From contig JAKACV010000005.1 in assembly GCA_021821085.1 (NCBI GenBank), positions 1 through 64,000 on the forward strand: a stretch of DNA of 64,000 nucleotides, read 5' to 3'. This DNA is from Bacillota bacterium (GTDB lineage Bacteria; Bacillota; Bacilli; Alicyclobacillales; SLC66). Below are positions 1 through 64,000 of the stretch, one piece after another (the stretch's first letter is position 1; the number at the start of each line of letters is the position of its first letter). The translations under genes were made by a program, and so were the position numbers. The notes beneath the pieces are model-generated. The model was not told the origin of the DNA. It ran no database searches and saw only the letters and a program-made list of their open reading frames with translations.

Positions 1-2
1 AA

Positions 3-773
3 CTTCGCCAATTTCTTCACCGTCCGTCCATTCGAATCTATCTCATACTGATTCGACAAACATCATTGTGGACCCTTGTATATTCTATTTATGAGATAAA
101 ATTCTTTTCGTCGGACGGACTCCTAGGAGGAACAACCGAGAGTGCTATCCTAACCAATGCACCCAAAAAACCCGAAAATATTGCAATGCGCAAACTCTTG
201 GACCCGCTCGGTGATTCAGTTGAACATATGTGCACGATTAGCACGTCACAGCGTCAATTGATGAAGTTTTCAGGTCATTCTGCGACAGGGTCTAAGATAT
301 GGCGATTGATTGAAGAAAGTCTTCATCGGCTATATAAGACAACTGTTTGGGTCCGTGAAAACGAGACTGGATGGTCATATCCGATGCCTTTGATCGCGTT
401 TGCAATCAATTCGAAGAGCAAGAGACTACTGCTTGGATTAAACCAACAATTATCAAAAGCAATTTTTGGAGAGAGATGGGTCACCATCTCTCTCCACGAA
501 CGTCATCAATTGCATGGAGATACAGCTAAAGCACTCCATAGATGGATTTCAGCATGGCTTGGCCCTGGCAAAACGAACAAAATCGGCATCCACCAGTTGA
601 TGAAGCATGTATTTGGCGATTCAAATGATGTTTCAAGCTCTCAACGATATAAAAGAAAGAAACTAACAGAAAAAGGCTTGAATGAAATTGGTGACTTGGC
701 TGGTTGGCGGATATCTTCCGAAGATGATATCTATCGGATTTCACGACCCAAGTTGCCGAGAAATAGTGAGTGA
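3..773 (+). CDS. repC: IncQ-like RepC replication initiator (5-prime end outside window)
   Basis: The frame is open to the left window edge, so the gene is truncated here; TTG at 66 and ATG at 186 are internal candidates without a well-placed ribosome binding site. The C-terminal 110 residues resemble, from memory, RepC of IncQ plasmid RSF1010. Both have a LNxxLxxA segment, an IS-x-x-E segment, a T/E-TAxxLHxR/W helix, a GPGKT (DPGKT in RSF1010) turn, a block rich in K/R-R-K, a GW near the end, and a terminal I-x-RPK. In IncQ plasmids RepC binds oriV iterons and opens the origin. Direct 32-bp repeats begin at the stop codon, which supports an iteron-binding role. In a chromosomal context it is probably a relic or module of an integrated plasmid or element. 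Confidence 0.7.
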   Translation, partial: LRQFLHRPSIRIYLILIRQTSLWTLVYSIYEIKFFSSDGLLGGTTESAILTNAPKKPENIAMRKLLDPLGDSVEHMCTISTSQRQLMKFSGHSATGSKIWRLIEESLHRLYKTTVWVRENETGWSYPMPLIAFAINSKSKRLLLGLNQQLSKAIFGERWVTISLHERHQLHGDTAKALHRWISAWLGPGKTNKIGIHQLMKHVFGDSNDVSSSQRYKRKKLTEKGLNEIGDLAGWRISSEDDIYRISRPKLPRNSE

Positions 774-857
774 GTGGTTTCGGTTGATGTTTCTTTTGAA
801 AATGAGTGGTTTCAGTTGATGTTTCGGGTGAAAGTGAGTGGTTTTAGTTTTTGCAAC
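771..857. repeat. Iteron-like direct repeats, period 32 bp
   Basis: Two full 32-bp units (771-802, 803-834) and a partial third (835-857) share the core TGAGTGGTTTCGGTTGATG, with slight variation. They start exactly at the repC stop codon. Direct repeats next to a RepC-like gene suggest an origin or autoregulatory binding site; this is inference from position and periodicity. Confidence 0.6.
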
Positions 858-1458
858 AGATTCAAATAGCGCGAAAATATGTTGAAGAATAAAGGGTTTG
901 GAGGATTTTTGTGATGTAATTGAATGGTGTACAATATCTTACAAGATATTGTACTAGCTTAGAGAGCCGGGTTAATGTCCGGCTCTCTAAGCAAAGGCAA
1001 AGAAACAGTACCTATGTACTGAGATTGCGCTCCGCTTTAAGATTTTAGAGTTGCCGAGCTTCAAGGAAAGGGATATCGGTAAAAGAGAAAAAATCCATGA
1101 CCCCTATGAAGTGAGGTATTTGCACCGAGGGCTTATACATTCTCTTCCGATGCTCTTTCGCTTTTGTTTGTACCGAAGGTAAACTGTTTCGTCCCGACAG
1201 ATCTAATGCCCCCTCCCGTGGATTACTAGAGGATTATCCTGTCAAAATACAACAGAGGGTGTATAATAAAAATAGGTAGTACCCCCCGAGAGGGGGTGGT
1301 CGTCCAATTCGAGGATGAGCACATTGATATCCATGACTCCAATGGATATTGAGCCCTCGCTCTACAAGCGGGGGCAAAATCTTTCCCTTTAGTATCAGTA
1401 TATTCTGTTAAATGATCATTCTTTATACCGATAATTCAAATACAAGGGATGAGCTAAA
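858..1458. other. Non-coding stretch with strong inverted repeats
   Basis: No convincing gene lies in these 600 bases. There is a perfect 12-bp inverted repeat with a 2-nt spacer (929-954) and, three bases later, a perfect 14-bp stem with an 8-nt loop (957-992) lacking a T tract. A C5/G5 hairpin lies at 1281-1297, and an ATATCCAT/ATGGATAT inverted repeat near 1329-1350. Together with the repeats at 771-857 this could be part of a plasmid-type origin, but nothing here proves it. Confidence 0.5.
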
Positions 1459-1662
1459 ATGACGATCCGAAAATCACAAAGAGTAAATCCATTACTGGAT
1501 CAGTTGAAAACTGCCCAAGTTCAGCTGGTATGCCAAAAAGAGTACAAATGGATTGAAGATCTTACGATCCAACAAATTGATACCTATATGCAGATGCCAA
1601 TTCTGCGCGAGAAGCTTTCATTTTTGGCAAAGGAATGCGAAATTAAAGAACTGTGTCACTGA
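1459..1662 (+). CDS. Small hypothetical protein, 67 aa
   Basis: An ATG follows a weak AAGGGATGAG ribosome-binding-like stretch. The 67-residue product is charged and probably helical, with KTAQVQ, EEK-like and IREKLSFLAKE stretches. It has no membrane segment or recognised motif. It stands alone between the putative origin region and the inverted repeat at 1707-1814. The function is not recognised and the coding call is moderate. Confidence 0.4.
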   Translation: MTIRKSQRVNPLLDQLKTAQVQLVCQKEYKWIEDLTIQQIDTYMQMPILREKLSFLAKECEIKELCH

Positions 1663-1706
1663 GTGCGAGAATGAGAAAATCGGTGTAGACTAGATTACAA
1701 CTTGAG

Positions 1707-1814
1707 CACTATTTCTCCTGATAATGGAGTATCCGCCCGATCAGGGTGGGTTCACCGACTTTCGCCAGTAGGGAAATGTATGATTTCCGTACGAGCGGAT
1801 CAGGAGAGATAGTG
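1707..1814 (+). other. Inverted repeat enclosing a multi-hairpin, possible structured RNA or small repeat element
   Basis: A 16-bp stem with one mismatch pairs 1707-1722 with 1799-1814. Inside are a GGTG/CACC hairpin near 1745-1756, a GGAAAT/ATTTCC hairpin near 1772-1788, and a CCGC/GCGG pair that could extend the closing stem. It sits 42 bases before the next gene, so it could be a leader RNA. No target duplication is seen, and it matches no riboswitch class I know. Confidence 0.4.
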
Positions 1815-1855
1815 TTTATTTTAGTTTATTTCATGATGACGGGAAGTGTGTTGTT

Positions 1856-2197
1856 GTGGACCCTGTTGCCTGGTTACTAGAAGAAGGATTCGAACAGAAG
1901 TTGGATGGGTTTTATTGTCTGAAGATCTCGCTTTGGTTTTGTGATCGCTATCCTAGTATTTACCGCTTACTGGAGAAATATGTGCTGGACAACGGGCTTG
2001 AATCAGCCCTAACCATGTCTGGCTACAGTGTGTACATCGTCGTCGACCCGATCGAATTGGACTTTAACTTCGAACTTTGGCATGAGGATAAGTTGATTGA
2101 ATCACTTTTTCCCGATGAAAATCAGCGTGTGGAACGTTCCAATGAATTGCTGAACGATATACGGAAATCGGCCATAAGAAACGCTCTTCCATTCTAA
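1856..2197 (+). CDS. Hypothetical protein, 113 aa
   Basis: The likely start is GTG at 1856, after GGGAAG at 1841-1846; an in-frame TTG lies one codon upstream. The product is acidic, with aromatic-rich segments (SLWFCDRYPSIYRLL and DFNFELWHE). It has no membrane helix and no recognised catalytic motif. It follows the inverted-repeat element at 1707-1814 and ends inside the convergent terminator shared with the XRE regulator. The function is not recognised. Confidence 0.5.
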   Translation: MDPVAWLLEEGFEQKLDGFYCLKISLWFCDRYPSIYRLLEKYVLDNGLESALTMSGYSVYIVVDPIELDFNFELWHEDKLIESLFPDENQRVERSNELLNDIRKSAIRNALPF

Positions 2198-2241
2198 GCA
2201 ATAAGACCCCTTCACGTAGTGATGTGAGGGGGTTTATTGCT
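2197..2241. terminator. Bidirectional terminator
   Basis: AGCAATAAGACCCC pairs with GGGGGTTTATTGCT across a short GTAGTGAT-containing loop. The stem separates two convergent genes and carries A- and T-rich flanks on both sides. Confidence 0.75.
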
Positions 2242-2267
2242 CCTCGGACTGTGGGACAGTTGTAAGT

Positions 2268-2606
2268 TCATTCTGCTCTCCACGCCAACACAGACGTCAC
2301 CAAGTGTAACATGAATTCTTGGTCCTTCTCGTTCAGTGACTGAAAAATAGTAATCATCTCAGAAATTTTTTTGGAAGTTTCATCCTCCCGGTTTCCCACA
2401 CCTCGGAAGATATCACTAATATCATATTCTAATGCATTTACGATTCTCTCCAAATTTCTAACGGTGACACTTTTTTGTCCTCGTTCAACCTGACCGATAT
2501 ATGTAGTATGCAAATTTGCGCGCGAAGCCAGTTCCTCTTGGCTCCACCCTCGTTTTTTGCGCAGATTGCGTATCCTCATTCCAAGTAAAGTTGATATATC
2601 GTTCAT
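2268..2606 (-). CDS. XRE-family transcriptional regulator
   Basis: This is a 112-residue Cro/CI-type repressor. The N-terminal helix-turn-helix spans roughly residues 8-65 and includes RNLRKKRGWSQEELA, an HTTYIGQVERGQ recognition helix and a LERIVNALE helix. The remaining 45 residues form an acidic/helical tail that may dimerise. Such single-domain repressors are common in mobile elements, where they control integration or phage-like genes. The divergent gene at 2800 is a possible target because the two share an upstream region of about 190 bases. The targets are inferred only. Confidence 0.85.
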   Translation of the reverse strand: MNDISTLLGMRIRNLRKKRGWSQEELASRANLHTTYIGQVERGQKSVTVRNLERIVNALEYDISDIFRGVGNREDETSKKISEMITIFQSLNEKDQEFMLHLVTSVLAWRAE

Positions 2607-2799
2607 CTCGGCACCCCTCTGCCGAGCGTAGACCGGATCTCAATGAATCATCGAGAGACTATTGTCATTTTTTGATGTATAATATGTACTATAGTGTTCA
2701 TTTTGCGGAAATTTGAGATTTTAGTGTGTTTCGCAATGGGCAATGCTGCCTTTCGTTTGTTTGCTGTTCTGTATTAAGTCGCGGCTAGGGGGTTGTATT

Positions 2800-3192
2800 G
2801 TGAATTCGGCTTTTCGAAAAGAGATTATCAAAGTTGGTATCTTATTGGGGATTGGAGTAGTTCTGTTAATTGCTTTTGTAATATATGGTTTGCATATTGA
2901 TCCTTATAACCCAAATAACACCTATAATCCTGGGTTTTGGACGGACTTTTGGAGTTGCTTTATATTTATTGGAGTGCTTTGTTATCCCGTGGGGATCGTC
3001 TATGGATGGAAACAAATTCTAAACTTTTTCCTTCACTTGCGCGGAAGTGACAGAGCCGCCTATATGGAACATCCTTCGTTTTGGTATAGTTGGATGAATT
3101 TTTGGTTCTCAGTATTTTTTACGATCTTCTTTGGGTGGATTTTTGGTGTGTTCATTGCGGCAGCGACACTTATCAGACTACGAAGGGCCTAA
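2800..3192 (+). CDS. Integral membrane protein, 130 aa
   Basis: The chosen start is GTG at 2800, preceded by TAGGGGG; the frame also allows a start at 2743, but without a ribosome binding site. Three hydrophobic stretches are visible: about residues 12-30 (VGILLGIGVVLLIAFVIYG), 46-68 and a C-terminal WFSVFFTIFFGWIFGVFIAA segment. An NPNNTYNPG loop lies between the first two, and the protein ends in a basic RLRRA tail. No family is recognised. It is divergent from the XRE regulator and upstream of a secreted stalk-domain protein. Confidence 0.6.
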   Translation: MNSAFRKEIIKVGILLGIGVVLLIAFVIYGLHIDPYNPNNTYNPGFWTDFWSCFIFIGVLCYPVGIVYGWKQILNFFLHLRGSDRAAYMEHPSFWYSWMNFWFSVFFTIFFGWIFGVFIAAATLIRLRRA

Positions 3193-3354
3193 TTTCTGGC
3201 GACTCTTCTCGTTAATTCGGTTTTGTTTGCCGTGCTACAAAACAATCTCCTTGCCAAGGAAACATACATAGGGATCGTTTGAGAATTGAGCGTAGTGGCT
3301 AACAAAAGCAAATGATACTGAGTCTGTAAATGAAACAGTGTGGGGAGTGGCAAA

Positions 3355-4473
3355 ATGGAAACGCTAAATAAAAGGAGTTGCATTGCGGGGCTCATACTCA
3401 CGATATCGGCATTTTCAACAGCCATAGGCATGCAAACTCCTCAACATGTCTATGCGTCTACGACACCAGCAATGCAAAAGTCGAACATCATCGTGGACGG
3501 TCAACATTTCTCCACGCAGTACAAGTTCGTGTATAACGGTACAACTTACATGCCGATTTGGTACATCATGCAAGCCCTGAAGAAATCGGGAGCGCAAGTG
3601 AGTTGGAATGGTTCACAATGGAAAATTGGCGTGAACGGAAGTTATACACCTACGGTTTGGCACGGATTTGGCGGGAATGGCGAAGTCATGATTTACAATA
3701 CGTCTGATCCAAGCAACGTCCAAACCGTGGAAACAGGCATTAACATGCAGGTATATCCTGATCCGGCTGACGGAATCAAGACCACGTTCTTCCCGATTTA
3801 CGATATCCAAGTAATCCTGCGAGATTTGGGTTACAGCACCGATACATGGGATGGAACAAATTGGTCAATTGCGATGGGTAGCGGTTCGAGTGGTTCGACA
3901 AGTGGACAAGGTGGGGCAATCAACCCGCCACTTCCAAGTGGAGTAACGCAGACACAGTACAATAACGCTGTGACACAGGCACAACAAACGGATGCGAATT
4001 CAACTTCGCCACCGACCAATTACAGTGCGCTTTCGTCGGCAACGCAGTGGTACAACGACCCATCCGATGTCTTTTACAATAAGCAGTTTGCGGTATCGCA
4101 GTTGAAGAACGGAACTGTGTTGCAACAAAATCCATATGTGATTGTTTCCACTACAGATGGGACCAACACAAATAATATGGGTTATGTCTATGTTCTGGAG
4201 TATGTCGGATATGGACCAAATGCAACCGGAAGTCCTTCGACGTACTGGAAGGAAGAGCAGGTCTATACGGATACAGGGAAAGTCGGAATGATCGGAACTG
4301 CCATTGGCAACTTTATGGTTGCTTCAACTTCTGTTGGTGGGTATCCCGATTTGAAAGCACCATCTGGCGTATCTGGAGTAAGTTTTACTATTAACGGGCC
4401 TTCAAACCCAACATGGGCTACTGGTGGAGGATTGGATGTCATTCCGATTCAGGGATGGTCGCCATTAAAGTAA
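3355..4473 (+). CDS. Secreted protein with copper-amine-oxidase-N-like stalk domain
   Basis: ATG at 3355 is used because GGGGAG lies 9 bases upstream; a GTG at 3340 is in frame. Residues 1-35 look like a signal peptide: KR near the start, a hydrophobic LILTISAFSTAI core and a likely cleavage after VYA. Next comes a stalk-type region with IIVDGQHF, YNGTTYMPIWYIMQAL and VSWNGSQWKI, then a Gly/Ser linker (SGSSGSTSGQGG) and a C-terminal domain of about 180 residues. Such domains are common on exported proteins of Alicyclobacillus and Paenibacillus relatives. It is probably an extracellular, non-enzymatic surface protein; the role is unknown. Confidence 0.7.
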   Translation: METLNKRSCIAGLILTISAFSTAIGMQTPQHVYASTTPAMQKSNIIVDGQHFSTQYKFVYNGTTYMPIWYIMQALKKSGAQVSWNGSQWKIGVNGSYTPTVWHGFGGNGEVMIYNTSDPSNVQTVETGINMQVYPDPADGIKTTFFPIYDIQVILRDLGYSTDTWDGTNWSIAMGSGSSGSTSGQGGAINPPLPSGVTQTQYNNAVTQAQQTDANSTSPPTNYSALSSATQWYNDPSDVFYNKQFAVSQLKNGTVLQQNPYVIVSTTDGTNTNNMGYVYVLEYVGYGPNATGSPSTYWKEEQVYTDTGKVGMIGTAIGNFMVASTSVGGYPDLKAPSGVSGVSFTINGPSNPTWATGGGLDVIPIQGWSPLK

Positions 4474-4508
4474 GTGACCAAAGCGTCCTTTGTATAGGGG
4501 ATGAAACT

Positions 4509-4877
4509 TTGCAATTCCTTAAATGGGCATTCACCGGCAATTTACTCGGATTACACCAAACTATTTTTGACCTTTACGGCATTCTGATGCTGGTCTATTC
4601 GACATTCGCACCGTTCTCTTTTATTATGCGTGTCCGTACTATGATTCCGATCGTACTTTTTGTGGGATCAATGGACTTGTTTTCGAGAATCATTGAAGCT
4701 GGACAGCTTTTAAATACGCACTCAACTAGATACTGGCTTGCTGTAGCATTGCTCGGGTGTAGTGTTGTATTGCGCAGATACAATGTTCGGCAAAACAAAA
4801 TGCGCCCAATTTTGACTCAGAGGATGAATAACAAGCCAGCCAGTGAGTCTCCGTTCCCCGTTCAATCCGATAGATGA
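4509..4877 (+). CDS. Small membrane protein
   Basis: TTG at 4509 has a good ribosome binding site (AGGGGAT, 7-base spacing) and clears the previous gene. The frame extends back to ATG 4413, inside that gene, with no ribosome binding site. The product of about 122 residues has hydrophobic segments (IFDLYGILMLVYSTFAPFSF, MIPIVLFVGSMDLF, YWLAVALLGCSVVL) and a basic tail, so probably three membrane helices. No family is recognised. It lies between a secreted protein and another membrane protein in the same direction and may be co-transcribed with them. Confidence 0.5.
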   Translation: MQFLKWAFTGNLLGLHQTIFDLYGILMLVYSTFAPFSFIMRVRTMIPIVLFVGSMDLFSRIIEAGQLLNTHSTRYWLAVALLGCSVVLRRYNVRQNKMRPILTQRMNNKPASESPFPVQSDR

Positions 4878-4911
4878 TTGTCGGAAAAAGAGTTGATAAG
4901 AGGGATGGTCA

Positions 4912-5589
4912 ATGATTTGGTTATATGACATTTTACTGATTCTAATCTTCGCGTATATGGCAGTATCAACGTTTGTTGCAATTGTTGATTTGGCATTTCT
5001 CCCGTGGGTCAAGATTATTCCACAGACCTGGACATGGTTTAAAGTTAACATTTCTATCAATTCAAATACAGCGAAAAACCACGCTCTTGAGCATCATACA
5101 CTACGTATAATCCGAAAAAAGTACGGTGTTGGCTACGGTGGCCATTCAAACGAAAATGGTTTCCACTTGCACGTGAATCGAGCTGACATGGTCGGAGAAT
5201 GTCTGAAAGAAGCGCTCAGGAATATTGCCAATGGGAATACGGGATATTGTTACTCGAACACTTGCGGAGTTATGACGGGAGTACTTGATGGATTGGGGAT
5301 TGTATGGCTTATCCTAACTTTGCTTGTCTTTCACTTGTCCTTTACTGCCATGACAGTAACGACAGGTACTCTGCTTCTTACAAGTTATCTCATTGGGATG
5401 AATTATCAGAAGAGATATTTGGTTAATCCGAATTACGGAAATGTGCAAATCCACAAGCTCGTTGAAACGAAGAGTAGATGCCAGGGGCCAGAAATTAACG
5501 TTGTGATGGTTCAAACGTCATTTAACGAACAGCCTACGACAGCAGTAGACGAACCCAAATTATATCTGGTGCAAAGGAGTAATTCTTAG
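4912..5589 (+). CDS. DUF6391-like membrane protein
   Basis: ATG follows GAGGGAT. There is an N-terminal membrane helix (residues 2-25), then an NHALEHHTL motif resembling the NHALEHAT signature I associate with DUF6391. A soluble segment with a GYGGHSNENGFHLH loop follows, and two further hydrophobic stretches lie near residues 125-165. The histidine-rich motif could bind metal, but no function is established for the family. It is the last gene before a strong terminator at 5612-5652. Confidence 0.6.
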   Translation: MIWLYDILLILIFAYMAVSTFVAIVDLAFLPWVKIIPQTWTWFKVNISINSNTAKNHALEHHTLRIIRKKYGVGYGGHSNENGFHLHVNRADMVGECLKEALRNIANGNTGYCYSNTCGVMTGVLDGLGIVWLILTLLVFHLSFTAMTVTTGTLLLTSYLIGMNYQKRYLVNPNYGNVQIHKLVETKSRCQGPEINVVMVQTSFNEQPTTAVDEPKLYLVQRSNS

Positions 5590-5611
5590 GGCTTCGGCTG
5601 TGGTCAAGGAC

Positions 5612-5652
5612 TACGGGTACGATGGGTAAGCTTTTACCTCATCGTACCCGTA
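5612..5652. terminator. Bidirectional hairpin terminator
   Basis: TACGGGTACGATG pairs with CATCGTACCCGTA, with GGTAA/TTACC continuing inward. It separates convergent genes at 5589 and 5658. Confidence 0.8.
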
Positions 5653-5657
5653 AACGA

Positions 5658-5949
5658 TTAATTTCTAAGCATCTCAAATGCTTCTTTTCTTGAAATTTCC
5701 CGATGCTGTGTCGCATTCTCAATGACTTCAATGAGTACTCTTCCGTTCCACGGTTCATTATACTCGTAAATACTGTCTTCTTTGATCACAAACGTAGTCC
5801 ATCCTGTCTTGCCTGACGACTGACCACTCAGTATCGAACCAGCGCAAAAATTCTCGTTCAATAATTCGTGATCCATCGACTCTAATTACCCTAGCAACCC
5901 ACTCTTTTCCTCCAGATGGTTGGTGGTTCAATTTTAGAGTCACCATCAT
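5658..5949 (-). pseudogene. Frameshifted small hypothetical gene
   Basis: Two overlapping minus-strand frames read as one protein of about 97 residues. The first starts at 5949 with a good GGATGAGGAG ribosome binding site and reads MMVTLKLNHQ to about REFLRWFDTEWS. The second continues as GKTGWTTFVIKED to EAFEMLRN. The switch is near 5815-5830, around GTCAGTCGTCAGGC on the minus strand, and needs a +1 shift. Each frame beyond its half reads poorly. This could be a real mutation, a sequencing error or programmed frameshifting; no classical slippery heptamer is visible. The function is unknown. Confidence 0.55.
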
Positions 5950-5973
5950 ACATTCTCCTCATCCCACAAAAGA

Positions 5974-6267
5974 TTAGGCTTCTTCCAGTTTATCGGAAAA
6001 GTACGTTTCAACTTCCTCCACAGCACCAAGATGTTGCATCAACTCAAGAGCTTCTTCCTCTTCAATGGGACAAATAGCTTCTTCGTACCAACTGTTGTTT
6101 GCAGCCCGATGCCATTGCAAGTAAACCTTGAACCAATTCCCCTTTTTTGTGATATAAAAATCGGTAAAATTATAGCCGTAATCACCCCAAGAACGACCGT
6201 TGTCCCAATGATAGACCAATGTTGCTGTTTCGGTATTGTAAACTTTGTTCTCAAATACTGCTTTCAT
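5974..6267 (-). CDS. Hypothetical protein, 97 aa
   Basis: ATG is preceded by GAGGAG with good spacing. The product is soluble and rich in Trp/Tyr and acidic residues, with YHWDNGRSWGDYGYNF and an EEEEALELM region near the C terminus. It lacks a signal, membrane helix or known motif. It lies 24 bases upstream of the frameshifted gene and was probably co-transcribed with it. The function is not recognised. Confidence 0.6.
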   Translation of the reverse strand: MKAVFENKVYNTETATLVYHWDNGRSWGDYGYNFTDFYITKKGNWFKVYLQWHRAANNSWYEEAICPIEEEEALELMQHLGAVEEVETYFSDKLEEA

Positions 6268-6883
6268 CGTGCAACAACTCCTCTTAGATTTTTTGCTTAC
6301 CAGTCTATTATTTTTGCAAATCTAAGTTTTGAAAAGTAATATTTTCCCATGTCACTTTTGATTGTAAATATCTGTTTTGCATTTTCTTTGGTTTCGTGAT
6401 AGACAATACATTTACTTTTAGCGCGATATCAAAACAGAGCTAAGGATGGATATCTGAAACTATGCTCTCAGATTGATTTTGTGAAAGAAAGATATTAATT
6501 TTTCATATCTACCTACTCTTATGTATTCCGTAGCATTGCTCCGGGCTGAGCTGAGTAGACAGTAGCAATGCTACGGAAAACCACTTGGATTTTCCAATAC
6601 AAGTTAAGGTTTGGTCATAATTTAGATCTGAAATATAAGGTTTGAGCACGCCAAATCCTTTGTGGCGACTGGCCCTACTAAGCACAATTCCACGTAATAC
6701 ACTTGCGCAGTCATTCACATAAAATATGGAAGCCAAAGCGTAGCAATGCTGAGCAATGCATAATCGTTAGCCACAAATAATGGGTAATGCAAGGGTGATA
6801 AGAAGGTCAATATCTCAACTGTTCTTAGAGATCATTTATAAAAACCACTACAAATGTAGTGGAAAATAATGTTTGACATTAAT
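6268..6883. other. AT-rich non-coding region with inverted repeats
   Basis: No gene is supported. A perfect 15-bp inverted repeat (TTCCGTAGCATTGCT at 6526-6540 and its complement at 6564-6578) has a 23-nt spacer, and its GTAGCAATGCT core recurs near 6738. A 7-bp stem with a 4-nt loop lies at 6844-6861, just before the structured stretch. Confidence 0.5.
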
Positions 6884-7416
6884 CTGCTGAAACGGTAGCA
6901 TGGACACGTAAACAATTAGTATGAATCACCAAGCTGTCCAGCCCGAAAGGGTAGGTACGTGACGGTGATCCAATCCCCGTATAGGTCATGCTTTTTCGGG
7001 AGCTGACAGGGGGATTGCGATCAGCGTTTTTTTTGCATTTAAAAGGCTGATCGCAAGGGTTCGATTGAAACAGTATTGGTGTTCCTCGGAAAAAGAGGAT
7101 GAGCCAAAATCGGTCGAGACAGTACCAAAATGTTCGTGAACACGCCGGACATGGGTGGTACGCAAGTACTTTGAGAGGAGGGATTTTGCCCCGATGGACG
7201 TGGGCGGTCGAAAGTCAGACTTCCGTCTGACAGGTTAAAGTAAGAACGCGCGAAGCTGCATGGCAGCACCCACTCGTGGGTAATCGCGTTGCCGGTGCTC
7301 ATCTAAAGATGAGCACCCGACAGGGAATACGGCGCATAGGTGCTAATCATTGTACAACTACATATGACCACTTCAAGTGGTCCACAGTCTCTGCATGTAA
7401 GCAGAGACTGTGGACC
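6884..7416 (+). ncRNA. Candidate large structured RNA upstream of the recombinase
   Basis: Unlike its AT-rich flanks, this stretch folds into a succession of strong helices. They are GGG/CCC with a GAAA loop (6942-6951); CAATCCCC/GGGGGATTG (6971-7017); an 11-bp stem (7015-7056); TTGG..CCAA with an inner TCCTC/GAGGA stem (7076-7107); a 7-bp stem closed by TTCC (7214-7231); a three-way junction enclosed by ACGCG/CGCGT with GCTGC/GCAGC and CCCA/TGGG arms (about 7245-7290); an 11-bp stem (7294-7317); and a perfect 16-bp stem with a 6-nt loop (7379-7416). The GAAA loop and the downstream gene suggest the plus strand. It has no convincing group I, group II, RNase P or tmRNA core that I can see. Exact ends are unknown. 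Confidence 0.5.
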
Positions 7417-7557
7417 GGGACGCAGGCTGAAAGTTGGAACTACTGCGGTTTTTAGAGTAACAATGGGCAGAAAACTGGCGGAAATCGTGCACTCTGTCAA
7501 TGGGCGGACCATGCCTGTTTCTTCGGGAAGATGTGTTCAAGAAAGTAGGTGATTACA

Positions 7558-8406
7558 GTGGGGAATACATCAAAAACACTATTGGACCAAGTACAAGCAA
7601 CTTTTCGCCATACGCGTGCAGGTTCTATCAAGACTCGTGAAAGATACCTGGAGACCGGACGAAGGTTGGCTAAATACCTTGGAGAGCAATACCATGTCTC
7701 AAACCTTCGGAACATATCAGATAAGCATCTGGAGGGGTATGTACGCTATTTGCAGTCCCAAAATGCTAGTGTAAGTCATATCAAAACGGAACTCAGTGCT
7801 ATTCGTTTCATTGCAGATCACGTTGGGCTGAAGCGCCCACTTGAAGCGGCAAAAACATTTAACCAAAGGATGGAGATAGGTCAGCGCCACTTTCGTGGTA
7901 ATGAGCGTCTTTGGAAGCCAAATGATCTACGTATCATTGAACAGGCACCAGCCCGGATTAGAGATGTGCTAATTATTGCTCGTGATATGGGTTTGAGGGT
8001 GCATGAGGTACATAGAATCGATGTTGCAAGCGCTCGTCAAGCTATAAAGTCAGAAAAATTGACGGTCAAGGGTAAAAATGGTCGGGTACGACAGGTACCA
8101 GTGCGCGGGGAAGTCAAAGAAGTTTTGAACCGTGCTATTGAATCGACTGAACCAGGTCACAAGCTCTTCGTGCCACCTGAAACGGGTACACACCAAGCAA
8201 TTGCCGAGGTTCAATACTACATCTGGTCTCACCGACCGGAAGGCTCGACAGCCCGTATTCATGGTTTAAGGCATGGGTATGCGCAGGAAAGGTTTCAGGA
8301 GTTCCGCGAGCGAGGTATGTCACAACGTGATGCAAAGCTCGCCGTGTCCGAGTTACTCGGTCATTCTCGAATCGACGTGGTTGACATCTATTTGTCATCA
8401 TATTAA
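7558..8406 (+). CDS. Tyrosine recombinase / integrase
   Basis: GTG at 7558 is chosen because AGGTGAT lies 4-10 bases upstream; GTG at 7549 is in frame but overlaps it. The N-terminal SAM-like core-binding domain covers about residues 10-95. The catalytic domain has Arg147 (MGLRVHEVHR), a beta-hairpin Lys near 171-173, HGLRH (His235, Arg238), GHSR (His269) and the nucleophile Tyr278 near the C terminus. The HGLRHGYAQ pattern resembles the putative integrase family Pfam Integrase_1. It should catalyse site-specific integration and excision of this element; the tRNA fragment at 9971-10023 is the likely target remnant. Its transcript may include the structured region upstream. Confidence 0.88.
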   Translation: MGNTSKTLLDQVQATFRHTRAGSIKTRERYLETGRRLAKYLGEQYHVSNLRNISDKHLEGYVRYLQSQNASVSHIKTELSAIRFIADHVGLKRPLEAAKTFNQRMEIGQRHFRGNERLWKPNDLRIIEQAPARIRDVLIIARDMGLRVHEVHRIDVASARQAIKSEKLTVKGKNGRVRQVPVRGEVKEVLNRAIESTEPGHKLFVPPETGTHQAIAEVQYYIWSHRPEGSTARIHGLRHGYAQERFQEFRERGMSQRDAKLAVSELLGHSRIDVVDIYLSSY

Positions 8407-8552
8407 CGGGCTGAACTGAGAGTACTGACTAGGCTATACAGCGGGATGGATAGCTAAACAAAACTGAATGGGGAGAGTTTACGCTTGTCGCCCTTACGAA
8501 TCGGAACTGGTAAAGTAAGATTACCAGGATTTTGAGGAAGGGGGCACTCGGG

Positions 8553-9770
8553 ATGATTTTAACAAATTCAAATCAGCGCCATGATTTTACATTATTTCAA
8601 ATTGAAAAAGGAATTCGAGACGGTCAGGAGATATCGATAGCTTCGGCATTTTTTAGTGAGACGGATCTCTTGAAAACGATGACCAAAAAGGCTTGTTCTA
8701 TTCGACTGATTGTTAGATTGGGATTCCCTACATCCCCTGTTTCTCTTCGCTTTGCTCTCCAAAACCCATCTATTGAGATTAAGTGCTACACTACTCCAAA
8801 ATTTCATCCCAAGTTCTATCTGATTGGCAAGGAGTTTGCCATCCTAGGGTCTTCAAATCTAACGAAATCCGGACTTTTGTTAAATCGGGAAGCTAATATC
8901 CTCCTGCCTTCTGACGACCCTAGTTTTGAAGAGCTTGAGGAAGTTTTTGAAATGATGTGGGAAGATGCATATCCATTGACAATGGATATGGTGGATAAAT
9001 ACGAGAAAGCAGTGAGTGGTCTAGAACAGGCCAATGCTCAATCAGAGCAGAAAATTATTCGAGAGATAGGTCAGTTCGAGTGTAACGATTTCGATGTAAC
9101 AAAGACATCAGCGTTGCAGAAGCAGATTGATAGGGAAATTAGGCAGTATCGTGCGTTTCTTGCACAGTTTGATATCTTACGAGATGTCTACACAAGGGAC
9201 AAGAGAAGAAAGGAACCTAGAGTGCCTATTCATATCGAAATTGACCAGTTTCTCAACTGGATTTTTGATGATCAAGGTGCAAGCCAAGAGTACTCAAAGC
9301 AACCGGTGCGAACAGGTAACAACCTCATCGACAATATCCAAATGTGGATCAATGCCTACCACGACAGTAGCAGTAATACCACAACCGAGATTTACGAAAT
9401 AAGATACAAGTATCTGATGGAGTCACTCTCTTCGAGAGAATCAATTAAAAAGATGGGAATTGTAGACTTTGAAAAGGTCTTAATGAAAGTGTACTCCTTT
9501 GAAGAGCACGTACGTAGGTATGATCAAGGTGTCTCTTTTCGGAGCAATAATGCTAGTAAAGTGAAGGAGACTTTCACGTACCTCTTATTCGCTGGCGGTA
9601 ATGTTGAAGAAAGGATTATTCGTTGTTTCAAAGATCCCAAATATAAACTTGATGGGGTCGGAGCCAGTACAGTAAAGGAACTCTTTGGATGGGTGAATAA
9701 GGAAGACATGCCCATATACAATGAACGTGTACGCAAGGCTATGTTATTTTTGGGGTTTAATCTTCAATAG
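8553..9770 (+). CDS. PLD-like nuclease domain protein with HhH-like C terminus
   Basis: ATG 8553 follows GGAAGGGGG; a TTG at 8532 overlaps that site. The 405-residue protein has an N-terminal phospholipase-D-type fold: SIASAFFSE, then HPKFYLI (His85, Lys87) and GSSNLTKSG, ending with a Glu in NREANIL. The usual Asp of the HKD motif is replaced (G at that position), as in several HxK-only family members. Only one motif is present, so activity would need a dimer. The C-terminal 60 residues (KLDGVGAST, then PIYNERVRKAM) resemble the helix-hairpin-helix glycosylase-type tail of some restriction-related proteins. Its place beside an integrase suggests a cargo or defence gene; this is inference. 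Confidence 0.7.
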   Translation: MILTNSNQRHDFTLFQIEKGIRDGQEISIASAFFSETDLLKTMTKKACSIRLIVRLGFPTSPVSLRFALQNPSIEIKCYTTPKFHPKFYLIGKEFAILGSSNLTKSGLLLNREANILLPSDDPSFEELEEVFEMMWEDAYPLTMDMVDKYEKAVSGLEQANAQSEQKIIREIGQFECNDFDVTKTSALQKQIDREIRQYRAFLAQFDILRDVYTRDKRRKEPRVPIHIEIDQFLNWIFDDQGASQEYSKQPVRTGNNLIDNIQMWINAYHDSSSNTTTEIYEIRYKYLMESLSSRESIKKMGIVDFEKVLMKVYSFEEHVRRYDQGVSFRSNNASKVKETFTYLLFAGGNVEERIIRCFKDPKYKLDGVGASTVKELFGWVNKEDMPIYNERVRKAMLFLGFNLQ

Positions 9771-9808
9771 TACGATTACAACTTTCCTGGCTCCTGGATT
9801 TTTTTAGG

Positions 9809-9858
9809 TGCAAACGGATTCGTTACAAATCCAGTCGTTTGCAAACAAAATGCAAACG
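9809..9858. repeat. TGCAAACG repeats, possible recombinase arm sites
   Basis: TGCAAACG occurs at 9809-9816 and 9851-9858 in direct orientation and as its complement at 9836-9843. It lies between the integrase/cargo genes and the tRNA fragment. Arm-type integrase sites are commonly found in such a position. This is inference from spacing only. Confidence 0.35.
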
Positions 9859-9904
9859 TACTCATTCATTTTTGTTATTGTCGTATCACTTTTGTTACTA
9901 CTTC

Positions 9905-9945
9905 AAAAATGAAAAAGCCGCTTACGGCAAGGCTCTTTCATTTTT
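9905..9945. terminator. Bidirectional terminator
   Basis: A 15-bp stem with one mismatch (AAAAATGAAAAAGCC against GGCTCTTTCATTTTT) with an 11-nt loop. It carries A and T tracts on both sides and lies downstream of the PLD-like gene. Confidence 0.8.
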
Positions 9946-9970
9946 GTTAGTGTGGCGAAAAAGGGGTACA

Positions 9971-10023
9971 CTGGATTTCCTAAACCGCGTCTTGCGGGGG
10001 TTCGAGTCCCTCCGGGTGCGCCA
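9971..10023 (+). pseudogene. 3-prime fragment of a tRNA (Leu-like), probable att site
   Basis: The sequence ends in a normal T arm (GGGGG-TTCGAGT-CCCTC), a 3-prime acceptor strand CGGGTGC, discriminator G and encoded CCA (10021-10023). No matching 5-prime acceptor strand GCACCCG occurs upstream, and the anticodon stem does not pair, so this is not a complete tRNA. The upstream GTGGCGAAAAAGGGGTACAC faintly resembles a Leu D arm. A tRNA 3-prime end at the edge of a segment with an integrase is the usual scar of integration; the intact tRNA copy would lie left of this window. The tRNA-Leu identity is tentative. Confidence 0.6.
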
Positions 10024-10251
10024 AAAGGCTTGATATATAAGGGTTTGTGGCTAGTGGTGGTTTTTTACATCCGGGCTGCAAACTTTTTTTTCAACACAAT
10101 TCGAACAGTATCTCATTTGTATGGTACTGTTCTAGAGAACAGTACCATGAAGTAGATCTGAGTATTATGGATAGACAAGTTTGGCACGTCGTTTATGTGC
10201 TATGGTTATGGTAAATTCACTATATGTAAAATTAATTAGGGAGGATATGAT
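10024..10251. other. Intergenic region with palindrome
   Basis: A 13-bp perfect inverted repeat (ATGGTACTGTTCT and complement, 10121-10148, 2-nt centre) is the only clear element. It lacks a T tract, so it could be an operator rather than a terminator. This is the first chromosome-like spacer after the mobile element. Confidence 0.4.
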
Positions 10252-10836
10252 ATGAGCGTTACTCTTCGTGAAGCGGCTGAGAGATGGACTGTATCGATTA
10301 ATAGTGTCAGGCGCTGGGTTAAATCAGGCCAACTGATTGCTCATATTCGAGTGGGGAATTATGGACCGGAGTATGTGATTTCCGAAGCAGAAATTGAGCG
10401 ATATGAACAGAGCCACGCGCATCGAGTCACCAAGGTTCAACCTGATGCATACAAACCAATTCTTCGTCCACATCTCAAATTGGTGGCTGAAAATCTACAA
10501 TATCTTATGAAATATTCACCTAAAGGGTTCCTTTTAACAGATGAAAACCACGATATTGTAGACGTTAGTCAAGTATTTCTTACAATGTCCGGCTGTACAC
10601 GTGAGCAGTTGATTGGATACAAGCCCAAGATTCTCGCATCATCGGATCATTTAAATGCAAAACAATATCCGGTCATGTATAAAAGCTTATCGCAAGCCGG
10701 ATTTTGGGAAGGGCGATTCGTCAATCGACGACCAGATGGTGAATTGTGGTATGCCGATTCAATGATCACGATGATTCGCATCGGAGAACAAACGGTGGGG
10801 TATTGGGCGATTGTTGCTGCGGAAGAAATGGGGTAA
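10252..10836 (+). CDS. HTH-PAS domain regulator-like protein
   Basis: ATG follows GGGAGGATATGAT. Residues 1-50 form a MerR/excisionase-type winged helix (LREAAERWTVSINSVRRWVKSG, then a wing with YVISEAEIERYE). Residues about 80-190 form a PAS fold: SPKGFLLTDENHDIVDVS, a GYKPKILASS turn and WEGRFVNRRPDGELWYAD. PAS domains sense ligands or redox state; fused to a DNA-binding head, this is probably a small one-component regulator. It is a single gene, with its target unknown. It could also have arrived with the neighbouring element, since it lies just past the tRNA fragment. Confidence 0.65.
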   Translation: MSVTLREAAERWTVSINSVRRWVKSGQLIAHIRVGNYGPEYVISEAEIERYEQSHAHRVTKVQPDAYKPILRPHLKLVAENLQYLMKYSPKGFLLTDENHDIVDVSQVFLTMSGCTREQLIGYKPKILASSDHLNAKQYPVMYKSLSQAGFWEGRFVNRRPDGELWYADSMITMIRIGEQTVGYWAIVAAEEMG

Positions 10837-10911
10837 TCTTACACTTTGTTTCTAACGTTTCTAACTTTTTCTGAAACTTGGTATACTGTTCGTAATATAT
10901 GAGGTGAGAAA

Positions 10912-12009
10912 GTGCAGCGTATACGCATGGTTGTTAAGGTTGGTTCGAGCAGCCTTACAGACCCGAAAACGGGTCTGTTGTCATCTGAAAAAGTACACAT
11001 GATTATTGCCCAGTTGGCTCCTGTTTTGCGCGATCCGTCCTATGAAGTGATCTTAGTGTCATCCGGAGCTATTGCAGCGGGGAGGGGGAAACTTGGCTGG
11101 CGGTATATGCGTACATTGCCTGAAAAGCAGGCCGCGTCTGCTGTTGGTCAAAGTCTTCTCATCGATCTTTACCAACGGGAGTTGGCATTAGTCGATCGCG
11201 TGGTAGCACAAGTACTGTTGACACGATCCGATATGGAAAATCGGCATCGGTTTGTCAATATTAGAAATACGTTGGAAACGCTGTTGCATTCAGATGTTTT
11301 GCCGATTGTAAATGAAAATGATACGGTCTCTGTAAATGAAATTCGTTTTGGTGATAATGATTCATTGGCAGCTTTAGTGGCGATTTTAATTTGTGCACAG
11401 TACCTCGTTTTACTTACGGATATTGATGGTTTGTATACAGGGGATCCGAGAATAGACCAGGATGCAAAACATATTGCTGAAGTTACCTTAATCGATCAGA
11501 AAATTCGGGATCTCGCTGGAGATAGCGGATCATCCGTTGGTACAGGTGGAATGCGAACGAAAATAGACGCCGCGGAAATGGCGATGAATTCTGGGATTGA
11601 GGTAGTGATTGCCGCAACTCATGAACCGAATGTTCTTTTACGTTTACTTCAAGGAGAACGGATCGGAACGCGGTTTCGAGCAGAAAAGAGCCGCTGGAAT
11701 GCCCGTAAATCATGGCTCGTACACGGGTCGCGAAGTGCCGGACGGTTAGTTATAGATGAAGGAGCGGCTCATGCTGTGCAAACCATGGGAGGAAGTCTTC
11801 TTTTGCCAGGCATTGAGCGTGTAGAAGGGAGATTTGAGGAAGGGGCCATTGTTGAGTTGATTGGTCCTAACGAGAAGGTAATTGCAAAAGGGATTGTCTC
11901 TTTTTCTGCTCATGATTTGGAATATTTCATTAAAAACAGAGCTGATGGTGATCATTTGCACGGATTTCCTGAAGTGGTGCATCGAAACGATTTAGCATTG
12001 CTTGTGTGA
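10912..12009 (+). CDS. proB: Glutamate 5-kinase
   Basis: GTG at 10912 follows GAGGTGAG. The 365-residue protein has an N-terminal amino-acid-kinase fold (VVKVGSSSL, VSSGAIAAGRG, NENDTVS, FGDNDSLAALVA, GTGGMRTK) and a C-terminal PUA domain from about residue 275. It phosphorylates L-glutamate with ATP, the first step of proline synthesis, and is normally feedback-inhibited by proline through the kinase domain. A TATACT -10-like sequence lies at 10882-10887. It is followed after 32 bases by proA, with which it forms an operon. Length and domains are typical. Confidence 0.97.
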   Translation: MQRIRMVVKVGSSSLTDPKTGLLSSEKVHMIIAQLAPVLRDPSYEVILVSSGAIAAGRGKLGWRYMRTLPEKQAASAVGQSLLIDLYQRELALVDRVVAQVLLTRSDMENRHRFVNIRNTLETLLHSDVLPIVNENDTVSVNEIRFGDNDSLAALVAILICAQYLVLLTDIDGLYTGDPRIDQDAKHIAEVTLIDQKIRDLAGDSGSSVGTGGMRTKIDAAEMAMNSGIEVVIAATHEPNVLLRLLQGERIGTRFRAEKSRWNARKSWLVHGSRSAGRLVIDEGAAHAVQTMGGSLLLPGIERVEGRFEEGAIVELIGPNEKVIAKGIVSFSAHDLEYFIKNRADGDHLHGFPEVVHRNDLALLV

Positions 12010-12041
12010 TTGTGCGATTTGGGTGCAGAGGAGAGAGTTGA

Positions 12042-13292
12042 ATGAAGTCGGAATTGATTAGGGCTCGCGAGGCGGCGAAGATCGCACGTACAGTAAGTGA
12101 GTCACAAAAAAATGAAGCGCTTTTTGCAATGGGCGAACAAATTCTTTGTTCGACAGATGCGATTTTAACCGCAAATGCCAAGGATGTAGAGGCGGCGAAG
12201 AAAAGAGTAGAGACAACAACTCGTATCGACCGACTTCTATTAAATGAACACCGCATACAAATGATGGTAGACGGATTACATGAGATTATGGCATTGCCAG
12301 ATCCTATAGGGGAAGTAATCGAGATATGGACACGGCCCAATGGATTGCGTATTGAGCAAGTTCGCGTTCCGTTTGGAGTGGTTGGCATCATCTATGAGGC
12401 GCGGCCAAATGTTACTGTGGACACGAGTGCATTAACTGTGAAAACGGGGAATGCTGTCGTGTTACGTGGTGGCAAAGAGGCATTTGAAACGAATATCGCC
12501 TTGACTGTAGCACTGCGCAAGGCACTTCACGATGTCCTTTTGCCATCCGATCTTGTTGTCATGGTGACGGATACAGATCGAAGATCTGTGGACGACTTGA
12601 TTCGCGCGCGTGGTCTTGTTGACTTAGTGATTCCACGTGGTGGGGCGGGACTAATCAGTCATGTTGTGGAGAACGCCACAGTACCTGTGATTGAAACGGG
12701 TGTTGGCAATTGTCATGTTTATATTGATTCACATGCGAATCTTGCGATGGCTTTAGATATTATCGTAAATGCAAAAACTGATCGTCCTTCTGTATGTAAT
12801 GCCGCAGAAACATTGCTTATTCATTCTGCTGTTGCACCGTCATTTGTACCCATTGCTGCAGAGAAATTGACGAAATTAGGCGTAGAACTGCGGCTCGATG
12901 CAAAAGCCAATCATCTTTTAGAAAATGAGAGTATCATTGCGAAACAAGCTACAGAAGAGGATTTCGCCACCGAGTTTCTAGCGCCCATCCTTGCTGTGAA
13001 AGTTGTCGAGTCCTTAGATGAGGCAATTGATCATATCGGTCACTATGGGACAGGGCATTCTGAGGCTATTGTCACTGATGAGAATGAAGTGGCAAAAGAA
13101 TTTTTGCAGCGGATTGATGCAGCAGCTGTTTATCATAATGCGTCGACGCGATTTACAGATGGCTATGAGTTTGGATTTGGAGCGGAGCTTGGGATATCTA
13201 CGCAGAAATTGCATGCTCGTGGCCCGATGGGGTTGCGCGAACTGACGAGTTACAAATATGTAATTCGAGGCAATGGTCATATTCGTCGATGA
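12042..13292 (+). CDS. proA: Gamma-glutamyl phosphate reductase
   Basis: ATG follows GAGGAGAGAG. The 416-residue protein is a full-length member of the aldehyde-dehydrogenase superfamily. It reduces glutamyl-5-phosphate with NADPH to glutamate semialdehyde in the proline pathway. Visible signatures are PFGVVGIIYEARPNVTVD, GNAVVLRGGKEA, the catalytic Cys in PSVCNAAET, and HYGTGHSEAI. It usually forms a complex with ProB, encoded just upstream. Its stop overlaps the start of the following kinase gene (ATGA), so the kinase may be translationally coupled to the proline operon. Confidence 0.97.
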   Translation: MKSELIRAREAAKIARTVSESQKNEALFAMGEQILCSTDAILTANAKDVEAAKKRVETTTRIDRLLLNEHRIQMMVDGLHEIMALPDPIGEVIEIWTRPNGLRIEQVRVPFGVVGIIYEARPNVTVDTSALTVKTGNAVVLRGGKEAFETNIALTVALRKALHDVLLPSDLVVMVTDTDRRSVDDLIRARGLVDLVIPRGGAGLISHVVENATVPVIETGVGNCHVYIDSHANLAMALDIIVNAKTDRPSVCNAAETLLIHSAVAPSFVPIAAEKLTKLGVELRLDAKANHLLENESIIAKQATEEDFATEFLAPILAVKVVESLDEAIDHIGHYGTGHSEAIVTDENEVAKEFLQRIDAAAVYHNASTRFTDGYEFGFGAELGISTQKLHARGPMGLRELTSYKYVIRGNGHIRR

Positions 13293-14701
13293 AGAACCAT
13301 TATCTGTGGATTACCGGGGTTATTGGTGTGGTTGCCTTCGACTATTTTTTTGTACCCCCAATATTTAGCTTTTCCGTGGGTGATTTACGTTATCTCATCT
13401 TATTTGCTATTTTTTTGGCTGTTGCGATCCTGATAGCAACGCTAGCGTTGCGCCTTCGAATGCAGGTGCAAGAATCAGAACGGCGTGAGGAGGATACGGC
13501 CGCTTTATATCATCTCAGCCGACAGATGACAGCGCTTGGCGATTTGGACGGCATTGTCGCGGCCATTGTGAATGACGCAACGCATACATTTCATGTCTCC
13601 ACATGGCTAGTGCTTCTAGGTGAACGGATGGAACTTACTGTACAAGGTCGATTGTTGGAGGATGTGGCAGACGAACACATCAAAACGTGGGATATTTATG
13701 ACAGCGGATTGAATGTCGAAGTTTGTCATTGGGTACTACGTTATGGCAAAGTGGCCGGATATGGTACAGATTATTTTTCGAAAGAGCGTGTGCGCTACAT
13801 CCCTTTAAAAACGGAAGAGATTGTGCGCGGGGTGTTTGCGTTACGCCCAAACGAGGACTCTATCGACCAGTTGGATCGGAGTCACCATTTGATTGAAGCG
13901 TTCGTTGGACTGGCAACGATGTCTATTGCTCGTATTCAGTTAGGAAAAGAGGCGCAGATTGCACGTTTATCCGCAGAGTCGGAGAGGTTGCGTACAGTTT
14001 TACTCGATTCTATCTCTCATGAGTTACGGACACCACTTGCAGGGATTCTTGGTTCAGTAAGTGGCATGATCGAAAATGCGACCGTGTTAAGTTCAGATGA
14101 TCAATGTGATTTGTTATTTACCATTCGCGATAGTGCCATGCGTATGAATCGGCTCGTAACCAATTTGCTTGGAATGGTGCGCATTGAAAGTGGTATGCTG
14201 GCTTTACAAAGACGGACGTGTGATGTGGCCGATATGCTTGGCGTTGTGTTTCGACAATTGCAAGATCCACTACAGCGGCGAATAGTGGATGTGCAACTCC
14301 AAACGGATCTCCCACCCTTTTATGTGGACGATGTACTTATTGAGCAAGTACTCGTAAATATTTTGAGCAATGCAGTTAAATATTCGCCTGACGATAGTAG
14401 GATTGACATTCAAGTAATAGAGGAAGATGGGACAGCTGTTCTCATGATCGAAGATGAGGGTATTGGCATTCCGGAAGGAGATGAAGTGAAAGTTTTCGAC
14501 AAATTTTATCGTGCCGAATCTGTCCGACGGATTCCCGGAACGGGGCTTGGTCTTGCGATTTGCAAGGGAATTGTAGAGGCTCATGGTGGCACTATCTGTG
14601 CGCAACGAGGACATCGAAACGGTGCACGTATCGTCATCCGTCTGCCAATTGACGAAAGTGAGGAAAATGACGATGGGTGCCAAAATTCTAGTCATAGATG
14701 A
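13289..14701 (+). CDS. kdpD: KdpD-type sensor histidine kinase, C-terminal half
   Basis: This 470-residue protein corresponds to the second half of a standard KdpD. It has about two membrane helices containing the FDYFFVPP signature of DUF4118 (residues 7-55; the usual four are not all present) and a GAF-like region (about 75-215). A HisKA domain with phosphoacceptor His244 (SHELRTPLAG) and an HATPase domain with N-box NAVKYS, DEGIGIP and GTGLGL follow. The KdpD/universal-stress half is missing here and is encoded separately at 20178-22511. It should phosphorylate KdpE, encoded immediately downstream. ATG at 13289 overlaps the proA stop by four bases. Confidence 0.9.
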   Translation: MKNHYLWITGVIGVVAFDYFFVPPIFSFSVGDLRYLILFAIFLAVAILIATLALRLRMQVQESERREEDTAALYHLSRQMTALGDLDGIVAAIVNDATHTFHVSTWLVLLGERMELTVQGRLLEDVADEHIKTWDIYDSGLNVEVCHWVLRYGKVAGYGTDYFSKERVRYIPLKTEEIVRGVFALRPNEDSIDQLDRSHHLIEAFVGLATMSIARIQLGKEAQIARLSAESERLRTVLLDSISHELRTPLAGILGSVSGMIENATVLSSDDQCDLLFTIRDSAMRMNRLVTNLLGMVRIESGMLALQRRTCDVADMLGVVFRQLQDPLQRRIVDVQLQTDLPPFYVDDVLIEQVLVNILSNAVKYSPDDSRIDIQVIEEDGTAVLMIEDEGIGIPEGDEVKVFDKFYRAESVRRIPGTGLGLAICKGIVEAHGGTICAQRGHRNGARIVIRLPIDESEENDDGCQNSSHR

Positions 14702-15359
14702 TGAACTGCAGATCCGCAAATTATTAAAAGTAACATTGCAAGCTCATGGTTTTATCGTACTCGAAAAAACGACCGGTTCGGATGGCGTTTTGGCGGTAGC
14801 AATGGAACGTCCAGACCTAGTGGTACTTGATCTCGGATTGCCAGACATGGATGGGACAGAGGTGCTACAAAAATTGCGTGAGTGGTCACAGATTCCGGTT
14901 ATTGTCTTAACAGTTCGGGATAATGAGATTGAAACGGTAGCACTGCTTGACTCTGGTGCTGATGACTACATGACAAAACCATTCGCCATCGGTGAACTCG
15001 TTGCACGAATTCGCGTTGCATTACGTCATGCAGCACATGCTCCGACTGAACCCGTTCTTCAGGTTGGCGATGTGAGCATTGATCTCGCACGACGAGTGGT
15101 TGAAAAGGAGAAACAAATGGTTCGTCTTACTCCTATTGAATATGATTTATTGAAAGTACTTGCACTTCACGCAGGAAAAGTGATGACACATCATCAACTT
15201 GTGCGAGAGGTTTGGGGGGAGCAGAATTCTGAAGCGACATCTCACTACCTTCGCGTATATATTGGACATTTACGAAAAAAACTGGAAAACGACCCTACGC
15301 GCCCAATCCTTATCCTTACAGAACCGGGAATTGGATATCGTTTTATGGATTTTGCATAA
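14673..15359 (+). CDS. kdpE: Response regulator KdpE
   Basis: ATG 14673 has GTGAGG nine bases upstream, better than ATG 14667; both lie inside the end of the kinase gene. The 228-residue OmpR-family protein has a receiver domain with acidic pocket IDDE, phosphoacceptor Asp53 (VLDLGLPD), a conserved Thr (VLTVRD) and Lys in TKPF. A winged-helix DNA-binding domain follows, with LTPIEYDLLKVL and GYRF at the end. It should activate the kdpFABC genes that begin about 200 bases downstream. The kinase-regulator pair precedes the pump genes, whereas in E. coli it follows them. Confidence 0.94.
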   Translation: MGAKILVIDDELQIRKLLKVTLQAHGFIVLEKTTGSDGVLAVAMERPDLVVLDLGLPDMDGTEVLQKLREWSQIPVIVLTVRDNEIETVALLDSGADDYMTKPFAIGELVARIRVALRHAAHAPTEPVLQVGDVSIDLARRVVEKEKQMVRLTPIEYDLLKVLALHAGKVMTHHQLVREVWGEQNSEATSHYLRVYIGHLRKKLENDPTRPILILTEPGIGYRFMDFA

Positions 15360-15560
15360 CTGTTTGCCTTGGACAGACGGTTATTTTTATGTTCTTTTTA
15401 TATGTGAATACTGATGTTCAACACGCATTTTTACATGAATTGGTCGTACAATCAATTTCGTTATCAGTACATTAACTGTCTCATCAGATTATCGGAGTGA
15501 ATGATGATTGCCAGTACTGGGGATGTTTTATAGTAAGTAAGAAAAGTGAGGGGAACTACC

Positions 15561-15644
15561 ATGGGCAATGTTGTGTCCTTGTTGCTGTTCTTTGCAGTGT
15601 TTGGACTGTTCTATGTGCTCTTTCGAGTATTCGATAAAGCGTAG
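15561..15644 (+). CDS. 27-residue single-helix membrane peptide upstream of kdpF
   Basis: ATG follows GTGAGGGGAACTACC, a clear ribosome binding site. The peptide is almost entirely one hydrophobic helix (VVSLLLFFAVFGLFYVLF) ending in RVFDKA. It lies 12 bases before the KdpF start and in the same direction, so it belongs to the kdp transcript. It resembles KdpF in size, but the KdpF-like ending is found in the next ORF. It may be a second small stabilising subunit; I do not recognise a named family. Confidence 0.55.
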   Translation: MGNVVSLLLFFAVFGLFYVLFRVFDKA

Positions 15645-15656
15645 GGAGGAATGGAG

Positions 15657-15734
15657 ATGTGGGTGCTTCTGCTTATCTCAGTAGCGGTGATGGTCTATCT
15701 TACGTATGTCATTTTTAATCCTGAGAAATTTTAA
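15657..15734 (+). CDS. kdpF: K+-transporting ATPase subunit F
   Basis: The 25-residue peptide starts at ATG 15657, six bases after GGGAGGA. It has a single helix (VLLLISVAVMVYLTYVIF) and the NPEKF ending typical of KdpF. KdpF sits in the membrane beside KdpA and stabilises the KdpFABC complex. Its position directly before kdpA is the standard one. Confidence 0.85.
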   Translation: MWVLLLISVAVMVYLTYVIFNPEKF

Positions 15735-15770
15735 CAGTAATTATATGGAATATAGGTTTGTTAGGAGTGA

Positions 15771-17483
15771 GTGAGATTGACTGTAGTTGGTTCAATCGGG
15801 ATCCTTGTGATTATCGCCATAATACTAATTGTAGGCATCCCTTTAGGAGGTTATTTATACCGTGTATTTATTGGCAGTCGGAGTTTTTTTGAGCCAGTTT
15901 TTGATCCGACAGAACGAGTACTCTACAAACTCGTTGGAGTGAACCCATCTGTACAAATGGATTGGAAAGCCTATCTGCGGGCACTCATGCTCGTGAATTT
16001 TATGATGATGATTTTTGTATATTTTGTGTTTCGTTTACAAGGCATTTTACCTTTTAATCCAGATCATATTCCCGGAATGAGTTGGGATTTAGCTTTCAAT
16101 ACAGCCGCTAGTTTTATCACCAATACAAACTGGCAGAACTACGCAGGCGGGCATTCGATGTCGTATCTTGGGCAGATGCTTGCGATTACCTATCTTCAAT
16201 TTACTTCAGCGGCCACAGGTTTTGTTGCTGCTATCGCCTTTGTAAGAGGACTTATTGCAAATAAATCGGATACGATCGGTAATTTTTGGGTTGATTTAAT
16301 TAAAATTCACACTCGCGTACTGCTGCCATTTGCCACTATTTTTGCACTCGTTTTAATCGGTATGGGGGTGCCACAAACGCTACTTGGCGCACAGGTTGTT
16401 CATACGTTACAGGGATCTACACAAACGATTTCAAGGGGACCCGTAGCGTCACTTGAAGCGATTAAGCAACTAGGTACGAATGGTGGCGGGTTTTTTAATG
16501 CAAACTCGGCGCATCCATTTGAAGATCCAACCGCGTTGACATCTGTGCTTGAAATGGTCGCCATGGGAGTGATTCCGACAGCGCTGATCGCGACCTTTGG
16601 TCGTTTTATTGCAAACCGGAGGCAAGCCACTGTACTCTATGTATTGCTCACTGCCATTTTGATCATTGGCGCATTTGTAGTTTATGCAAATGAGGCGGCA
16701 GGAAATCCTCTCGTTCATCAAGCGCTTGGAATCTCCGGACCCAATATGGAAGGAAAAGAATGGCGTTTTGGTCCTGCATTAAGTAGTGCATTTGTGGCCA
16801 TGACTACGGCATTTACCACAGGTGCTGTAAGTTCCATGCATGATAGCCTAATGCCACTTAGCGGACTTGTACCGTTACTTTTCATGATGTTTAACGTCAT
16901 TTTTGGTGGTAAAGGTGTAGGTTTATTAAATATCCTCATGTTCCTGATGATCACTGTATTTTTGTCAGGTCTCATGGTTGGTCGAACACCAGAGATTTTT
17001 GGGAAAAAGATTGAGGCACGTGAAATTAAATTGGCGACGACAGCGATGCTTGTCCATCCATTTATTATTTTAGTTCCCACAGCCATTGCGCTGATTACTA
17101 AGGCAGGCACGTCCGCAATTCTGAACCCTGGGCTACACGGATTTACTGAAGTGCTCTATGCGTTTACAAGCGCAGCTGCTAACAATGGCTCAGCATTCGC
17201 TGGATTGAGTGCTAATACCGTGTTTTACAATGTGACCCTTGGCATTGTAATGCTTCTTGGGCGATATATTTCGATCATTGCGATGTTTGCCATTGCTGGT
17301 TCCCTGGCGAAGAAATCGGTTATTCCAGAGAGTGTTGGCACGCTTCGAACTGATACGTTTGCGTTTGGGAGTGTGTTTGTCGCTGTATTTGTCATTGTAG
17401 GGGCACTCACCTTCTTTCCCGCTTTGGCAATTGGTCCAATTGGGGAACAGTTCCAAATGCTAAGTCACTTATCAGGGCATTAG
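15771..17483 (+). CDS. kdpA: K+-transporting ATPase subunit A
   Basis: The 570-residue polytopic membrane protein is the potassium-translocating subunit of the KdpFABC pump, derived from the SKT/Trk channel family. Selectivity-filter loops are visible: [25 protein letters not shown] and NNGSAFAGL, with the [10 protein letters not shown] segment between them. Length and order match the family. Start GTG 15771 lies close after TAGGAG; TTG 15777 would have better spacing. It is followed by kdpB after 22 bases. It acts at low external K+. Confidence 0.97.
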
Positions 17484-17505
17484 GCGAAAAAGGAGACATC
17501 GTTCG

Positions 17506-19560
17506 ATGGCTAAGCAATCTACAAAGACCATTACCGGCGATATTATGTCGCGGGCAATATGGGAGTCATTTGTCAAATTGGATCCAAGGTTTCTTGTGAA
17601 AAATCCGGTTATGTTTATCGTGGAGATTGGGTTTCTGATTACGTTTGTTTTATCGATTAATCCCACGATTTTTGGTGGTGTGCGGCATTCAGGACAGAGA
17701 GCCTATGACATTACGGTCACGGTTATTTTATTGATTACCATTCTATTTGGTAATTTCGCAGAAGCTGTTGCAGAAGGTCGTGGCAAAGCGCAAGCTGATT
17801 CGCTACGAAAAGCTAAAACTGATTTGACCGCGAATCGGCGAACCTCATCTGGCGATTTCGAATCTGTTCCTGCGACAACATTGCGAAAGGGCGATGTAGT
17901 GCGGGTGATCGTGGGCGAAATGATTCCTGCCGACGGCGAGGTACTTCAAGGCCTAGGAAGTGTTGATGAGTCCGCAATTACAGGGGAGTCAGCACCTGTA
18001 ATCCGCGGTGCAGGTGGTGATTTCAGCTCCGTTACGGGTGGCACGAAGCTCTTGTCTGACGAATTAATAATTCAAGTAAAGGTAGATCCTGGCGAGTCTT
18101 TTCTTGATCAGATGATCAATCTTGTAGAGGGTGCAAGTAGACAAAAAACTCCAAACGAGTTAGCACTCTCAGTTCTTCTCGCAGGGTTAACTTTGATCTT
18201 TGTCATCGTCATTAACACTCTGGAGCCCATGGCCCAATATGTGCATGGTCGCATCGGGGTTGCAACGTTAATTGCGTTATTAGTGTGTCTCATTCCTACA
18301 ACAATTGGTGCATTGCTGTCTGCGATTGGAATTGCCGGGATGGATCGGGTGATTCGCTTTAATGTGATTGCGAAGTCGGGGAAGGCTGTTGAAGCTGCGG
18401 GTGATGTGAATACGCTCATACTCGATAAGACGGGCACGATTACGATTGGAAATCGGTTGGCAAGTGAGTTTGTTCCTGTTGGGAATCATTCTGAACGCGA
18501 ATTAATTGAAGTTGCTGTGATTTCTTCATTATTTGATGAGACGCCGGAGGGACGATCGGTCATTGACCTTGCTAAAGAACGCGGGGTGCAATTTGCGCGT
18601 GAATCATACACAGATGCCGAAAATGTGGAATTCAGTGCGGATACAAGGATGAGCGGACTGGATTTGTCAGATGGTTCTTTGTATCGAAAAGGTGCTGTCG
18701 ATGCAATCCGTCATTATGTAGAAGAACGAGGGAAACGGGTTCCCGATGATTTGAATGGAAAAACAGAACGGATTGCGAGAGAAGGTGGCACCCCACTGGC
18801 AGTTATTCGGGGAACGGATGTCTACGGGTTGATCTATTTGAAAGATATTGTAAAGCCGGGTATGCGTGAGCGGTTTGAAGAGTTGCGTAAAATGGGAATC
18901 AAAACGGTGATGTGTACAGGCGACAATCCACTTACAGCGGCAACCATTGCTAAAGAGGCTGGTGTCGACGACTTTATTGCTGAAGCGAAACCGGAAGACA
19001 AAATGCGGCTTATTAAAACAGAGCAAGAACTAGGGAAGTTAGTCGCAATGTCTGGGGATGGAACGAACGATGCGCCGGCACTCGCACAAGCAGATGTTGG
19101 ACTCGCCATGAATACCGGAACAATGGCGGCAAAAGAGGCAGGCAATATGGTGGATCTCGATTCGGATCCTACGAAGTTAATCGAAGTGGTTTCCATCGGC
19201 AAGCAGCTGTTGATTACGCGCGGTGCGATTACCACGTTTTCTATTGCAAATGACGTTGCAAAGTACTTTGCCATCATTCCTGCTATTTTCATCGCGATGA
19301 TTCCTAGTTTACAGGCGTTAAATATTATGCATTTGACGAGTCCACATAGTGCCATTCTGTCAGCGCTTATTTTTAACGCGATTATTATCCCTATGTTAAT
19401 TCCACTTGCGATGAAGGGTGTAAAATATCGACCGATGAGTGCAACGTCCATGTTGCTGCGCAATTTATTAGTTTATGGAGTAGGTGGGGTTATTGCTCCT
19501 TTCGTTGGAATTAAAGTGATTGATCTACTTATCACGATGCTCGGATTTGCGCATATTTGA
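17506..19560 (+). CDS. kdpB: K+-transporting P-type ATPase subunit B
   Basis: The 684-residue P-type ATPase provides the energy for KdpA. Signatures seen are the TGES actuator loop (about 159-162), the phosphorylated Asp307 in DKTGTIT, the KGA nucleotide-binding motif, [10 protein letters not shown] and [14 protein letters not shown]. Hydrophobic segments lie at residues 35-85, 225-280 and near the C terminus. The Ser that can be phosphorylated in the E. coli TGES loop region is also present (TGESAPV). It is the central gene of the operon, with a clear AAGGAG ribosome binding site. Confidence 0.97.
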
Positions 19561-19583
19561 GGTGATATTGGAGGTTTATTGGC

Positions 19584-20153
19584 ATGATCAATTTCTGGCG
19601 ATCTCTGCGGTTTACGATTGTATTCGCCGTCTTGTTAGGGCTCGTGTATCCGCTGGTAATTACCGGAATAGGGAATGTGTTATTTCCCTCGCAAGCAAAA
19701 GGGAGCATGATAAGCTTTCACGGGCAGGTTGTGGGATCAAAGTTGATTGCTCAAGAGACGAATGTACCATGGCTCTTTCATCCGCGCCCTTCTGCGGTGA
19801 ATTATGCTGGTAATGGATCTGGTGGATCCAATCTTGGACCGACAAATCCTGCGCTTATTGCAGAAATCAAGAAAAATTTGCAAACTGTTGAACAGCAAAA
19901 TCCAGGTACGCCTGTTTCAAGAATTCCTACAGAAATGGTTGAATCATCCGCATCTGGGCTTGATCCGGATATCTCAATCCCAGATGCGCTGATCCAACTC
20001 CCGCGAGTTGCTCGAGCATCTGGACTTGGTCAGGCGTATTTGCGAGCATTGATCGCAAGAGACACGAAGGGGCGTATACTTGGTATTTGGGGAGAACCCA
20101 TGGTAAACGTCATGCAACTCAATATGACCATTGTAAAGCAGACGGGAAAATGA
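19584..20153 (+). CDS. kdpC: K+-transporting ATPase subunit C
   Basis: The 189-residue protein has one N-terminal membrane helix (FTIVFAVLLGLVYPLVITGI) and a periplasm-facing-type soluble domain. Family motifs include FHPRPSA, GNGSGGSNLGPTNP, the SGLDPDIS segment and a late LNMTI. KdpC associates with KdpA/KdpB and raises the affinity for ATP. ATG follows GGAGG with good spacing. It is the last pump subunit, and the separate KdpD-module gene starts 24 bases later. Confidence 0.96.
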   Translation: MINFWRSLRFTIVFAVLLGLVYPLVITGIGNVLFPSQAKGSMISFHGQVVGSKLIAQETNVPWLFHPRPSAVNYAGNGSGGSNLGPTNPALIAEIKKNLQTVEQQNPGTPVSRIPTEMVESSASGLDPDISIPDALIQLPRVARASGLGQAYLRALIARDTKGRILGIWGEPMVNVMQLNMTIVKQTGK

Positions 20154-20177
20154 TCGACAAAAAGCGGGTGATGGCGC

Positions 20178-22511
20178 TTGCAACGGCGAGAGGAAGAGAA
20201 AGCGCGGGAATCTGAACGGATGATAAACGATCTATTTGGTAGAGGATCGGATAGCGAACTGAAGTTGTTTATTGGGGCCGCACCGGGTGTTGGAAAGACA
20301 TATACGATGCTGGTTGAAGCCAATCGGTTGCGGGAACGCGGCGTCGATATAGTGATTGGATTTATTGACACGCATGATCGTCCAGAAACAATGGAGCAGA
20401 TGGGTAATCTAGAGATTATTCCGAGGCGCATCATTCACTATCGTGGGCGTCGCTTTGAAGAGGTTAATTTGCATGCAATTAGCGCCCGTAAACCGGATGT
20501 TGTTGTGATTGATGAACTTGCGCATACGAATGCACCAGGTTCCACACTGCCAAAGCGTTACATGGACGTTGAGTATTTGCTCGATCAGGGGATTTCTGTG
20601 TTGACTGCAGTGAACGTTCAGCACATTGAAGGCATTCATGAAGAAGCGCAAGAAATTACGGGGATTCGTGTGAATGAACTTATTCCAGCAGCATTTGTGA
20701 AACGAGCACAGGAGGTTGAAGTGATTGATGTAACCCCTGAGACATTGCGACAACGGATGCGTGATGGGAGTATCTATTCTGCAGATCGTATTCATCATGC
20801 GTTAGATCATTTTTTTCGTAAATCAAACCTATTTGGACTACGTGAACTGGCTTTACGTGTGGTTGCAGAAGATGTGGATGAGCGGTTACAACGATCTTAT
20901 GCAAGATCCCGAATTCCAGGACCTGTAGGTGCACGTGAAACGATTATGGTTTGTGTGAATTATTTTCCACGAGCATCGCAACTTATTCAGCGTGGTTATC
21001 GTATGGCACAAAGAATGAAGGCAGAACTGTACGTGTTGTCGATTTGTAATACAGATGAAGATCAGATGAAAGAACGAGATAAAGGGCGCCTAGGAAAGTT
21101 AAGAGAGATGGCGCAGACATGCTCAGCAGAATGGATCTTAGAACCACAAAATGATCGTTCGATTGGCAAGGTGATTATTGACACTGCAGAGCGTTTAAAT
21201 GTGACACAAGTGGTGATTGGTCAACCTTCACATGTGAAACGCTGGAATCGAATGTGGAACGATGCCCCAGTGCGCTATTTATTGCGACATATGAAGTATG
21301 TCGAGCTGCGCATTGTAGGGTGGAAAGACGAACCACATTATATAATCGAGTCGGATAAAGCATGTGTTGCAGAATCTGAGGCGCCTGCCATCATGTCTAA
21401 GGTGGATGTTTCAGAGTCAGTAAAGGAGGAGAGGCGTGCAGGACGATTGACCATTTATGTAGGGGCTGCTCCAGGAGTCGGAAAAACTTATAAAATGTTG
21501 CGGGATGCGCATGATTGGAAGCGACGAGGAAAAGACGTTGTCGTGGGATTGATTGAGACACACGGAAGGGTCGAAACGGAATCGCAAATTGAGAATTTGG
21601 AGATTCTCTCGAAACGATTACATCGATTTCAGGATCGAGTCTATGAAGATCTGGATGTCGATACCATTTTGCGCCGTAAGCCACAGATTGTATTGATCGA
21701 TGAATTGGCACATTCAAATGTACCTGGAAGTGCTCGCGAAAAACGATATCAAGATATTGAATATTTACTCGAGCAAGGAATTAATGTAGTTACTGCGGTA
21801 AATATTCAACATTTAGAGAGCCTTCATGACAAGGTGGAACATATTACAGGAGTCAAGGTCAGAGAACGGGTGCCCGATTGGTTCATGAAACTGGCACATG
21901 AGGTCAAATTAATTGATGTGACTCCCGAAGCGCTGCAACAGCGTTTAAAGGATGGAAAGATTTATACTGAAGATAAAGTCCAACGCGCCCTCGATAATTT
22001 TTTCCAAATGGGGAACTTGGCCGCATTGCGTGAGTTAGCTTTACTAGAGGTTGCAGATGATGTGGATCAGCGTTTGGATAGGGAACGTGAAAAGAAAGAC
22101 ATCGACGAGATGAAATCAGAGCGCATACTTGTCGCAGTCAATCATCGTCCTCACTCCGAGAAATTGATTCGTAGAGGGTGGCGTTTGGCTGATCGATTGC
22201 AAGCCAAGTTGTGGGTGTTAGTTGTTTTGACACAAGAATTCATGTCAGATGAAGATCGTCGAGATTTAGATCGCATTCAAAAACTAAGTGAGCAGTTTGA
22301 GGCTACATTTATTACGCGCAAAGCACTTGATCAAGGGGTGGGTGCGACGATTGTGAGTGTTGCTGAAGAATTAGGAATCTCACAGTTTGTTACAGGACAG
22401 CCGCTACCACCAATTAACCTGATCAAACGCCTTCAGAGAAATCCAATTGATTACGTGTTGGCCCATGCGGATTTTGTCGATCTTTATATTATTGCAAATT
22501 CGCGAGACTGA
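20178..22511 (+). CDS. Tandem KdpD sensor/USP protein without kinase domain
   Basis: This 777-residue cytoplasmic protein holds two copies of the KdpD N-terminal unit. Each is a P-loop KdpD domain (GAAPGVGKTY at about 33-42 and 429-438, then DELAHTNAPGS or DELAHSNVPGS, and VNVQHIE/VNIQHLE) followed by a universal-stress-like domain (about 255-380 and 645-770). It has no membrane helix, HisKA or HATPase. In ordinary KdpD one such unit is fused to the kinase and modulates its response. Here the unit is duplicated and encoded after kdpC, while the kinase half is at 13289-14701. TTG 20178 (after GGGTGATGG) or ATG 20220 could start it. It probably interacts with the kinase in trans. Confidence 0.85.
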   Translation: MQRREEEKARESERMINDLFGRGSDSELKLFIGAAPGVGKTYTMLVEANRLRERGVDIVIGFIDTHDRPETMEQMGNLEIIPRRIIHYRGRRFEEVNLHAISARKPDVVVIDELAHTNAPGSTLPKRYMDVEYLLDQGISVLTAVNVQHIEGIHEEAQEITGIRVNELIPAAFVKRAQEVEVIDVTPETLRQRMRDGSIYSADRIHHALDHFFRKSNLFGLRELALRVVAEDVDERLQRSYARSRIPGPVGARETIMVCVNYFPRASQLIQRGYRMAQRMKAELYVLSICNTDEDQMKERDKGRLGKLREMAQTCSAEWILEPQNDRSIGKVIIDTAERLNVTQVVIGQPSHVKRWNRMWNDAPVRYLLRHMKYVELRIVGWKDEPHYIIESDKACVAESEAPAIMSKVDVSESVKEERRAGRLTIYVGAAPGVGKTYKMLRDAHDWKRRGKDVVVGLIETHGRVETESQIENLEILSKRLHRFQDRVYEDLDVDTILRRKPQIVLIDELAHSNVPGSAREKRYQDIEYLLEQGINVVTAVNIQHLESLHDKVEHITGVKVRERVPDWFMKLAHEVKLIDVTPEALQQRLKDGKIYTEDKVQRALDNFFQMGNLAALRELALLEVADDVDQRLDREREKKDIDEMKSERILVAVNHRPHSEKLIRRGWRLADRLQAKLWVLVVLTQEFMSDEDRRDLDRIQKLSEQFEATFITRKALDQGVGATIVSVAEELGISQFVTGQPLPPINLIKRLQRNPIDYVLAHADFVDLYIIANSRD

Positions 22512-22579
22512 TGGCAGCAATTCATGGTTGTATAATTTTAATGATGATGGTATCTTAATGGCGTAGTGATTGAATAGAG

Positions 22580-22672
22580 TACATGGGAGCTTGGTGGAGC
22601 CAGGCTGAGAGGGTAGTCTTTTTACTACCGACCGATTACCTGATCTGGATAATGCCAGCGTAGGGACAGCAT
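22580..22672 (+). promoter_or_regulatory. TPP (THI-box) riboswitch
   Basis: Both conserved arms are present: GGAGC..CTGAGAGG at about 22586-22612 and ACCTGATCTGGATAATGCCAG followed by CGTAGGGA near 22638-22666. It lies upstream of thiC and is followed by a terminator hairpin, so thiamin pyrophosphate should end transcription early. Confidence 0.95.
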
Positions 22673-22686
22673 AGCATACGTATGCT

Positions 22687-24530
<1,844 letters not shown>

Positions 24531-24540
24531 AGTTCATGTT

Positions 24541-24582
24541 GCACACAGATTATGCTGATTTTGGGTATTCTGTGTGCGTCTT
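24541..24582 (+). terminator. Terminator after thiC
   Basis: GCACACAGA (24541-24549) pairs with TCTGTGTGC (24569-24577), followed by GTCTTT. Confidence 0.7.
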
Positions 24583-24634
24583 TAGTGTATGCGAGGAATC
24601 AAGTTAGACACGAGTGATGAGCGACAACGAGATA

Positions 24635-24826
24635 TCACTGACTGATCATACTCCTGAGAGAGAGTTGTAGATCTAATTCGGCGCACATGGGGGTTAACAG
24701 CAGGCGAACACCGGTTTTGCCTGCTGTAGCAAGAGCGTAAGCATAGGGTCTGCCAATTAAGACGACTGTCTCGCTGATGGTGACGAGGCGATCGAGGGCA
24801 GAAATGGCACCATTTACTGTCGCCCG
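24635..24826 (-). pseudogene. Remnant of an FMN-dependent alpha-hydroxy-acid dehydrogenase (C-terminal end)
   Basis: On the minus strand, one frame of about 63 codons without a start reads VVLIGRPYAYALATAGKTGV, then LLLTPMCAELDLQLSLRSM and a stop at 24635. It resembles the C terminus of lactate/glycolate oxidase-type enzymes (usual pattern GRPYxYGLAxGGExGV..LxAELDLxxxL). The upstream part is degenerate, and no further homologous sequence remains before 24884. This is a decayed fragment in the spacer between thiC and the oxidase operon. The assignment is from pattern memory. Confidence 0.55.
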
Positions 24827-24884
24827 CCATGATTAGAAATGATAAGATAATCGATCCCCATCAGATACATCACATAGCGTGTAT

Positions 24885-25253
24885 TTAGTAAGATTCTGCA
24901 CCAAAACTCATGATCCAAATCGATGCTACTACAAATAAAATTGTGAAGGTAACACCCAAAGTTAACATCCATACATGAAATGGCCATTGTGGTACGTGAT
25001 GTTCAGTGATGTGCATAAAGAAATAGAGTTGTACAAACGCCTGTAGAATGGCGAGGGCCATAATGGCGCCAAATAGCACTGCGGCGTGAATGATATGGTG
25101 TAGAACCATCCATAGCGCCAAGACTGTCAATACGAGTGAAATGGAAAAACCGATAATATGATTCCAAGGGGTGTGTTTTTCATCCATCCCTGTAGAATCA
25201 AGCCCATTTGAGCGACCAGAATGCTCCTCTAGATGATGTTCTATGCTTGTCAT
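24885..25253 (-). CDS. qoxD: Quinol oxidase subunit IV
   Basis: This 122-residue protein has three membrane helices (about 33-55, 60-82, 95-117) and the QLYFFMHI segment conserved in CyoD/QoxD. The N-terminal 30 residues are charged and histidine-rich. Subunit IV is the small assembly or stability subunit of heme-copper quinol oxidases. It is the last gene of the minus-strand oxidase operon and directly abuts qoxC. Confidence 0.92.
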   Translation of the reverse strand: MTSIEHHLEEHSGRSNGLDSTGMDEKHTPWNHIIGFSISLVLTVLALWMVLHHIIHAAVLFGAIMALAILQAFVQLYFFMHITEHHVPQWPFHVWMLTLGVTFTILFVVASIWIMSFGAESY

Positions 25254-25880
25254 TTAGCTCATCTCTCCTAATAAATATACAATTGTGAAAATAAAGATCC
25301 AGACTATATCAAGAAAATGCCAATAGAGGCTGACTACAAATGCTTTTCGTGCTGTGGTTGGAGTTAGGTCACGTATTGCGAGTTGAATCAGAATCAATGT
25401 CATCCATACAATCCCTAATGAAACGTGTGCTCCGTGTGTTCCGACCAAAGTAAAAAATGCAGAGAGAAAAGCACTCGTTTGCAATGTGGCACCTTGAGCG
25501 ACGTCCGTGATAAATTCACTAAGTTCAAAGCTGATAAAAGAAATTCCGAGAAGAATGGTAACGACCATCCAGGCCATCATCCAACCCTTTTGTCCGCGAT
25601 GCATTGAATAGGTAGACAAACCACATGTGAAACTGCTCGTAAGCAAAATAAAGGTTTCAGTTGCGAAACCAGTAACATCAAAGATCTGTAATGGTCCAGG
25701 CCCATGACCTACATGGCGATATAATACGGCGTAGGTGGCGAAAAGGCTTGCAAAAAGAACCATGTCTGTTGCAATAAAGACCCAGAAACCAAAAATGCGT
25801 AATGCATCATCCTCGTGTGTATATTCTATAGGACCTCTTCCTGCGGATGGCGCTTTTACTAAGAAATCTGCCATAGCCAT
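25254..25880 (-). CDS. qoxC: Quinol oxidase subunit III
   Basis: The 208-residue protein has five predicted helices and typical subunit-III signatures: FGFWVFIATDMVLFASLFAT, an ETFILLTSSFTCGL helix, GTHGAHV and a C-terminal YWHFLDIVWIFIF. It belongs to the cyoC/qoxC family, assists proton uptake and stabilises the core. It is separated from qoxB by only three bases. The start at 25880 (MAMADF) has an AGGG-type ribosome binding site. Confidence 0.95.
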   Translation of the reverse strand: MAMADFLVKAPSAGRGPIEYTHEDDALRIFGFWVFIATDMVLFASLFATYAVLYRHVGHGPGPLQIFDVTGFATETFILLTSSFTCGLSTYSMHRGQKGWMMAWMVVTILLGISFISFELSEFITDVAQGATLQTSAFLSAFFTLVGTHGAHVSLGIVWMTLILIQLAIRDLTPTTARKAFVVSLYWHFLDIVWIFIFTIVYLLGEMS

Positions 25881-25883
25881 CGG

Positions 25884-27851
25884 TTATACCCTCCCGTAAG
25901 CCTCTTCTGTATGTCTGATTTCTTCGACGGATAACGTATGATCCGTATGATACTCAAACGAACGTAAAATGAGCGAAATTAAAATTCCAAGAAAGGCGAC
26001 GAATGCCAGTGGATACCAGGTAAATACCATACTAAAACCAAACACAAAAAATAAGACAGAGAGAACAAAGGGACGTCCTGAGTCGTTTGGCATGTGAATG
26101 GGTTTAAATGGTTTTGATTCGACTACAGGATCTCCTTTACGCCGCGCCTCTTTGATCGTCCACCATGCATCGCGGCCCGCTATCTCTGGAATGCGGGCAA
26201 AGTTATAGTGGGGTGCGGGAGAGGGGAGAGACCATTCAAGCGTACGACCATCCCACGGATCTCCAGTAAGGTCGCGTTCCCCGTAAAGAATACTGTAACC
26301 AACCTCAATTACAATGAACACAAATCCTATTCCCATCATATAGGCGCCAATGGTAGAGATAAAATTCCATAGTGACCACCCCATTCCTGTTGAATATGTA
26401 TACATTCTCCTTGTCATTCCCATCCAACCGAGCCAATATTGTGGGAGAAAGCAGACATAGAATCCGATATTGAAGAACCAGAATGCCCATCTTCCAAGTC
26501 GTTCGTTTAATATGATGCCAAACATTTTGGGCCACCAATAATACATTCCAGCAAGCATTCCAAACACAGTTCCTCCGATCAGAACTTGATGAAAGTGGGC
26601 GATGAGAAAGTAGCTATTATGATATTGATAGTCAGCGGGAGCCACGGAGAGCATGACACCCGTTGCACCGCCAATTGCAAAGTTCGGAATAAAGGCGATT
26701 GCCCACAACATGGGTAAGTGCATCTTTATCCGTCCTTGGTACATCGTAAATAACCAGTTAAATACCTTTACACCAGTTGGGATGGCGATAATCATGGTCG
26801 CAACAGCAAAAAAGCTATTGACGCCTGGTCCTGCACCCATCGTAAAGAAATGGTGAACCCAAGTGAAAAAACTTATAACCGCGATGGCGATCATAGAAGC
26901 AACCATCGATGCATAACCAAAGGTACGTTTTCTCGAAAAGGTGGCAACAACCTCGGAAAAAATTCCAAATGCCGGAAGAACAACGATATAGACCTCTGGA
27001 TGTCCCCACATCCAGAACAAGTTTACATACATCATTGGGTTTCCACCGTCAAAAATTGTGAAAAAGTGTGCGCCTGCAAGTCGATCTAGCAATAGCAATG
27101 TGAGTGCTACTGTGAGTACTGGAAAGGCAAAGATGATGATGATTGAGGCAGCAAGAACTGACCAAGTAAATAAGGGCATACGCATCAGCGTCATACCAGG
27201 TGCACGCATCTTCATAATGGTTACGAAAAAGTTAATTCCTGTTGCCATACTCCCAATTCCTGTAATCTGCAAGGCAAGCAAGTAGAAGTTTTCCCCTGGT
27301 CCTTTGTCAAAAGTGATGCCTGCAAGTGGTGGATAGCTGGTCCAACCAGCATCGGGTGATCCGCCAATCACAAAGGAGATATTGAGTAACATGGCTGCGA
27401 AAAAGAACAACCAAAAACTAATTGCATTTAGGTAAGGAAATGCAACATCGCGAGCTCCAATTTGTAATGGCACAACAATATTCATCATGGCGAAAATGAA
27501 TGGCATCGCCATAAACAGGATCATAATTGTCCCGTGTGTAGTGAAGATCTCGTTGTAATGTTGTGCTTTTAAAAAAGACATGTTCGGCATAATCAATTGT
27601 GTGCGCATCAGTATGGCATCAACACCGCCGCGAAATAGCATAAGCAAGGCAGCGATGAGATACATAATTCCGATTTTCTTGTGATCAACGGTAGTCAACC
27701 ATTCTCGCCATAGCCAACCCCATTTTTTATAGTAGGTGAGAACAAAGACGATTCCGAAGATGACTAAGAGAATTGAGACATCAGCGCCATAGATCATTGG
27801 ATTCCCTAATACAAAGAAATGGCTTGCAAAATTCTCTGCGTTATGTAACAT
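25884..27851 (-). CDS. qoxB: Quinol oxidase subunit I (heme-copper catalytic subunit)
   Basis: The 655-residue protein is the catalytic core, reducing O2 and pumping protons. Heme and CuB ligands are visible: the low-spin His in FTTHGTIMI, the His-Tyr cross-link motif HPEVY, the His pair in WVHHFFTMG, and the late helix-X His (IAHFHQVLIGGTVFG). Twelve or more helices plus N- and C-terminal extensions fit the cyoB/qoxB class (about 650 residues). Subunit II lacks CuA, so the donor is quinol. Whether the hemes are aa3 or bo3 cannot be told from sequence. Confidence 0.97.
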   Translation of the reverse strand: MLHNAENFASHFFVLGNPMIYGADVSILLVIFGIVFVLTYYKKWGWLWREWLTTVDHKKIGIMYLIAALLMLFRGGVDAILMRTQLIMPNMSFLKAQHYNEIFTTHGTIMILFMAMPFIFAMMNIVVPLQIGARDVAFPYLNAISFWLFFFAAMLLNISFVIGGSPDAGWTSYPPLAGITFDKGPGENFYLLALQITGIGSMATGINFFVTIMKMRAPGMTLMRMPLFTWSVLAASIIIIFAFPVLTVALTLLLLDRLAGAHFFTIFDGGNPMMYVNLFWMWGHPEVYIVVLPAFGIFSEVVATFSRKRTFGYASMVASMIAIAVISFFTWVHHFFTMGAGPGVNSFFAVATMIIAIPTGVKVFNWLFTMYQGRIKMHLPMLWAIAFIPNFAIGGATGVMLSVAPADYQYHNSYFLIAHFHQVLIGGTVFGMLAGMYYWWPKMFGIILNERLGRWAFWFFNIGFYVCFLPQYWLGWMGMTRRMYTYSTGMGWSLWNFISTIGAYMMGIGFVFIVIEVGYSILYGERDLTGDPWDGRTLEWSLPSPAPHYNFARIPEIAGRDAWWTIKEARRKGDPVVESKPFKPIHMPNDSGRPFVLSVLFFVFGFSMVFTWYPLAFVAFLGILISLILRSFEYHTDHTLSVEEIRHTEEAYGRV

Positions 27852-27880
27852 TTCACGCCTTCTTCCGCTAAAATAGTCAG

Positions 27881-28783
27881 TTAATCGGTTCCAGCTTGAG
27901 AATTGATTTTGCCTCGCGTCAAATCGCGACGCATATACATGCCGCCATCTTGACTGACAATCTTCTCAAACAGCCCAGGTTGATTTGTAGAGAAAGACAT
28001 GGGTTGTACAATGGTACGTCGCGCTAAAATTGCATAACGTTGTAAAGACAGTGGTGGTGCAGTTGATTGGATCTTTTGAACCCAATGATTAAACTCTCCT
28101 GCAGGGCGAGCGATGACGTTAAAGTGCATGTGGGCGAAACCTTCACCACTAAAATTTGCGCCTGAACCATAGTACACACCAGGTTTGTCTGCTTCGAGCC
28201 ACAGTTTCATCGCCATGCCAGGCATCGTATATTCCTGCCCACCTAATTGCGGAACCCAGAAGGAGTTCATCGGTGCGTTTGATGTTAATACGAATTCGAT
28301 TGGACGATTGGATGGAATCTCACAGTAATTCACTGTGGCGATTTTCTGCCCTGGATATTGAAAAAGCCATTTCCAATCGAGTGAAGTTACTTGGATTGTC
28401 AATGGATTCACCACTTTGTTTGGTGGTCGGACTAGAGCAAATGTTTTTTGGACGGTAAACGTTGCTAAAATGCCAATTATTATAATGGGGATTGACCACC
28501 ATATGATCTCTAGAATTCGATTCTCAGACCATTCAGGGCGATAAGGTGCCCTATTGTTGGGCTTATCACGGTAGCGGGCAACGATGATCCAAAGTAGGAT
28601 CATTACCGGAATGACTACAATTGACACCATAATGATCGTGAGAACCATGATCTGTTTTTCAATCATGCCCACTGGGCCGACCGGGTTAAAAACTAATACT
28701 TGTTCACCGCAACCGGGAAGTAAGAGGGAAGTCCCTGCAAGAGCGGTCAATAGTGCAAAGGTACGAGCCTGATTTCGCTTCAT
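27881..28783 (-). CDS. qoxA: Quinol oxidase subunit II (lipoprotein)
   Basis: The 300-residue precursor has a lipoprotein signal (LLLPGC, Cys at about 25) and two membrane helices (MVLTIIMVSIVVIPVMILLW and IIIIGILATFTVQ). A cupredoxin domain with SFWVPQLGGQEYTMPGM and a GEGFAHMHF end follows. The CuA Cys-x3-Cys and His ligands of cytochrome c oxidases are absent, as expected of quinol oxidases. It is the first large gene of the qoxABCD operon, 53 bases after the upstream small membrane gene. Confidence 0.95.
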   Translation of the reverse strand: MKRNQARTFALLTALAGTSLLLPGCGEQVLVFNPVGPVGMIEKQIMVLTIIMVSIVVIPVMILLWIIVARYRDKPNNRAPYRPEWSENRILEIIWWSIPIIIIGILATFTVQKTFALVRPPNKVVNPLTIQVTSLDWKWLFQYPGQKIATVNYCEIPSNRPIEFVLTSNAPMNSFWVPQLGGQEYTMPGMAMKLWLEADKPGVYYGSGANFSGEGFAHMHFNVIARPAGEFNHWVQKIQSTAPPLSLQRYAILARRTIVQPMSFSTNQPGLFEKIVSQDGGMYMRRDLTRGKINSQAGTD

Positions 28784-28836
28784 GCATCCATCATCCTAAT
28801 CTATGTAGTGAAGTAGCATTGATTTTTCATGATGTG

Positions 28837-28989
28837 TTAGATTGAACCTGTAAAAAACTGATATAGATATCCGTGGAATTCCCACAAGAGAACGAGTAGT
28901 ACAAAAAGAATAAATATAATTAATCCAACAGAAAAATTACGTTGCGTTCTACGTGTTGTCGCCGGTATTCGTTCTGGTTTTTCCTCCAC
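28837..28989 (-). CDS. 50-residue small membrane protein upstream of qoxA
   Basis: GTG 28989 follows GGAGG. The peptide has a basic N-terminal part (RRTQR), one membrane helix (VGLIIFILFVLLVLLW) and the ending EFHGYLYQFFTGSI. The next ORF upstream (29062-29187) encodes a related peptide with the same layout and an LW-x-F-x-GYL match. Both precede qoxA on the same strand. They are probably oxidase-associated small subunits or assembly factors; no family is recognised. Confidence 0.6.
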   Translation of the reverse strand: MEEKPERIPATTRRTQRNFSVGLIIFILFVLLVLLWEFHGYLYQFFTGSI

Positions 28990-29061
28990 AACATAGCCTC
29001 CATATGGGGTTTGAAGCCCTGTATTTTTATAATAATTACCATTTAATTACATTTATATGCT

Positions 29062-29187
29062 TTATTTTGAATGCAATAGATATCCGTCAAACCACCAAAG
29101 AACAGCCCCCATGGAGAAAAATAGGATAAAAATAATAACGACTATCCAAAGGGTTTTTCCTAATCCTTCATTAGCATTTTGCTTCAA
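29062..29187 (-). CDS. 41-residue small membrane protein, paralogous to neighbour
   Basis: TTG 29187 has an excellent GAGGAGG ribosome binding site 7 bases upstream. One membrane helix (LWIVVIIFILFFSMGAVLWW) is followed by FDGYLLHSK. The LWWFDGYL end matches LWEFHGYL of the 50-residue peptide encoded 72 bases downstream, suggesting duplication. It is likely the first gene of the oxidase transcript. The function is unknown. Confidence 0.6.
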   Translation of the reverse strand: MKQNANEGLGKTLWIVVIIFILFFSMGAVLWWFDGYLLHSK

Positions 29188-29387
29188 CTCAGTTCCTCCT
29201 CATCAAACTGAATGGGGTTCACATGGATAAATCACTCTGTACAAATTTGGATGAAGGTAGTATGCGTGAAACGAACCGATATTAACCAAATGATTCTATA
29301 TGTGTTAAATAAAGAGCGGGTGTCTGCGTGAGAATGGGTTGTATGGTAAGATAAACAAATGAAACGGAGTACACAGGAGTGGATTAA

Positions 29388-29888
29388 ATGTCTGATGGAG
29401 AGCAGCACGGTAGTGAAGAAGAAAAGAGACAGGAGTATTTGGCGCGACTTGCTGAGTTTGATAAAGAAGACTTGCTTGTCGCATTGCATGCAGCTGAAGC
29501 TTCAAAAGAGAATCGTGGAGATCATGGCTTCTACTTTCTACACCACTTTTTAGGAGAGGAGAGAGTAGAGATGAATGAAGGTGCTGCATCGATTCGCTTA
29601 CCTGTCAATCAACTTGTATTGAATCCAGCGAATATGTTACATGGTGGAGTTACAGCACTACTTTGTGATAACGCAATGGGTTTGGCGAGCTTTTTAAATA
29701 AAAAGCGGCTCGGCGTGACTCTTGATTTACATATTCGGTACCACCGTCCGATTCGAGGACAATATACCACAGCTCATGCAAAGGTTATCTCTTCTGGTGG
29801 TCGAATTAATGTGACAACCTGTGATGTTGTAGATGAAATGGGGGAAGTCATGGCGACAGCTACAGGAACGTTTTATCATAAAATATAA
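29388..29888 (+). CDS. PaaI-family hotdog-fold thioesterase
   Basis: The 166-residue protein carries a 4HBT/PaaI hotdog domain over about residues 55-165. It includes NPANMLHGGVTALLCDNAMG, with the catalytic-type NxxxxxHGG motif and Asp, and a DLHIRYHRPIRG strand. The first 50 residues are charged and helical. The family hydrolyses acyl-CoA thioesters. It lies upstream of an acyl-CoA ligase in the same direction, so the two may act on the same acyl-CoA pool. The start follows AGGAGTGG. Confidence 0.85.
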   Translation: MSDGEQHGSEEEKRQEYLARLAEFDKEDLLVALHAAEASKENRGDHGFYFLHHFLGEERVEMNEGAASIRLPVNQLVLNPANMLHGGVTALLCDNAMGLASFLNKKRLGVTLDLHIRYHRPIRGQYTTAHAKVISSGGRINVTTCDVVDEMGEVMATATGTFYHKI

Positions 29889-29997
29889 AGAGTCCAAAAT
29901 GGGTAGAAAACAAGATAACTCTCAAATAGACCTCCTCCAATAGTTCAGATAGGTGTATAGTGGAATTGGGCATGAACTATTGGGGGGGCCACTACAC

Positions 29998-31611
29998 ATG
30001 ATGGATTATCCATTACTTTTGCGATCGGTATTGTATAGAGCAAATACCGTTTATCCTGAGAAGGAGATTGTATCACGAGATTATTCTGGTGTATTTCGGT
30101 ATACATATCGTGACATGTATCATCGTGCAAGCCAGCTTGCACATGCACTCGATCGCTTGGGAATAGATCCGCATGATCATGTTGGATCCTTTGCGTGGAA
30201 TCACCATCGCCATCTTGAATTGTACTTTGCTGTGCCATGCTCACAACGTGTGTTGCACACTGTTAATATTCGTCTGTTTAAAGAACAACTGATTCATGTG
30301 ATCAATCACGCTGAAGACCGTGTATTATTTGTCGATGAAGATCTTTTACCCATGATTGAGGATATTGCCCCTGCCTTATCAACGGTTGATACGTATGTGA
30401 TAATGACTGACAAATCAGAACTGCCTGTCACGTCTCTTGCGAATGTTTACTCATATGAGACGTTGATTGCGAATGAAGAAACAGAATATGACTGGCCGAT
30501 TTTTGATGAGTGGACGACTGCCATTTTAGGCTACACGTCTGCTACAACAGGAATGCCAAAGGGAGTAGAGTATACGCATCGCGGGTTATATTTGCATTGT
30601 CTCATGGTGTTAACGGGCGAGCTTGGAACGGATGAAACGGATGTAACGATGCCTATTGTCCCTATGTTTCACGTAAATGCTTGGGGTCGACCCTATGCTG
30701 ATACATGGGTGGGTGCAAAACAGGTGTATCCAGGGAGTCGCCCACAGGTATCTGATTTTTGTCAATTGATTCATGACGAAGGTGTGACTTATAGCGTCGG
30801 GGTACCAACTGTTTGGATGGGCATTCTAAATTACGTTCGTGAGCACCCTGGGAAATTCGACTTTAGTCGTGTGCGTTACCTTTTATCTGGTGGATCTGCA
30901 TTGCCAATGTCATTGATCGAGGCGTTTGAAAAGGAATTACACATCAGGTTATATCAGGGGTATGGGCAGACAGAGACGACTCCCGTTACATTTGTCAGTA
31001 CGCAAAAGGCAAAATTCCAGTCACTTTCTGAAGCTGAACGTTTGAAAAAGCGAGCAAAGTCTGGAGTGATTGTTCCTGGATTGGAAATGAGGATCATTGA
31101 TGCAGATGGTCATGAAATTGCTCATGATGGGATTCAGATGGGAGAACTTCTCCTCAAGGGGCCATGGATTCTCAAGGAATACTATCGAGATCCACAAAAA
31201 ACGAAGGACGCCTTTGTTGATGGGTGGTTTCGCACAGGAGATATTGTTACTCTGGATTTAGATGGCTATGTACAAGTGGTGGATCGTACACGCGATCTGA
31301 TTAAAAGTGGCGGGGAGTGGATTTCCTCCGTCGATCTCGAAAACGCCATCATGGGGCATCCAGCGATAGCGGAGGCAGCAGTTATTGGGATTCCACATGA
31401 AAAATGGCAAGAGCGGCCACTCGCATGCGTGGTTGTAAAATCTGGGGCAGAACTTACAAAAGAGGAACTCGTGTCTTATCTGGAAGCTCGAGTGGTACGA
31501 TGGTGGTTGCCTGATGACATTGTTTTTGTCGCTGAGATTCCAAAGACGAGCGTTGGGAAGTTTTCGAAGAAAACACTACGTGAAGAATACGAAAAGGGTG
31601 TCTTGAATTGA
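29998..31611 (+). CDS. AMP-forming acyl-CoA synthetase
   Basis: ATG 29998 follows TGGGGGGG; a GTG 45 bases upstream is in frame but unsupported. The 537-residue member of the ANL adenylate-forming family has the P-loop [26 protein letters not shown] and the C-terminal catalytic Lys in KTSVGKF. It activates a carboxylic acid, probably medium- or long-chain fatty acid, to acyl-AMP and then acyl-CoA. Fatty-acid specificity is inferred from family resemblance. It follows the thioesterase and ends before a terminator at 31654-31700. Confidence 0.9.
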
Positions 31612-31653
31612 GTGTGTTGTGAGGTTAAAGAAGTTACACAAGAGGTGGTCACC

Positions 31654-31700
31654 TATGCGCGACATCTACTACAGGGTTTTTTCTCTGGGTGTCGCGCATA
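31654..31700. terminator. Hairpin between convergent genes
   Basis: An 11-bp perfect stem (TATGCGCGACA with TGTCGCGCATA) encloses a loop that contains TTTTTT. It lies between the acyl-CoA ligase and ROK genes and probably serves both. Confidence 0.65.
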
Positions 31701-31703
31701 AAA

Positions 31704-32903
31704 TTAATCACTGATGGCAATTGGACTTGCAAATAGTGCTTCGTCCATGGCGATTCCCGCAGCTCCAATGGCAACTCCATTTACGTAACCCATGACAAGT
31801 GGGATTTCACGATTGCGTGAAATGGCTCGATGTTGAAATGTGGTTGTCATAGAGTCTGAAATAAACTTATATGCCATTGATATTCTTCCACCAAGGACGA
31901 TTTCATCCGGATTTAACGCATTTGCAATGTTTGCTATGCCGATCCCAAGAAATGCAGCAAGGCGATCGAAGGCAGGAGCATAGAGGTCTGATCCTAGATA
32001 TGATTCATAGATAATTTGTTCGAGAACACTATGCTTTTCGGTTGATTTAGGAATATTGATGTGTAGTTCTTCAAGGTAACGAAGAAGGCTTTGTTCGGAA
32101 GCGTATTGTTCGAAACAGCCACGATTGCCACAGCGACATATAGCACCATCTTCTTTGATTGTCATATGGCCAAATTCACCCGCTAACCCATCTTTTCCGC
32201 GGTAGATCTGTCCATTTAACATTAACCCAACGCCCACACCAATTCCAGCATTCACATAAATGATACTGCTTTTTGGTGAATGACGTTTTTGATACTCGGC
32301 AAAGACGCCACAGTTGGCATCGTTGTCAATGTATACCGGTAACGCGAATTGGTTTTGTAGTAGATCGTGTACATTCCAATCGGAAATCGCTAAATTAGGA
32401 AGGTGATAAACAAATCCAGTTTTGAAATTTACTAGTCCAGGAAGTGCAAGTCCAATTCCGACAATACCCTGGGGAGCATGCGGTACATGTTCGAGTGCCG
32501 ATTTGGCCTCCATTTGAATCGAAGCTACTATAGATTCTTGATCAACCTTTTGGTTACCTGGTGAATTGAATAGGTGCCGGACATTTTTGTATGCAATATC
32601 ACCACGAATATTACAAACAACAGTTGTCAAATGCGAGATTTGCAAGTCTATTCCTATGCTGTAAGCTGCATCTGCATTGAATTTTAACATGACTGGTTTA
32701 CGACCGCCATTCGAAACTCCATACCCTACTTCTTCGACAAATCCTTCCTCCATCAGCGTTTCAACCAGTGAAGAGACTGTTGCCCGTGTAAGTCCTGTGG
32801 CTTCTGAGATCGCAATGCGTGTAGTTAGTTTATGATCACGAATGAAATTCAAGACGCTTGCTCGATTAAGCAAGCGCATCGCAGACACATCAATATTCAT
32901 CAT
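31704..32903 (-). CDS. ROK-family transcriptional repressor (NagC/XylR type)
   Basis: The start is set at 32903 (MMNIDVSAMRLLNR), where ROK repressors normally begin; the frame extends 26 codons upstream without need. The N-terminal winged HTH (about residues 10-70) includes RIAISEATGLTRATVSSLVE. The sugar-kinase-like fold has GIGLALPG, the DNDAN motif, NAGIGVGVGLML, and the zinc motif CRCGNRGCFE. Such proteins repress sugar-uptake operons and release DNA on binding sugar. No sugar operon is adjacent, so the effector is unknown. Confidence 0.92.
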   Translation of the reverse strand: MMNIDVSAMRLLNRASVLNFIRDHKLTTRIAISEATGLTRATVSSLVETLMEEGFVEEVGYGVSNGGRKPVMLKFNADAAYSIGIDLQISHLTTVVCNIRGDIAYKNVRHLFNSPGNQKVDQESIVASIQMEAKSALEHVPHAPQGIVGIGLALPGLVNFKTGFVYHLPNLAISDWNVHDLLQNQFALPVYIDNDANCGVFAEYQKRHSPKSSIIYVNAGIGVGVGLMLNGQIYRGKDGLAGEFGHMTIKEDGAICRCGNRGCFEQYASEQSLLRYLEELHINIPKSTEKHSVLEQIIYESYLGSDLYAPAFDRLAAFLGIGIANIANALNPDEIVLGGRISMAYKFISDSMTTTFQHRAISRNREIPLVMGYVNGVAIGAAGIAMDEALFASPIAISD

Positions 32904-33201
32904 GACACATGGCCCCGATTCTGATACACACTTATACAGAAAGCGTGCGAATTTATTACATAGTTTATCACACTTACACAAGTGACGAAAGCAACATGGA
33001 AATGTAATTTACGTATGTGTTGAAGATGCACATGTTTGACGAGTATCACCGTCAAAAGAAAACGTACCGCATTAGTTATAAAAAAGGAGAGGGGGCACAG
33101 CGCGTTGACAGACTTCCTGCATACCCATCATAATGTGGGAAAGTATGTGCCGTGCACCGATTTTTTTGATGGAGGGCAAGGCACGCGAGGAGGGGCTAGG
33201 T

Positions 33202-33846
33202 TTGGTTCCAGACATCTTTATTCCATTTAGACCGGAAGACCGTCAAGATCGGCCGGGCTATTTTTTCATTTTATCGGGTCCTTCTGGCGTGGGCAAAAAC
33301 ACATTGCTTAGTATCGTCTTGCAGGGTATGTCCGGCGTGTATTATATGCCTTCTGCAACTACTCGTTCCATGCGCGCGGGGGAAAGTCAATTGAATCCCT
33401 ATGTATTTATGTCAACGAATGAGTTTGAACAGATGATTGAGCATGGGCAATTTCTTGAATGGAAGAAAATTCATACGAATGACTACTATGGGACGCACTT
33501 GCCATCCATTCAGTTTGCGATTGAAAAAGGATTTGACATCATCACAGATATGGATGTACTCGGTTGTGAAGATGCGGTAGTCGCTTTCTCTGACCATATT
33601 TGCACGATTTTTATTACCCCACCTTCAATGGACGAGCTGTCCCAGCGCCTTCATGGGCGGGATTCGGATGTGAAAAGTATTCAGACTAGATTGGATCGTG
33701 TGGAATTGGAGATGAAGCATCAGGATCAATATGACTTTGTCCTTGTTAATGACGATTTGGAGGAAAGTGCAAGGCGATTGCGAAAGATTATCGAAGAGGT
33801 GAGGAGCAGCAAAGAGTTTAAGGGGAAGCGGCAAATGATGCGTTAA
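33202..33846 (+). CDS. Guanylate kinase-like protein, divergent
   Basis: TTG 33202 has GAGGAGGGG seven bases upstream; ATGs at 33133 and 33169 are in frame without a ribosome binding site. The protein of about 214 residues is a guanylate-kinase-family member with P-loop GPSGVGKNT (Asn replaces the usual Gly/Ser), ATTRSMRAGE, FLEWKKIHTNDYYGT and an ITDMDVLG strand. In true Gmk the DYHF tyrosine binds GMP; here NPYVF stands in that place. It may be a paralogue with altered substrate. It is a single gene, ending in a hairpin. Gmk activity is possible, not certain. Confidence 0.75.
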   Translation: MVPDIFIPFRPEDRQDRPGYFFILSGPSGVGKNTLLSIVLQGMSGVYYMPSATTRSMRAGESQLNPYVFMSTNEFEQMIEHGQFLEWKKIHTNDYYGTHLPSIQFAIEKGFDIITDMDVLGCEDAVVAFSDHICTIFITPPSMDELSQRLHGRDSDVKSIQTRLDRVELEMKHQDQYDFVLVNDDLEESARRLRKIIEEVRSSKEFKGKRQMMR

Positions 33847-33869
33847 CGCTGCCGCTTCCTTTGTTGTTT
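33825..33869. terminator. Probable terminator of the guanylate kinase-like gene
   Basis: GAAGCGGCA (33825-33833) pairs with TGCCGCTTC (33850-33858), then CTTTGTTGTTT. The left arm lies inside the end of the coding sequence. Confidence 0.55.
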
Positions 33870-33926
33870 GAAGATGGGGAAGAAATCTGCGGTACACAGG
33901 GTGAATGTATTGCCACTGCAAGATGG

Positions 33927-35777
33927 TTACCAGGTTAATTCAACTTTGTAATCTTTCAACCATGTGTTAATTTGAATGAGATAATCAAACATTTGGGGAA
34001 TCGCCATAATCTGTCCAAACCACGGTCGATGTTCAAGTTTTTGATAGCTGGCCTGAATGAGGTCACGTACAGCCTGTTCATTGATTAACGCGTGAATCGG
34101 TTGTGTTTTATCGTCGAGAATTTGCTCCATAAAACTGCGAACTGCAACGAGATAAGCTGGATTGTGGGTGGAGGGATAAGGACTTTTTCGGCGATACACC
34201 ACATCATCAGGGAGAAGCCCGACAATTGCTTTGCGCAAGATGGCTTTTGCGGTTCCATCAAATCGCTTGATGCTCCATGGAATATTCCATACGTATTCAA
34301 CTAAACGATGATCGCAAAACGGAACGCGGACTTCGAGACCTGTTGCCATACTCATTCGATCCTTGCGCTCGAGGAGAGTAGTTAAAAAGCGTGTCAAGTT
34401 TAAATAGGAAATTTCACGGAGACGGGCTTCTGAGCGGTCTTCCCCTGGTAATGTTGGGACCTCCGCAAGTGCATCGCGATAACGATCAGCAACGTATTCA
34501 GTCGGATTGAGACGAGCGAGGAACTCAGGAGATAATAATCGTATACGCTCCTGAAGTTGTAAAGACCAAGGGAAGGTATCTGCCTGTAATGCATCCTCAC
34601 GATGAAACCATGGATATCCACCAAAAACTTCATCTGCCGCTTCCCCAGACAATGCAACCGTGGCATCTTTCTTAATTTCCTTGCAGAACAGATACAATGA
34701 AATATCGATATCTGCCATTCCTGGTAGGTCGCGAGCGGCAAGTGGTCGCATTACATGTTCGATTAATACAGGAGTGTCGAATATGACCTCATGATGTACA
34801 GTTCCAAGGTAATTGGATACTCGTCGAGCCCAAGGGGTATCGCGCCCCGTTTGAAAGGCATTTGCTTCAAAGTGTTCATCCATATTGGCGAAATCGACGG
34901 AATAGGTATGGAGCGGTCCACGGCCGGAGAAGGTGAATTCTTCTGAAGCTAAGGCACTCACAGCGCTAGAATCTAATCCACCTGATAGAAAGGTAACGAC
35001 TGGCACATCAGAGACAAGTTGTCGCGATACAGCATCGCGCAATAAATTTCGTACGTTCTGTGCGGTTGTTTCAATATCATCCTCGTGTTCATGGCTGTCT
35101 AGGCGCCAATACTGTGTGAGTTTTAATCCGTTTTTGGAATAGAGTAGAGAGTAACCGGGGCGCACTTCACGAATGCCCTTAAAAACGGCATGCCCTGGAG
35201 TATGGGCAGGTCCAATCAAGAGCAATTCTGCAAGACCTTCTAAGTCTACTTGTGTTGGCACAGAAGGGTGTGCCAGAATTGCTTTTAATTCTGAGCCAAA
35301 GACAAATATATTTCTTCTCTCTGTGTAAAAGAGTGGTTTCACACCGAGTCGATCACGTGCCATAAAAAGGGTTTGATTTTTTGCATCCCATATTCCGAAT
35401 GCGAAAATGCCATTCAATTTCTCTACGCACTGTGGACCCCATTGGACATACGATAGTAGCAGTAACTCCGTATCTGAACGCGTTTCAAATGTGTGACCAC
35501 ATTGTTCTAATTCAATGCGCAACTCGTCCATATTATAAAGTTCGCCGTTATAGGTAATGGCGTAGGTGCGGTCTTCGATATGGCGCACCATGGGTTGAGT
35601 ACCGCCCTCTGGATCGATGACGATGAGCCTGCGATGAGCAAATGCGGCGGGACCATTGCGCCATGTCCCATCAGCATCGGGACCTCGGCACACTAAAGTC
35701 TTTCCCATGTGCTCAATTGTACTTAACCGTTCTTCTTCTGTAGCTTTCCAATCGATATATCCCGCAATTCCGCACAT
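33927..35777 (-). CDS. asnB: Asparagine synthase (glutamine-hydrolysing)
   Basis: The 616-residue protein begins MCGIAGY with the catalytic Cys2 of the class-II glutaminase domain (to about residue 200, with SDTELLL). A C-terminal synthetase domain follows with the PP-loop FLSGGLDSSAV, SGEAADEVFGGYPWF and ERKDRMSMATGLEVRVPF. It makes asparagine from aspartate, ATP and glutamine. Length fits AsnB/AsnO of Bacillales. It is a monocistronic minus-strand gene between the guanylate kinase-like gene and tadA. Confidence 0.95.
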   Translation of the reverse strand: MCGIAGYIDWKATEEERLSTIEHMGKTLVCRGPDADGTWRNGPAAFAHRRLIVIDPEGGTQPMVRHIEDRTYAITYNGELYNMDELRIELEQCGHTFETRSDTELLLLSYVQWGPQCVEKLNGIFAFGIWDAKNQTLFMARDRLGVKPLFYTERRNIFVFGSELKAILAHPSVPTQVDLEGLAELLLIGPAHTPGHAVFKGIREVRPGYSLLYSKNGLKLTQYWRLDSHEHEDDIETTAQNVRNLLRDAVSRQLVSDVPVVTFLSGGLDSSAVSALASEEFTFSGRGPLHTYSVDFANMDEHFEANAFQTGRDTPWARRVSNYLGTVHHEVIFDTPVLIEHVMRPLAARDLPGMADIDISLYLFCKEIKKDATVALSGEAADEVFGGYPWFHREDALQADTFPWSLQLQERIRLLSPEFLARLNPTEYVADRYRDALAEVPTLPGEDRSEARLREISYLNLTRFLTTLLERKDRMSMATGLEVRVPFCDHRLVEYVWNIPWSIKRFDGTAKAILRKAIVGLLPDDVVYRRKSPYPSTHNPAYLVAVRSFMEQILDDKTQPIHALINEQAVRDLIQASYQKLEHRPWFGQIMAIPQMFDYLIQINTWLKDYKVELTW

Positions 35778-35909
35778 GTGCTATTCCTCCTCATTTCTGT
35801 CAAGAGATTCGTGGGCTCAGGTTCTACCCAACGTATGCAAAGGGGATGAAAGTGGTGTCGCTGCGAACGTGTTAAAATGATGCTATGCGCAGGAAGGAGG
35901 TGCCCTCTT

Positions 35910-36461
35910 TTGCAAAAGGAGACAGATGATCACGAATATTTTATGCGTTTAGCTTTGACTGAGGCTAAACGCGCTTATGATCTTGGTGAGGTGCCCATTG
36001 GGGCAGTTGTTGTCGCTCCGGATGGACAAGTTATCGGCAGAGGTCATAATATGCGGGAGAGTCGGGGAGACCCCACTGCTCACGCGGAAATGATGGCTAT
36101 TCAACGTGCGGCGGCGCAGCGACACCACTGGCGGTTACATGGCTGCCGCTTGTATGTTACGATTGAACCGTGTATGATGTGTGCAGGTGCCATTCAGCTT
36201 AGTCGGATCGCGCATGTATTCTATGGAGCAGTCAATCCAAAAGGTGGCGCTTTGGGATCATCGGGGAATGCATATGCATTTGATAGGTTAAATCACTATC
36301 CAGTTGTTTCTAGTGGTATTTTGACGCCGCTTTGTGGTAAAATAGTTCAGGATTTCTTTCGCGAAAAACGCCAGCGCTATCGGGCGCGGTGTACTGACGC
36401 GACCTGCGGAGAGATGTCCGAGTGGTCGAAGGAGCTCGCCTCGAAAGCGAGTAGTCCTTAA
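35910..36461 (+). CDS. tadA: tRNA-specific adenosine deaminase
   Basis: TTG 35910 is chosen, nine bases after AGGAAGGAGG; an earlier ATG at 35877 lies before that site. The cytidine-deaminase-fold enzyme converts A34 to inosine in tRNA-Arg(ACG). Zinc and catalytic motifs are present: TAHAEMMAI and EPCMMCAGAI. The conserved body ends near FFREKR; the last 18 or so residues (from GEMSEWSK on) are encoded by the tRNA-Ser gene beginning at 36408. So the frame has no stop until inside that tRNA. The next genes, SRP RNA and dnaX, follow the Bacillus order. Confidence 0.92.
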   Translation: MQKETDDHEYFMRLALTEAKRAYDLGEVPIGAVVVAPDGQVIGRGHNMRESRGDPTAHAEMMAIQRAAAQRHHWRLHGCRLYVTIEPCMMCAGAIQLSRIAHVFYGAVNPKGGALGSSGNAYAFDRLNHYPVVSSGILTPLCGKIVQDFFREKRQRYRARCTDATCGEMSEWSKELASKASSP

Positions 36462-36497
36462 CAGGGCTCGTGGGTTCGAATCCCACTCTCTCCGCCA
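36408..36497 (+). tRNA. tRNA-Ser (anticodon CGA)
   Basis: Acceptor GGAGAGA pairs with TCTCTCC, discriminator G, CCA encoded (36495-36497). The anticodon stem CTCGC/GCGAG holds loop CTCGAAA, giving anticodon CGA. A long variable arm of class II and a normal T arm (GTTCGAATC) are seen. It overlaps the last 54 bases of tadA. Confidence 0.95.
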
Positions 36498-36509
36498 CTT
36501 TTTTTATTT

Positions 36510-36651
36510 GGCCGAAGTCTCAGCGCTCATCTAGTTGGGTCCTGCGCAACGCTTGCTCTCGAACTGTGTCAGGTCCTGACGGAAGCAGCACTAAGGGATG
36601 TCAGGCGGGTGCCGCAGTCCCGCCTGACTAGGTGGCGCTGAGAGTTCGGCT
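36510..36651 (+). ncRNA. ffs: Signal recognition particle RNA
   Basis: The ends pair (GCCGAAGTCTCAGCGC with GCGCTGAGAGTTCGGC). The apical region holds the conserved SRP core, GTCAGGTCCTGACGG, GGAAGCAGCAC and TAAGGGATGTCAGG. It lies between tRNA-Ser and a kinase gene upstream of dnaX, the standard Bacillus place. At about 142 nt it is shorter than the roughly 270-nt Bacillus subtilis form. Confidence 0.92.
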
Positions 36652-36696
36652 AAATAGATGCTTTTGTTGTGGTCTTACAGCAAGGGGAACATGCGC

Positions 36697-37827
36697 ATGT
36701 GCCAATCTCAATCGGAACTGTCAAAGTTATTTGAAATATTTGGATCACATCAAGGATTGGGCGATTCTGTAAATCCGATTCTTGTATTGCATGCTGTGCA
36801 ATGGATGTTTTCAATATTACCTAGCGCGTTTATATATCAAGATACTGATGAGTTGATGATTGAATACAATCGTGCATTTGCCGATCTCGTTGAACTTTCT
36901 GCGTCAGCCGCACCCCAACCACTCCTGATTATCCTGAACAAAAACCCCCCGTTGCTTGCGCTGTTTGAAAAAACCTTGATTGAACAAATCGAATTCCGGT
37001 CTCTACTAGTTCATTTTGAACGAAAAGAAAAATTGGTTCACTTACTTGTTGATGCACATGTGATTAGAAGCGATCAGGTTATTCATGGGTGGGTGTTCGC
37101 GTGTCGTGAAATTGATAATTTGATGACGATTGAAGCACAAGTTTTGCGTAACGATAAGCTAGCTACTGCAGGTAAAATGGCAGCTGGTATCGCACATGAG
37201 ATTCGCAATCCGTTAACGTCAATCCGCGGTTTTTTGCAGGTGCTTGAACGAGATTTAGTTTCGGTGGGACTGGAGAAAGAACAGGTCTATATTCAACTCA
37301 TGTTGTCGGAGATCGATCGAGTTAATCAATTGGTGAATCAAATGTTGCTGCTGGCTAAACCTGCCGATTTGGTGTTAGAGATCGTCACAGTCAATGAAGT
37401 GATTGAGAACATTGCCTCCATTGTCCATTCTGATGCACTGCTGCGTAATATCAATTGCCATTTTAGGTTAGAGCAGACGGCTCGTGTGCGCGTTGACCGT
37501 AATCATCTCAAGCAGGTATTGTTGAATCTTGTGAGCAATGCATTGGATGCGATGGAGGACAGTGGAACTGGAACATTAACAATCTCAACCCATGATGATC
37601 AGGTGACTCGTGCGGTGCGAATCGATATTTCCGATACGGGGCCTGGAATTCCATCCTACATGATCGATCGGATTTTTGATGCGTTTTTTACGATGAAGGA
37701 ACATGGTACAGGTCTTGGATTGGCCATTTGCCAACGGCTTGTTACGGAGTTTGGCGGAGAAATTCGCGTACTTTCAAAAGGATTTGGCACTACGTTTTCG
37801 GTCATTCTGCCTGCTGTCAAGGAGTGA
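36697..37827 (+). CDS. Soluble sensor histidine kinase (sporulation-kinase-like)
   Basis: ATG 36697 lies nine bases after AGGGG; ATG 36691 would be too close. The 376-residue protein has an N-terminal PAS-like region (about 30-140), a HisKA domain with phosphoacceptor His167 (AGIAHEIRNPL) and an HATPase domain with NLVSNALDAM, DTGPGIP and GTGLGLAI. It has no membrane helix, so it is cytoplasmic. Its domain order resembles KinA/KinE-type phosphorelay kinases. It is inserted between SRP RNA and dnaX, with no partner regulator nearby. The role in sporulation is inferred. Confidence 0.85.
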   Translation: MCQSQSELSKLFEIFGSHQGLGDSVNPILVLHAVQWMFSILPSAFIYQDTDELMIEYNRAFADLVELSASAAPQPLLIILNKNPPLLALFEKTLIEQIEFRSLLVHFERKEKLVHLLVDAHVIRSDQVIHGWVFACREIDNLMTIEAQVLRNDKLATAGKMAAGIAHEIRNPLTSIRGFLQVLERDLVSVGLEKEQVYIQLMLSEIDRVNQLVNQMLLLAKPADLVLEIVTVNEVIENIASIVHSDALLRNINCHFRLEQTARVRVDRNHLKQVLLNLVSNALDAMEDSGTGTLTISTHDDQVTRAVRIDISDTGPGIPSYMIDRIFDAFFTMKEHGTGLGLAICQRLVTEFGGEIRVLSKGFGTTFSVILPAVKE

Positions 37828-37832
37828 ATACC

Positions 37833-39629
37833 ATGTCCTACGTAGCTTTATACCGAGCGTGGAGACCACAACGCTTTGCAGAGGTTGTAGGGCAGGAACA
37901 TGTGGTCACGACGTTGCTTCATGCGCTGCAGATGCATCGCGTGGCACATGCCTATTTATTTGCTGGCCCCCGTGGTACAGGAAAGACTAGCTTAGCTAAA
38001 ATTTTGGCTAAGGCGGTCAACTGTGAACATCCACAAGGGGTAGAACCCTGTAACGTCTGTCAAGCGTGTCAAGGAATTACCTCTGGTGCAGTAATGGATG
38101 TTGTTGAGATGGATGCTGCTTCAAATCGTGGGATTGATGAGATCCGTTCCCTGTTGGAACAGGTACGCTATGCCCCGACAGAGGTACAAAAGAAAGTGTA
38201 CATTATCGACGAAGTGCACATGCTGACTTCTGAAGCATTTAATGCGCTTTTGAAGACGTTAGAAGAACCACCGGACTATTGTCTTTTTGTTTTGGCGACA
38301 ACTGAGTTGCACAAAGTTCCTCCTACGGTAGCTTCGCGTTGTCAGCGCTTCTCTTTTGGGCGAGTCAAGACAGAACGTGTAGTTGATCGCCTGCGGGAGG
38401 TCGCCTTCACCCTCCCTGTTACCATCGAAGATGCAGCGCTCTGGCTTATTGCGAGATTGACTGAAGGTGGATTGCGCGATGCACTGTCTTTGCTTGATCA
38501 AGTTTTGGCGTTTTCAGATGATCATATAGGTGTAGAGCAAGTGGCAGAAGTGACCGGTGGAGTTGCTGGTGAAAAAATTGGCCAGTTATGTAGTTGCGTT
38601 TTTGCGAGGGATCATGCAGGAGTATTATCGTTGCTCTCGTCCTTTTGGGAACAGGGAGTGGATCCTGTCCAATTGATTATCGAAGTGATGGCATATCTGC
38701 GCGATGCCATTTTGCAACGATGTGGGGAAGGCAGTGTAGAAACATTGGATCGTGCTCAATACGATCCTACTTTCGCGGTCGTTATTGCGCGCGCAAAACC
38801 AGAGACACTGCTGACTTTCGCTGAACGAATGGGGATCGTGCAAGCGGAATTACGGTTTCAGTCGCAGTCCAGGCTCTATGTAGAAGTAAGTTTGTTATCA
38901 GTTGTCGACTACCTGCAGGTACACGGCCAACACGACCAGCATGCTGGGTACATGCGATCTGAGGAACTCCAAGAATTACAACAAGAGTTGCAACGTATTG
39001 TAAAGAGAATTGAAATGTTAGAAAGAAAACAGGGGGCGGAACAGCAAGATGCGTCTCGCACGCATCCTCCAGACGAGCCGCGGCATTCTGCTCGTCTGGA
39101 GGATGGTGAACAAGTCAGAAAGACAGAAGAGGCTCCCCTACGGAGGTTTGCAAAGCCTCAGTCGCCATCTAGTTCCGTCCATCGTTCGCAACAAGGTAGA
39201 GGGGAGAATTCATGGCGCGGGCAGCGGATGAATGACGCGGATCAAAAGTTGCTTGCATCTGTTGAACGGAAATGGCAAACTCTGTTGGAGGAAACGAAAA
39301 AGAAAAGTATCCAAACGCGCGCATGGCTGTTAGCTGGACGCCCGGTTGCCCTTTTTGGAACGCAATTAATTATCGCGTTTAAATCTTCTTTACATGCGGA
39401 AACAGTGCTGAAGAATCCCCATCGAGAGCTGATTGAAGAGGTGCTGCAAAAGCAAGTGCAGCATCCGTTCGCCATTTCGACTCTTCTTGAAGAAGAGTGG
39501 GAGCGTTTGAAATCGCAGGTTGAGACTGGAGATTTAGAACATCCAATAGTAAAAGTGCGTGAGCCGTGGGTTGATAAAGTGATAGAATTACTCGGTGAAG
39601 ATCGAGTTCATCTCGTTGATGGAGAATAA
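37833..39629 (+). CDS. dnaX: DNA polymerase III subunits gamma/tau
   Basis: ATG 37833 follows AAGGAGTGA; the upstream extension lies inside the kinase gene. The 598-residue AAA+ clamp loader has Walker [10 protein letters not shown], a zinc-binding cluster ([16 protein letters not shown]), Walker B IIDEVHML and an SRC sensor. A tau-type C-terminal tail includes a charged linker (about 390-500). Gamma/tau loads the sliding clamp and couples polymerase to helicase. It starts the dnaX-ybaB-recR cluster. Confidence 0.95.
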
Positions 39630-39646
39630 TAGAAGGGGCTGACATC

Positions 39647-39958
39647 ATGAAAAACATGAATCAATTGATGAAACAGGCGAAGAAATTACAAGAAGATATG
39701 GGGAAGGCGCAAGAAGAGTTAGGAACGATGAATGTGACGGGAACGGCGAGTGGAGATGCGGTAAGCATTCAGATGAATGGCCATCGCAAAGTGGAGAGTG
39801 TGAAAATCAAGCCGGAAGTGGTGGATCCGGAAGATGTAGAGATGCTGGAAGATCTTATTTTAACTGCGTTACATGATGCGAATCAAAAGATTGAAACGCT
39901 GATCGAAGAGCAAATGGGCAAATATACGAAGGGATTAAACATCCCTGGTTTGTTTTAA
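39647..39958 (+). CDS. ybaB: Nucleoid-associated protein YbaB/EbfC
   Basis: The 103-residue protein starts [18 protein letters not shown] and is typical of the YbaB/EbfC family: an N-terminal helix, [19 protein letters not shown] strands, and the C-terminal motif KGLNIPGLF. It binds DNA as a dimer. It lies between dnaX and recR, as in many bacteria, and its stop shares a base with the recR start. Confidence 0.95.
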
Positions 39959-40560
39959 TGAATCAGCTTCCGGAACCTATTGAACGCCTCATTGCACAGT
40001 TTGAGCGATTGCCTGGGATTGGTCCGAAGTCAGCTCAACGGTTAGCCTTTTATGTAACAACGATGTCAGATGAACATGTGCAGGAATTCGCACAAGCGGT
40101 GTTTCGAATCAAAAAGGAACTAACGATTTGTGAAACATGTTGTGTGATTAGTGATCGTAGTCCTTGCCCAGTTTGTGGAGATCCACTGCGTGATCGCAGT
40201 GTCATATGTGTTGTACAGGATACAAGGGACATGTTGGCGATTGAACGGATGAATTCTTATGATGGCTTATATCATGTGCTTGGCGGGGCCATTTCACCGA
40301 TGGATGGGGTCGGACCTGATCAACTTCACTTTCGTGAACTACTGCAAAGAATCGCGGATGAATTGGTGACAGAGATGATTCTTGCCACCAATTCGACTGT
40401 AGAAGGCGAAGCAACCGCCATGTACATTGCCCGCTTGGCGCACAGTTTTGAAAATCTTAAAATCACGCGGATCGCACATGGAATTCCTGTAGGCGGAGAC
40501 TTGGAATTTGCTGATGAAATGACCTTGAAACGCGCTATGGAATTTCGGCGCCCAATTTAA
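39958..40560 (+). CDS. recR: Recombination mediator RecR
   Basis: The 200-residue protein has the helix-hairpin-helix (LPGIGPKSAQRLAFY), a C4 zinc finger (CETCCVISDRSPCPVC) and a Toprim domain (ICVVQDTRDMLAIE, EGEATAMYIA). It acts with RecF/RecO to load RecA on gapped DNA. ATG 39958 overlaps the ybaB stop (TAATG). Length and order are standard. Confidence 0.96.
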   Translation: MNQLPEPIERLIAQFERLPGIGPKSAQRLAFYVTTMSDEHVQEFAQAVFRIKKELTICETCCVISDRSPCPVCGDPLRDRSVICVVQDTRDMLAIERMNSYDGLYHVLGGAISPMDGVGPDQLHFRELLQRIADELVTEMILATNSTVEGEATAMYIARLAHSFENLKITRIAHGIPVGGDLEFADEMTLKRAMEFRRPI

Positions 40561-40627
40561 ATCCGTCATAAAATCCTTATCGAGCCACTATAATCTACTA
40601 ACCACGCGGAAAGTAGAGGGGCGACAT

Positions 40628-40933
40628 ATGGAAGATGTAGAGGGGTTTTCGGACGAGCAGCGCACGGAACTACTGGATCAGATCGCTCAAGCACATGCAG
40701 ACTGGCTTTTGGCATTGCAGCAATTCAATAATGCCATGGATGCTAGGGTTATTGATGACGCGATTTATTTATTAAATGCTGCAGAGATGCGTTTTGAAGG
40801 GTTGATGCGCATTGCACGGCGTCTGAGAATTGTAGTCAATGTGAGCAGCGGACTAAAATTCCGGTTCTATATGACGGATCGTTTCGACTCCCCACGTGTA
40901 AATTCAGCTTTTACACGCGACTCGACTCTTTGA
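40628..40933 (+). CDS. yaaL: YaaL-like DUF2508 family protein
   Basis: The 101-residue protein matches the DUF2508 pattern: LLDQIAQAHADWLLALQQFNN, IDDAIYLLNAAEMRFEGLMR and a basic helix. Between recR and bofA this is the YaaL position in Bacillus subtilis. The molecular function is not known. The last 25 residues are variable. Confidence 0.8.
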   Translation: MEDVEGFSDEQRTELLDQIAQAHADWLLALQQFNNAMDARVIDDAIYLLNAAEMRFEGLMRIARRLRIVVNVSSGLKFRFYMTDRFDSPRVNSAFTRDSTL

Positions 40934-40963
40934 GAGACGAGCGGCTAGGGGAGGCGGTGTACG

Positions 40964-41233
40964 ATGTTAAGCAGTAAGGTGACCTTGTGGATTGCGCTTG
41001 GCATCATTGTTTTGCTTATTGTAGTGGCTCGGATTTTGCGCGATCCAATATCTTTTTTTGGCGTATTACTTCGCAATTTAGTTCTGGGAATGATCGGGCT
41101 TGCAGCGATTGATTATCTAGGAAAAGGAATAGGAGTCCACGTGCCGTTAAATTTTCAAACCGCGGGCGTGGCGGGTCTGCTAGGATTGCCTGGCGTGGCG
41201 GCACTCGCTGTGGTGCAGCACTGGATTCTTTAA
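40964..41233 (+). CDS. bofA: Pro-sigma-K processing inhibitor BofA
   Basis: The 89-residue protein has a first hydrophobic helix (residues 5-24), an amphipathic region and a C-terminal helix with GLAAIDYLGKGIGVHVPLN, then GLLGLPGVAALAV, which is characteristic of BofA. In the mother cell BofA holds the SpoIVFB protease inactive until forespore signalling, delaying sigma-K activation. The substrate sigma factor gene sigK is also in this window (49067). It is downstream of yaaL, as in Bacillus. Confidence 0.9.
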   Translation: MLSSKVTLWIALGIIVLLIVVARILRDPISFFGVLLRNLVLGMIGLAAIDYLGKGIGVHVPLNFQTAGVAGLLGLPGVAALAVVQHWIL

Positions 41234-41250
41234 ATGGAGATCATGGGGCA

Positions 41251-42888
41251 TTACGAGTGAACTAATCGTGCGAGTAATGAACCTACCATCGGCATGCGCA
41301 GTAATTCTTCTTGATCCACCGCGCGTAAGAGGACTGCCATTACAATATAGATGGGCCCGCCTAAGGCAAGACTTGCAAGCACCGCACCCAAGGCAAGCAA
41401 ACGTGAAGTATGAAAGACAGGCATCCAGGTTGTCATGATTTCATAGAGGCGCAAGATTCCATAGGAAAATAAACCCAATACTCCTGTAGCAATCCATGTA
41501 CGCCATGTTAAGCGCAAAAAGTAAACAGGTAAGCCTGTGGTGCGACGAAGAGCAGACATGTTTAGCAAGGAGGAGATGAAGTAGCCGAGAATACCTGCAA
41601 CGGCAGCCCCATCAATCCCGAAAAATGGGACAAGCAGCAGATTGAATCCAAGTTTAATCAAAAGTCCCACACCCATATGCCATACGGGTGTATAAAAGCG
41701 ATCGTATCCTTGTAGGATATAGGTTGAAACTAATTCGATCGCGCTAAAAATACTCATCACACCGGCAAGCGCGATTGCGTCTGTGCCGGTTGTGCTTTTA
41801 AAGAGCGCAAGATTGATCGGCAGTGCAAGTATGCTTAACATGACAGCGCCTGGTAGTGTAATAAAACCGGTCATGCGCAGAGTGAGCAGGAGACGGGTTT
41901 CTCCAAGTTCGCGATCGTTTCGCGCCATTGCCTCGGTAATCGCAGGCATTACGGAAGCTCCAATCGCGTTTGCAAACGACAATGGCAATTGAATCAGTTT
42001 TAAAGCCTCGCCGCTGTAAATCCCATATTGGACGGTGGCTGCAACAATGCTGAGTCCACTTCCTATCAGTTCACGCGGAACGGTCCAGGCATCTACTTGC
42101 TGTGATAGAGGAAGTACAAGAGTCCCCATCGCGATCGGAAGTGAATAGAGGAACAGCCGCCATAAAATTGACCGTGCAGGGAGTTTGGGGATTGGTGCAC
42201 TGCGTGTTTTGCGCAGGCTCTCGCGGCGCGTTTTGATAACCGCTTTGCGTAAAACAACAAATGCCGGAACTGCGCCTGCCACAGCGCCAAAGGTGGCGAT
42301 GGCCGCGGTGACTCTCGGTCCATATCCTAGTTGAATGACGATGAATGCGCCTGCTAAGATAAATATAACACGGACAATTTGTTCTACTACCTGTGATGTG
42401 CCAGAAGGCTGCAAGCGTAAATAACCTTGTAAATATCCACGCATGGCGCTCATGAGCGGGAGTAAAAGAAGAGCGGGAGCCAAGGCGCGAATAGCAGGTA
42501 ATGCATCATGCTGTAATGATTGTTGCTGATGTGGAATGGTGAATCGGAGGTAGACAGGTCCTAGAAACCACATCATTAGAAATGAAATAAGTCCAAATAT
42601 AAGCATGGCTCGACCGACAATGCGCAAGGTTGCTGTGGCCTCTCGGTGGCGGCCTCGTGCAGATAAATCGCTAATTGACTTGGAAAGGGCAAGCGGAAAC
42701 CCAGCAGTCGATAACGTCAGCATGACGGTATAGAGCGGATAGGCCAAATAGTAGAGGCCGTAGGCATAACCGCCAATCATATTTTGAAGTGGAATGATAA
42801 AAAGTAGTCCGAGAATTTTTGAAATAAAGACGGCGCTAACCATTGATGAGGCTCCACGCCCAAAACGCCCCTGCGATTCTGAAGGCAA
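41251..42888 (-). CDS. MATE/MOP-type lipid flippase-like protein (SpoVB/polysaccharide biosynthesis family)
   Basis: The 545-residue polytopic protein of about 14 helices belongs to the MVF/SpoVB branch: ISKILGLLFIIPLQNMIGG at the N terminus, AYPLYTVMLTLSTAGFPLALSKSIS, and LSQQVDAWTVPREL mid-protein. Relatives move lipid-linked precursors of peptidoglycan or polysaccharide; SpoVB acts in spore cortex formation. The exact orthologue (SpoVB or YabM/YtgP) cannot be fixed by eye. It lies on the minus strand between bofA and csfB. Confidence 0.88.
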   Translation of the reverse strand: MPSESQGRFGRGASSMVSAVFISKILGLLFIIPLQNMIGGYAYGLYYLAYPLYTVMLTLSTAGFPLALSKSISDLSARGRHREATATLRIVGRAMLIFGLISFLMMWFLGPVYLRFTIPHQQQSLQHDALPAIRALAPALLLLPLMSAMRGYLQGYLRLQPSGTSQVVEQIVRVIFILAGAFIVIQLGYGPRVTAAIATFGAVAGAVPAFVVLRKAVIKTRRESLRKTRSAPIPKLPARSILWRLFLYSLPIAMGTLVLPLSQQVDAWTVPRELIGSGLSIVAATVQYGIYSGEALKLIQLPLSFANAIGASVMPAITEAMARNDRELGETRLLLTLRMTGFITLPGAVMLSILALPINLALFKSTTGTDAIALAGVMSIFSAIELVSTYILQGYDRFYTPVWHMGVGLLIKLGFNLLLVPFFGIDGAAVAGILGYFISSLLNMSALRRTTGLPVYFLRLTWRTWIATGVLGLFSYGILRLYEIMTTWMPVFHTSRLLALGAVLASLALGGPIYIVMAVLLRAVDQEELLRMPMVGSLLARLVHS

Positions 42889-43071
42889 AACACGGCCCCC
42901 CCCTTCCTAAGTCCGCATGCACACTGCAGGTAGTATAGCATATGAAGGAAACATTCGACGTGCTGTCGCATACCTTGGCTTCACATGTGAAAGCGAAATA
43001 GGACTCTCTCGTATAAAGGCAACCATCGAGAGGTATACTGATTGCTAGGATTGAATAACCAGGGGACAGTG

Positions 43072-43296
43072 ATGAATATGGAGATGAATCGTTCAGTTTG
43101 CATGATATGTGAGCGGGAGTGCACAGAAGGAATTCACATCTTGTCGCAATTTATTTGTACAGACTGTGAACAAGACATTTGTCGTACCAATGTTGACGAT
43201 GACCTCTACGACTACTTTGTTGCTAGATTGCGTGCGTTGTGGGGAGAAATGGTCCGTCTCGATACCGAACGTTCAAATGGATCTACTTTATCTTAA
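43072..43296 (+). CDS. csfB: Anti-sigma-G factor Gin
   Basis: ATG 43072 follows AGGGGA. The 74-residue zinc-finger protein has CMICERECTEGIHI and FICTDCEQDICRTNVDDDLYDYFVARL, matching the Gin/CsfB family (two CxxC pairs). CsfB inhibits sigma-G (and sigma-E) to time sporulation gene expression. A sigma-F-like promoter could be GTATA at 43011 with GGTATACTG at 43032, though sigma-A use (TATACT) is also possible. Confidence 0.9.
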   Translation: MNMEMNRSVCMICERECTEGIHILSQFICTDCEQDICRTNVDDDLYDYFVARLRALWGEMVRLDTERSNGSTLS

Positions 43297-43298
43297 AT

Positions 43299-43336
43299 GT
43301 TAGATTACAATAGAATAGTTAGATTACAATAGAATA
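43299..43336. repeat. 19-bp perfect tandem repeat, two copies
   Basis: Two exact 19-bp units, with a partial AGAATAG echo after them, lie in the spacer between csfB and the decarboxylase-like gene. It is a small local duplication without assignable role. Confidence 0.7.
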
Positions 43337-43394
43337 GAATAGAGTAGAAGGATTCTGCGGTTCCATCGCGAAATTGTATCTAAGGTGAGATAGA

Positions 43395-44867
43395 ATGATC
43401 GAACAAAAGGCCATGCCCTTGGTGGAGGCAGTTCATGCGCATCAAGCGCGTGAACGCGTATCGCTTCATGTACCAGGGCATAAGGCAGGACAAGGACTTG
43501 CGCAAGAGCTGGCTGCGTATGCACGCCATATGGGACGATTGGATGTCACAGAGTTGCCTGGAGTAGATGATTTACATCATCCGACAGGACCCATTCTTGT
43601 CGCACAGAGGTTAGCCGCCGCCGCTTTTGGGGCAGACGAAACATACTTTCTCGTCGGAGGGAGTACAGTTGGCAATCTTGCCGCGATTTTAACTGCGATT
43701 CGACCAGGTGATCTCGTTGTGGTCGCTCGCAATGCGCATCAGTCTGTATGGTCTGGACTTGAATTGGCAGGGGCGCAGATCGTGCCAATTTTCCCTGAAA
43801 TGGATTCAGGGATAGCTGGTCCTGTGACACTCGCAACGGTCGAACAGGCCTTACGCAAGTTTCCAACCTGTAAAGCACTGATTATTACCAGTCCCACGTA
43901 TTTTGGCACAGCTTCAGAGTTAGCTCCGATCGTGCAACTTGCTCATGCAAAGAACCTCGTAGTGATTGTCGATGAAGCGCATGGAGCCCATCTCGCCTTT
44001 CATGCTGAACTTCCGAAATCAGCCGTGCATGTAGGCGCGGATTTGATCGTTCATAGCACGCACAAGATGCTTGGCGCCTTTACGCAGACAGCACTGCTCC
44101 ACGTAAATGGCTCGCAGGTAGATCGTAGCGCATTGCGAAAATGGTTGCGAATCTTACAGTCGAGTTCACCTTCTTATCTTCTGCTTGCATCGGTCGATAG
44201 TGCACGTCAGCAGATGGCGACAGAAGGAGAGCAACTCCTCTCTTGGACGATGACAGCCCTACAAAGCGCGCGCGAGCGTTTGGCAAAGCGTCTTCCAGGC
44301 TTGATTGTCGATCCAGTACGAAGAGAGCTTAACGATCCATTTAAATGGGTCCTTGATGCGCATCGCATTCATGTGACAGGGTTTGCGTTGGAGCATTTGT
44401 TGCGAGAGCGTTTTGGTATCTATGCGGAGCTGGCAACTGCTCGACACGTGTTGTTCGTATGGACGTATGCATCGTCGCAACGCGACATGGATTTAGTCGT
44501 TGAGGCATTATGTGAGGTTGAAAAGGATCTTCCCAAAGCTGATTATCCTATTCTAAACATCATGCAGAGTCGCGAGGTAGCAGAACATCCGATTGCTCTG
44601 CACAATCTTGCACAGCGCTTTCCAAGGGAAGTTGAAGGCCCATTGCGCGACGCGATTGGGCATGTGGTCACGGAGGCGCTTACCCCATACCCGCCGGGCA
44701 TCCCGTATGTATTGCGGGGAGAAGTTTTAACGGTAGAGACGGCACAACTTTTACTGGAATTTTATACAGCAGAGCAAAGAATTGATGGCTTGCTAGATCG
44801 CAGTGAACCATGTGTTCGCTACTTTGTAGAAGCGGCAGAACAGAAAGGAGGAGAGGCTGTATCCTGA
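43395..44867 (+). CDS. Orn/Lys/Arg decarboxylase-family PLP enzyme
   Basis: The 490-residue protein of aminotransferase fold type I includes SLHVPGHKAGQGL, ELPGVDDLHHPTGPI, VDEAHGAH and the PLP-binding Lys in STHKMLG. It corresponds to YaaO of Bacillus subtilis by position (csfB side, before tmk) and by motif. Members decarboxylate lysine, ornithine or arginine to polyamines; the substrate is not visible. Length is near that of the short Bacillus SpeA class (about 490). Its stop TGA overlaps the probable CTG start of tmk. Confidence 0.9.
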   Translation: MIEQKAMPLVEAVHAHQARERVSLHVPGHKAGQGLAQELAAYARHMGRLDVTELPGVDDLHHPTGPILVAQRLAAAAFGADETYFLVGGSTVGNLAAILTAIRPGDLVVVARNAHQSVWSGLELAGAQIVPIFPEMDSGIAGPVTLATVEQALRKFPTCKALIITSPTYFGTASELAPIVQLAHAKNLVVIVDEAHGAHLAFHAELPKSAVHVGADLIVHSTHKMLGAFTQTALLHVNGSQVDRSALRKWLRILQSSSPSYLLLASVDSARQQMATEGEQLLSWTMTALQSARERLAKRLPGLIVDPVRRELNDPFKWVLDAHRIHVTGFALEHLLRERFGIYAELATARHVLFVWTYASSQRDMDLVVEALCEVEKDLPKADYPILNIMQSREVAEHPIALHNLAQRFPREVEGPLRDAIGHVVTEALTPYPPGIPYVLRGEVLTVETAQLLLEFYTAEQRIDGLLDRSEPCVRYFVEAAEQKGGEAVS

Positions 44868-45526
44868 ATCGGGGTGTATTGATCACGTTTGAAGGGATTG
44901 ACGGATCAGGGAAGAGCACGCAGGTTGATCGACTCTGTGCACGCCTTGCAGCGAATTCGTACTCATTTGTTCGCACACGTGAGCCTGGAGGCACGCCAGT
45001 GGGGGATGCCATTCGCAGTGTATTGTTAGATCCAAATTCAGTGATGTCACCTGTCACAGAGACATTTTTATATGCGGCAGCTCGCGCGGAGCATGTGAAA
45101 CGAATTATCCTCCCGGCGTTAGAAAGTGGTAAAATTGTTGTGTGTGATCGATTCGTTGATGCGAGTATTGCGTATCAAGGTTATGGAATGGCTTCTGCTG
45201 ATATGACACCAGAGGTGGTACGCGAGATAAACGCACACGCGTTACAAGGGGTATCGCCTGATTTGACGATGATAGTAGATGTCCCAGAGGAAGTGGCAGA
45301 ACAGCGATTGATGGAACGTAGCGTGCACAGTGGTAAGGATCGAATTGAACAACGGGGTTCCCAGTTTTTTCAACGCGTTCGTGCAGGGTTACGACATATA
45401 TATGAACAAGAGCAGCACCGAATGAAGTGGATTGATGCGACAGAGTCACCAGAAGTCGTTGAACAAACAATTTGGCGCTTAGTCTCTCAATTGATAAATG
45501 GAGTGGAGGGCTCTCCATGCAATTGA
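44864..45526 (+). CDS. tmk: Thymidylate kinase
   Basis: The start is set at CTG 44864. In-frame ATG lies only at 44810, inside the upstream gene, and TTG 44879 would remove the beta-strand and lies 27 bases from the strong AAAGGAGGAG site. CTG gives a normal N terminus (four residues before LITFEGIDGSGKST). The CTGA overlaps the decarboxylase stop. The 220-residue enzyme shows P-loop GIDGSGKST, TREPGG, DRFVDASIAYQG and a lid region. It makes dTDP from dTMP. Confidence 0.9.
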   Translation: MNRGVLITFEGIDGSGKSTQVDRLCARLAANSYSFVRTREPGGTPVGDAIRSVLLDPNSVMSPVTETFLYAAARAEHVKRIILPALESGKIVVCDRFVDASIAYQGYGMASADMTPEVVREINAHALQGVSPDLTMIVDVPEEVAEQRLMERSVHSGKDRIEQRGSQFFQRVRAGLRHIYEQEQHRMKWIDATESPEVVEQTIWRLVSQLINGVEGSPCN

Positions 45527-45846
45527 TCTTTGCGGTGGTTCAAGATAAAGATGTGGCTCGTCTTTCGGAACGACTGGTCAAGGCCGGAATGCGCGCGACG
45601 AAGTTGGCCTCAACCGGCGGCTTTCTGCGTGCAGGCAATACAACGTTTATGATTGGAGTCGATGACTCTCGCGTAGAGGAGACCCTTTCGCATATTAAGC
45701 AAAGTTGTCGTTCGCGAGATCAGCTCGTAACGCCGCTTACTCCGCTTGGCAATCAGGTGGAGTCATTTGTATCTTATCCGGTATCTGTTCAAGTAGGTGG
45801 AGCGACCGTTTTTATTGTGCAGGTTGATCGTTTTGAACAGTTTTGA
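45517..45846 (+). CDS. darA: Cyclic di-AMP receptor DarA (PII-like)
   Basis: ATG 45517 follows GGAGGG. The 109-residue protein is a PII-fold member: MQLIFAVVQDKD, AGMRATKLASTGGFL and the GNTTFMIGVDD loop, with VGGATVFIV near the end. DarA (YaaQ/PstA) binds cyclic di-AMP; its target is not settled. It overlaps the tmk end by 10 bases, and its position between tmk and yaaR follows Bacillus order. Confidence 0.93.
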   Translation: MQLIFAVVQDKDVARLSERLVKAGMRATKLASTGGFLRAGNTTFMIGVDDSRVEETLSHIKQSCRSRDQLVTPLTPLGNQVESFVSYPVSVQVGGATVFIVQVDRFEQF

Positions 45847-45867
45847 CGATGTGCGGGGGCGTTTTGC

Positions 45868-46314
45868 GTGAAAATAAAAATGGAACGATCTACTGTGCTT
45901 GGTCCCGAACATGCTCCAACGATAATGGGTGGAGCACAAAAAGACTCGTCGGATTTTCAGGCCCAGTTGGTCGCCTCGCAACAGGCTCAGCAAGGACAAG
46001 AATGGGATCGATTAATAGAAGTGGTATCTCGACTTGGCGATAGGCTTGTTCAACATCCCTCTGTAGATGCTGCGCAAGCCTATCGTGATGCGGTCATGGA
46101 ACTTGTACAACGTGCAGTTTATGGTGGATTGGCTGTTCAACAATTGTCTGCGCAAGGGCATATGGGCAAGCAAAAGATCTTTATGCAGATACAGCAAATT
46201 GATCAGTATTTTGTGGGAATGATGCATCAGGTGATGCATCATCAACAAGAACCGATGGATTTACTGAAAATTGTTGGGGAAATAAAGGGGCTACTGATTA
46301 GTCTTCATTTGTAG
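45868..46314 (+). CDS. yaaR: YaaR-family (DUF327) protein
   Basis: GTG 45868 follows GGGGG. The 148-residue helical protein has the family-typical central part: DRLIEVVSRLGDRLVQHPS, YRDAVMELVQRAVYG, MQIQQIDQYF, and a final IVGEIKGLLISLHL. The function is unknown. It lies between darA and holB, as expected. Confidence 0.85.
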   Translation: MKIKMERSTVLGPEHAPTIMGGAQKDSSDFQAQLVASQQAQQGQEWDRLIEVVSRLGDRLVQHPSVDAAQAYRDAVMELVQRAVYGGLAVQQLSAQGHMGKQKIFMQIQQIDQYFVGMMHQVMHHQQEPMDLLKIVGEIKGLLISLHL

Positions 46315-46328
46315 GAATGAGGCATTGG

Positions 46329-47276
46329 ATGATGAACAAACATGAAATGGCTATTCGAATGGGGAAGCTGTATGACATCCATCGATTAGGACACGCCTAT
46401 CTGTTACTTGGCGAACATCCGTCGTTTCTTGTAGAGACTGTACAGTTGATTACTGAGGTACTTTTTTGCAAAAAAGCGCTTGTACACGGAGAGGCCTGTC
46501 ATCAATGCGACGAGTGTATTCGGATAGCTTCAGGAAACCATCTTGGAATCTCGTGGCTAAAACCAGATGGCGCCTCTCTGAAGATTGCACAGATGCGTGC
46601 AGCATGGTCTGCAGATACGCGCAAGGAAAATGGTGTAAAATTACGCGTGATTGTTGTTGAAGATGCCCACAAATTAACGCCTGAAGCTACGAATGCAATT
46701 TTAAAATGGGTTGAAGAACCGGGAGAAAATCGCCTATTTCTTTTTTTAACGATATCTTTGTCCGCAATTTTACCTACGTTACGTTCGCGATGTGCTATTT
46801 TGCGAATGGATCATCGGGGGATGGAAACGCCACAGGAGGCTCGTGACCCACTTCTCTCACTTTGGGAAGAGGTGGACAAAGAGACTGATGACGAAAAGAA
46901 CATGCTGAAGTTTGCTGACACAGTGGCTCTAGTGCTAAAATTGGGACAATCTATAGCCAAACAAGATCCTCATGCGTGGCATTTCATTGCTGAAAGATTC
47001 GCGAAAATGAATTACTCGACAGCACAGGCGAATGTGATTGTCGATCTGTTTAGTGCCTATTTTCGCGATCTCATAGCTGTAGCCTGTTCACTGCCAGTCT
47101 CCTATTACACCGCTCATAGTGAGCAGTTGCAGAAAGTGGCGCAGGCGAGCCAAGTGGATCGATATGCGCGGATTGCTTTAGAGATGAGCACCCTGCGTAG
47201 ACGATTAGCAAGTCACGTCCAGATAGTGACCGCTTTGGAAGCAGTATTTATTCGGGTTCAAAGGGAACCGGCGTGA
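46329..47276 (+). CDS. holB: DNA polymerase III delta-prime subunit
   Basis: The protein of about 315 residues is an AAA+ relative of the clamp loader: GHAYLLLGEHPS, a zinc-type cluster with CHQCDECIR, VVEDAHKLTPEATNAILKWVEEP, and LPTLRSRC with the SRC motif. The P-loop is degenerate, as usual for delta-prime. ATG 46329 or 46332 has GAGG upstream; ATG 46317 lacks spacing. In Bacillus ricT (yaaT) follows here; none is found in this window, and yabA starts 26 bases later. Confidence 0.9.
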   Translation: MMNKHEMAIRMGKLYDIHRLGHAYLLLGEHPSFLVETVQLITEVLFCKKALVHGEACHQCDECIRIASGNHLGISWLKPDGASLKIAQMRAAWSADTRKENGVKLRVIVVEDAHKLTPEATNAILKWVEEPGENRLFLFLTISLSAILPTLRSRCAILRMDHRGMETPQEARDPLLSLWEEVDKETDDEKNMLKFADTVALVLKLGQSIAKQDPHAWHFIAERFAKMNYSTAQANVIVDLFSAYFRDLIAVACSLPVSYYTAHSEQLQKVAQASQVDRYARIALEMSTLRRRLASHVQIVTALEAVFIRVQREPA

Positions 47277-47301
47277 CGCTTGTGAGTGGGGGAGTGAGCT
47301 C

Positions 47302-47616
47302 ATGATCGATAAACAGGCGATGTTGCGGCAGATTGAGCAACTGCAAGATCGAATCGGGGAGTTCTATCAGGAACTTGGAGAATTAAAGCTGTTAGTTAGC
47401 GATTTGATGGAAGAAAACGGGCAACTGGCCCTGGAGAATGTAAACCTGCGAGAGCGGGCCAGACTTTATGCAGAAGAGAAGACACCGGTGCATGGAGAAG
47501 CGGCTCGGTATCTAGGACAATTGTATGAAGATGGATTTCACATTTGTAACGTCAATTATGGAAGTCTACGCAAGGGAGAATGTCTGTTTTGCCTACAAAG
47601 TTTACAGCGCGTTTGA
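47302..47616 (+). CDS. yabA: Replication initiation control protein YabA
   Basis: The 104-residue protein begins with a leucine-zipper-like coiled coil (residues 8-50, LxxLKLLVSDLMEEN). It ends with a zinc-binding domain, HICNVNYGSLRKGECLFC, which has the His-Cys-Cys-Cys pattern of YabA. It binds DnaA and DnaN and restrains initiation. Standard position downstream of holB, except that ricT is missing between them. Confidence 0.93.
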   Translation: MIDKQAMLRQIEQLQDRIGEFYQELGELKLLVSDLMEENGQLALENVNLRERARLYAEEKTPVHGEAARYLGQLYEDGFHICNVNYGSLRKGECLFCLQSLQRV

Positions 47617-47647
47617 TGTGCTATTTTGCGACGAGGGTTGGGCTGTG

Positions 47648-48532
47648 ATGAGTAGAGAGAATGATGTCGATTCTGGCACCTTGTATCTTGTCCCGACTCC
47701 AATTGGCAATCTAGAAGATATTACACTTCGCGCATTGCGCATATTGCAAGAAGTGGACTTTATCGCTGCAGAAGATACGCGCCACTCCAGAAAGTTACTT
47801 ACACATTTTTCTATTCATCCCAAAAAGCTGTTTTCGTATCATGAACATAATGTGCGAACGGCCGGAGAGACCATTGTAGAGCTTCTACGAATGGGGCATT
47901 CAGGAGCGCTCATTTCCGATGCGGGGATGCCTGGTATTTCTGATCCTGGATTTGATCTCATCACACAGATGATTGAGGCAAAATTGCCTTATGTTGTTTT
48001 GCCAGGTCCAAGTGCGGTGATTACAGCTATAGTAGGTTCAGGGTTATCTACAGCACGTTTTTCTTTTCACGGCTTTTTACCACGTGACCGAAAGAATCGA
48101 CGCGAGACTATCGAGCGACTAGTCAGTCGTAAGGAGACGTTGGTTTTTTACGAAGCGCCACATCGTATAGAGAAATTGCTCGAAGATTTATATGAAGGAT
48201 TTGGCGACTGCCCGGTCGTGATTGCGAAAGAGTTGACAAAACGTCATGAACAGTATGTGCGAGGGCGTTTATCTGAACATGAACACCTGCTCCCTGAAGA
48301 GCTGAGAAGGGGAGAGATGGTTGTTCTGGTCGACGTCGATTCGCAGTGGAGCAATCGATTTCCTGTAGGACAAGATCATATTGTTGGTAGATTGCAGTTA
48401 TCCATTGTGGATCATGTGAGTGAGTTGATGGCGGAAGGTTTATCGAAGAAGGACGCCATGCGGGAAGTGGCAAAAGCCCGCAGCATATCGCGACGGGACG
48501 TTTACCAGATGATATTGGAAGATAAGGCGTGA
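47648..48532 (+). CDS. rsmI: 16S rRNA 2-prime-O-ribose C1402 methyltransferase
   Basis: ATG 47648 (MSRENDVDSG) is preceded by GAGGG; longer upstream reading is spurious overlap with yabA. The 294-residue enzyme shows tetrapyrrole-methylase motifs: LVPTPIGNLEDIT, AAEDTRHSRKLL, ISDAGMPGISDPG, LPGPSAVITA and FHGFLPRDRK. It methylates C1402 of 16S rRNA with SAM. In Bacillus the gene is yabC. yabB and yazA, usually upstream, are absent here. Confidence 0.95.
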   Translation: MSRENDVDSGTLYLVPTPIGNLEDITLRALRILQEVDFIAAEDTRHSRKLLTHFSIHPKKLFSYHEHNVRTAGETIVELLRMGHSGALISDAGMPGISDPGFDLITQMIEAKLPYVVLPGPSAVITAIVGSGLSTARFSFHGFLPRDRKNRRETIERLVSRKETLVFYEAPHRIEKLLEDLYEGFGDCPVVIAKELTKRHEQYVRGRLSEHEHLLPEELRRGEMVVLVDVDSQWSNRFPVGQDHIVGRLQLSIVDHVSELMAEGLSKKDAMREVAKARSISRRDVYQMILEDKA

Positions 48533-48555
48533 ATGTGTAAGAGTGTCGGATATCC

Positions 48556-48807
48556 TTATTGGTGTTGTTGTCCCATTTCTGCAATGCAACTTGGGCAAAT
48601 ATTTTTACCTTTGAAGTGAATGATTTGATCAGCTTGACCACAGAAGATGCAGGCTGGCTCGTATTTTTTCAAAACAATACGATCCCCATCTACATAGATT
48701 TCTAGGGCGTCTTTTTCTCCAATACCTAAGGTGCGGCGCAGTTCAATCGGAATGACGACACGCCCTAATTCGTCGACCTTGCGCACAATGCCTGTGGATT
48801 TCATCAT
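48556..48807 (-). CDS. abrB: AbrB-family transition-state regulator
   Basis: The start is set at 48807 (MMKSTGIVRKVDELG), after GAGGAGG. The 83-residue protein has the swapped-hairpin DNA-binding domain (GRVVIPIELRRTLGI, YVDGDRIVLKKYEP) and a C-terminal CIFCGQADQI zinc-like pair. AbrB represses post-exponential genes and is itself a Spo0A target in Bacillus. The gene is convergent with rsmI and divergent from sigK, close to its Bacillus location. Confidence 0.93.
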   Translation of the reverse strand: MMKSTGIVRKVDELGRVVIPIELRRTLGIGEKDALEIYVDGDRIVLKKYEPACIFCGQADQIIHFKGKNICPSCIAEMGQQHQ

Positions 48808-49066
48808 CGTGAGTTTTCCTCCTCGTATCACATAAGTAAATGAAGTGAGAGTTAGCACACTCTACAAACGCTGCAAAAATTCACAACCTTGCGGGAATTA
48901 TTAAGTTTTACCCACTTATTTACTAGTGAAAGTCTACCACTTCGTCCATAGAGATGCAATAGTTTTTTTACTAATTTGAGCTAAACATGAATTGTTGGAT
49001 GGAACTCACCTGCTTGCTTCGGCATACAATGGTTCGATGCCGCCAGGATAGCAGGAGGGACATGGA

Positions 49067-49804
49067 GTGCCAGAATTCATTTCACTCATCACCCTATGTG
49101 TAAAGGAAACGGTGTCACTCGTTTCCTACGTGAAAAATCAGGCCTTTCCGCAACCGCTTAATGAACGTGAAGAAAAAGAATGCCTACAAAGGTTACAACA
49201 GGGGGATGAAGCGGCCTACAACCGCTTAATTGAACATAATTTACGGCTTGTAGCTTATATTGCAAAAAAGTTTCGAGATTCAGGTGTGGATGAAGATGAT
49301 ATGATTTCACTTGGCACGATTGGTTTGATTAAGGCTGTGAAGAGTTTTCGACAAGATGCTGGAACAAAGTTTGCTACGTATGCCGCGCGGTGCATTGAAA
49401 ATGAGATGCTCATGCATTTACGTTCGCGAAAAAAGTCGAGTCGCGATATTTCAATGGATGAATCCATTGGTACGGACAAAGAGGGCAATGATCTGACGTT
49501 GCGTGATGTCCTTGGTTCCGATTCAGATGAACTGGAGCAATTTGTCGGCGAACGATTAGAAGAAGAACGGTTGCGATCGTTTTTACCTATTTTAGATGCA
49601 CGCGAACGTAAGGTCGTTTGTCTACGCTATGGATTGATCGACGGCATAGAGTGGACGCAAAACCAAATTGCAGAACAGATGGGCATCTCTCGATCTTATG
49701 TGTCGCGAATTGAGGCTCGGGCATTAACGAAATTGCAGCATGCACTCTATCCTCGACCTAAACGTGTTCCACAATCGTTTCGAACGACACGTCAGCCTCG
49801 TTAA
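49067..49804 (+). CDS. sigK: Sporulation sigma factor K, with pro-sequence
   Basis: GTG 49067 follows GGAGGGACATGGA. The 245-residue protein has an N-terminal membrane-associating pro-sequence (FISLITLCVKETVSLVSYV), then KNQAFPQPLNE, region 2 (LIEHNLRLVAYIAKKF, DMISLGTIGLIKAV, GTKFATYAARCIENEM) and region 4 with the HTH GISRSYVSRIEARAL. This is the mother-cell sigma-K precursor, freed by SpoIVFB and controlled by BofA (40964). The gene is uninterrupted: no skin-type element is present. It lies between abrB and metG, an unusual place compared with Bacillus subtilis. Confidence 0.88.
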   Translation: MPEFISLITLCVKETVSLVSYVKNQAFPQPLNEREEKECLQRLQQGDEAAYNRLIEHNLRLVAYIAKKFRDSGVDEDDMISLGTIGLIKAVKSFRQDAGTKFATYAARCIENEMLMHLRSRKKSSRDISMDESIGTDKEGNDLTLRDVLGSDSDELEQFVGERLEEERLRSFLPILDARERKVVCLRYGLIDGIEWTQNQIAEQMGISRSYVSRIEARALTKLQHALYPRPKRVPQSFRTTRQPR

Positions 49805-50139
49805 AACGGGTTCGAAGATGGGGATTCGTTTATGGGTGTGGATTCCATTTAAGGATTGAGTTTCCATTTTCCCAGAGGGATTCACCCTATGATCTTTTTT
49901 CGTAGTTCGCTGTTCGTTGAGCCCAGTGTGAGCGCGGGTTGTTTACCCTCGAAAAATAACTTTTCCCCATCCACTGGCGTATAAAGTCTTATAAAACAAG
50001 GCTGAATTTTCGTGAAGTCGTAGTTTGAGCAGGGGATCAATCAGTATGCGTGACCGCCAGAGGCACGAATTTGCTCAAAAAGGGTCTTTGAAAGGTTTCG
50101 TTTCTGAAAAAATGAGGACAGCGCAAAATGCTCCTATCA
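49805..50139. other. Spacer after sigK
   Basis: No gene is supported in these 335 bases. A weak AGGG/CCCT hairpin before a T6 tract (about 49876-49900) may be the sigK terminator, and a TTGAGCA/TGCTCAA pair lies at about 50028-50085. The region ends at the target duplication of the first MITE. Confidence 0.4.
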
Positions 50140-50296
50140 GAGTCTGTTCAAAAAGGGTTGAGGTAAGATGTAAGCAGGGGTTTGGTGAAGTCTGGACATG
50201 CGCGCGGAGTGTACGATAGGTGGTACATGAGCACGCATGTCCAGCACAAGCCGAAGCCCTGCGCCGCAGAGTTCTCGACCCTTTTTGAACAACCTC
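50140..50296 (+). mobile_element. 157-bp MITE, copy 1
   Basis: The 157-bp element has near-perfect terminal inverted repeats (GAGTCTGTTCAAAAAGGGT at the left, the complement of GAGGTTGTTCAAAAAGGGT at the right). It is flanked by a 5-bp target duplication TATCA (50135-50139 and 50297-50301). Internally it folds into a long imperfect hairpin, with CTGGACATGCG/CGCATGTCCAG as the strongest stem. It carries no gene. Copies 2 and 3 are at 56533 and 60580, all in the same orientation. Its mobility needs a transposase in trans. Confidence 0.9.
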
Positions 50297-50425
50297 TATC
50301 AATGTAAATTGACAGTAGATCCTTTTTACTGATACCATGTTCGACAAGAAACATTTGGTCATTCAAGGGATGAACGCAGTGTCATGGGCGTTTAGATTGC
50401 TTGGTGAAAACGGAGGATTACTCAC

Positions 50426-52420
50426 GTGAGCGAACGTACATTTTATATCACCACCCCTATTTATTATCCGAATGATAAGTTGCATATTGGTCATGCGTAC
50501 ACTACCACGATTGCAGATACGTTAGCTCGTTATAAACGCCTTCAAGGATATGCTGTGTGGTATCTCACTGGGACGGACGAGCATGGTCAAAAATTGCAAC
50601 GCAAAGCGGAGGAAGCAGGGAAAGATCCACAGACTTATATTGACGGGATCGTTGGTTGGATTCAGGCTTTGTGGGGACGGTTAGACATTTCGTATGACGA
50701 TTTTATTCGTACGACTGAACCACGCCATAAGACGATGGTACAAAAGATTTTCGCTCGCCTTGTTGAACAGGGAGATATTTATCTGGGGGAATATGAGGGT
50801 TGGTACTGCACACCATGCGAGTCTTTTTGGACAGAGCGGCAACTAAAGGATGGGTTCTGTCCAGATTGTGGTAGGCCGGTTGAGCTTGTTCGTGAACCAA
50901 GTTACTTTTTTCGCATGGGTAAGTACGCTGATCGACTCGTCGCTTATTATGAGGAGCATCCGGATTTTATTTTGCCCGAGTCGCGAAAGCATGAGATGTT
51001 GAATAATTTTCTGCGTCCAGGACTCGAAGATTTGTGCGTATCGCGAACGAGTTTTAGCTGGGGGATCCCTGTTGCAGATGATCCTTTACATGTGGTCTAT
51101 GTTTGGTTAGATGCGTTAACTAATTATGTTTCAGCACTTGGTTATCTGTCGGATGATCCTGCATTGCAGCAACGTTTTGCTCGTTTTTGGCCAGCGAATG
51201 TTCATGTGATGGCGAAGGAAATCGCGCGCTTCCATACAATCTATTGGCCTATCTTTCTTATGGCCTTAGATCTGCCGCTTCCAAAACAAGTAGTGGCACA
51301 TGGCTGGTTATTGATGAAGGATGGGAAAATGTCCAAGTCTAAGGGCAATGTGATCGATCCGAATATTCTCATAGACCGCTATGGTTCTGATGCTCTCCGT
51401 TACTTTTTAATGCGAGAAATTCCGTTTGGACAAGATGGGGTATTCACGCCTGAAGCGCTTATGGAGAGATTAAATTTTGATCTGGCGAATGATCTTGGCA
51501 ATTTACTTCATCGTTCATTGTCGATGTTAGGGCAGTTTTGTGATGGTGTAATTCCTGAGAGTCGTCAACCAACTTCGCTTGAAACGGAGTTTGCACAGCT
51601 TGCATATGAATCGGCACTACAAGTGGAGGATGCACTTGATCGCTATGACTTTGCAGGGGCACTTTCTGCCGTGTGGAACATTGTCCGAAGAGGGAATCGG
51701 TATATTGATGAGACGGCGCCTTGGGCATTGGCGAAAAAGGGCGATACAGAACGGCTTGGGACGGTACTCTACACCACATTTGAGGGTTTGCGCATCGTGA
51801 GTGTATTGCTGCAGCCGTTTATGCCAAAGACATCACCAAAAATGTGGGATCAGATGGGCATTGAAGCTGGGGAGTTGACGACGTGGGAGAGTGCGAAAGT
51901 ATTCGGGAAGTTGTCGAGTGGCACCCTTTGCAAAAAGGGTGACCCGATCTTTCCTCGTCTTGATGTGAAGGAGGAGATAGAAGCTTTGGATCGAATCATG
52001 GAAGAGCAAAAAGGGTATGAAACAAAGGAATCAATGGGAGTACAGGAGCAAGCTGTCGTTAAACCTGTCGATAACTCTGAGGAGACTGGTGTCGTTCATT
52101 TTATCCAAATTGATGATTTTGCAAAAGTAGATTTGCGTGTAGCGCAAGTGGTTCATGCGGAAGCAGTGCCAAAAGCAGACAAACTACTCAAGTTGCAGCT
52201 TGATCTAGGAACAGAACAACGCCAGGTTGTATCAGGTATTGCCAAACACTATGCACCAGAACAACTGATCGGGCAAAAGGTGATTCTCGTAGCAAATTTG
52301 AAACCTGTGAAACTGCGTGGGGTTGCTTCAGATGGGATGATTTTGGCCGCATCGTCCGGCGACCAACTCGTACTTGCTACAGTTTCCGGTGAGATTCCAT
52401 TGGGGGCAAAGGTAAAGTGA
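50426..52420 (+). CDS. metG: Methionyl-tRNA synthetase
   Basis: GTG 50426 follows GGAGG. The 664-residue class-I synthetase has the HIGH-type motif (KLHIGHAYT), a zinc knuckle (CTPCESFWTERQ and CPDCGRP), and KMSKSKGN near residue 302. A C-terminal tRNA-binding EMAP/Trbp111-type domain from about residue 560 includes DDFAKVDLRVAQVVHAE. It charges tRNA-Met. The stop overlaps the tatD start (GTGA). Confidence 0.97.
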   Translation: MSERTFYITTPIYYPNDKLHIGHAYTTTIADTLARYKRLQGYAVWYLTGTDEHGQKLQRKAEEAGKDPQTYIDGIVGWIQALWGRLDISYDDFIRTTEPRHKTMVQKIFARLVEQGDIYLGEYEGWYCTPCESFWTERQLKDGFCPDCGRPVELVREPSYFFRMGKYADRLVAYYEEHPDFILPESRKHEMLNNFLRPGLEDLCVSRTSFSWGIPVADDPLHVVYVWLDALTNYVSALGYLSDDPALQQRFARFWPANVHVMAKEIARFHTIYWPIFLMALDLPLPKQVVAHGWLLMKDGKMSKSKGNVIDPNILIDRYGSDALRYFLMREIPFGQDGVFTPEALMERLNFDLANDLGNLLHRSLSMLGQFCDGVIPESRQPTSLETEFAQLAYESALQVEDALDRYDFAGALSAVWNIVRRGNRYIDETAPWALAKKGDTERLGTVLYTTFEGLRIVSVLLQPFMPKTSPKMWDQMGIEAGELTTWESAKVFGKLSSGTLCKKGDPIFPRLDVKEEIEALDRIMEEQKGYETKESMGVQEQAVVKPVDNSEETGVVHFIQIDDFAKVDLRVAQVVHAEAVPKADKLLKLQLDLGTEQRQVVSGIAKHYAPEQLIGQKVILVANLKPVKLRGVASDGMILAASSGDQLVLATVSGEIPLGAKVK

Positions 52421-53196
52421 CATTGTCGTTGTTTGATACACATACGCACCTTAATGACGCAGATCTCTTGGCGCGAACAGAAGAACTCTTGGTGCGCGCG
52501 CAAGAGGCTGGAGTGCTTCGTCTCGTGGTTCCAGGGTATGACCGAGAATCATCGCTAAGGGCAATGGATTTGGCGTCGCGTTATGAGTCTGTATATGCGG
52601 TGGTCGGTTATCATCCACAGGATGCAAGAGCGGTCAAGGAACAAGATTTTGCTGATCTTGAGAGATGGATAAACGATGCGAAAGTGGTTGGTATCGGAGA
52701 AATCGGGCTAGATTACCATTATGATGATACACCGCGTGAGATACAGGCAGACGTATTTCGGCGCCAGATTGCGATCGCTAAACGCGTGAAAAAACCAATT
52801 GTAATTCACGATCGAGATGCCCATGGCGATATAGTAAACATCTTGAGGGAAGAAAATGCAAAGGAAATTGGTGGGATCATGCACTGCTTCTCAGGGAGTG
52901 TAGAGATGGCCATAGACTGTTTAAACTTAAATTTCTATATCTCCTTTGCCGGACCTGTCACATTTAAAAATGCGTTGCGACCACAGGAGGTGGCTCTGAA
53001 CATCCCGCTAGATCGGTTGTTAGTTGAAACAGACGCCCCTTATCTAACGCCAGTGCCGCATCGTGGCAAGCAAAATGAACCAGCAAATGTGCGCTTGGTG
53101 GCAGAGAAGTTGGCTCAACTGCGCGGGATTTCGGTGAATGAGTTGGCGCAGGTGACCTATGAGAATGCAAATCGCATATTTGGTATTAAGGGATGA
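52417..53196 (+). CDS. tatD: TatD-family metal-dependent DNase
   Basis: The 259-residue protein has metal ligands typical of TatD: FDTHTHL, GEIGLDYHYD, VIHDRDAHGD, HCFSGS and a VETDAPYLTP end. It is a 3-prime exonuclease/DNase of the amidohydrolase fold, active on DNA. GTG 52417 overlaps the metG stop, and the end overlaps rnmV by four bases, showing tight coupling. In Bacillus the gene is yabD. Confidence 0.93.
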   Translation: MTLSLFDTHTHLNDADLLARTEELLVRAQEAGVLRLVVPGYDRESSLRAMDLASRYESVYAVVGYHPQDARAVKEQDFADLERWINDAKVVGIGEIGLDYHYDDTPREIQADVFRRQIAIAKRVKKPIVIHDRDAHGDIVNILREENAKEIGGIMHCFSGSVEMAIDCLNLNFYISFAGPVTFKNALRPQEVALNIPLDRLLVETDAPYLTPVPHRGKQNEPANVRLVAEKLAQLRGISVNELAQVTYENANRIFGIKG

Positions 53197-53753
53197 ATAC
53201 GATGCAGGTGAAGGAAGTCATCATTGTAGAGGGAACGCATGATCGCGATCGAATTATGCAGGCAGTTTCTGCAGACGTGCTTGTGACGGGTGGTTCGCAT
53301 ATTGCAAAGGATGTATTTGATCGAATTGAGCGAGTGGCTAAGGAACGCGGGATTATTGTATTAACTGATCCCGATTTTGCCGGCAATCACATTCGAAGGA
53401 TGATCACACAACGGTTTCCTCATGCGAAGCACGCGTATATTGAACGTGCAAAGGCAATGAGAAAAGGCGATATCGGTGTTGAAAATGCACCGCCGCAAGC
53501 GATCATAGAGGCTCTACAAAAAGTACGTACCGTATGGGAACGGCCTGGTCAGATCGTTTCTTGGAGCGAACTGCAAAACGAGGGCTTCGTGGGAAGTTCA
53601 CAGGCGGCTCAACGTCGTGAACGTCTTGGGGCTATTTTGCACATTGGGTACGCGAATGCAAAAACCTTCTTTCATCGGTTGAATACACTTAGTGTATCTC
53701 GCGCTGAATTTGATGCGGCATTGGCACGATTGGAAGTGGAGGAGAGGCATTGA
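53193..53753 (+). CDS. rnmV: Ribonuclease M5
   Basis: The 186-residue protein has an N-terminal Toprim domain with the catalytic motifs VIIVEGTHDRD and LTDPDFAGNHIR, followed by a 5S-rRNA-binding C-terminal part (KKGDIGVENA, SRAEFDAAL). RNase M5 matures 5S rRNA with L18. ATG 53193 or ATG 53202 can start it. yabE, which usually lies before it, is absent. The gene overlaps the rsmA start. Confidence 0.93.
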   Translation: MNTMQVKEVIIVEGTHDRDRIMQAVSADVLVTGGSHIAKDVFDRIERVAKERGIIVLTDPDFAGNHIRRMITQRFPHAKHAYIERAKAMRKGDIGVENAPPQAIIEALQKVRTVWERPGQIVSWSELQNEGFVGSSQAAQRRERLGAILHIGYANAKTFFHRLNTLSVSRAEFDAALARLEVEERH

Positions 53754-54688
53754 AACAGCGGCTGTATCAGCCCCGTGTTGTGGGAGATCTACTGAAGAGA
53801 CATGGGTTTGCAATGAAGAAGGGATTAGGACAGAACTTTCTCATCGATGCGCACGTGCTCGGCGAAATTGTAGATGCAGCATTAGAAGGAGTTTCGCCAG
53901 TTGGTGAGAAGATCGCTGTAGAGGTCGGTCCAGGTATAGGGACCCTTACCCAGGCGTTGATTGAGGGCGGCTTTGATCGGGTCATTGCAATTGAGAAGGA
54001 TAGGAGATTACAACCTCTTCTACTGGAAACGCTCGGAGAGTACAAAAACATTGATGTGCATTATGCAGATGCCTTGCAATTTGACTTCACATCCCTTTTA
54101 CAAGGGATTGCACAAGATGCGACTGTCCGTTTTGCAGCGAATTTACCTTACTACATTACGACTCCTCTTTTGATGCACCTGTTGGAGAGCCGATTCCCTT
54201 TTTCACACTTGGTGGTTATGGTGCAAAAGGAAGTGGCTGAGCGAATGGTTGCAAAACCTGGGGGAAAAGACTATGGTGCTTTGAGTGTTGCTGTGCAATA
54301 CTATTCACAAGCGAAATTAGTGATGATCGTACCTGGAACCTGTTTTATGCCCAAACCAGATGTTGAGTCTGCAGTTGTTTCTTTACAGAGGGTGAATCAT
54401 GGATATGATTGTGATCAGGCCATGCTATTTCGCGTTGTGCGAGGCGCATTTGCTAAACGTAGAAAAACGCTAGAGAATACGTTAGCGATGGAGTTTGGGC
54501 TAACCAAGCCAATTGTGCGCGCTTGGTTAGAAAGTGCGGGGATTGAAGGGATTCGTCGCGGGGAGACGCTAAGTCTTGATGAGTTTGCGGTGCTTACCGA
54601 TCGCTTTGAACAGTTTGTCTCTTCATTCGATAGGAAGGTGACAACAGATGAAATTCATGAGTCCGACGAAAGGCAGTATGACGATTGA
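53750..54688 (+). CDS. rsmA: 16S rRNA dimethyladenosine transferase
   Basis: TTG 53750 overlaps the rnmV stop. The 312-residue KsgA shows KGLGQNFLID, the SAM site VEVGPGIGTLT, IEKDRRL, the NLPYYITTPLL catalytic motif and FxPxPDVESAVV. It dimethylates A1518/A1519 in 16S rRNA. Its end overlaps the following YkuK-like gene by 41 bases. Confidence 0.96.
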   Translation: MKQRLYQPRVVGDLLKRHGFAMKKGLGQNFLIDAHVLGEIVDAALEGVSPVGEKIAVEVGPGIGTLTQALIEGGFDRVIAIEKDRRLQPLLLETLGEYKNIDVHYADALQFDFTSLLQGIAQDATVRFAANLPYYITTPLLMHLLESRFPFSHLVVMVQKEVAERMVAKPGGKDYGALSVAVQYYSQAKLVMIVPGTCFMPKPDVESAVVSLQRVNHGYDCDQAMLFRVVRGAFAKRRKTLENTLAMEFGLTKPIVRAWLESAGIEGIRRGETLSLDEFAVLTDRFEQFVSSFDRKVTTDEIHESDERQYDD

Positions 54689-55130
54689 AGAAGTAGCTCT
54701 CGACATGAGTCAATATCTTGCAGAAAGACCGGAAGCTAAGTATCGATTGATCGTTGGCTCAGATTCACAACCACATGTTGCGCGCCAGTCCACTTTGTTT
54801 GTAACGGCCATCGTTATTCACAGGGTAGGGAAAGGCGCGCGTTTTTATATTTTGAAGCGTCCCTATAAACGCCCCATCCGTTTGCGCCAACGTATTTTTA
54901 TGGAGGCTTCCATGGCACTTGAAGTGGTTCATGAGTTAGAACAAGTCCTCAGTCAATATCACGTTGTATTACCTATTGAGGTTCATCTTGATATTGGAGA
55001 AGAGGGGGAGACAAAGGCATTGATCAAGGAACTGGTGGGTTGGGTTACGCAAAGCGGATATTTGCCTAAGATTAAGCCTGAGTCATTTGGCGCCTCTAAG
55101 GTTGCAGATCGCTATAGCAAGTCTGAATGA
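54648..55130 (+). CDS. YkuK-like ribonuclease H-fold protein
   Basis: ATG 54648 follows GGAAGGTG, inside the end of rsmA. The 160-residue protein resembles DUF458/YkuK: LIVGSDSQPHVARQ, FVTAIVIHR, LKRPYKRPIRLRQRIFMEA and PIEVHLDIGEEG. The Asp/Glu set suggests an RNase H-like fold, but the activity is unproven. In Bacillus subtilis ykuK is elsewhere, so this location is a local rearrangement. Confidence 0.75.
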   Translation: MKFMSPTKGSMTIEEVALDMSQYLAERPEAKYRLIVGSDSQPHVARQSTLFVTAIVIHRVGKGARFYILKRPYKRPIRLRQRIFMEASMALEVVHELEQVLSQYHVVLPIEVHLDIGEEGETKALIKELVGWVTQSGYLPKIKPESFGASKVADRYSKSE

Positions 55131-55208
55131 TGATCAGGCCGATTCACGAATCTCCGCTTCTGTACATAAGATACCGTCAAAGGATGTTGATGAAGGAGGC
55201 GGTTCTGT

Positions 55209-56072
55209 GTGTGGAAAGTAGGAGATTTAGTTGTCCGTCCTTCTTACGGTCGAGATATTTGTTTTGTTATCGTTGGAGTCGACGCAAAGGCTGGTGTAGC
55301 GATTTTAAAAGGTCTTGATTTGCGTTTGATTGCAGATGCGCCTTTTGAGGATTTGGCGGCATTGACAGAAACGGATTGGAAGTCCTATCAGGTGGCACAA
55401 GCGAAACTGGAGCATGAGACATTGCGTCTTGTGCAACTGCGTCGACAGGTGGAAAAAGACAAATTGGGATATCGCTCAGAGAAGAGAAGACAGGGTCATG
55501 ATTTTTTTGAATTGCCCGGCCGCGTACTGCATTTGGATGGCGATGGCGTCTATTTAGAAAAATGTTTGGATGTTTATCGTCATTTGGGAATTCGCGCGGT
55601 CGGGAAAAACATCCCAGAGGCACGCATGGCAGATGTCATGCATCAATTGTTAACTGAATACGATCCGGATATTTTAATTATTACAGGACATGATAGTGTT
55701 TTGCGTAGCGCTAAGGGGGAAGATGCGTTGCGCCTTGATAATTATCGTAATTCGGATCATTTCATTCGGGCCGTTAAAGCTGCTCGCAAGTTTGAGCGAA
55801 GCCTAGATGAGTTAATTATATTTGCTGGTGCGTGTCAATCGCACTATGAGGCATTGCTGGAATCCGGGGCGAATTTTGCAAGTTCACCTGAGCGGATTTT
55901 AATTCACGCGTTAGACCCAGTATTTCTCGCGGAACAAATTGCCTATACCCCAATAAATGAAACCATTGATATTTTCCGAGTCGTCAAATCGACGATTACG
56001 GGTACGGAAGGTTTAGGCGGCATTGAGTCACGCGGTAAGTATCGAGTTGGATTGCCGCGATCTCGCTACTGA
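55209..56072 (+). CDS. yabG: Sporulation-specific protease YabG
   Basis: GTG 55209 follows GGAGG. The 287-residue protein matches the YabG family: KVGDLVVRPSYG, FELPGRVLHLDGDGVYLEKC, LITGHDSVLR, IIFAGACQSHYEALL and a C-terminal VKSTITGTEGLGGIESRGKY. YabG cleaves spore-coat and germination proteins (SpoIVA and others). The catalytic Cys/His pair is in the ACQSHYE segment. It is in the Bacillus order before veg. Confidence 0.92.
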   Translation: MWKVGDLVVRPSYGRDICFVIVGVDAKAGVAILKGLDLRLIADAPFEDLAALTETDWKSYQVAQAKLEHETLRLVQLRRQVEKDKLGYRSEKRRQGHDFFELPGRVLHLDGDGVYLEKCLDVYRHLGIRAVGKNIPEARMADVMHQLLTEYDPDILIITGHDSVLRSAKGEDALRLDNYRNSDHFIRAVKAARKFERSLDELIIFAGACQSHYEALLESGANFASSPERILIHALDPVFLAEQIAYTPINETIDIFRVVKSTITGTEGLGGIESRGKYRVGLPRSRY

Positions 56073-56126
56073 CTCCTAAGAGTCTATTTGAATGGGTATT
56101 CTAAAAAATCTGGGTTGATTAGATGA

Positions 56127-56198
56127 TTGACAAAGAAAAACATTGACTGATATAATATTCAGCCGCGTTTGACACAACGAAGGAGGATGTGCTATACT
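56127..56198 (+). promoter_or_regulatory. Tandem sigma-A promoters of veg
   Basis: TTGACA (56127-56132) with TATAAT (56151-56156), and TTGACA (56169-56174) with TATACT (56193-56198), each with 18-bp spacing. Bacillus veg has a classically strong vegetative promoter. Confidence 0.75.
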
Positions 56199-56223
56199 TT
56201 CGTTGTGAAAAGAGGTGGAGTGT

Positions 56224-56502
56224 GTGGCTGCAAAGAACGCTTTGAACGATATTAAGCGAAACTTGGAAGGGCTTGTAGGAGAGAAGATTCTTCTGCGCGC
56301 AAATGGCGGTCGGAGGAAAACGGTTGAACGTACGGGCATCTTAGAGGAAACATACCCATCTGTGTTTATTGTAAAGTTGGATCAAGCAGAAAATTCATTT
56401 AAGCGCGTATCGTATAGCTACGCTGACATTTTGACAGAAACGGTAGAACTGAGTGTGTATCGTGGCGATGCACCAGTTGTGATTTCGGATTTTGACGAAT
56501 AA
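56224..56502 (+). CDS. veg: Veg family protein
   Basis: GTG 56224 has GAGGTGGAG upstream. The 92-residue protein carries the Veg signature: [27 protein letters not shown] as a region, [15 protein letters not shown] and the [18 protein letters not shown] end. Veg affects biofilm matrix expression and germination outgrowth in Bacillus; the mechanism is not fixed. The second MITE lies between its stop and its terminator. Confidence 0.93.
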
Positions 56503-56532
56503 CTATACTTTTATAAAATGTAATAACTAAAA

Positions 56533-56689
56533 GAGCCTGTTCAAAAAGGGTTGAGGTAAGATGCAAGCAGGGGTTTGGTGAAGTCTGGACATGCGCGCGG
56601 AGTGTACGATAGGTGGTACATGAGCACGCATGTCCAGCACAAGCCGAAGCCCTGCGCCGCAGAGTACTCGACCCTTTTTGATCAACCTC
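56533..56689 (+). mobile_element. 157-bp MITE, copy 2
   Basis: Same length and orientation as copies 1 and 3, and nearly identical in sequence. The 5-bp target duplication TAAAA is seen at 56528-56532 and 56690-56694. It sits between the veg stop and the terminator at 56690-56737. Confidence 0.9.
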
Positions 56690-56737
56690 TAAAAGCCCCT
56701 TATGCGAGAATGTTCTTCGCTTAAGGGGCTTTTATTT
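56690..56737. terminator. Terminator downstream of veg
   Basis: AAAAGCCCCTTATGCGA pairs with a TTCGCTTAAGGGGCTTTT arm and is followed by a T run. The first five bases are shared with the target duplication of the MITE copy. Confidence 0.9.
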
Positions 56738-56812
56738 TTAGAAAGATCGCATATGCAAGTACATGACGGGAAAGCTAGGTTTGGACGCAGGATTCAAAGG
56801 GGGTAAAACTAC

Positions 56813-56995
56813 ATGGGGCGCAGGCGTGGAGTGATGTCCGAGCAATTCAAATACGAACTCGCAAAGGATCTGGGCTTTTATCCCACTCTTCAAAAAGAGG
56901 GATGGGGCGGCATTACCACCAGGGATGCTGGAAACATGGTCAAGCGGGCTATTGAAATTGCAGAACAGTCGCTCGCAGTTCGCGAAGACCGGTAG
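56813..56995 (+). CDS. sspF: Small acid-soluble spore protein, SspF
   Basis: The 60-residue alpha/beta-type SASP starts [18 protein letters not shown] and holds [23 protein letters not shown] in two parts, then [10 protein letters not shown]. Both DNA-binding boxes are recognisable: [13 protein letters not shown] and the [14 protein letters not shown] box. Such proteins coat spore DNA. The germination-protease site is not obvious, as is usual for SspF. It keeps the Bacillus position after veg. Confidence 0.93.
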
Positions 56996-57097
56996 TTAAA
57001 CCTGGAGATGAGCGACCGGGACGACTGGTTGATCCAGTCGTCTCTCTGTATAAAGAACGATAAAAAGGTAATTATATGCAGTGAATGGGGGCGAAGA

Positions 57098-57922
57098 ATG
57101 AGCGAGCAACGTGGCGCTCTTGTGATTATTGGGGGGGCCGAGGACAAGCGTGGGGGCATGGTAATTTTACGTGAGTTTATTCGGTTAGCAGGTGGAACGC
57201 ATGCTCGTATCGTTGTGATGACGGTAGCTACAGAACTCCCCCTTGAAGTGGGAGCGGACTATATCGACGTGTTTGAAAAGATTGGCGTCGAAGATGTTCG
57301 TACGTTTGATGTTTCTTCGAGAGAGGCTGCCGACCGCGATAGTGCATGTAGAGCCATTGAGAGAGCTACGGGTGTGTTTTTTACTGGCGGGGAACAGCTT
57401 CGTATCACAAAATTACTAGGTGGCACAAAAGTGGACTCTGCTTTGCAAACTGCGCATGAACGGGGTGTGATCCTCGCAGGTACCAGTGCAGGAGCCTCTA
57501 TGATGAGCAGCACCATGATTGTCGAAGGGGCAGGGGATACTAACCCCCGTATCGGGATTGTACAAATGGCTCCAGGAATGGAGTTTATCGACGGGGTCGT
57601 AATTGATCAACATTTTGCGCAGCGTGGTCGATTAGGCCGTTTATTATCTGCTGTTGCGCAATACCCACATCATTTAGGATTAGGCATTGATGAAGATACG
57701 GCTGTAATTGTTAGAGGGACTGAGTTTGAAGTGATTGGAAAAGGTGCGGTATCTGTTGTCGATGCGGGATCTCTGTCCTTTTCTAACTTGGGCGAATTAG
57801 AAAATAACGACGCATTAGCGTTGTGCGGTATAAAACTTCATATTTTACCTGCGGGGTATCAATTTTCTTTGCGTGAGCGCAAACCGAATTTAGAACGCCT
57901 TACGAGGAGTGGAGATAAGTGA
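57098..57922 (+). CDS. cphB: Cyanophycinase
   Basis: ATG 57098 follows GGGGG. The 274-residue serine exopeptidase of family S51 has the nucleophile in GTSAGAS and the fold features GALVIIGGAEDKRGG, FFTGGEQLRITKLL and DQHFAQRGRLGRLL. It cleaves the cyanophycin polymer (multi-L-arginyl-poly-L-aspartate) to beta-Asp-Arg dipeptides. It lies directly upstream of cphA with a GTGA overlap, so both should be co-expressed. Normally ispE follows sspF in Bacillus; here the two genes are inserted. Confidence 0.92.
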   Translation: MSEQRGALVIIGGAEDKRGGMVILREFIRLAGGTHARIVVMTVATELPLEVGADYIDVFEKIGVEDVRTFDVSSREAADRDSACRAIERATGVFFTGGEQLRITKLLGGTKVDSALQTAHERGVILAGTSAGASMMSSTMIVEGAGDTNPRIGIVQMAPGMEFIDGVVIDQHFAQRGRLGRLLSAVAQYPHHLGLGIDEDTAVIVRGTEFEVIGKGAVSVVDAGSLSFSNLGELENNDALALCGIKLHILPAGYQFSLRERKPNLERLTRSGDK

Positions 57923-60567
57923 AAGTCGTCCACCTACGGGCGATCCATGGCCCGAACGTATACATTTACAAGCCCATTCTGATTATGAGGCTTGATTTGG
58001 AAGAGTACACGGATCGGGAAAGTTACGAATTCCCCGAGTTAACACCGCGACTGCTTCAAATGTGTCCAGGGCTCTACGAACATCATTGTGGAATGGGTCG
58101 ACCCGCGGGATTTGTAGAACGTTTATACGGGGGCACGTATTTAGGTCATGTGATTGAACATGTGACGCTCGAACTGTTAACACAAGTTGGTTATAAGGCG
58201 AACTTTGGAAAGACGCGTAACGCAGGGCAAGCTGGCGTCTATGATGTAATCATTGAGTTTGAAACAGAGGAACCTACACGATATGTGTTGACTGAAGCGG
58301 TAAAGTTGGTAGAGGCCTGTGTTAAAGGAGCGGATTTTCCGTTGCAAGAGGTGCTTGAAGAAGCGAAACGCTTGCGCGGAATCTATGATTTAGGGCCGAG
58401 TACAGAGGCGATTGTGCGTGCTGCACAGCGGCGCAATATTCCTGTTCGGCGTTTGACGCGCAGTTTGGTCAGGCTTGGGACTGGGCGTTATCGTAAATTT
58501 GTGCAAGCCACGATGACACATCATACATCAGGGATAGCGGTCGATATCGCCAGCGATAAAGCACTGACTAAGCAATTGCTTAGTCAAGCGGGGATCCGTG
58601 TACCACAAGGAGCAGTAGTGGGCACGCTGGAGGAAGCAAAGCGCATTTTCCATGAACTAAACACCCCAATTGTCATAAAGCCATTTGATGGATGTCAGGG
58701 ACGGGGTGTTTCGACGAATATTTCTAATGAGGCAATGCTCGAGAATGCATTTGTATTCGCGACAAAATTTTCTCCCTCTGTGATCGTAGAAGAATACGCG
58801 CGGGGCAAGCAGTATCGGTTGCTCGTTGTTGGGGAGCGGTTGGTGGCTGCGGCAGAGCGTATTCCAGCTCACGTGATTGGCGATGGCAAACACACAGTAG
58901 AGGCACTCATTGCTCAGATCAATTCACACCCTGAACGAGGAAATGACCATGAAAAACCGTTGACCAAAATCGCCGTGGACGAGGTGGTGCAACGTTATTT
59001 GGCGTTGCAAAAATGGACGCTGCACGATATTCCTGCTGCTGGAGAAATGGTCTTATTGCGCGATAGTGCTAATTTAAGTACAGGCGGCATCGCAGTCGAC
59101 TGTACGGAGGTGATACATCCTTGCTTTTCGTCGCTTGCTGTGCGCGCTGCGCGAACCATTGGCCTCGATGTTTGTGGAGTTGATCTCATTGCGCCAGATA
59201 TTCAGAATCCGGAGAATGCGGCAGAGGCAGTTGTCATTGAAGTGAATGCTGCACCTGGTATTCGCATGCATCATTATCCAAGTGTTGGTACCCCTCATGA
59301 TGTGGGAGCCGCGATTGTAGAATCTCTATATCCTAAAGGAGCCACCGCGCGGATCCCGATTGTCAGTATCACAGGGACAAATGGGAAGACGACCACGACG
59401 CGTATGATTCGCCATATTCTTCGTCTTTCCGGGTACAATGTAGGGATGACGTCAACCGAAGGCGTTTTTATTGGAGAAGAGAAGGTGTTGTCAGGAGACA
59501 CGACGGGTCCGCAAAGTGCCGAAGTTGTTCTATCTGATCCAACCGTGGATATCGCTGTGCTAGAAACTGCGCGCGGTGGAATCATGCGCAGTGGTCTCGC
59601 ATACGATGTTGCGGATGTTGGTATTGTGACAAATATCGCATTAGATCATATTGGGCAAGATGGGTTGAAAACAGTAGACGATCTTATCAATGTAAAGGCT
59701 CTTGTTGCTGAGTGTGTCCGAAAATCAGATGGTGTAGCGGTTCTTTCAGCGGATGATCCTGCTCTCGTGCAATTGGCGCAAAAACTCAAACATCCTGTCA
59801 TCTATATTAGTACAACAAGGTCAAATCCAATCGTGACGCGTCATCTCGCTCGTGGTGGAACGGCGTTTTACGTGTGTGACGGCTGGATGATTGAAGCGGC
59901 TGGTGCGCTCGAATGGAAAATTGTTCGCGTTGAGGAGCTTCCGATTACACTACATGGAGCTGCTTTATTTCATGTCGCCAATGCGTTATGTGCAATCGCT
60001 GCTGCTCGCCATCTCAATGTTTCTCGCAAGCGTTGCGCAATGGCTCTTACTCAATTTCGCTCCGATCTGCACAATCCAGGTCGCATCAATATTTTTCGTC
60101 TTCCTTCTGGGACGCATGTCATTTCAGATTATGGTCATAACCCAGATGGAATTCGCGTGGTAGGGGAAATGGTGCAACGCTTAGCTTCCAGAAAAATCCC
60201 TGCTGTGATTGGTTTTCCAGGAGATCGCGATACGACTGTTTTGCTTGAGTCAGCGCGTATGGCAGCTCAGTATTTTGAACCACTTTTTGTAAAAGAGGAC
60301 GGCGATAAACGAGGACGTGAACCAGGTGAAGTGGCTGCATTATTGGCGAATGAAATTAGAAAAGCATCACCTGAGTCGTGCGTCTATGTAGAATTAAATG
60401 AACTTGATGCACTTCGTCAAGCTCTCGGTAAGCATGTGGATGAACCGCTTCTTTTGATGTTCCATGAGAATCTTGAACCGATACGTGAATTTTTATTTGA
60501 ACTTGGGGCGCAGGAGGTTTACACATTACCTGAACTAAAACGGGTTGCGGCCATTTCTGCGATGTAA
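57919..60567 (+). CDS. cphA: Cyanophycin synthetase
   Basis: The 882-residue enzyme has the standard CphA layout: an N-terminal domain (to about 160), an ATP-grasp domain (about 220-480, with IVIKPFDGCQGRGVS and VIEVNAAPGI) and a C-terminal Mur-ligase-like domain (about 490-880, P-loop SITGTNGKTTTTR, VLETARGG, NIALDHIGQDG). It adds aspartate and arginine by turns to cyanophycin, storing nitrogen. GTG 57919 overlaps the cphB stop. A MITE lies between the stop and the terminator. Confidence 0.95.
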   Translation: MKVVHLRAIHGPNVYIYKPILIMRLDLEEYTDRESYEFPELTPRLLQMCPGLYEHHCGMGRPAGFVERLYGGTYLGHVIEHVTLELLTQVGYKANFGKTRNAGQAGVYDVIIEFETEEPTRYVLTEAVKLVEACVKGADFPLQEVLEEAKRLRGIYDLGPSTEAIVRAAQRRNIPVRRLTRSLVRLGTGRYRKFVQATMTHHTSGIAVDIASDKALTKQLLSQAGIRVPQGAVVGTLEEAKRIFHELNTPIVIKPFDGCQGRGVSTNISNEAMLENAFVFATKFSPSVIVEEYARGKQYRLLVVGERLVAAAERIPAHVIGDGKHTVEALIAQINSHPERGNDHEKPLTKIAVDEVVQRYLALQKWTLHDIPAAGEMVLLRDSANLSTGGIAVDCTEVIHPCFSSLAVRAARTIGLDVCGVDLIAPDIQNPENAAEAVVIEVNAAPGIRMHHYPSVGTPHDVGAAIVESLYPKGATARIPIVSITGTNGKTTTTRMIRHILRLSGYNVGMTSTEGVFIGEEKVLSGDTTGPQSAEVVLSDPTVDIAVLETARGGIMRSGLAYDVADVGIVTNIALDHIGQDGLKTVDDLINVKALVAECVRKSDGVAVLSADDPALVQLAQKLKHPVIYISTTRSNPIVTRHLARGGTAFYVCDGWMIEAAGALEWKIVRVEELPITLHGAALFHVANALCAIAAARHLNVSRKRCAMALTQFRSDLHNPGRINIFRLPSGTHVISDYGHNPDGIRVVGEMVQRLASRKIPAVIGFPGDRDTTVLLESARMAAQYFEPLFVKEDGDKRGREPGEVAALLANEIRKASPESCVYVELNELDALRQALGKHVDEPLLLMFHENLEPIREFLFELGAQEVYTLPELKRVAAISAM

Positions 60568-60579
60568 AAAATACCTAAA

Positions 60580-60736
60580 GAGCCTGTTCAAAAAGGGTTG
60601 AGGTAAGATGCAAGCAGGGGTTTGGTGAAGTCTGGACATGCGCGCGGAGTGTACGATAGGTGGTACATGAGCACGCATGTCCAGCACAAGCCGAAGCTCT
60701 GCGCCGCAGAGTTTTCGACCCTTTTTGAACAACCTC
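60580..60736 (+). mobile_element. 157-bp MITE, copy 3
   Basis: The element is 157 bp and near-identical to copies 1 and 2, in the same orientation. The 5-bp target duplication CTAAA lies at 60575-60579 and 60737-60741. It sits 12 bases after the cphA stop and before the terminator hairpin at 60759. Confidence 0.9.
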
Positions 60737-60758
60737 CTAAAGGCAGGAGAACTCCTTC

Positions 60759-60788
60759 AATGCTCTGCGGCTAACGCAGGGCATTTCG
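60759..60788 (+). terminator. Terminator downstream of cphA
   Basis: AATGCTCTGCG pairs with CGCAGGGCATT (one GT wobble), loop GCTAA, followed by a short T run. The ispE start lies 30 bases on. Confidence 0.65.
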
Positions 60789-60817
60789 TGTTATAGTATT
60801 CTAGGGGCGATTGTGCG

Positions 60818-61666
60818 ATGATATTTGAAAAGGCCCGTGCCAAAATCAACTTGACCCTCGATGTGCTTGCAAAGCGTCCAGATGGATATCACGAAGTAGA
60901 GATGGTCATGCAAACGGTCGACTTTTGTGATTATATTTCTCTGACTCCGCGCAATGACGAGCAGATTATCATTCGGTCGAGTGTTCCTTATATTCCGCTT
61001 GATGAACGCAATTTAGCATACAAGGCGGCAGATGCGTTGCGCAAGCGATTAGGTATTTGGCGTGGTGTAGAGATTGATATAGATAAGCGAATCCCAGTAG
61101 CGGCAGGACTTGCAGGCGGATCGACGGATGCGGCGGCCGTTTTACGCGGTCTGAATCATTTGTGGCATTTGCAGCTATCACTAAAAGACCTCAGCCGAAT
61201 TGGGGAGGATGTTGGTTCCGATGTGCCATTTTGCATTTACGGAGGGACCGCGGTTGTGCGTGGTCGTGGGGAGATCGTCGAACCCGTAGCGTTCCGACCT
61301 GCTTATTGGGTTGTGCTTGCAAAGCCTCCGGTGGCCGTGTCTACGGCAGAGATTTATCATGCGTTAGATGTTTCGGCCATCAGGCACCATCCCCATGCTC
61401 GAGAAATGATCGCGGCGCTTAGAAGTGAAGATGTTCAGGCTGTCGCAGATGTAGCTGGGAATGTGTTAGAGCCTGTATGTTCATTGTTATATGCGGAAAC
61501 TGCAAAAGTGAAGGATCAACTCATTCGACTAGGGTCACAGGTGACGCTCATGTCCGGAAGTGGTCCTACTGTATTCGGATTGTTTGAGCGAGAACAACGT
61601 GCGCGGCGTGTGTACAATACATTACGAACAAACCTTAAAGAAGTATACTTGTGTCAAACTTGTTAA
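60818..61666 (+). CDS. ispE: 4-diphosphocytidyl-2-C-methylerythritol kinase
   Basis: The 282-residue GHMP kinase has ARAKINLTLDV at the N terminus, the ATP-binding PVAAGLAGGSTDAAA and the late LMSGSGPTVFG. It phosphorylates CDP-ME in the MEP isoprenoid pathway. It is in the Bacillus order before purR. ATG 60818 lacks a strong ribosome binding site (GGGGCGATTG precedes it). Confidence 0.95.
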   Translation: MIFEKARAKINLTLDVLAKRPDGYHEVEMVMQTVDFCDYISLTPRNDEQIIIRSSVPYIPLDERNLAYKAADALRKRLGIWRGVEIDIDKRIPVAAGLAGGSTDAAAVLRGLNHLWHLQLSLKDLSRIGEDVGSDVPFCIYGGTAVVRGRGEIVEPVAFRPAYWVVLAKPPVAVSTAEIYHALDVSAIRHHPHAREMIAALRSEDVQAVADVAGNVLEPVCSLLYAETAKVKDQLIRLGSQVTLMSGSGPTVFGLFEREQRARRVYNTLRTNLKEVYLCQTC

Positions 61667-61773
61667 TTGCGATGCATTCTGCTGAATGGTTGCGAGACAT
61701 TCAGTCAGAGTGCTATAGTCGATTCGTTACTGTGTAAGATGTCAGTATGAAGTTGGACAGGGGGAGAGCGGAC

Positions 61774-62592
61774 ATGCGCAGAAGTGAACGGATTGTGCGA
61801 CTGACACGTACGCTCATGAATCACCCCGGAGAACCGCTTTCTTTAACGGATATGGCTGATCAGCTTGATGCGGCTAAGTCTTCCTTAAGCGAGGATCTGG
61901 CGATCATCAGGGAAGTGATGGATGAAGACGGTGAGGGGACGTTGCGCACTCAAATGGGGGCGGCTGGTGGGGTTCTCTTTGAAGTAAACGTCGCGTGGGC
62001 AAAGGCTAGAGAGTTTCTCGAACGTGCAATTGTACGTTTAAGTCAAGGGGAACGCATTTTACCTGGCGGATATCTGTACATGAGTGACCTCTTGGCTGAA
62101 CCGGATGTCTTGCGAATGGTTGGGAAAATGTTTGCGAAGATCTTCTCACCGATGGCTCCTGATCTCGTGTTGACGGTTGAGACAAAGGGGATTCCGTTAA
62201 CAGTGATGACGGCTCAGTATCTTCATCGACCGTTTGTTATTGCGCGCAGAGATCATCGAGTGACAGAGGGATCGTCTGTTAGTGTTAACTATGTATCTGG
62301 ATCTGATCGTCGCATTCAAACGATGTCGTTATCTAAGCGGTCCATCAAGCAAGGAGCCCGGGTCTTGATTATCGATGATTTTATGAAGGCGGGTGGAACG
62401 GTTAAAGCGATGAGTGCCTTGTTAAATGAGTTTGAAGCAAATGTCGTCGGAACTGGAGTGTTTATGGAGACGGCGGAGCCAGAAGGAAAACTCGTGTCAA
62501 ACTATGTGTCATTGCTAACACTGTCCCAGGTGGATGAGATGAGGCAACGCGTGATGATTGAACCGGGGAATTATTTAAAGGAATCTACGTAA
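61774..62592 (+). CDS. purR: Purine operon repressor
   Basis: ATG 61774 follows GGGGGAG. The 272-residue PurR has an N-terminal winged helix (RRSERIVRLTRTL, ELSLTDMADQL-like region) and a PRT-fold domain with the PRPP loop VLIIDDFMKAGGT. PRPP binding releases the repressor from pur DNA. The length matches Bacillus PurR (about 285). It is followed by ridA after 52 bases. Confidence 0.95.
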   Translation: MRRSERIVRLTRTLMNHPGEPLSLTDMADQLDAAKSSLSEDLAIIREVMDEDGEGTLRTQMGAAGGVLFEVNVAWAKAREFLERAIVRLSQGERILPGGYLYMSDLLAEPDVLRMVGKMFAKIFSPMAPDLVLTVETKGIPLTVMTAQYLHRPFVIARRDHRVTEGSSVSVNYVSGSDRRIQTMSLSKRSIKQGARVLIIDDFMKAGGTVKAMSALLNEFEANVVGTGVFMETAEPEGKLVSNYVSLLTLSQVDEMRQRVMIEPGNYLKEST

Positions 62593-62644
62593 GTGAGTTG
62601 TGACCCCTTTATCTATGTGGGAATGAAAAAGGAGACGATGGATA

Positions 62645-63031
62645 ATGAAAGAATTACAAGTGATTCACACCGATCGTGCACCAGCGGCTATTGGTCCCTA
62701 TGCGCAGGCAATTAAGGTGGGAAATACAGTTTATACCTCAGGTCAAATCCCACTCTCTGCTGAAGGGGAACTTGTCACGGGAGATGCAGCGGAGCAAACG
62801 CATCAAGTTTTCGAAAATCTGAGAGCAGTACTTGCAGCGGCAGGAACATCACTGAACCGAGTGGTTAAAACGACAGTTTTTGTAAGCGATTTAAATGACT
62901 TTGGCGTTGTGAATGATGTGTATGCAGAAGCGTTTGGATTACATCAACCCGCGCGCTCTACTGTGCAAGTGGCACGTTTACCGCGCGATGTAAAAGTAGA
63001 AATTGAAGTGATCGCCCAGTTAGACGAATGA
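62645..63031 (+). CDS. ridA: RidA-family enamine/imine deaminase
   Basis: The 128-residue protein has the YjgF/YabJ fold: [24 protein letters not shown], the catalytic Arg near the C terminus ([12 protein letters not shown]) and a [11 protein letters not shown] end. It hydrolyses reactive enamines from PLP enzymes. In Bacillus this gene, yabJ, follows purR and is needed for full repressor function. ATG follows GGAGAC. Confidence 0.95.
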
Positions 63032-63077
63032 AAATGTGTATGTCTTTGTTAAATTCTAAACTTTTCGGCTTGCATAA

Positions 63078-63106
63078 GCAGGAATTAGAAAAGTAATGTG
63101 GAATAA
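63078..63106 (+). promoter_or_regulatory. Sigma-H-like promoter of spoVG
   Basis: AGCAGGAATT (63078-63087) and GTGGAATAA (63098-63106) match the sigma-H pattern of AGGA(A/T) then GAAT with about 11-bp spacing. They closely resemble the Bacillus subtilis spoVG promoter as I recall it. Confidence 0.75.
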
Positions 63107-63199
63107 CTCTGTCAGATACAAGATGTGGGATTGTGATCAGATTGCGACATGTGCGTACATTGATCCAATAACCGATGAGAATTCTGCGGGGTGATAAGG

Positions 63200-63484
63200 G
63201 TGCAGATTACAGATGTAAGGGTACGCAGAGTTTCTGCGGAAGGAAGGATGAAGGCAATTGCCTCCATCACATTTGACGATGAGTTTGTCATTCATGACAT
63301 CCGCGTCATCGACGGAAATGCAGGTATGTTTGTTGCTATGCCAAGCAAGAGAACTCCAGATGGAGATTTTAGAGATATCGCTCACCCGATCTCTTCAGCG
63401 GTGAGACAAAGAATTCAAGATGCTATATTAGATCAATATAATCGTTTAGATGAACCGAATTCCACCGCAGTTGTAGGGGAGTAA
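63200..63484 (+). CDS. spoVG: SpoVG regulator
   Basis: GTG 63200 is chosen because GGTGATAAGG lies upstream; GTG 63191 overlaps it. The 94-residue protein has the SpoVG consensus: [38 protein letters not shown] and [15 protein letters not shown]. It is a small DNA/RNA-binding regulator of sporulation and envelope genes. A sigma-H-like promoter precedes it. Confidence 0.95.
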
Positions 63485-63510
63485 GTGACAAAATGAAAAT
63501 GAATGCAGTG

Positions 63511-63546
63511 AGCCGCTACCTTTGTGCTTGTGAGGTGGTGGCTTTT
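63511..63546 (+). terminator. Terminator after spoVG
   Basis: AGCCGCTACCT (63511-63521) pairs with AGGTGGTGGCT (63533-63543) with wobble pairs, followed by TTT. Confidence 0.75.
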
Positions 63547-63660
63547 CTACGTGGGTTCGTTTTAGCGAGCGATGATTGAAAGCCTCTGTCAATTTCATGT
63601 ATAGTGAATACGCATAATGTAGAGCATCCGGAAGTAAGAGGATGACGGGAGGTTTACGTC

Positions 63661-64000
63661 ATGAAGAAGATTGGTGTCATCTTGGCAGCTGGATTAGGGA
63701 AACGTATGAATTCGAAATATCACAAAGTGGTTCATCATGTATGTGGGAAACCGATGATTGCACATATCGTCGATCAAATGCAGCATATTGGCTTTGATCG
63801 TCTATTTGTTGTCGTGGGGCGACTTGAAGAACAGGTTCGAGATGTGCTGCAGGATCGCGTTACATATGTACAACAGAGTGAGCAGTTGGGCACTGGGCAT
63901 GCTGTGCAACAAGTTGCCCCTCATCTCGAAAAGGATAGTGTCACCGTTGTCTTATACGGAGATTGTCCCCTTTTACGTCACGAAGAGATTGAACGTCTTA
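63661..64000 (+). CDS. glmU: GlmU bifunctional UDP-GlcNAc synthesis enzyme (N-terminal part, cut by window edge)
   Basis: ATG 63661 follows GGGAGG. The visible 113 codons give the nucleotidyltransferase start: KKIGVILAAGLGKRMNSK, then HVCGKPMIAHIVDQ, QLGTGHAVQQ and VVLYGDCPLL. GlmU makes UDP-N-acetylglucosamine for the cell wall; its acetyltransferase half lies right of the window. The position after spoVG is that of Bacillus. Confidence 0.95.
   Translation, partial: MKKIGVILAAGLGKRMNSKYHKVVHHVCGKPMIAHIVDQMQHIGFDRLFVVVGRLEEQVRDVLQDRVTYVQQSEQLGTGHAVQQVAPHLEKDSVTVVLYGDCPLLRHEEIERL

What the first reader, a model, noticed from the sequence alone, without database searches (positions are those of the whole stretch)
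6884..7557. Large hairpin-rich candidate RNA directly upstream of a tyrosine recombinase
About 530 nt with at least ten strong helices, a three-way junction, a GAAA tetraloop and a perfect 16-bp stem stand in an AT-rich element. The stretch ends about 140 bases before the recombinase start, too long and too ordered for a usual leader. It does not show group I, group II, RNase P or tmRNA cores that I can recognise. It may be a new structured RNA class linked to recombinases: a regulator of integrase translation, a recombination cofactor, or an intron-like part.
Basis: partly seen in the sequence, partly recalled or inferred. Interest (0 to 1): 0.75.

Follow-up and report, generated by a model that had tools for sequence, protein, structure and literature searches.

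The report
Structured RNA beside plasmid-type recombinase gene
A stretch of DNA just before a recombinase gene encodes an elaborately folded RNA whose shape, not its letters, is kept in distantly related bacteria; it looks like the Gram-positive counterpart of a known but unexplained RNA (EFASI) of enterobacterial plasmids, and it probably works with the recombinase when such elements move between cells.

Summary
Window 6908-7545 folds far better than shuffles (z -9.5), behind a good promoter (6873-6901), and matches no Rfam family. It is a family: homologous recombinases in Bacillota plasmids and islands have a similar structured region upstream. A covariance model built from the window alone finds relatives in a held-out search (best E 1e-5). 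In 16 distinct relatives, 30 of 31 pairs in two tandem three-way junctions show compensatory change (covariation 0.859 against 0.195 in shuffles). A conserved single strand (UACUCAAC/GUGCUAAAC) and a long perfect hairpin with a GUCUC-type core follow. Enterobacterial relatives of the integrase carry Rfam EFASI and STAXI at the same place, and EFASI's consensus is also a three-way junction followed by UACCUCAAC. No covariance model crosses between the groups, so this is a Bacillota counterpart of EFASI, not a member. Genes around relatives (coupling proteins; plasmids with a T4SS but no typed relaxase) and the published SGI1 case (tyrosine-recombinase-like MpsA plus essential sgm-sRNA) make plasmid mobilisation the best reading. 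RNA rather than single-stranded DNA is likely but unproven; nothing here shows expression.

The parts
6873..6901 (+). sigma-70-like promoter TTGACA-17-TAGCAT at the 5' edge of the structured region
   Evidence: 10 of 12 consensus matches; not tested experimentally
6908..7545 (+). structured RNA (inferred extent, from just after the promoter to just before the integrase ribosome-binding site)
   Evidence: fold z -9.5 over 6870-7560; promoter; relatives
7015..7056 (+). long hairpin of the 5' domain, 15 of 16 pairs
   Evidence: homology to relatives not established
7248..7289 (+). three-way junction A: outer helix around two hairpins
   Evidence: covariation
7290..7334 (+). three-way junction B, directly abutting A
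   Evidence: covariation
7340..7348 (+). conserved single strand GUGCUAAUC (UACUCAAC or GUGCUAAAC in relatives)
   Evidence: motif in 14 of 21 loci against a shuffled mean of 2.2; similar string in the EFASI consensus
7379..7416 (+). perfect 16-bp hairpin; core CAGUCUCU/AGAGACUG at 7385-7392 and 7403-7410, conserved as CUGUCUCU, CUUUCUCU and similar in relatives
7466..7487 (+). GGCAGAAAAC/GGCGGAAAUCG motif, seen in some relatives
   Evidence: by eye and pattern; weak
7496..7510 (+). GUCAAUGGGCGGACC, like GCCAAYGGG in several relatives
   Evidence: by eye; weak
7558..8406 (+). tyrosine recombinase (282 aa from GTG 7558), core-binding plus catalytic domain, R-K-HxxR-H-Y residues all conserved
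   Evidence: Pfam; alignment; translation

Best explanation
A promoter-driven structured noncoding RNA of about 600 nt, encoded next to a tyrosine-recombinase-like protein in plasmids and plasmid-like integrated elements. It carries two tandem three-way junctions, a conserved UACUCAAC-type single strand and a long perfect hairpin with a conserved core. Shown here: the structure is real, kept by compensatory change, and tied to this recombinase family. Inferred: it acts as RNA; it binds the recombinase or helps it assemble on its DNA site; and the pair is a mobilisation module, as MpsA/MpsB and sgm-sRNA are in SGI1. It is the Bacillota counterpart of EFASI.
For: Covariation in 30 of 31 pairs, score 0.859 against 0.195 shuffled; window-only model finds relatives at E 1e-5 to 9e-3 in the expected place and strand; single copy, and on the same or adjacent contig region as the integrase in nearly all hits; promoter at the edge; EFASI and STAXI upstream of homologous integrases, with like topology and motif; VirD4-like coupling protein just downstream in Acinetobacter and Vallitalea plasmids; four carriers have MPF_G or MPF_F but no typed relaxase; nearly absent from phages; SGI1 precedent, PMC9299015 and PMC6414798; core-binding-domain-only ORF beside the integrase in L051 and L046, like MpsB.
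Against: No expression data for any Bacillota copy. Known tyrosine-recombinase-like relaxases lack the core-binding domain that this protein has, and its catalytic residues are intact, so it may be a true recombinase. No coupling protein or relaxase near the window copy or in most Bacillota copies. Two Enterobacterales carriers have ordinary relaxases. Few G.U pairs and many C(GNA)G triloops would also fit single-stranded DNA.
Confidence: 0.42

Rival explanations
1. The same RNA, but it serves an ordinary site-specific recombinase (plasmid dimer resolution, integration or excision) as a cofactor or trans-acting regulator, not conjugative mobilisation.
For: Two-domain recombinase with intact R-K-HxxR-H-Y; many carriers are small plasmids without transfer genes; a tRNA 3'-end remnant at 9976-10024 suggests an integrated element.
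Against: Coupling proteins next to the gene in two lineages; carriers with a T4SS and no typed relaxase; SGI1 precedent.
Confidence: 0.27
2. The element works as folded single-stranded DNA: an origin of transfer with hairpins bound by the recombinase-like relaxase, or a leading-region element (ssDNA promoter or lagging-strand start).
For: C(GNA)G triloops 16 against 0.5 expected, on this strand only, none in RNase P; 16 G.U in 453 standard cells; folding energy shows no strand preference beyond composition, unlike RNase P; oriTs of this class lie upstream of the relaxase gene with inverted repeats (PMC6414798, PMC8152469).
Against: Promoter at the 5' edge means the region is transcribed if it is used; about 600 nt and two tandem junctions is much more than known oriTs (125-151 bp); EFASI and STAXI were detected as RNA by RT-PCR in E. 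coli vesicles (PMC12370729); GNRA loops are enriched too.
Confidence: 0.2
3. A cis-acting 5' leader that controls integrase expression.
For: In the window there is no better promoter between the region and the integrase; always same strand, upstream.
Against: Distance from the long hairpin to the gene varies from about 160 to 690 nt; in L051 and L046 a separate ORF lies between; size and complexity exceed usual leaders.
Confidence: 0.1
4. Chance or repeat-derived structure without function.
For: None beyond short overlapping ORFs.
Against: z -9.5; no shuffle of 500 reaches the covariation, and slid registers reach at most 0.123.
Confidence: 0.01

Closest known systems
EFASI RNA (Rfam RF02957), with STAXI (RF01728), of Enterobacterales
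   Same: Lies directly upstream of a homologous integrase; consensus is an outer helix around two hairpins followed by AUACCUCAACAU, like junction B plus UACUCAAC here.
   Different: Neither model recognises the other group; no STAXI in Bacillota; here two tandem junctions and a GUCUC-core hairpin downstream, whereas in Enterobacterales the GUCAC hairpin lies upstream of EFASI. EFASI function is unknown.
sgm-sRNA with MpsA/MpsB of Salmonella Genomic Island 1
   Same: RNA from a transcript of about 700 nt, encoded between oriT and a tyrosine-recombinase-like gene; essential for transfer, apparently not a classical regulator (PMC9299015).
   Different: Sequence of SGI1 was not available to compare; MpsA lacks the core-binding domain, MpsB supplies it.
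TcpM (pCW3, MOBM) and MobK (pIGRK)
   Same: Tyrosine-recombinase-like relaxases with oriT near the gene.
   Different: Lack a core-binding domain; no RNA reported; direct sequence comparison not made.
IS110 bridge RNA
   Same: Structured RNA encoded next to a recombinase (from general knowledge).
   Different: Unrelated recombinase fold; guide loops matching element ends were not searched for here.

Membership tests
EFASI RNA RF02957 | Reaches the Rfam gathering score | tested here: not met
   No match in the window or 20 relatives, nor at E up to 0.5 in 8 of them
EFASI RNA RF02957 | Three-way junction followed by AUACCUCAACAU | tested here: inconclusive
   Topology and a similar motif are present, but no model crosses
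EFASI RNA RF02957 | Upstream of an integrase gene | tested here: met
   Homologous integrase
EFASI RNA RF02957 | Near STAXI | tested here: not met
   No STAXI in Bacillota loci
Tyrosine-recombinase-like relaxase module (MOBM, MpsA, MobK) | Tyrosine-recombinase catalytic domain protein next to the oriT region | tested here: inconclusive
   Catalytic domain present; oriT cannot be shown by sequence
Tyrosine-recombinase-like relaxase module (MOBM, MpsA, MobK) | Relaxase protein lacks its own core-binding domain | tested here: not met
   SAM-like core-binding domain present; L051 and L046 have an additional separate one
Tyrosine-recombinase-like relaxase module (MOBM, MpsA, MobK) | Nicking at oriT and requirement for transfer | not testable with these tools
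   Needs experiment
Group I or II intron, RNase P, tmRNA | Rfam or ARAGORN match at this locus | tested here: not met
   a group II hit in L041 is on the other strand, 2374-2444

The most novel reading that the evidence does not exclude
A tyrosine recombinase family found from Bacillota to Enterobacterales and Acinetobacter uses a large structured RNA as an obligatory partner to recognise or process DNA, the first RNA-dependent tyrosine recombinase or relaxase; EFASI, sgm-sRNA and this RNA would be branches of one system.
Probability: 0.25. Interest if true: 0.92.

Novelty: new variant of a known kind. Interest (0 to 1): 0.72.

Why it matters
It adds a strongly covarying large RNA family in Gram-positive plasmids that Rfam does not hold, gives the orphan EFASI motif a distant counterpart with a shared protein partner, and ties both to the open question of why SGI1 needs an RNA for conjugative transfer. 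Many plasmids typed as non-mobilizable carry this gene (101 of 118); if it is a transfer module, their mobility is underestimated.

Tried and rejected
Known RNA family: no Rfam match in Bacillota copies. A conventional recombination core made of the 16-bp arms with a 6-bp spacer, as in lox or dif: rejected as a general explanation because the loop varies from 3 to about 90 nt in relatives. DNA-level homologues of the window RNA: none in plasmids, in the other 17 family genomes or elsewhere in its own genome. MAFFT alignment of distant copies fails, so covariance models were used. A first alignment with wrongly oriented minus-strand loci was discarded. A rule-based junction search was too loose for statistics. 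Comparison of element ends showed only that similarity among copies ends about 90-105 bp after the integrase. Loop types, G.U content and strand energy do not settle RNA against ssDNA. Literature searches for an RNA tied to tyrosine recombinases found nothing until relaxases were searched.

Full report
OBSERVATION. The region 6870-7560 folds at -260.9 kcal/mol against -212.9 (sd 5.1) for shuffles, z -9.5. The excess stability sits in about 6800-7500 and stops at the integrase. A sigma-70-like promoter (TTGACA-17-TAGCAT, 6873-6901) lies at its 5' edge; the same scan expects 3.8 such sites by chance in the region, so it is the position and the score (10 of 12) that count. The integrase probably begins at GTG 7558, where its sequence lines up with the start of close relatives (MGSTEKT). 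Rfam has no match.

FAMILY. Homologous integrases (27-64% identity) occur in Bacillota plasmids, in 16 of 399 genomes of the class (own genome included) and in 18 of 398 of the phylum. Most Bacillota copies have a long unannotated region upstream with strongly negative fold z; some (L022, L047, L049, L053) do not. Reading them gave a common plan: two abutting three-way junctions, each an outer helix around two hairpins; then 4-8 nt; then UACUCAAC or GUGCUAAAC; then a long perfect hairpin with core CTGTCTCT or a variant; then weaker motifs before the integrase.

TESTS. (a) Model R1 was built from the window alone (two identical rows; structure supplied by me) and searched against 166 kb from 34 relatives. 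It found L009 (E 1.1e-5), L018 (5e-5), L051 (7e-5), L014 and L015 (2e-3), L016 (8e-3) and L042 (9e-3) upstream of the integrase on its strand. I had already read most of these loci by eye, but the model saw only the window. (b) In A8 (7 sequences) 27 of 31 pairs change on both sides. In A9 (17 hits, 16 distinct) it is 30 of 31; 95% of cells pair; covariation 0.859 against 0.195 (sd 0.020) shuffled and at most 0.123 when slid. (c) R2 also finds L044-L046 and L048 (1e-6 to 3e-5), L050, L041 and L052. (d) In 399 class genomes R2 finds 7 copies, one per genome, all in integrase-bearing genomes; the phylum sample adds one, beside an integrase. That scan is insensitive: it missed copies found in (c). 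In G305 the RNA and an integrase fragment lie on different contigs. (e) Longest perfect stem upstream: median 14 bp against 8 in shuffles (maximum 11); 25 of 36 loci reach 12 bp, 20 of them with the core. The core pattern was written after seeing the stems. (f) Motif: 14 of 21 against a shuffled mean of 2.2, maximum 6; this pattern too was written after reading the sequences.

RNA OR SINGLE-STRANDED DNA. For RNA: promoter at the edge; GNRA loops enriched (10 against 0.9); EFASI and STAXI reported by RT-PCR in E. coli vesicles (PMC12370729). For ssDNA: C(GNA)G triloops 16 against 0.5, on this strand only, none in RNase P; only 16 G.U among 453 standard cells, against 8 A.C and 9 G.A; no strand excess in folding energy beyond composition, whereas RNase P has one. 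The RNase P control is one family and its copies are not independent. I lean to RNA, about 3 to 1.

KNOWN COUNTERPART. In Enterobacterales plasmids (L032, L114-L118), whose integrases are homologues, the upstream region holds STAXI and, next to the integrase, EFASI. EFASI's consensus is an outer helix around two hairpins followed by GCAAUACCUCAACAU; L046 has GAAUACUCAAC and L018 GAAUUACUCAACAU. No model crosses, so kinship of the RNAs is suggested by place, topology and motif, not proven.

FUNCTION. The integrase lies beside a VirD4-like coupling protein in Acinetobacter and Vallitalea plasmids. Four Enterobacterales carriers have MPF_G or MPF_F but no typed relaxase, while two others have MOBH or MOBF; I did not measure how often other plasmids look like this. 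Only 3 of 50,697 phage records hold a relative. SGI1 is the published parallel: MpsA (tyrosine-recombinase-like) and MpsB (core-binding domain only) need sgm-sRNA, encoded between oriT and mpsA and acting unlike classical sRNAs. L051 and L046 likewise carry a core-binding-domain-only ORF between RNA and integrase. Hence the best reading: RNA partner of a tyrosine-recombinase-like mobilisation protein. Steps shown: structure, conservation, linkage. Steps inferred: transcription, protein binding, role in transfer.

LIMITS. No expression data. The 5' domain (6908-7247) and the 3' motifs were not modelled.

Noticed in passing
window 9976-10024: A tRNA 3'-half-like sequence (GGGGTTCGAGTCCCTCC...GCGCCA), not called as a gene by ARAGORN, downstream of the integrase: possible attachment-site scar of an integrated element. 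No identical intact tRNA was found elsewhere in the genome; the weak match is tRNA-Arg(tct) in L061.
   Followed up: partly
window 66-773: RepC-like plasmid replication gene at the start of the contig; with the integrase region it suggests an integrated plasmid over about 1-10 kb.
   Followed up: no
window 8532-9770: PLD-like protein directly after the integrase (PLDc_2; weak similarity to DpdK), a possible defence nuclease.
   Followed up: no
L051 580-1461; L046 1062-1547: Core-binding-domain-only (SAM-like) ORFs, two such domains in L051, between the RNA and the integrase: a possible MpsB-like partner.
   Followed up: partly
L034, up to about 860 nt upstream of the integrase: Tandem repeats of about 108 bp (TCATAGCTTACGTTTGAGCTAATCAAGCGAAA) in the Vallitalea plasmid, 5' of the junctions.
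   Followed up: no
L042, 5' domain after the predicted promoter (minus strand of the locus): Repeated hairpins of the form GAGGAC...GUACCG, perhaps a repeated RNA motif.
   Followed up: no
window 6523-6581: A 25-nt inverted repeat, 84% complementary (GTATTCCGTAGCATTGCTCCGGGCT), upstream of the promoter.
   Followed up: no
Acinetobacter plasmids L031, L108-L113: A conserved stretch of about 350 bp (mostly 72-82% identity, usually unannotated) upstream of the integrase, with a 19-bp perfect hairpin around GCGTCAC in L031; no Rfam match.
   Followed up: partly
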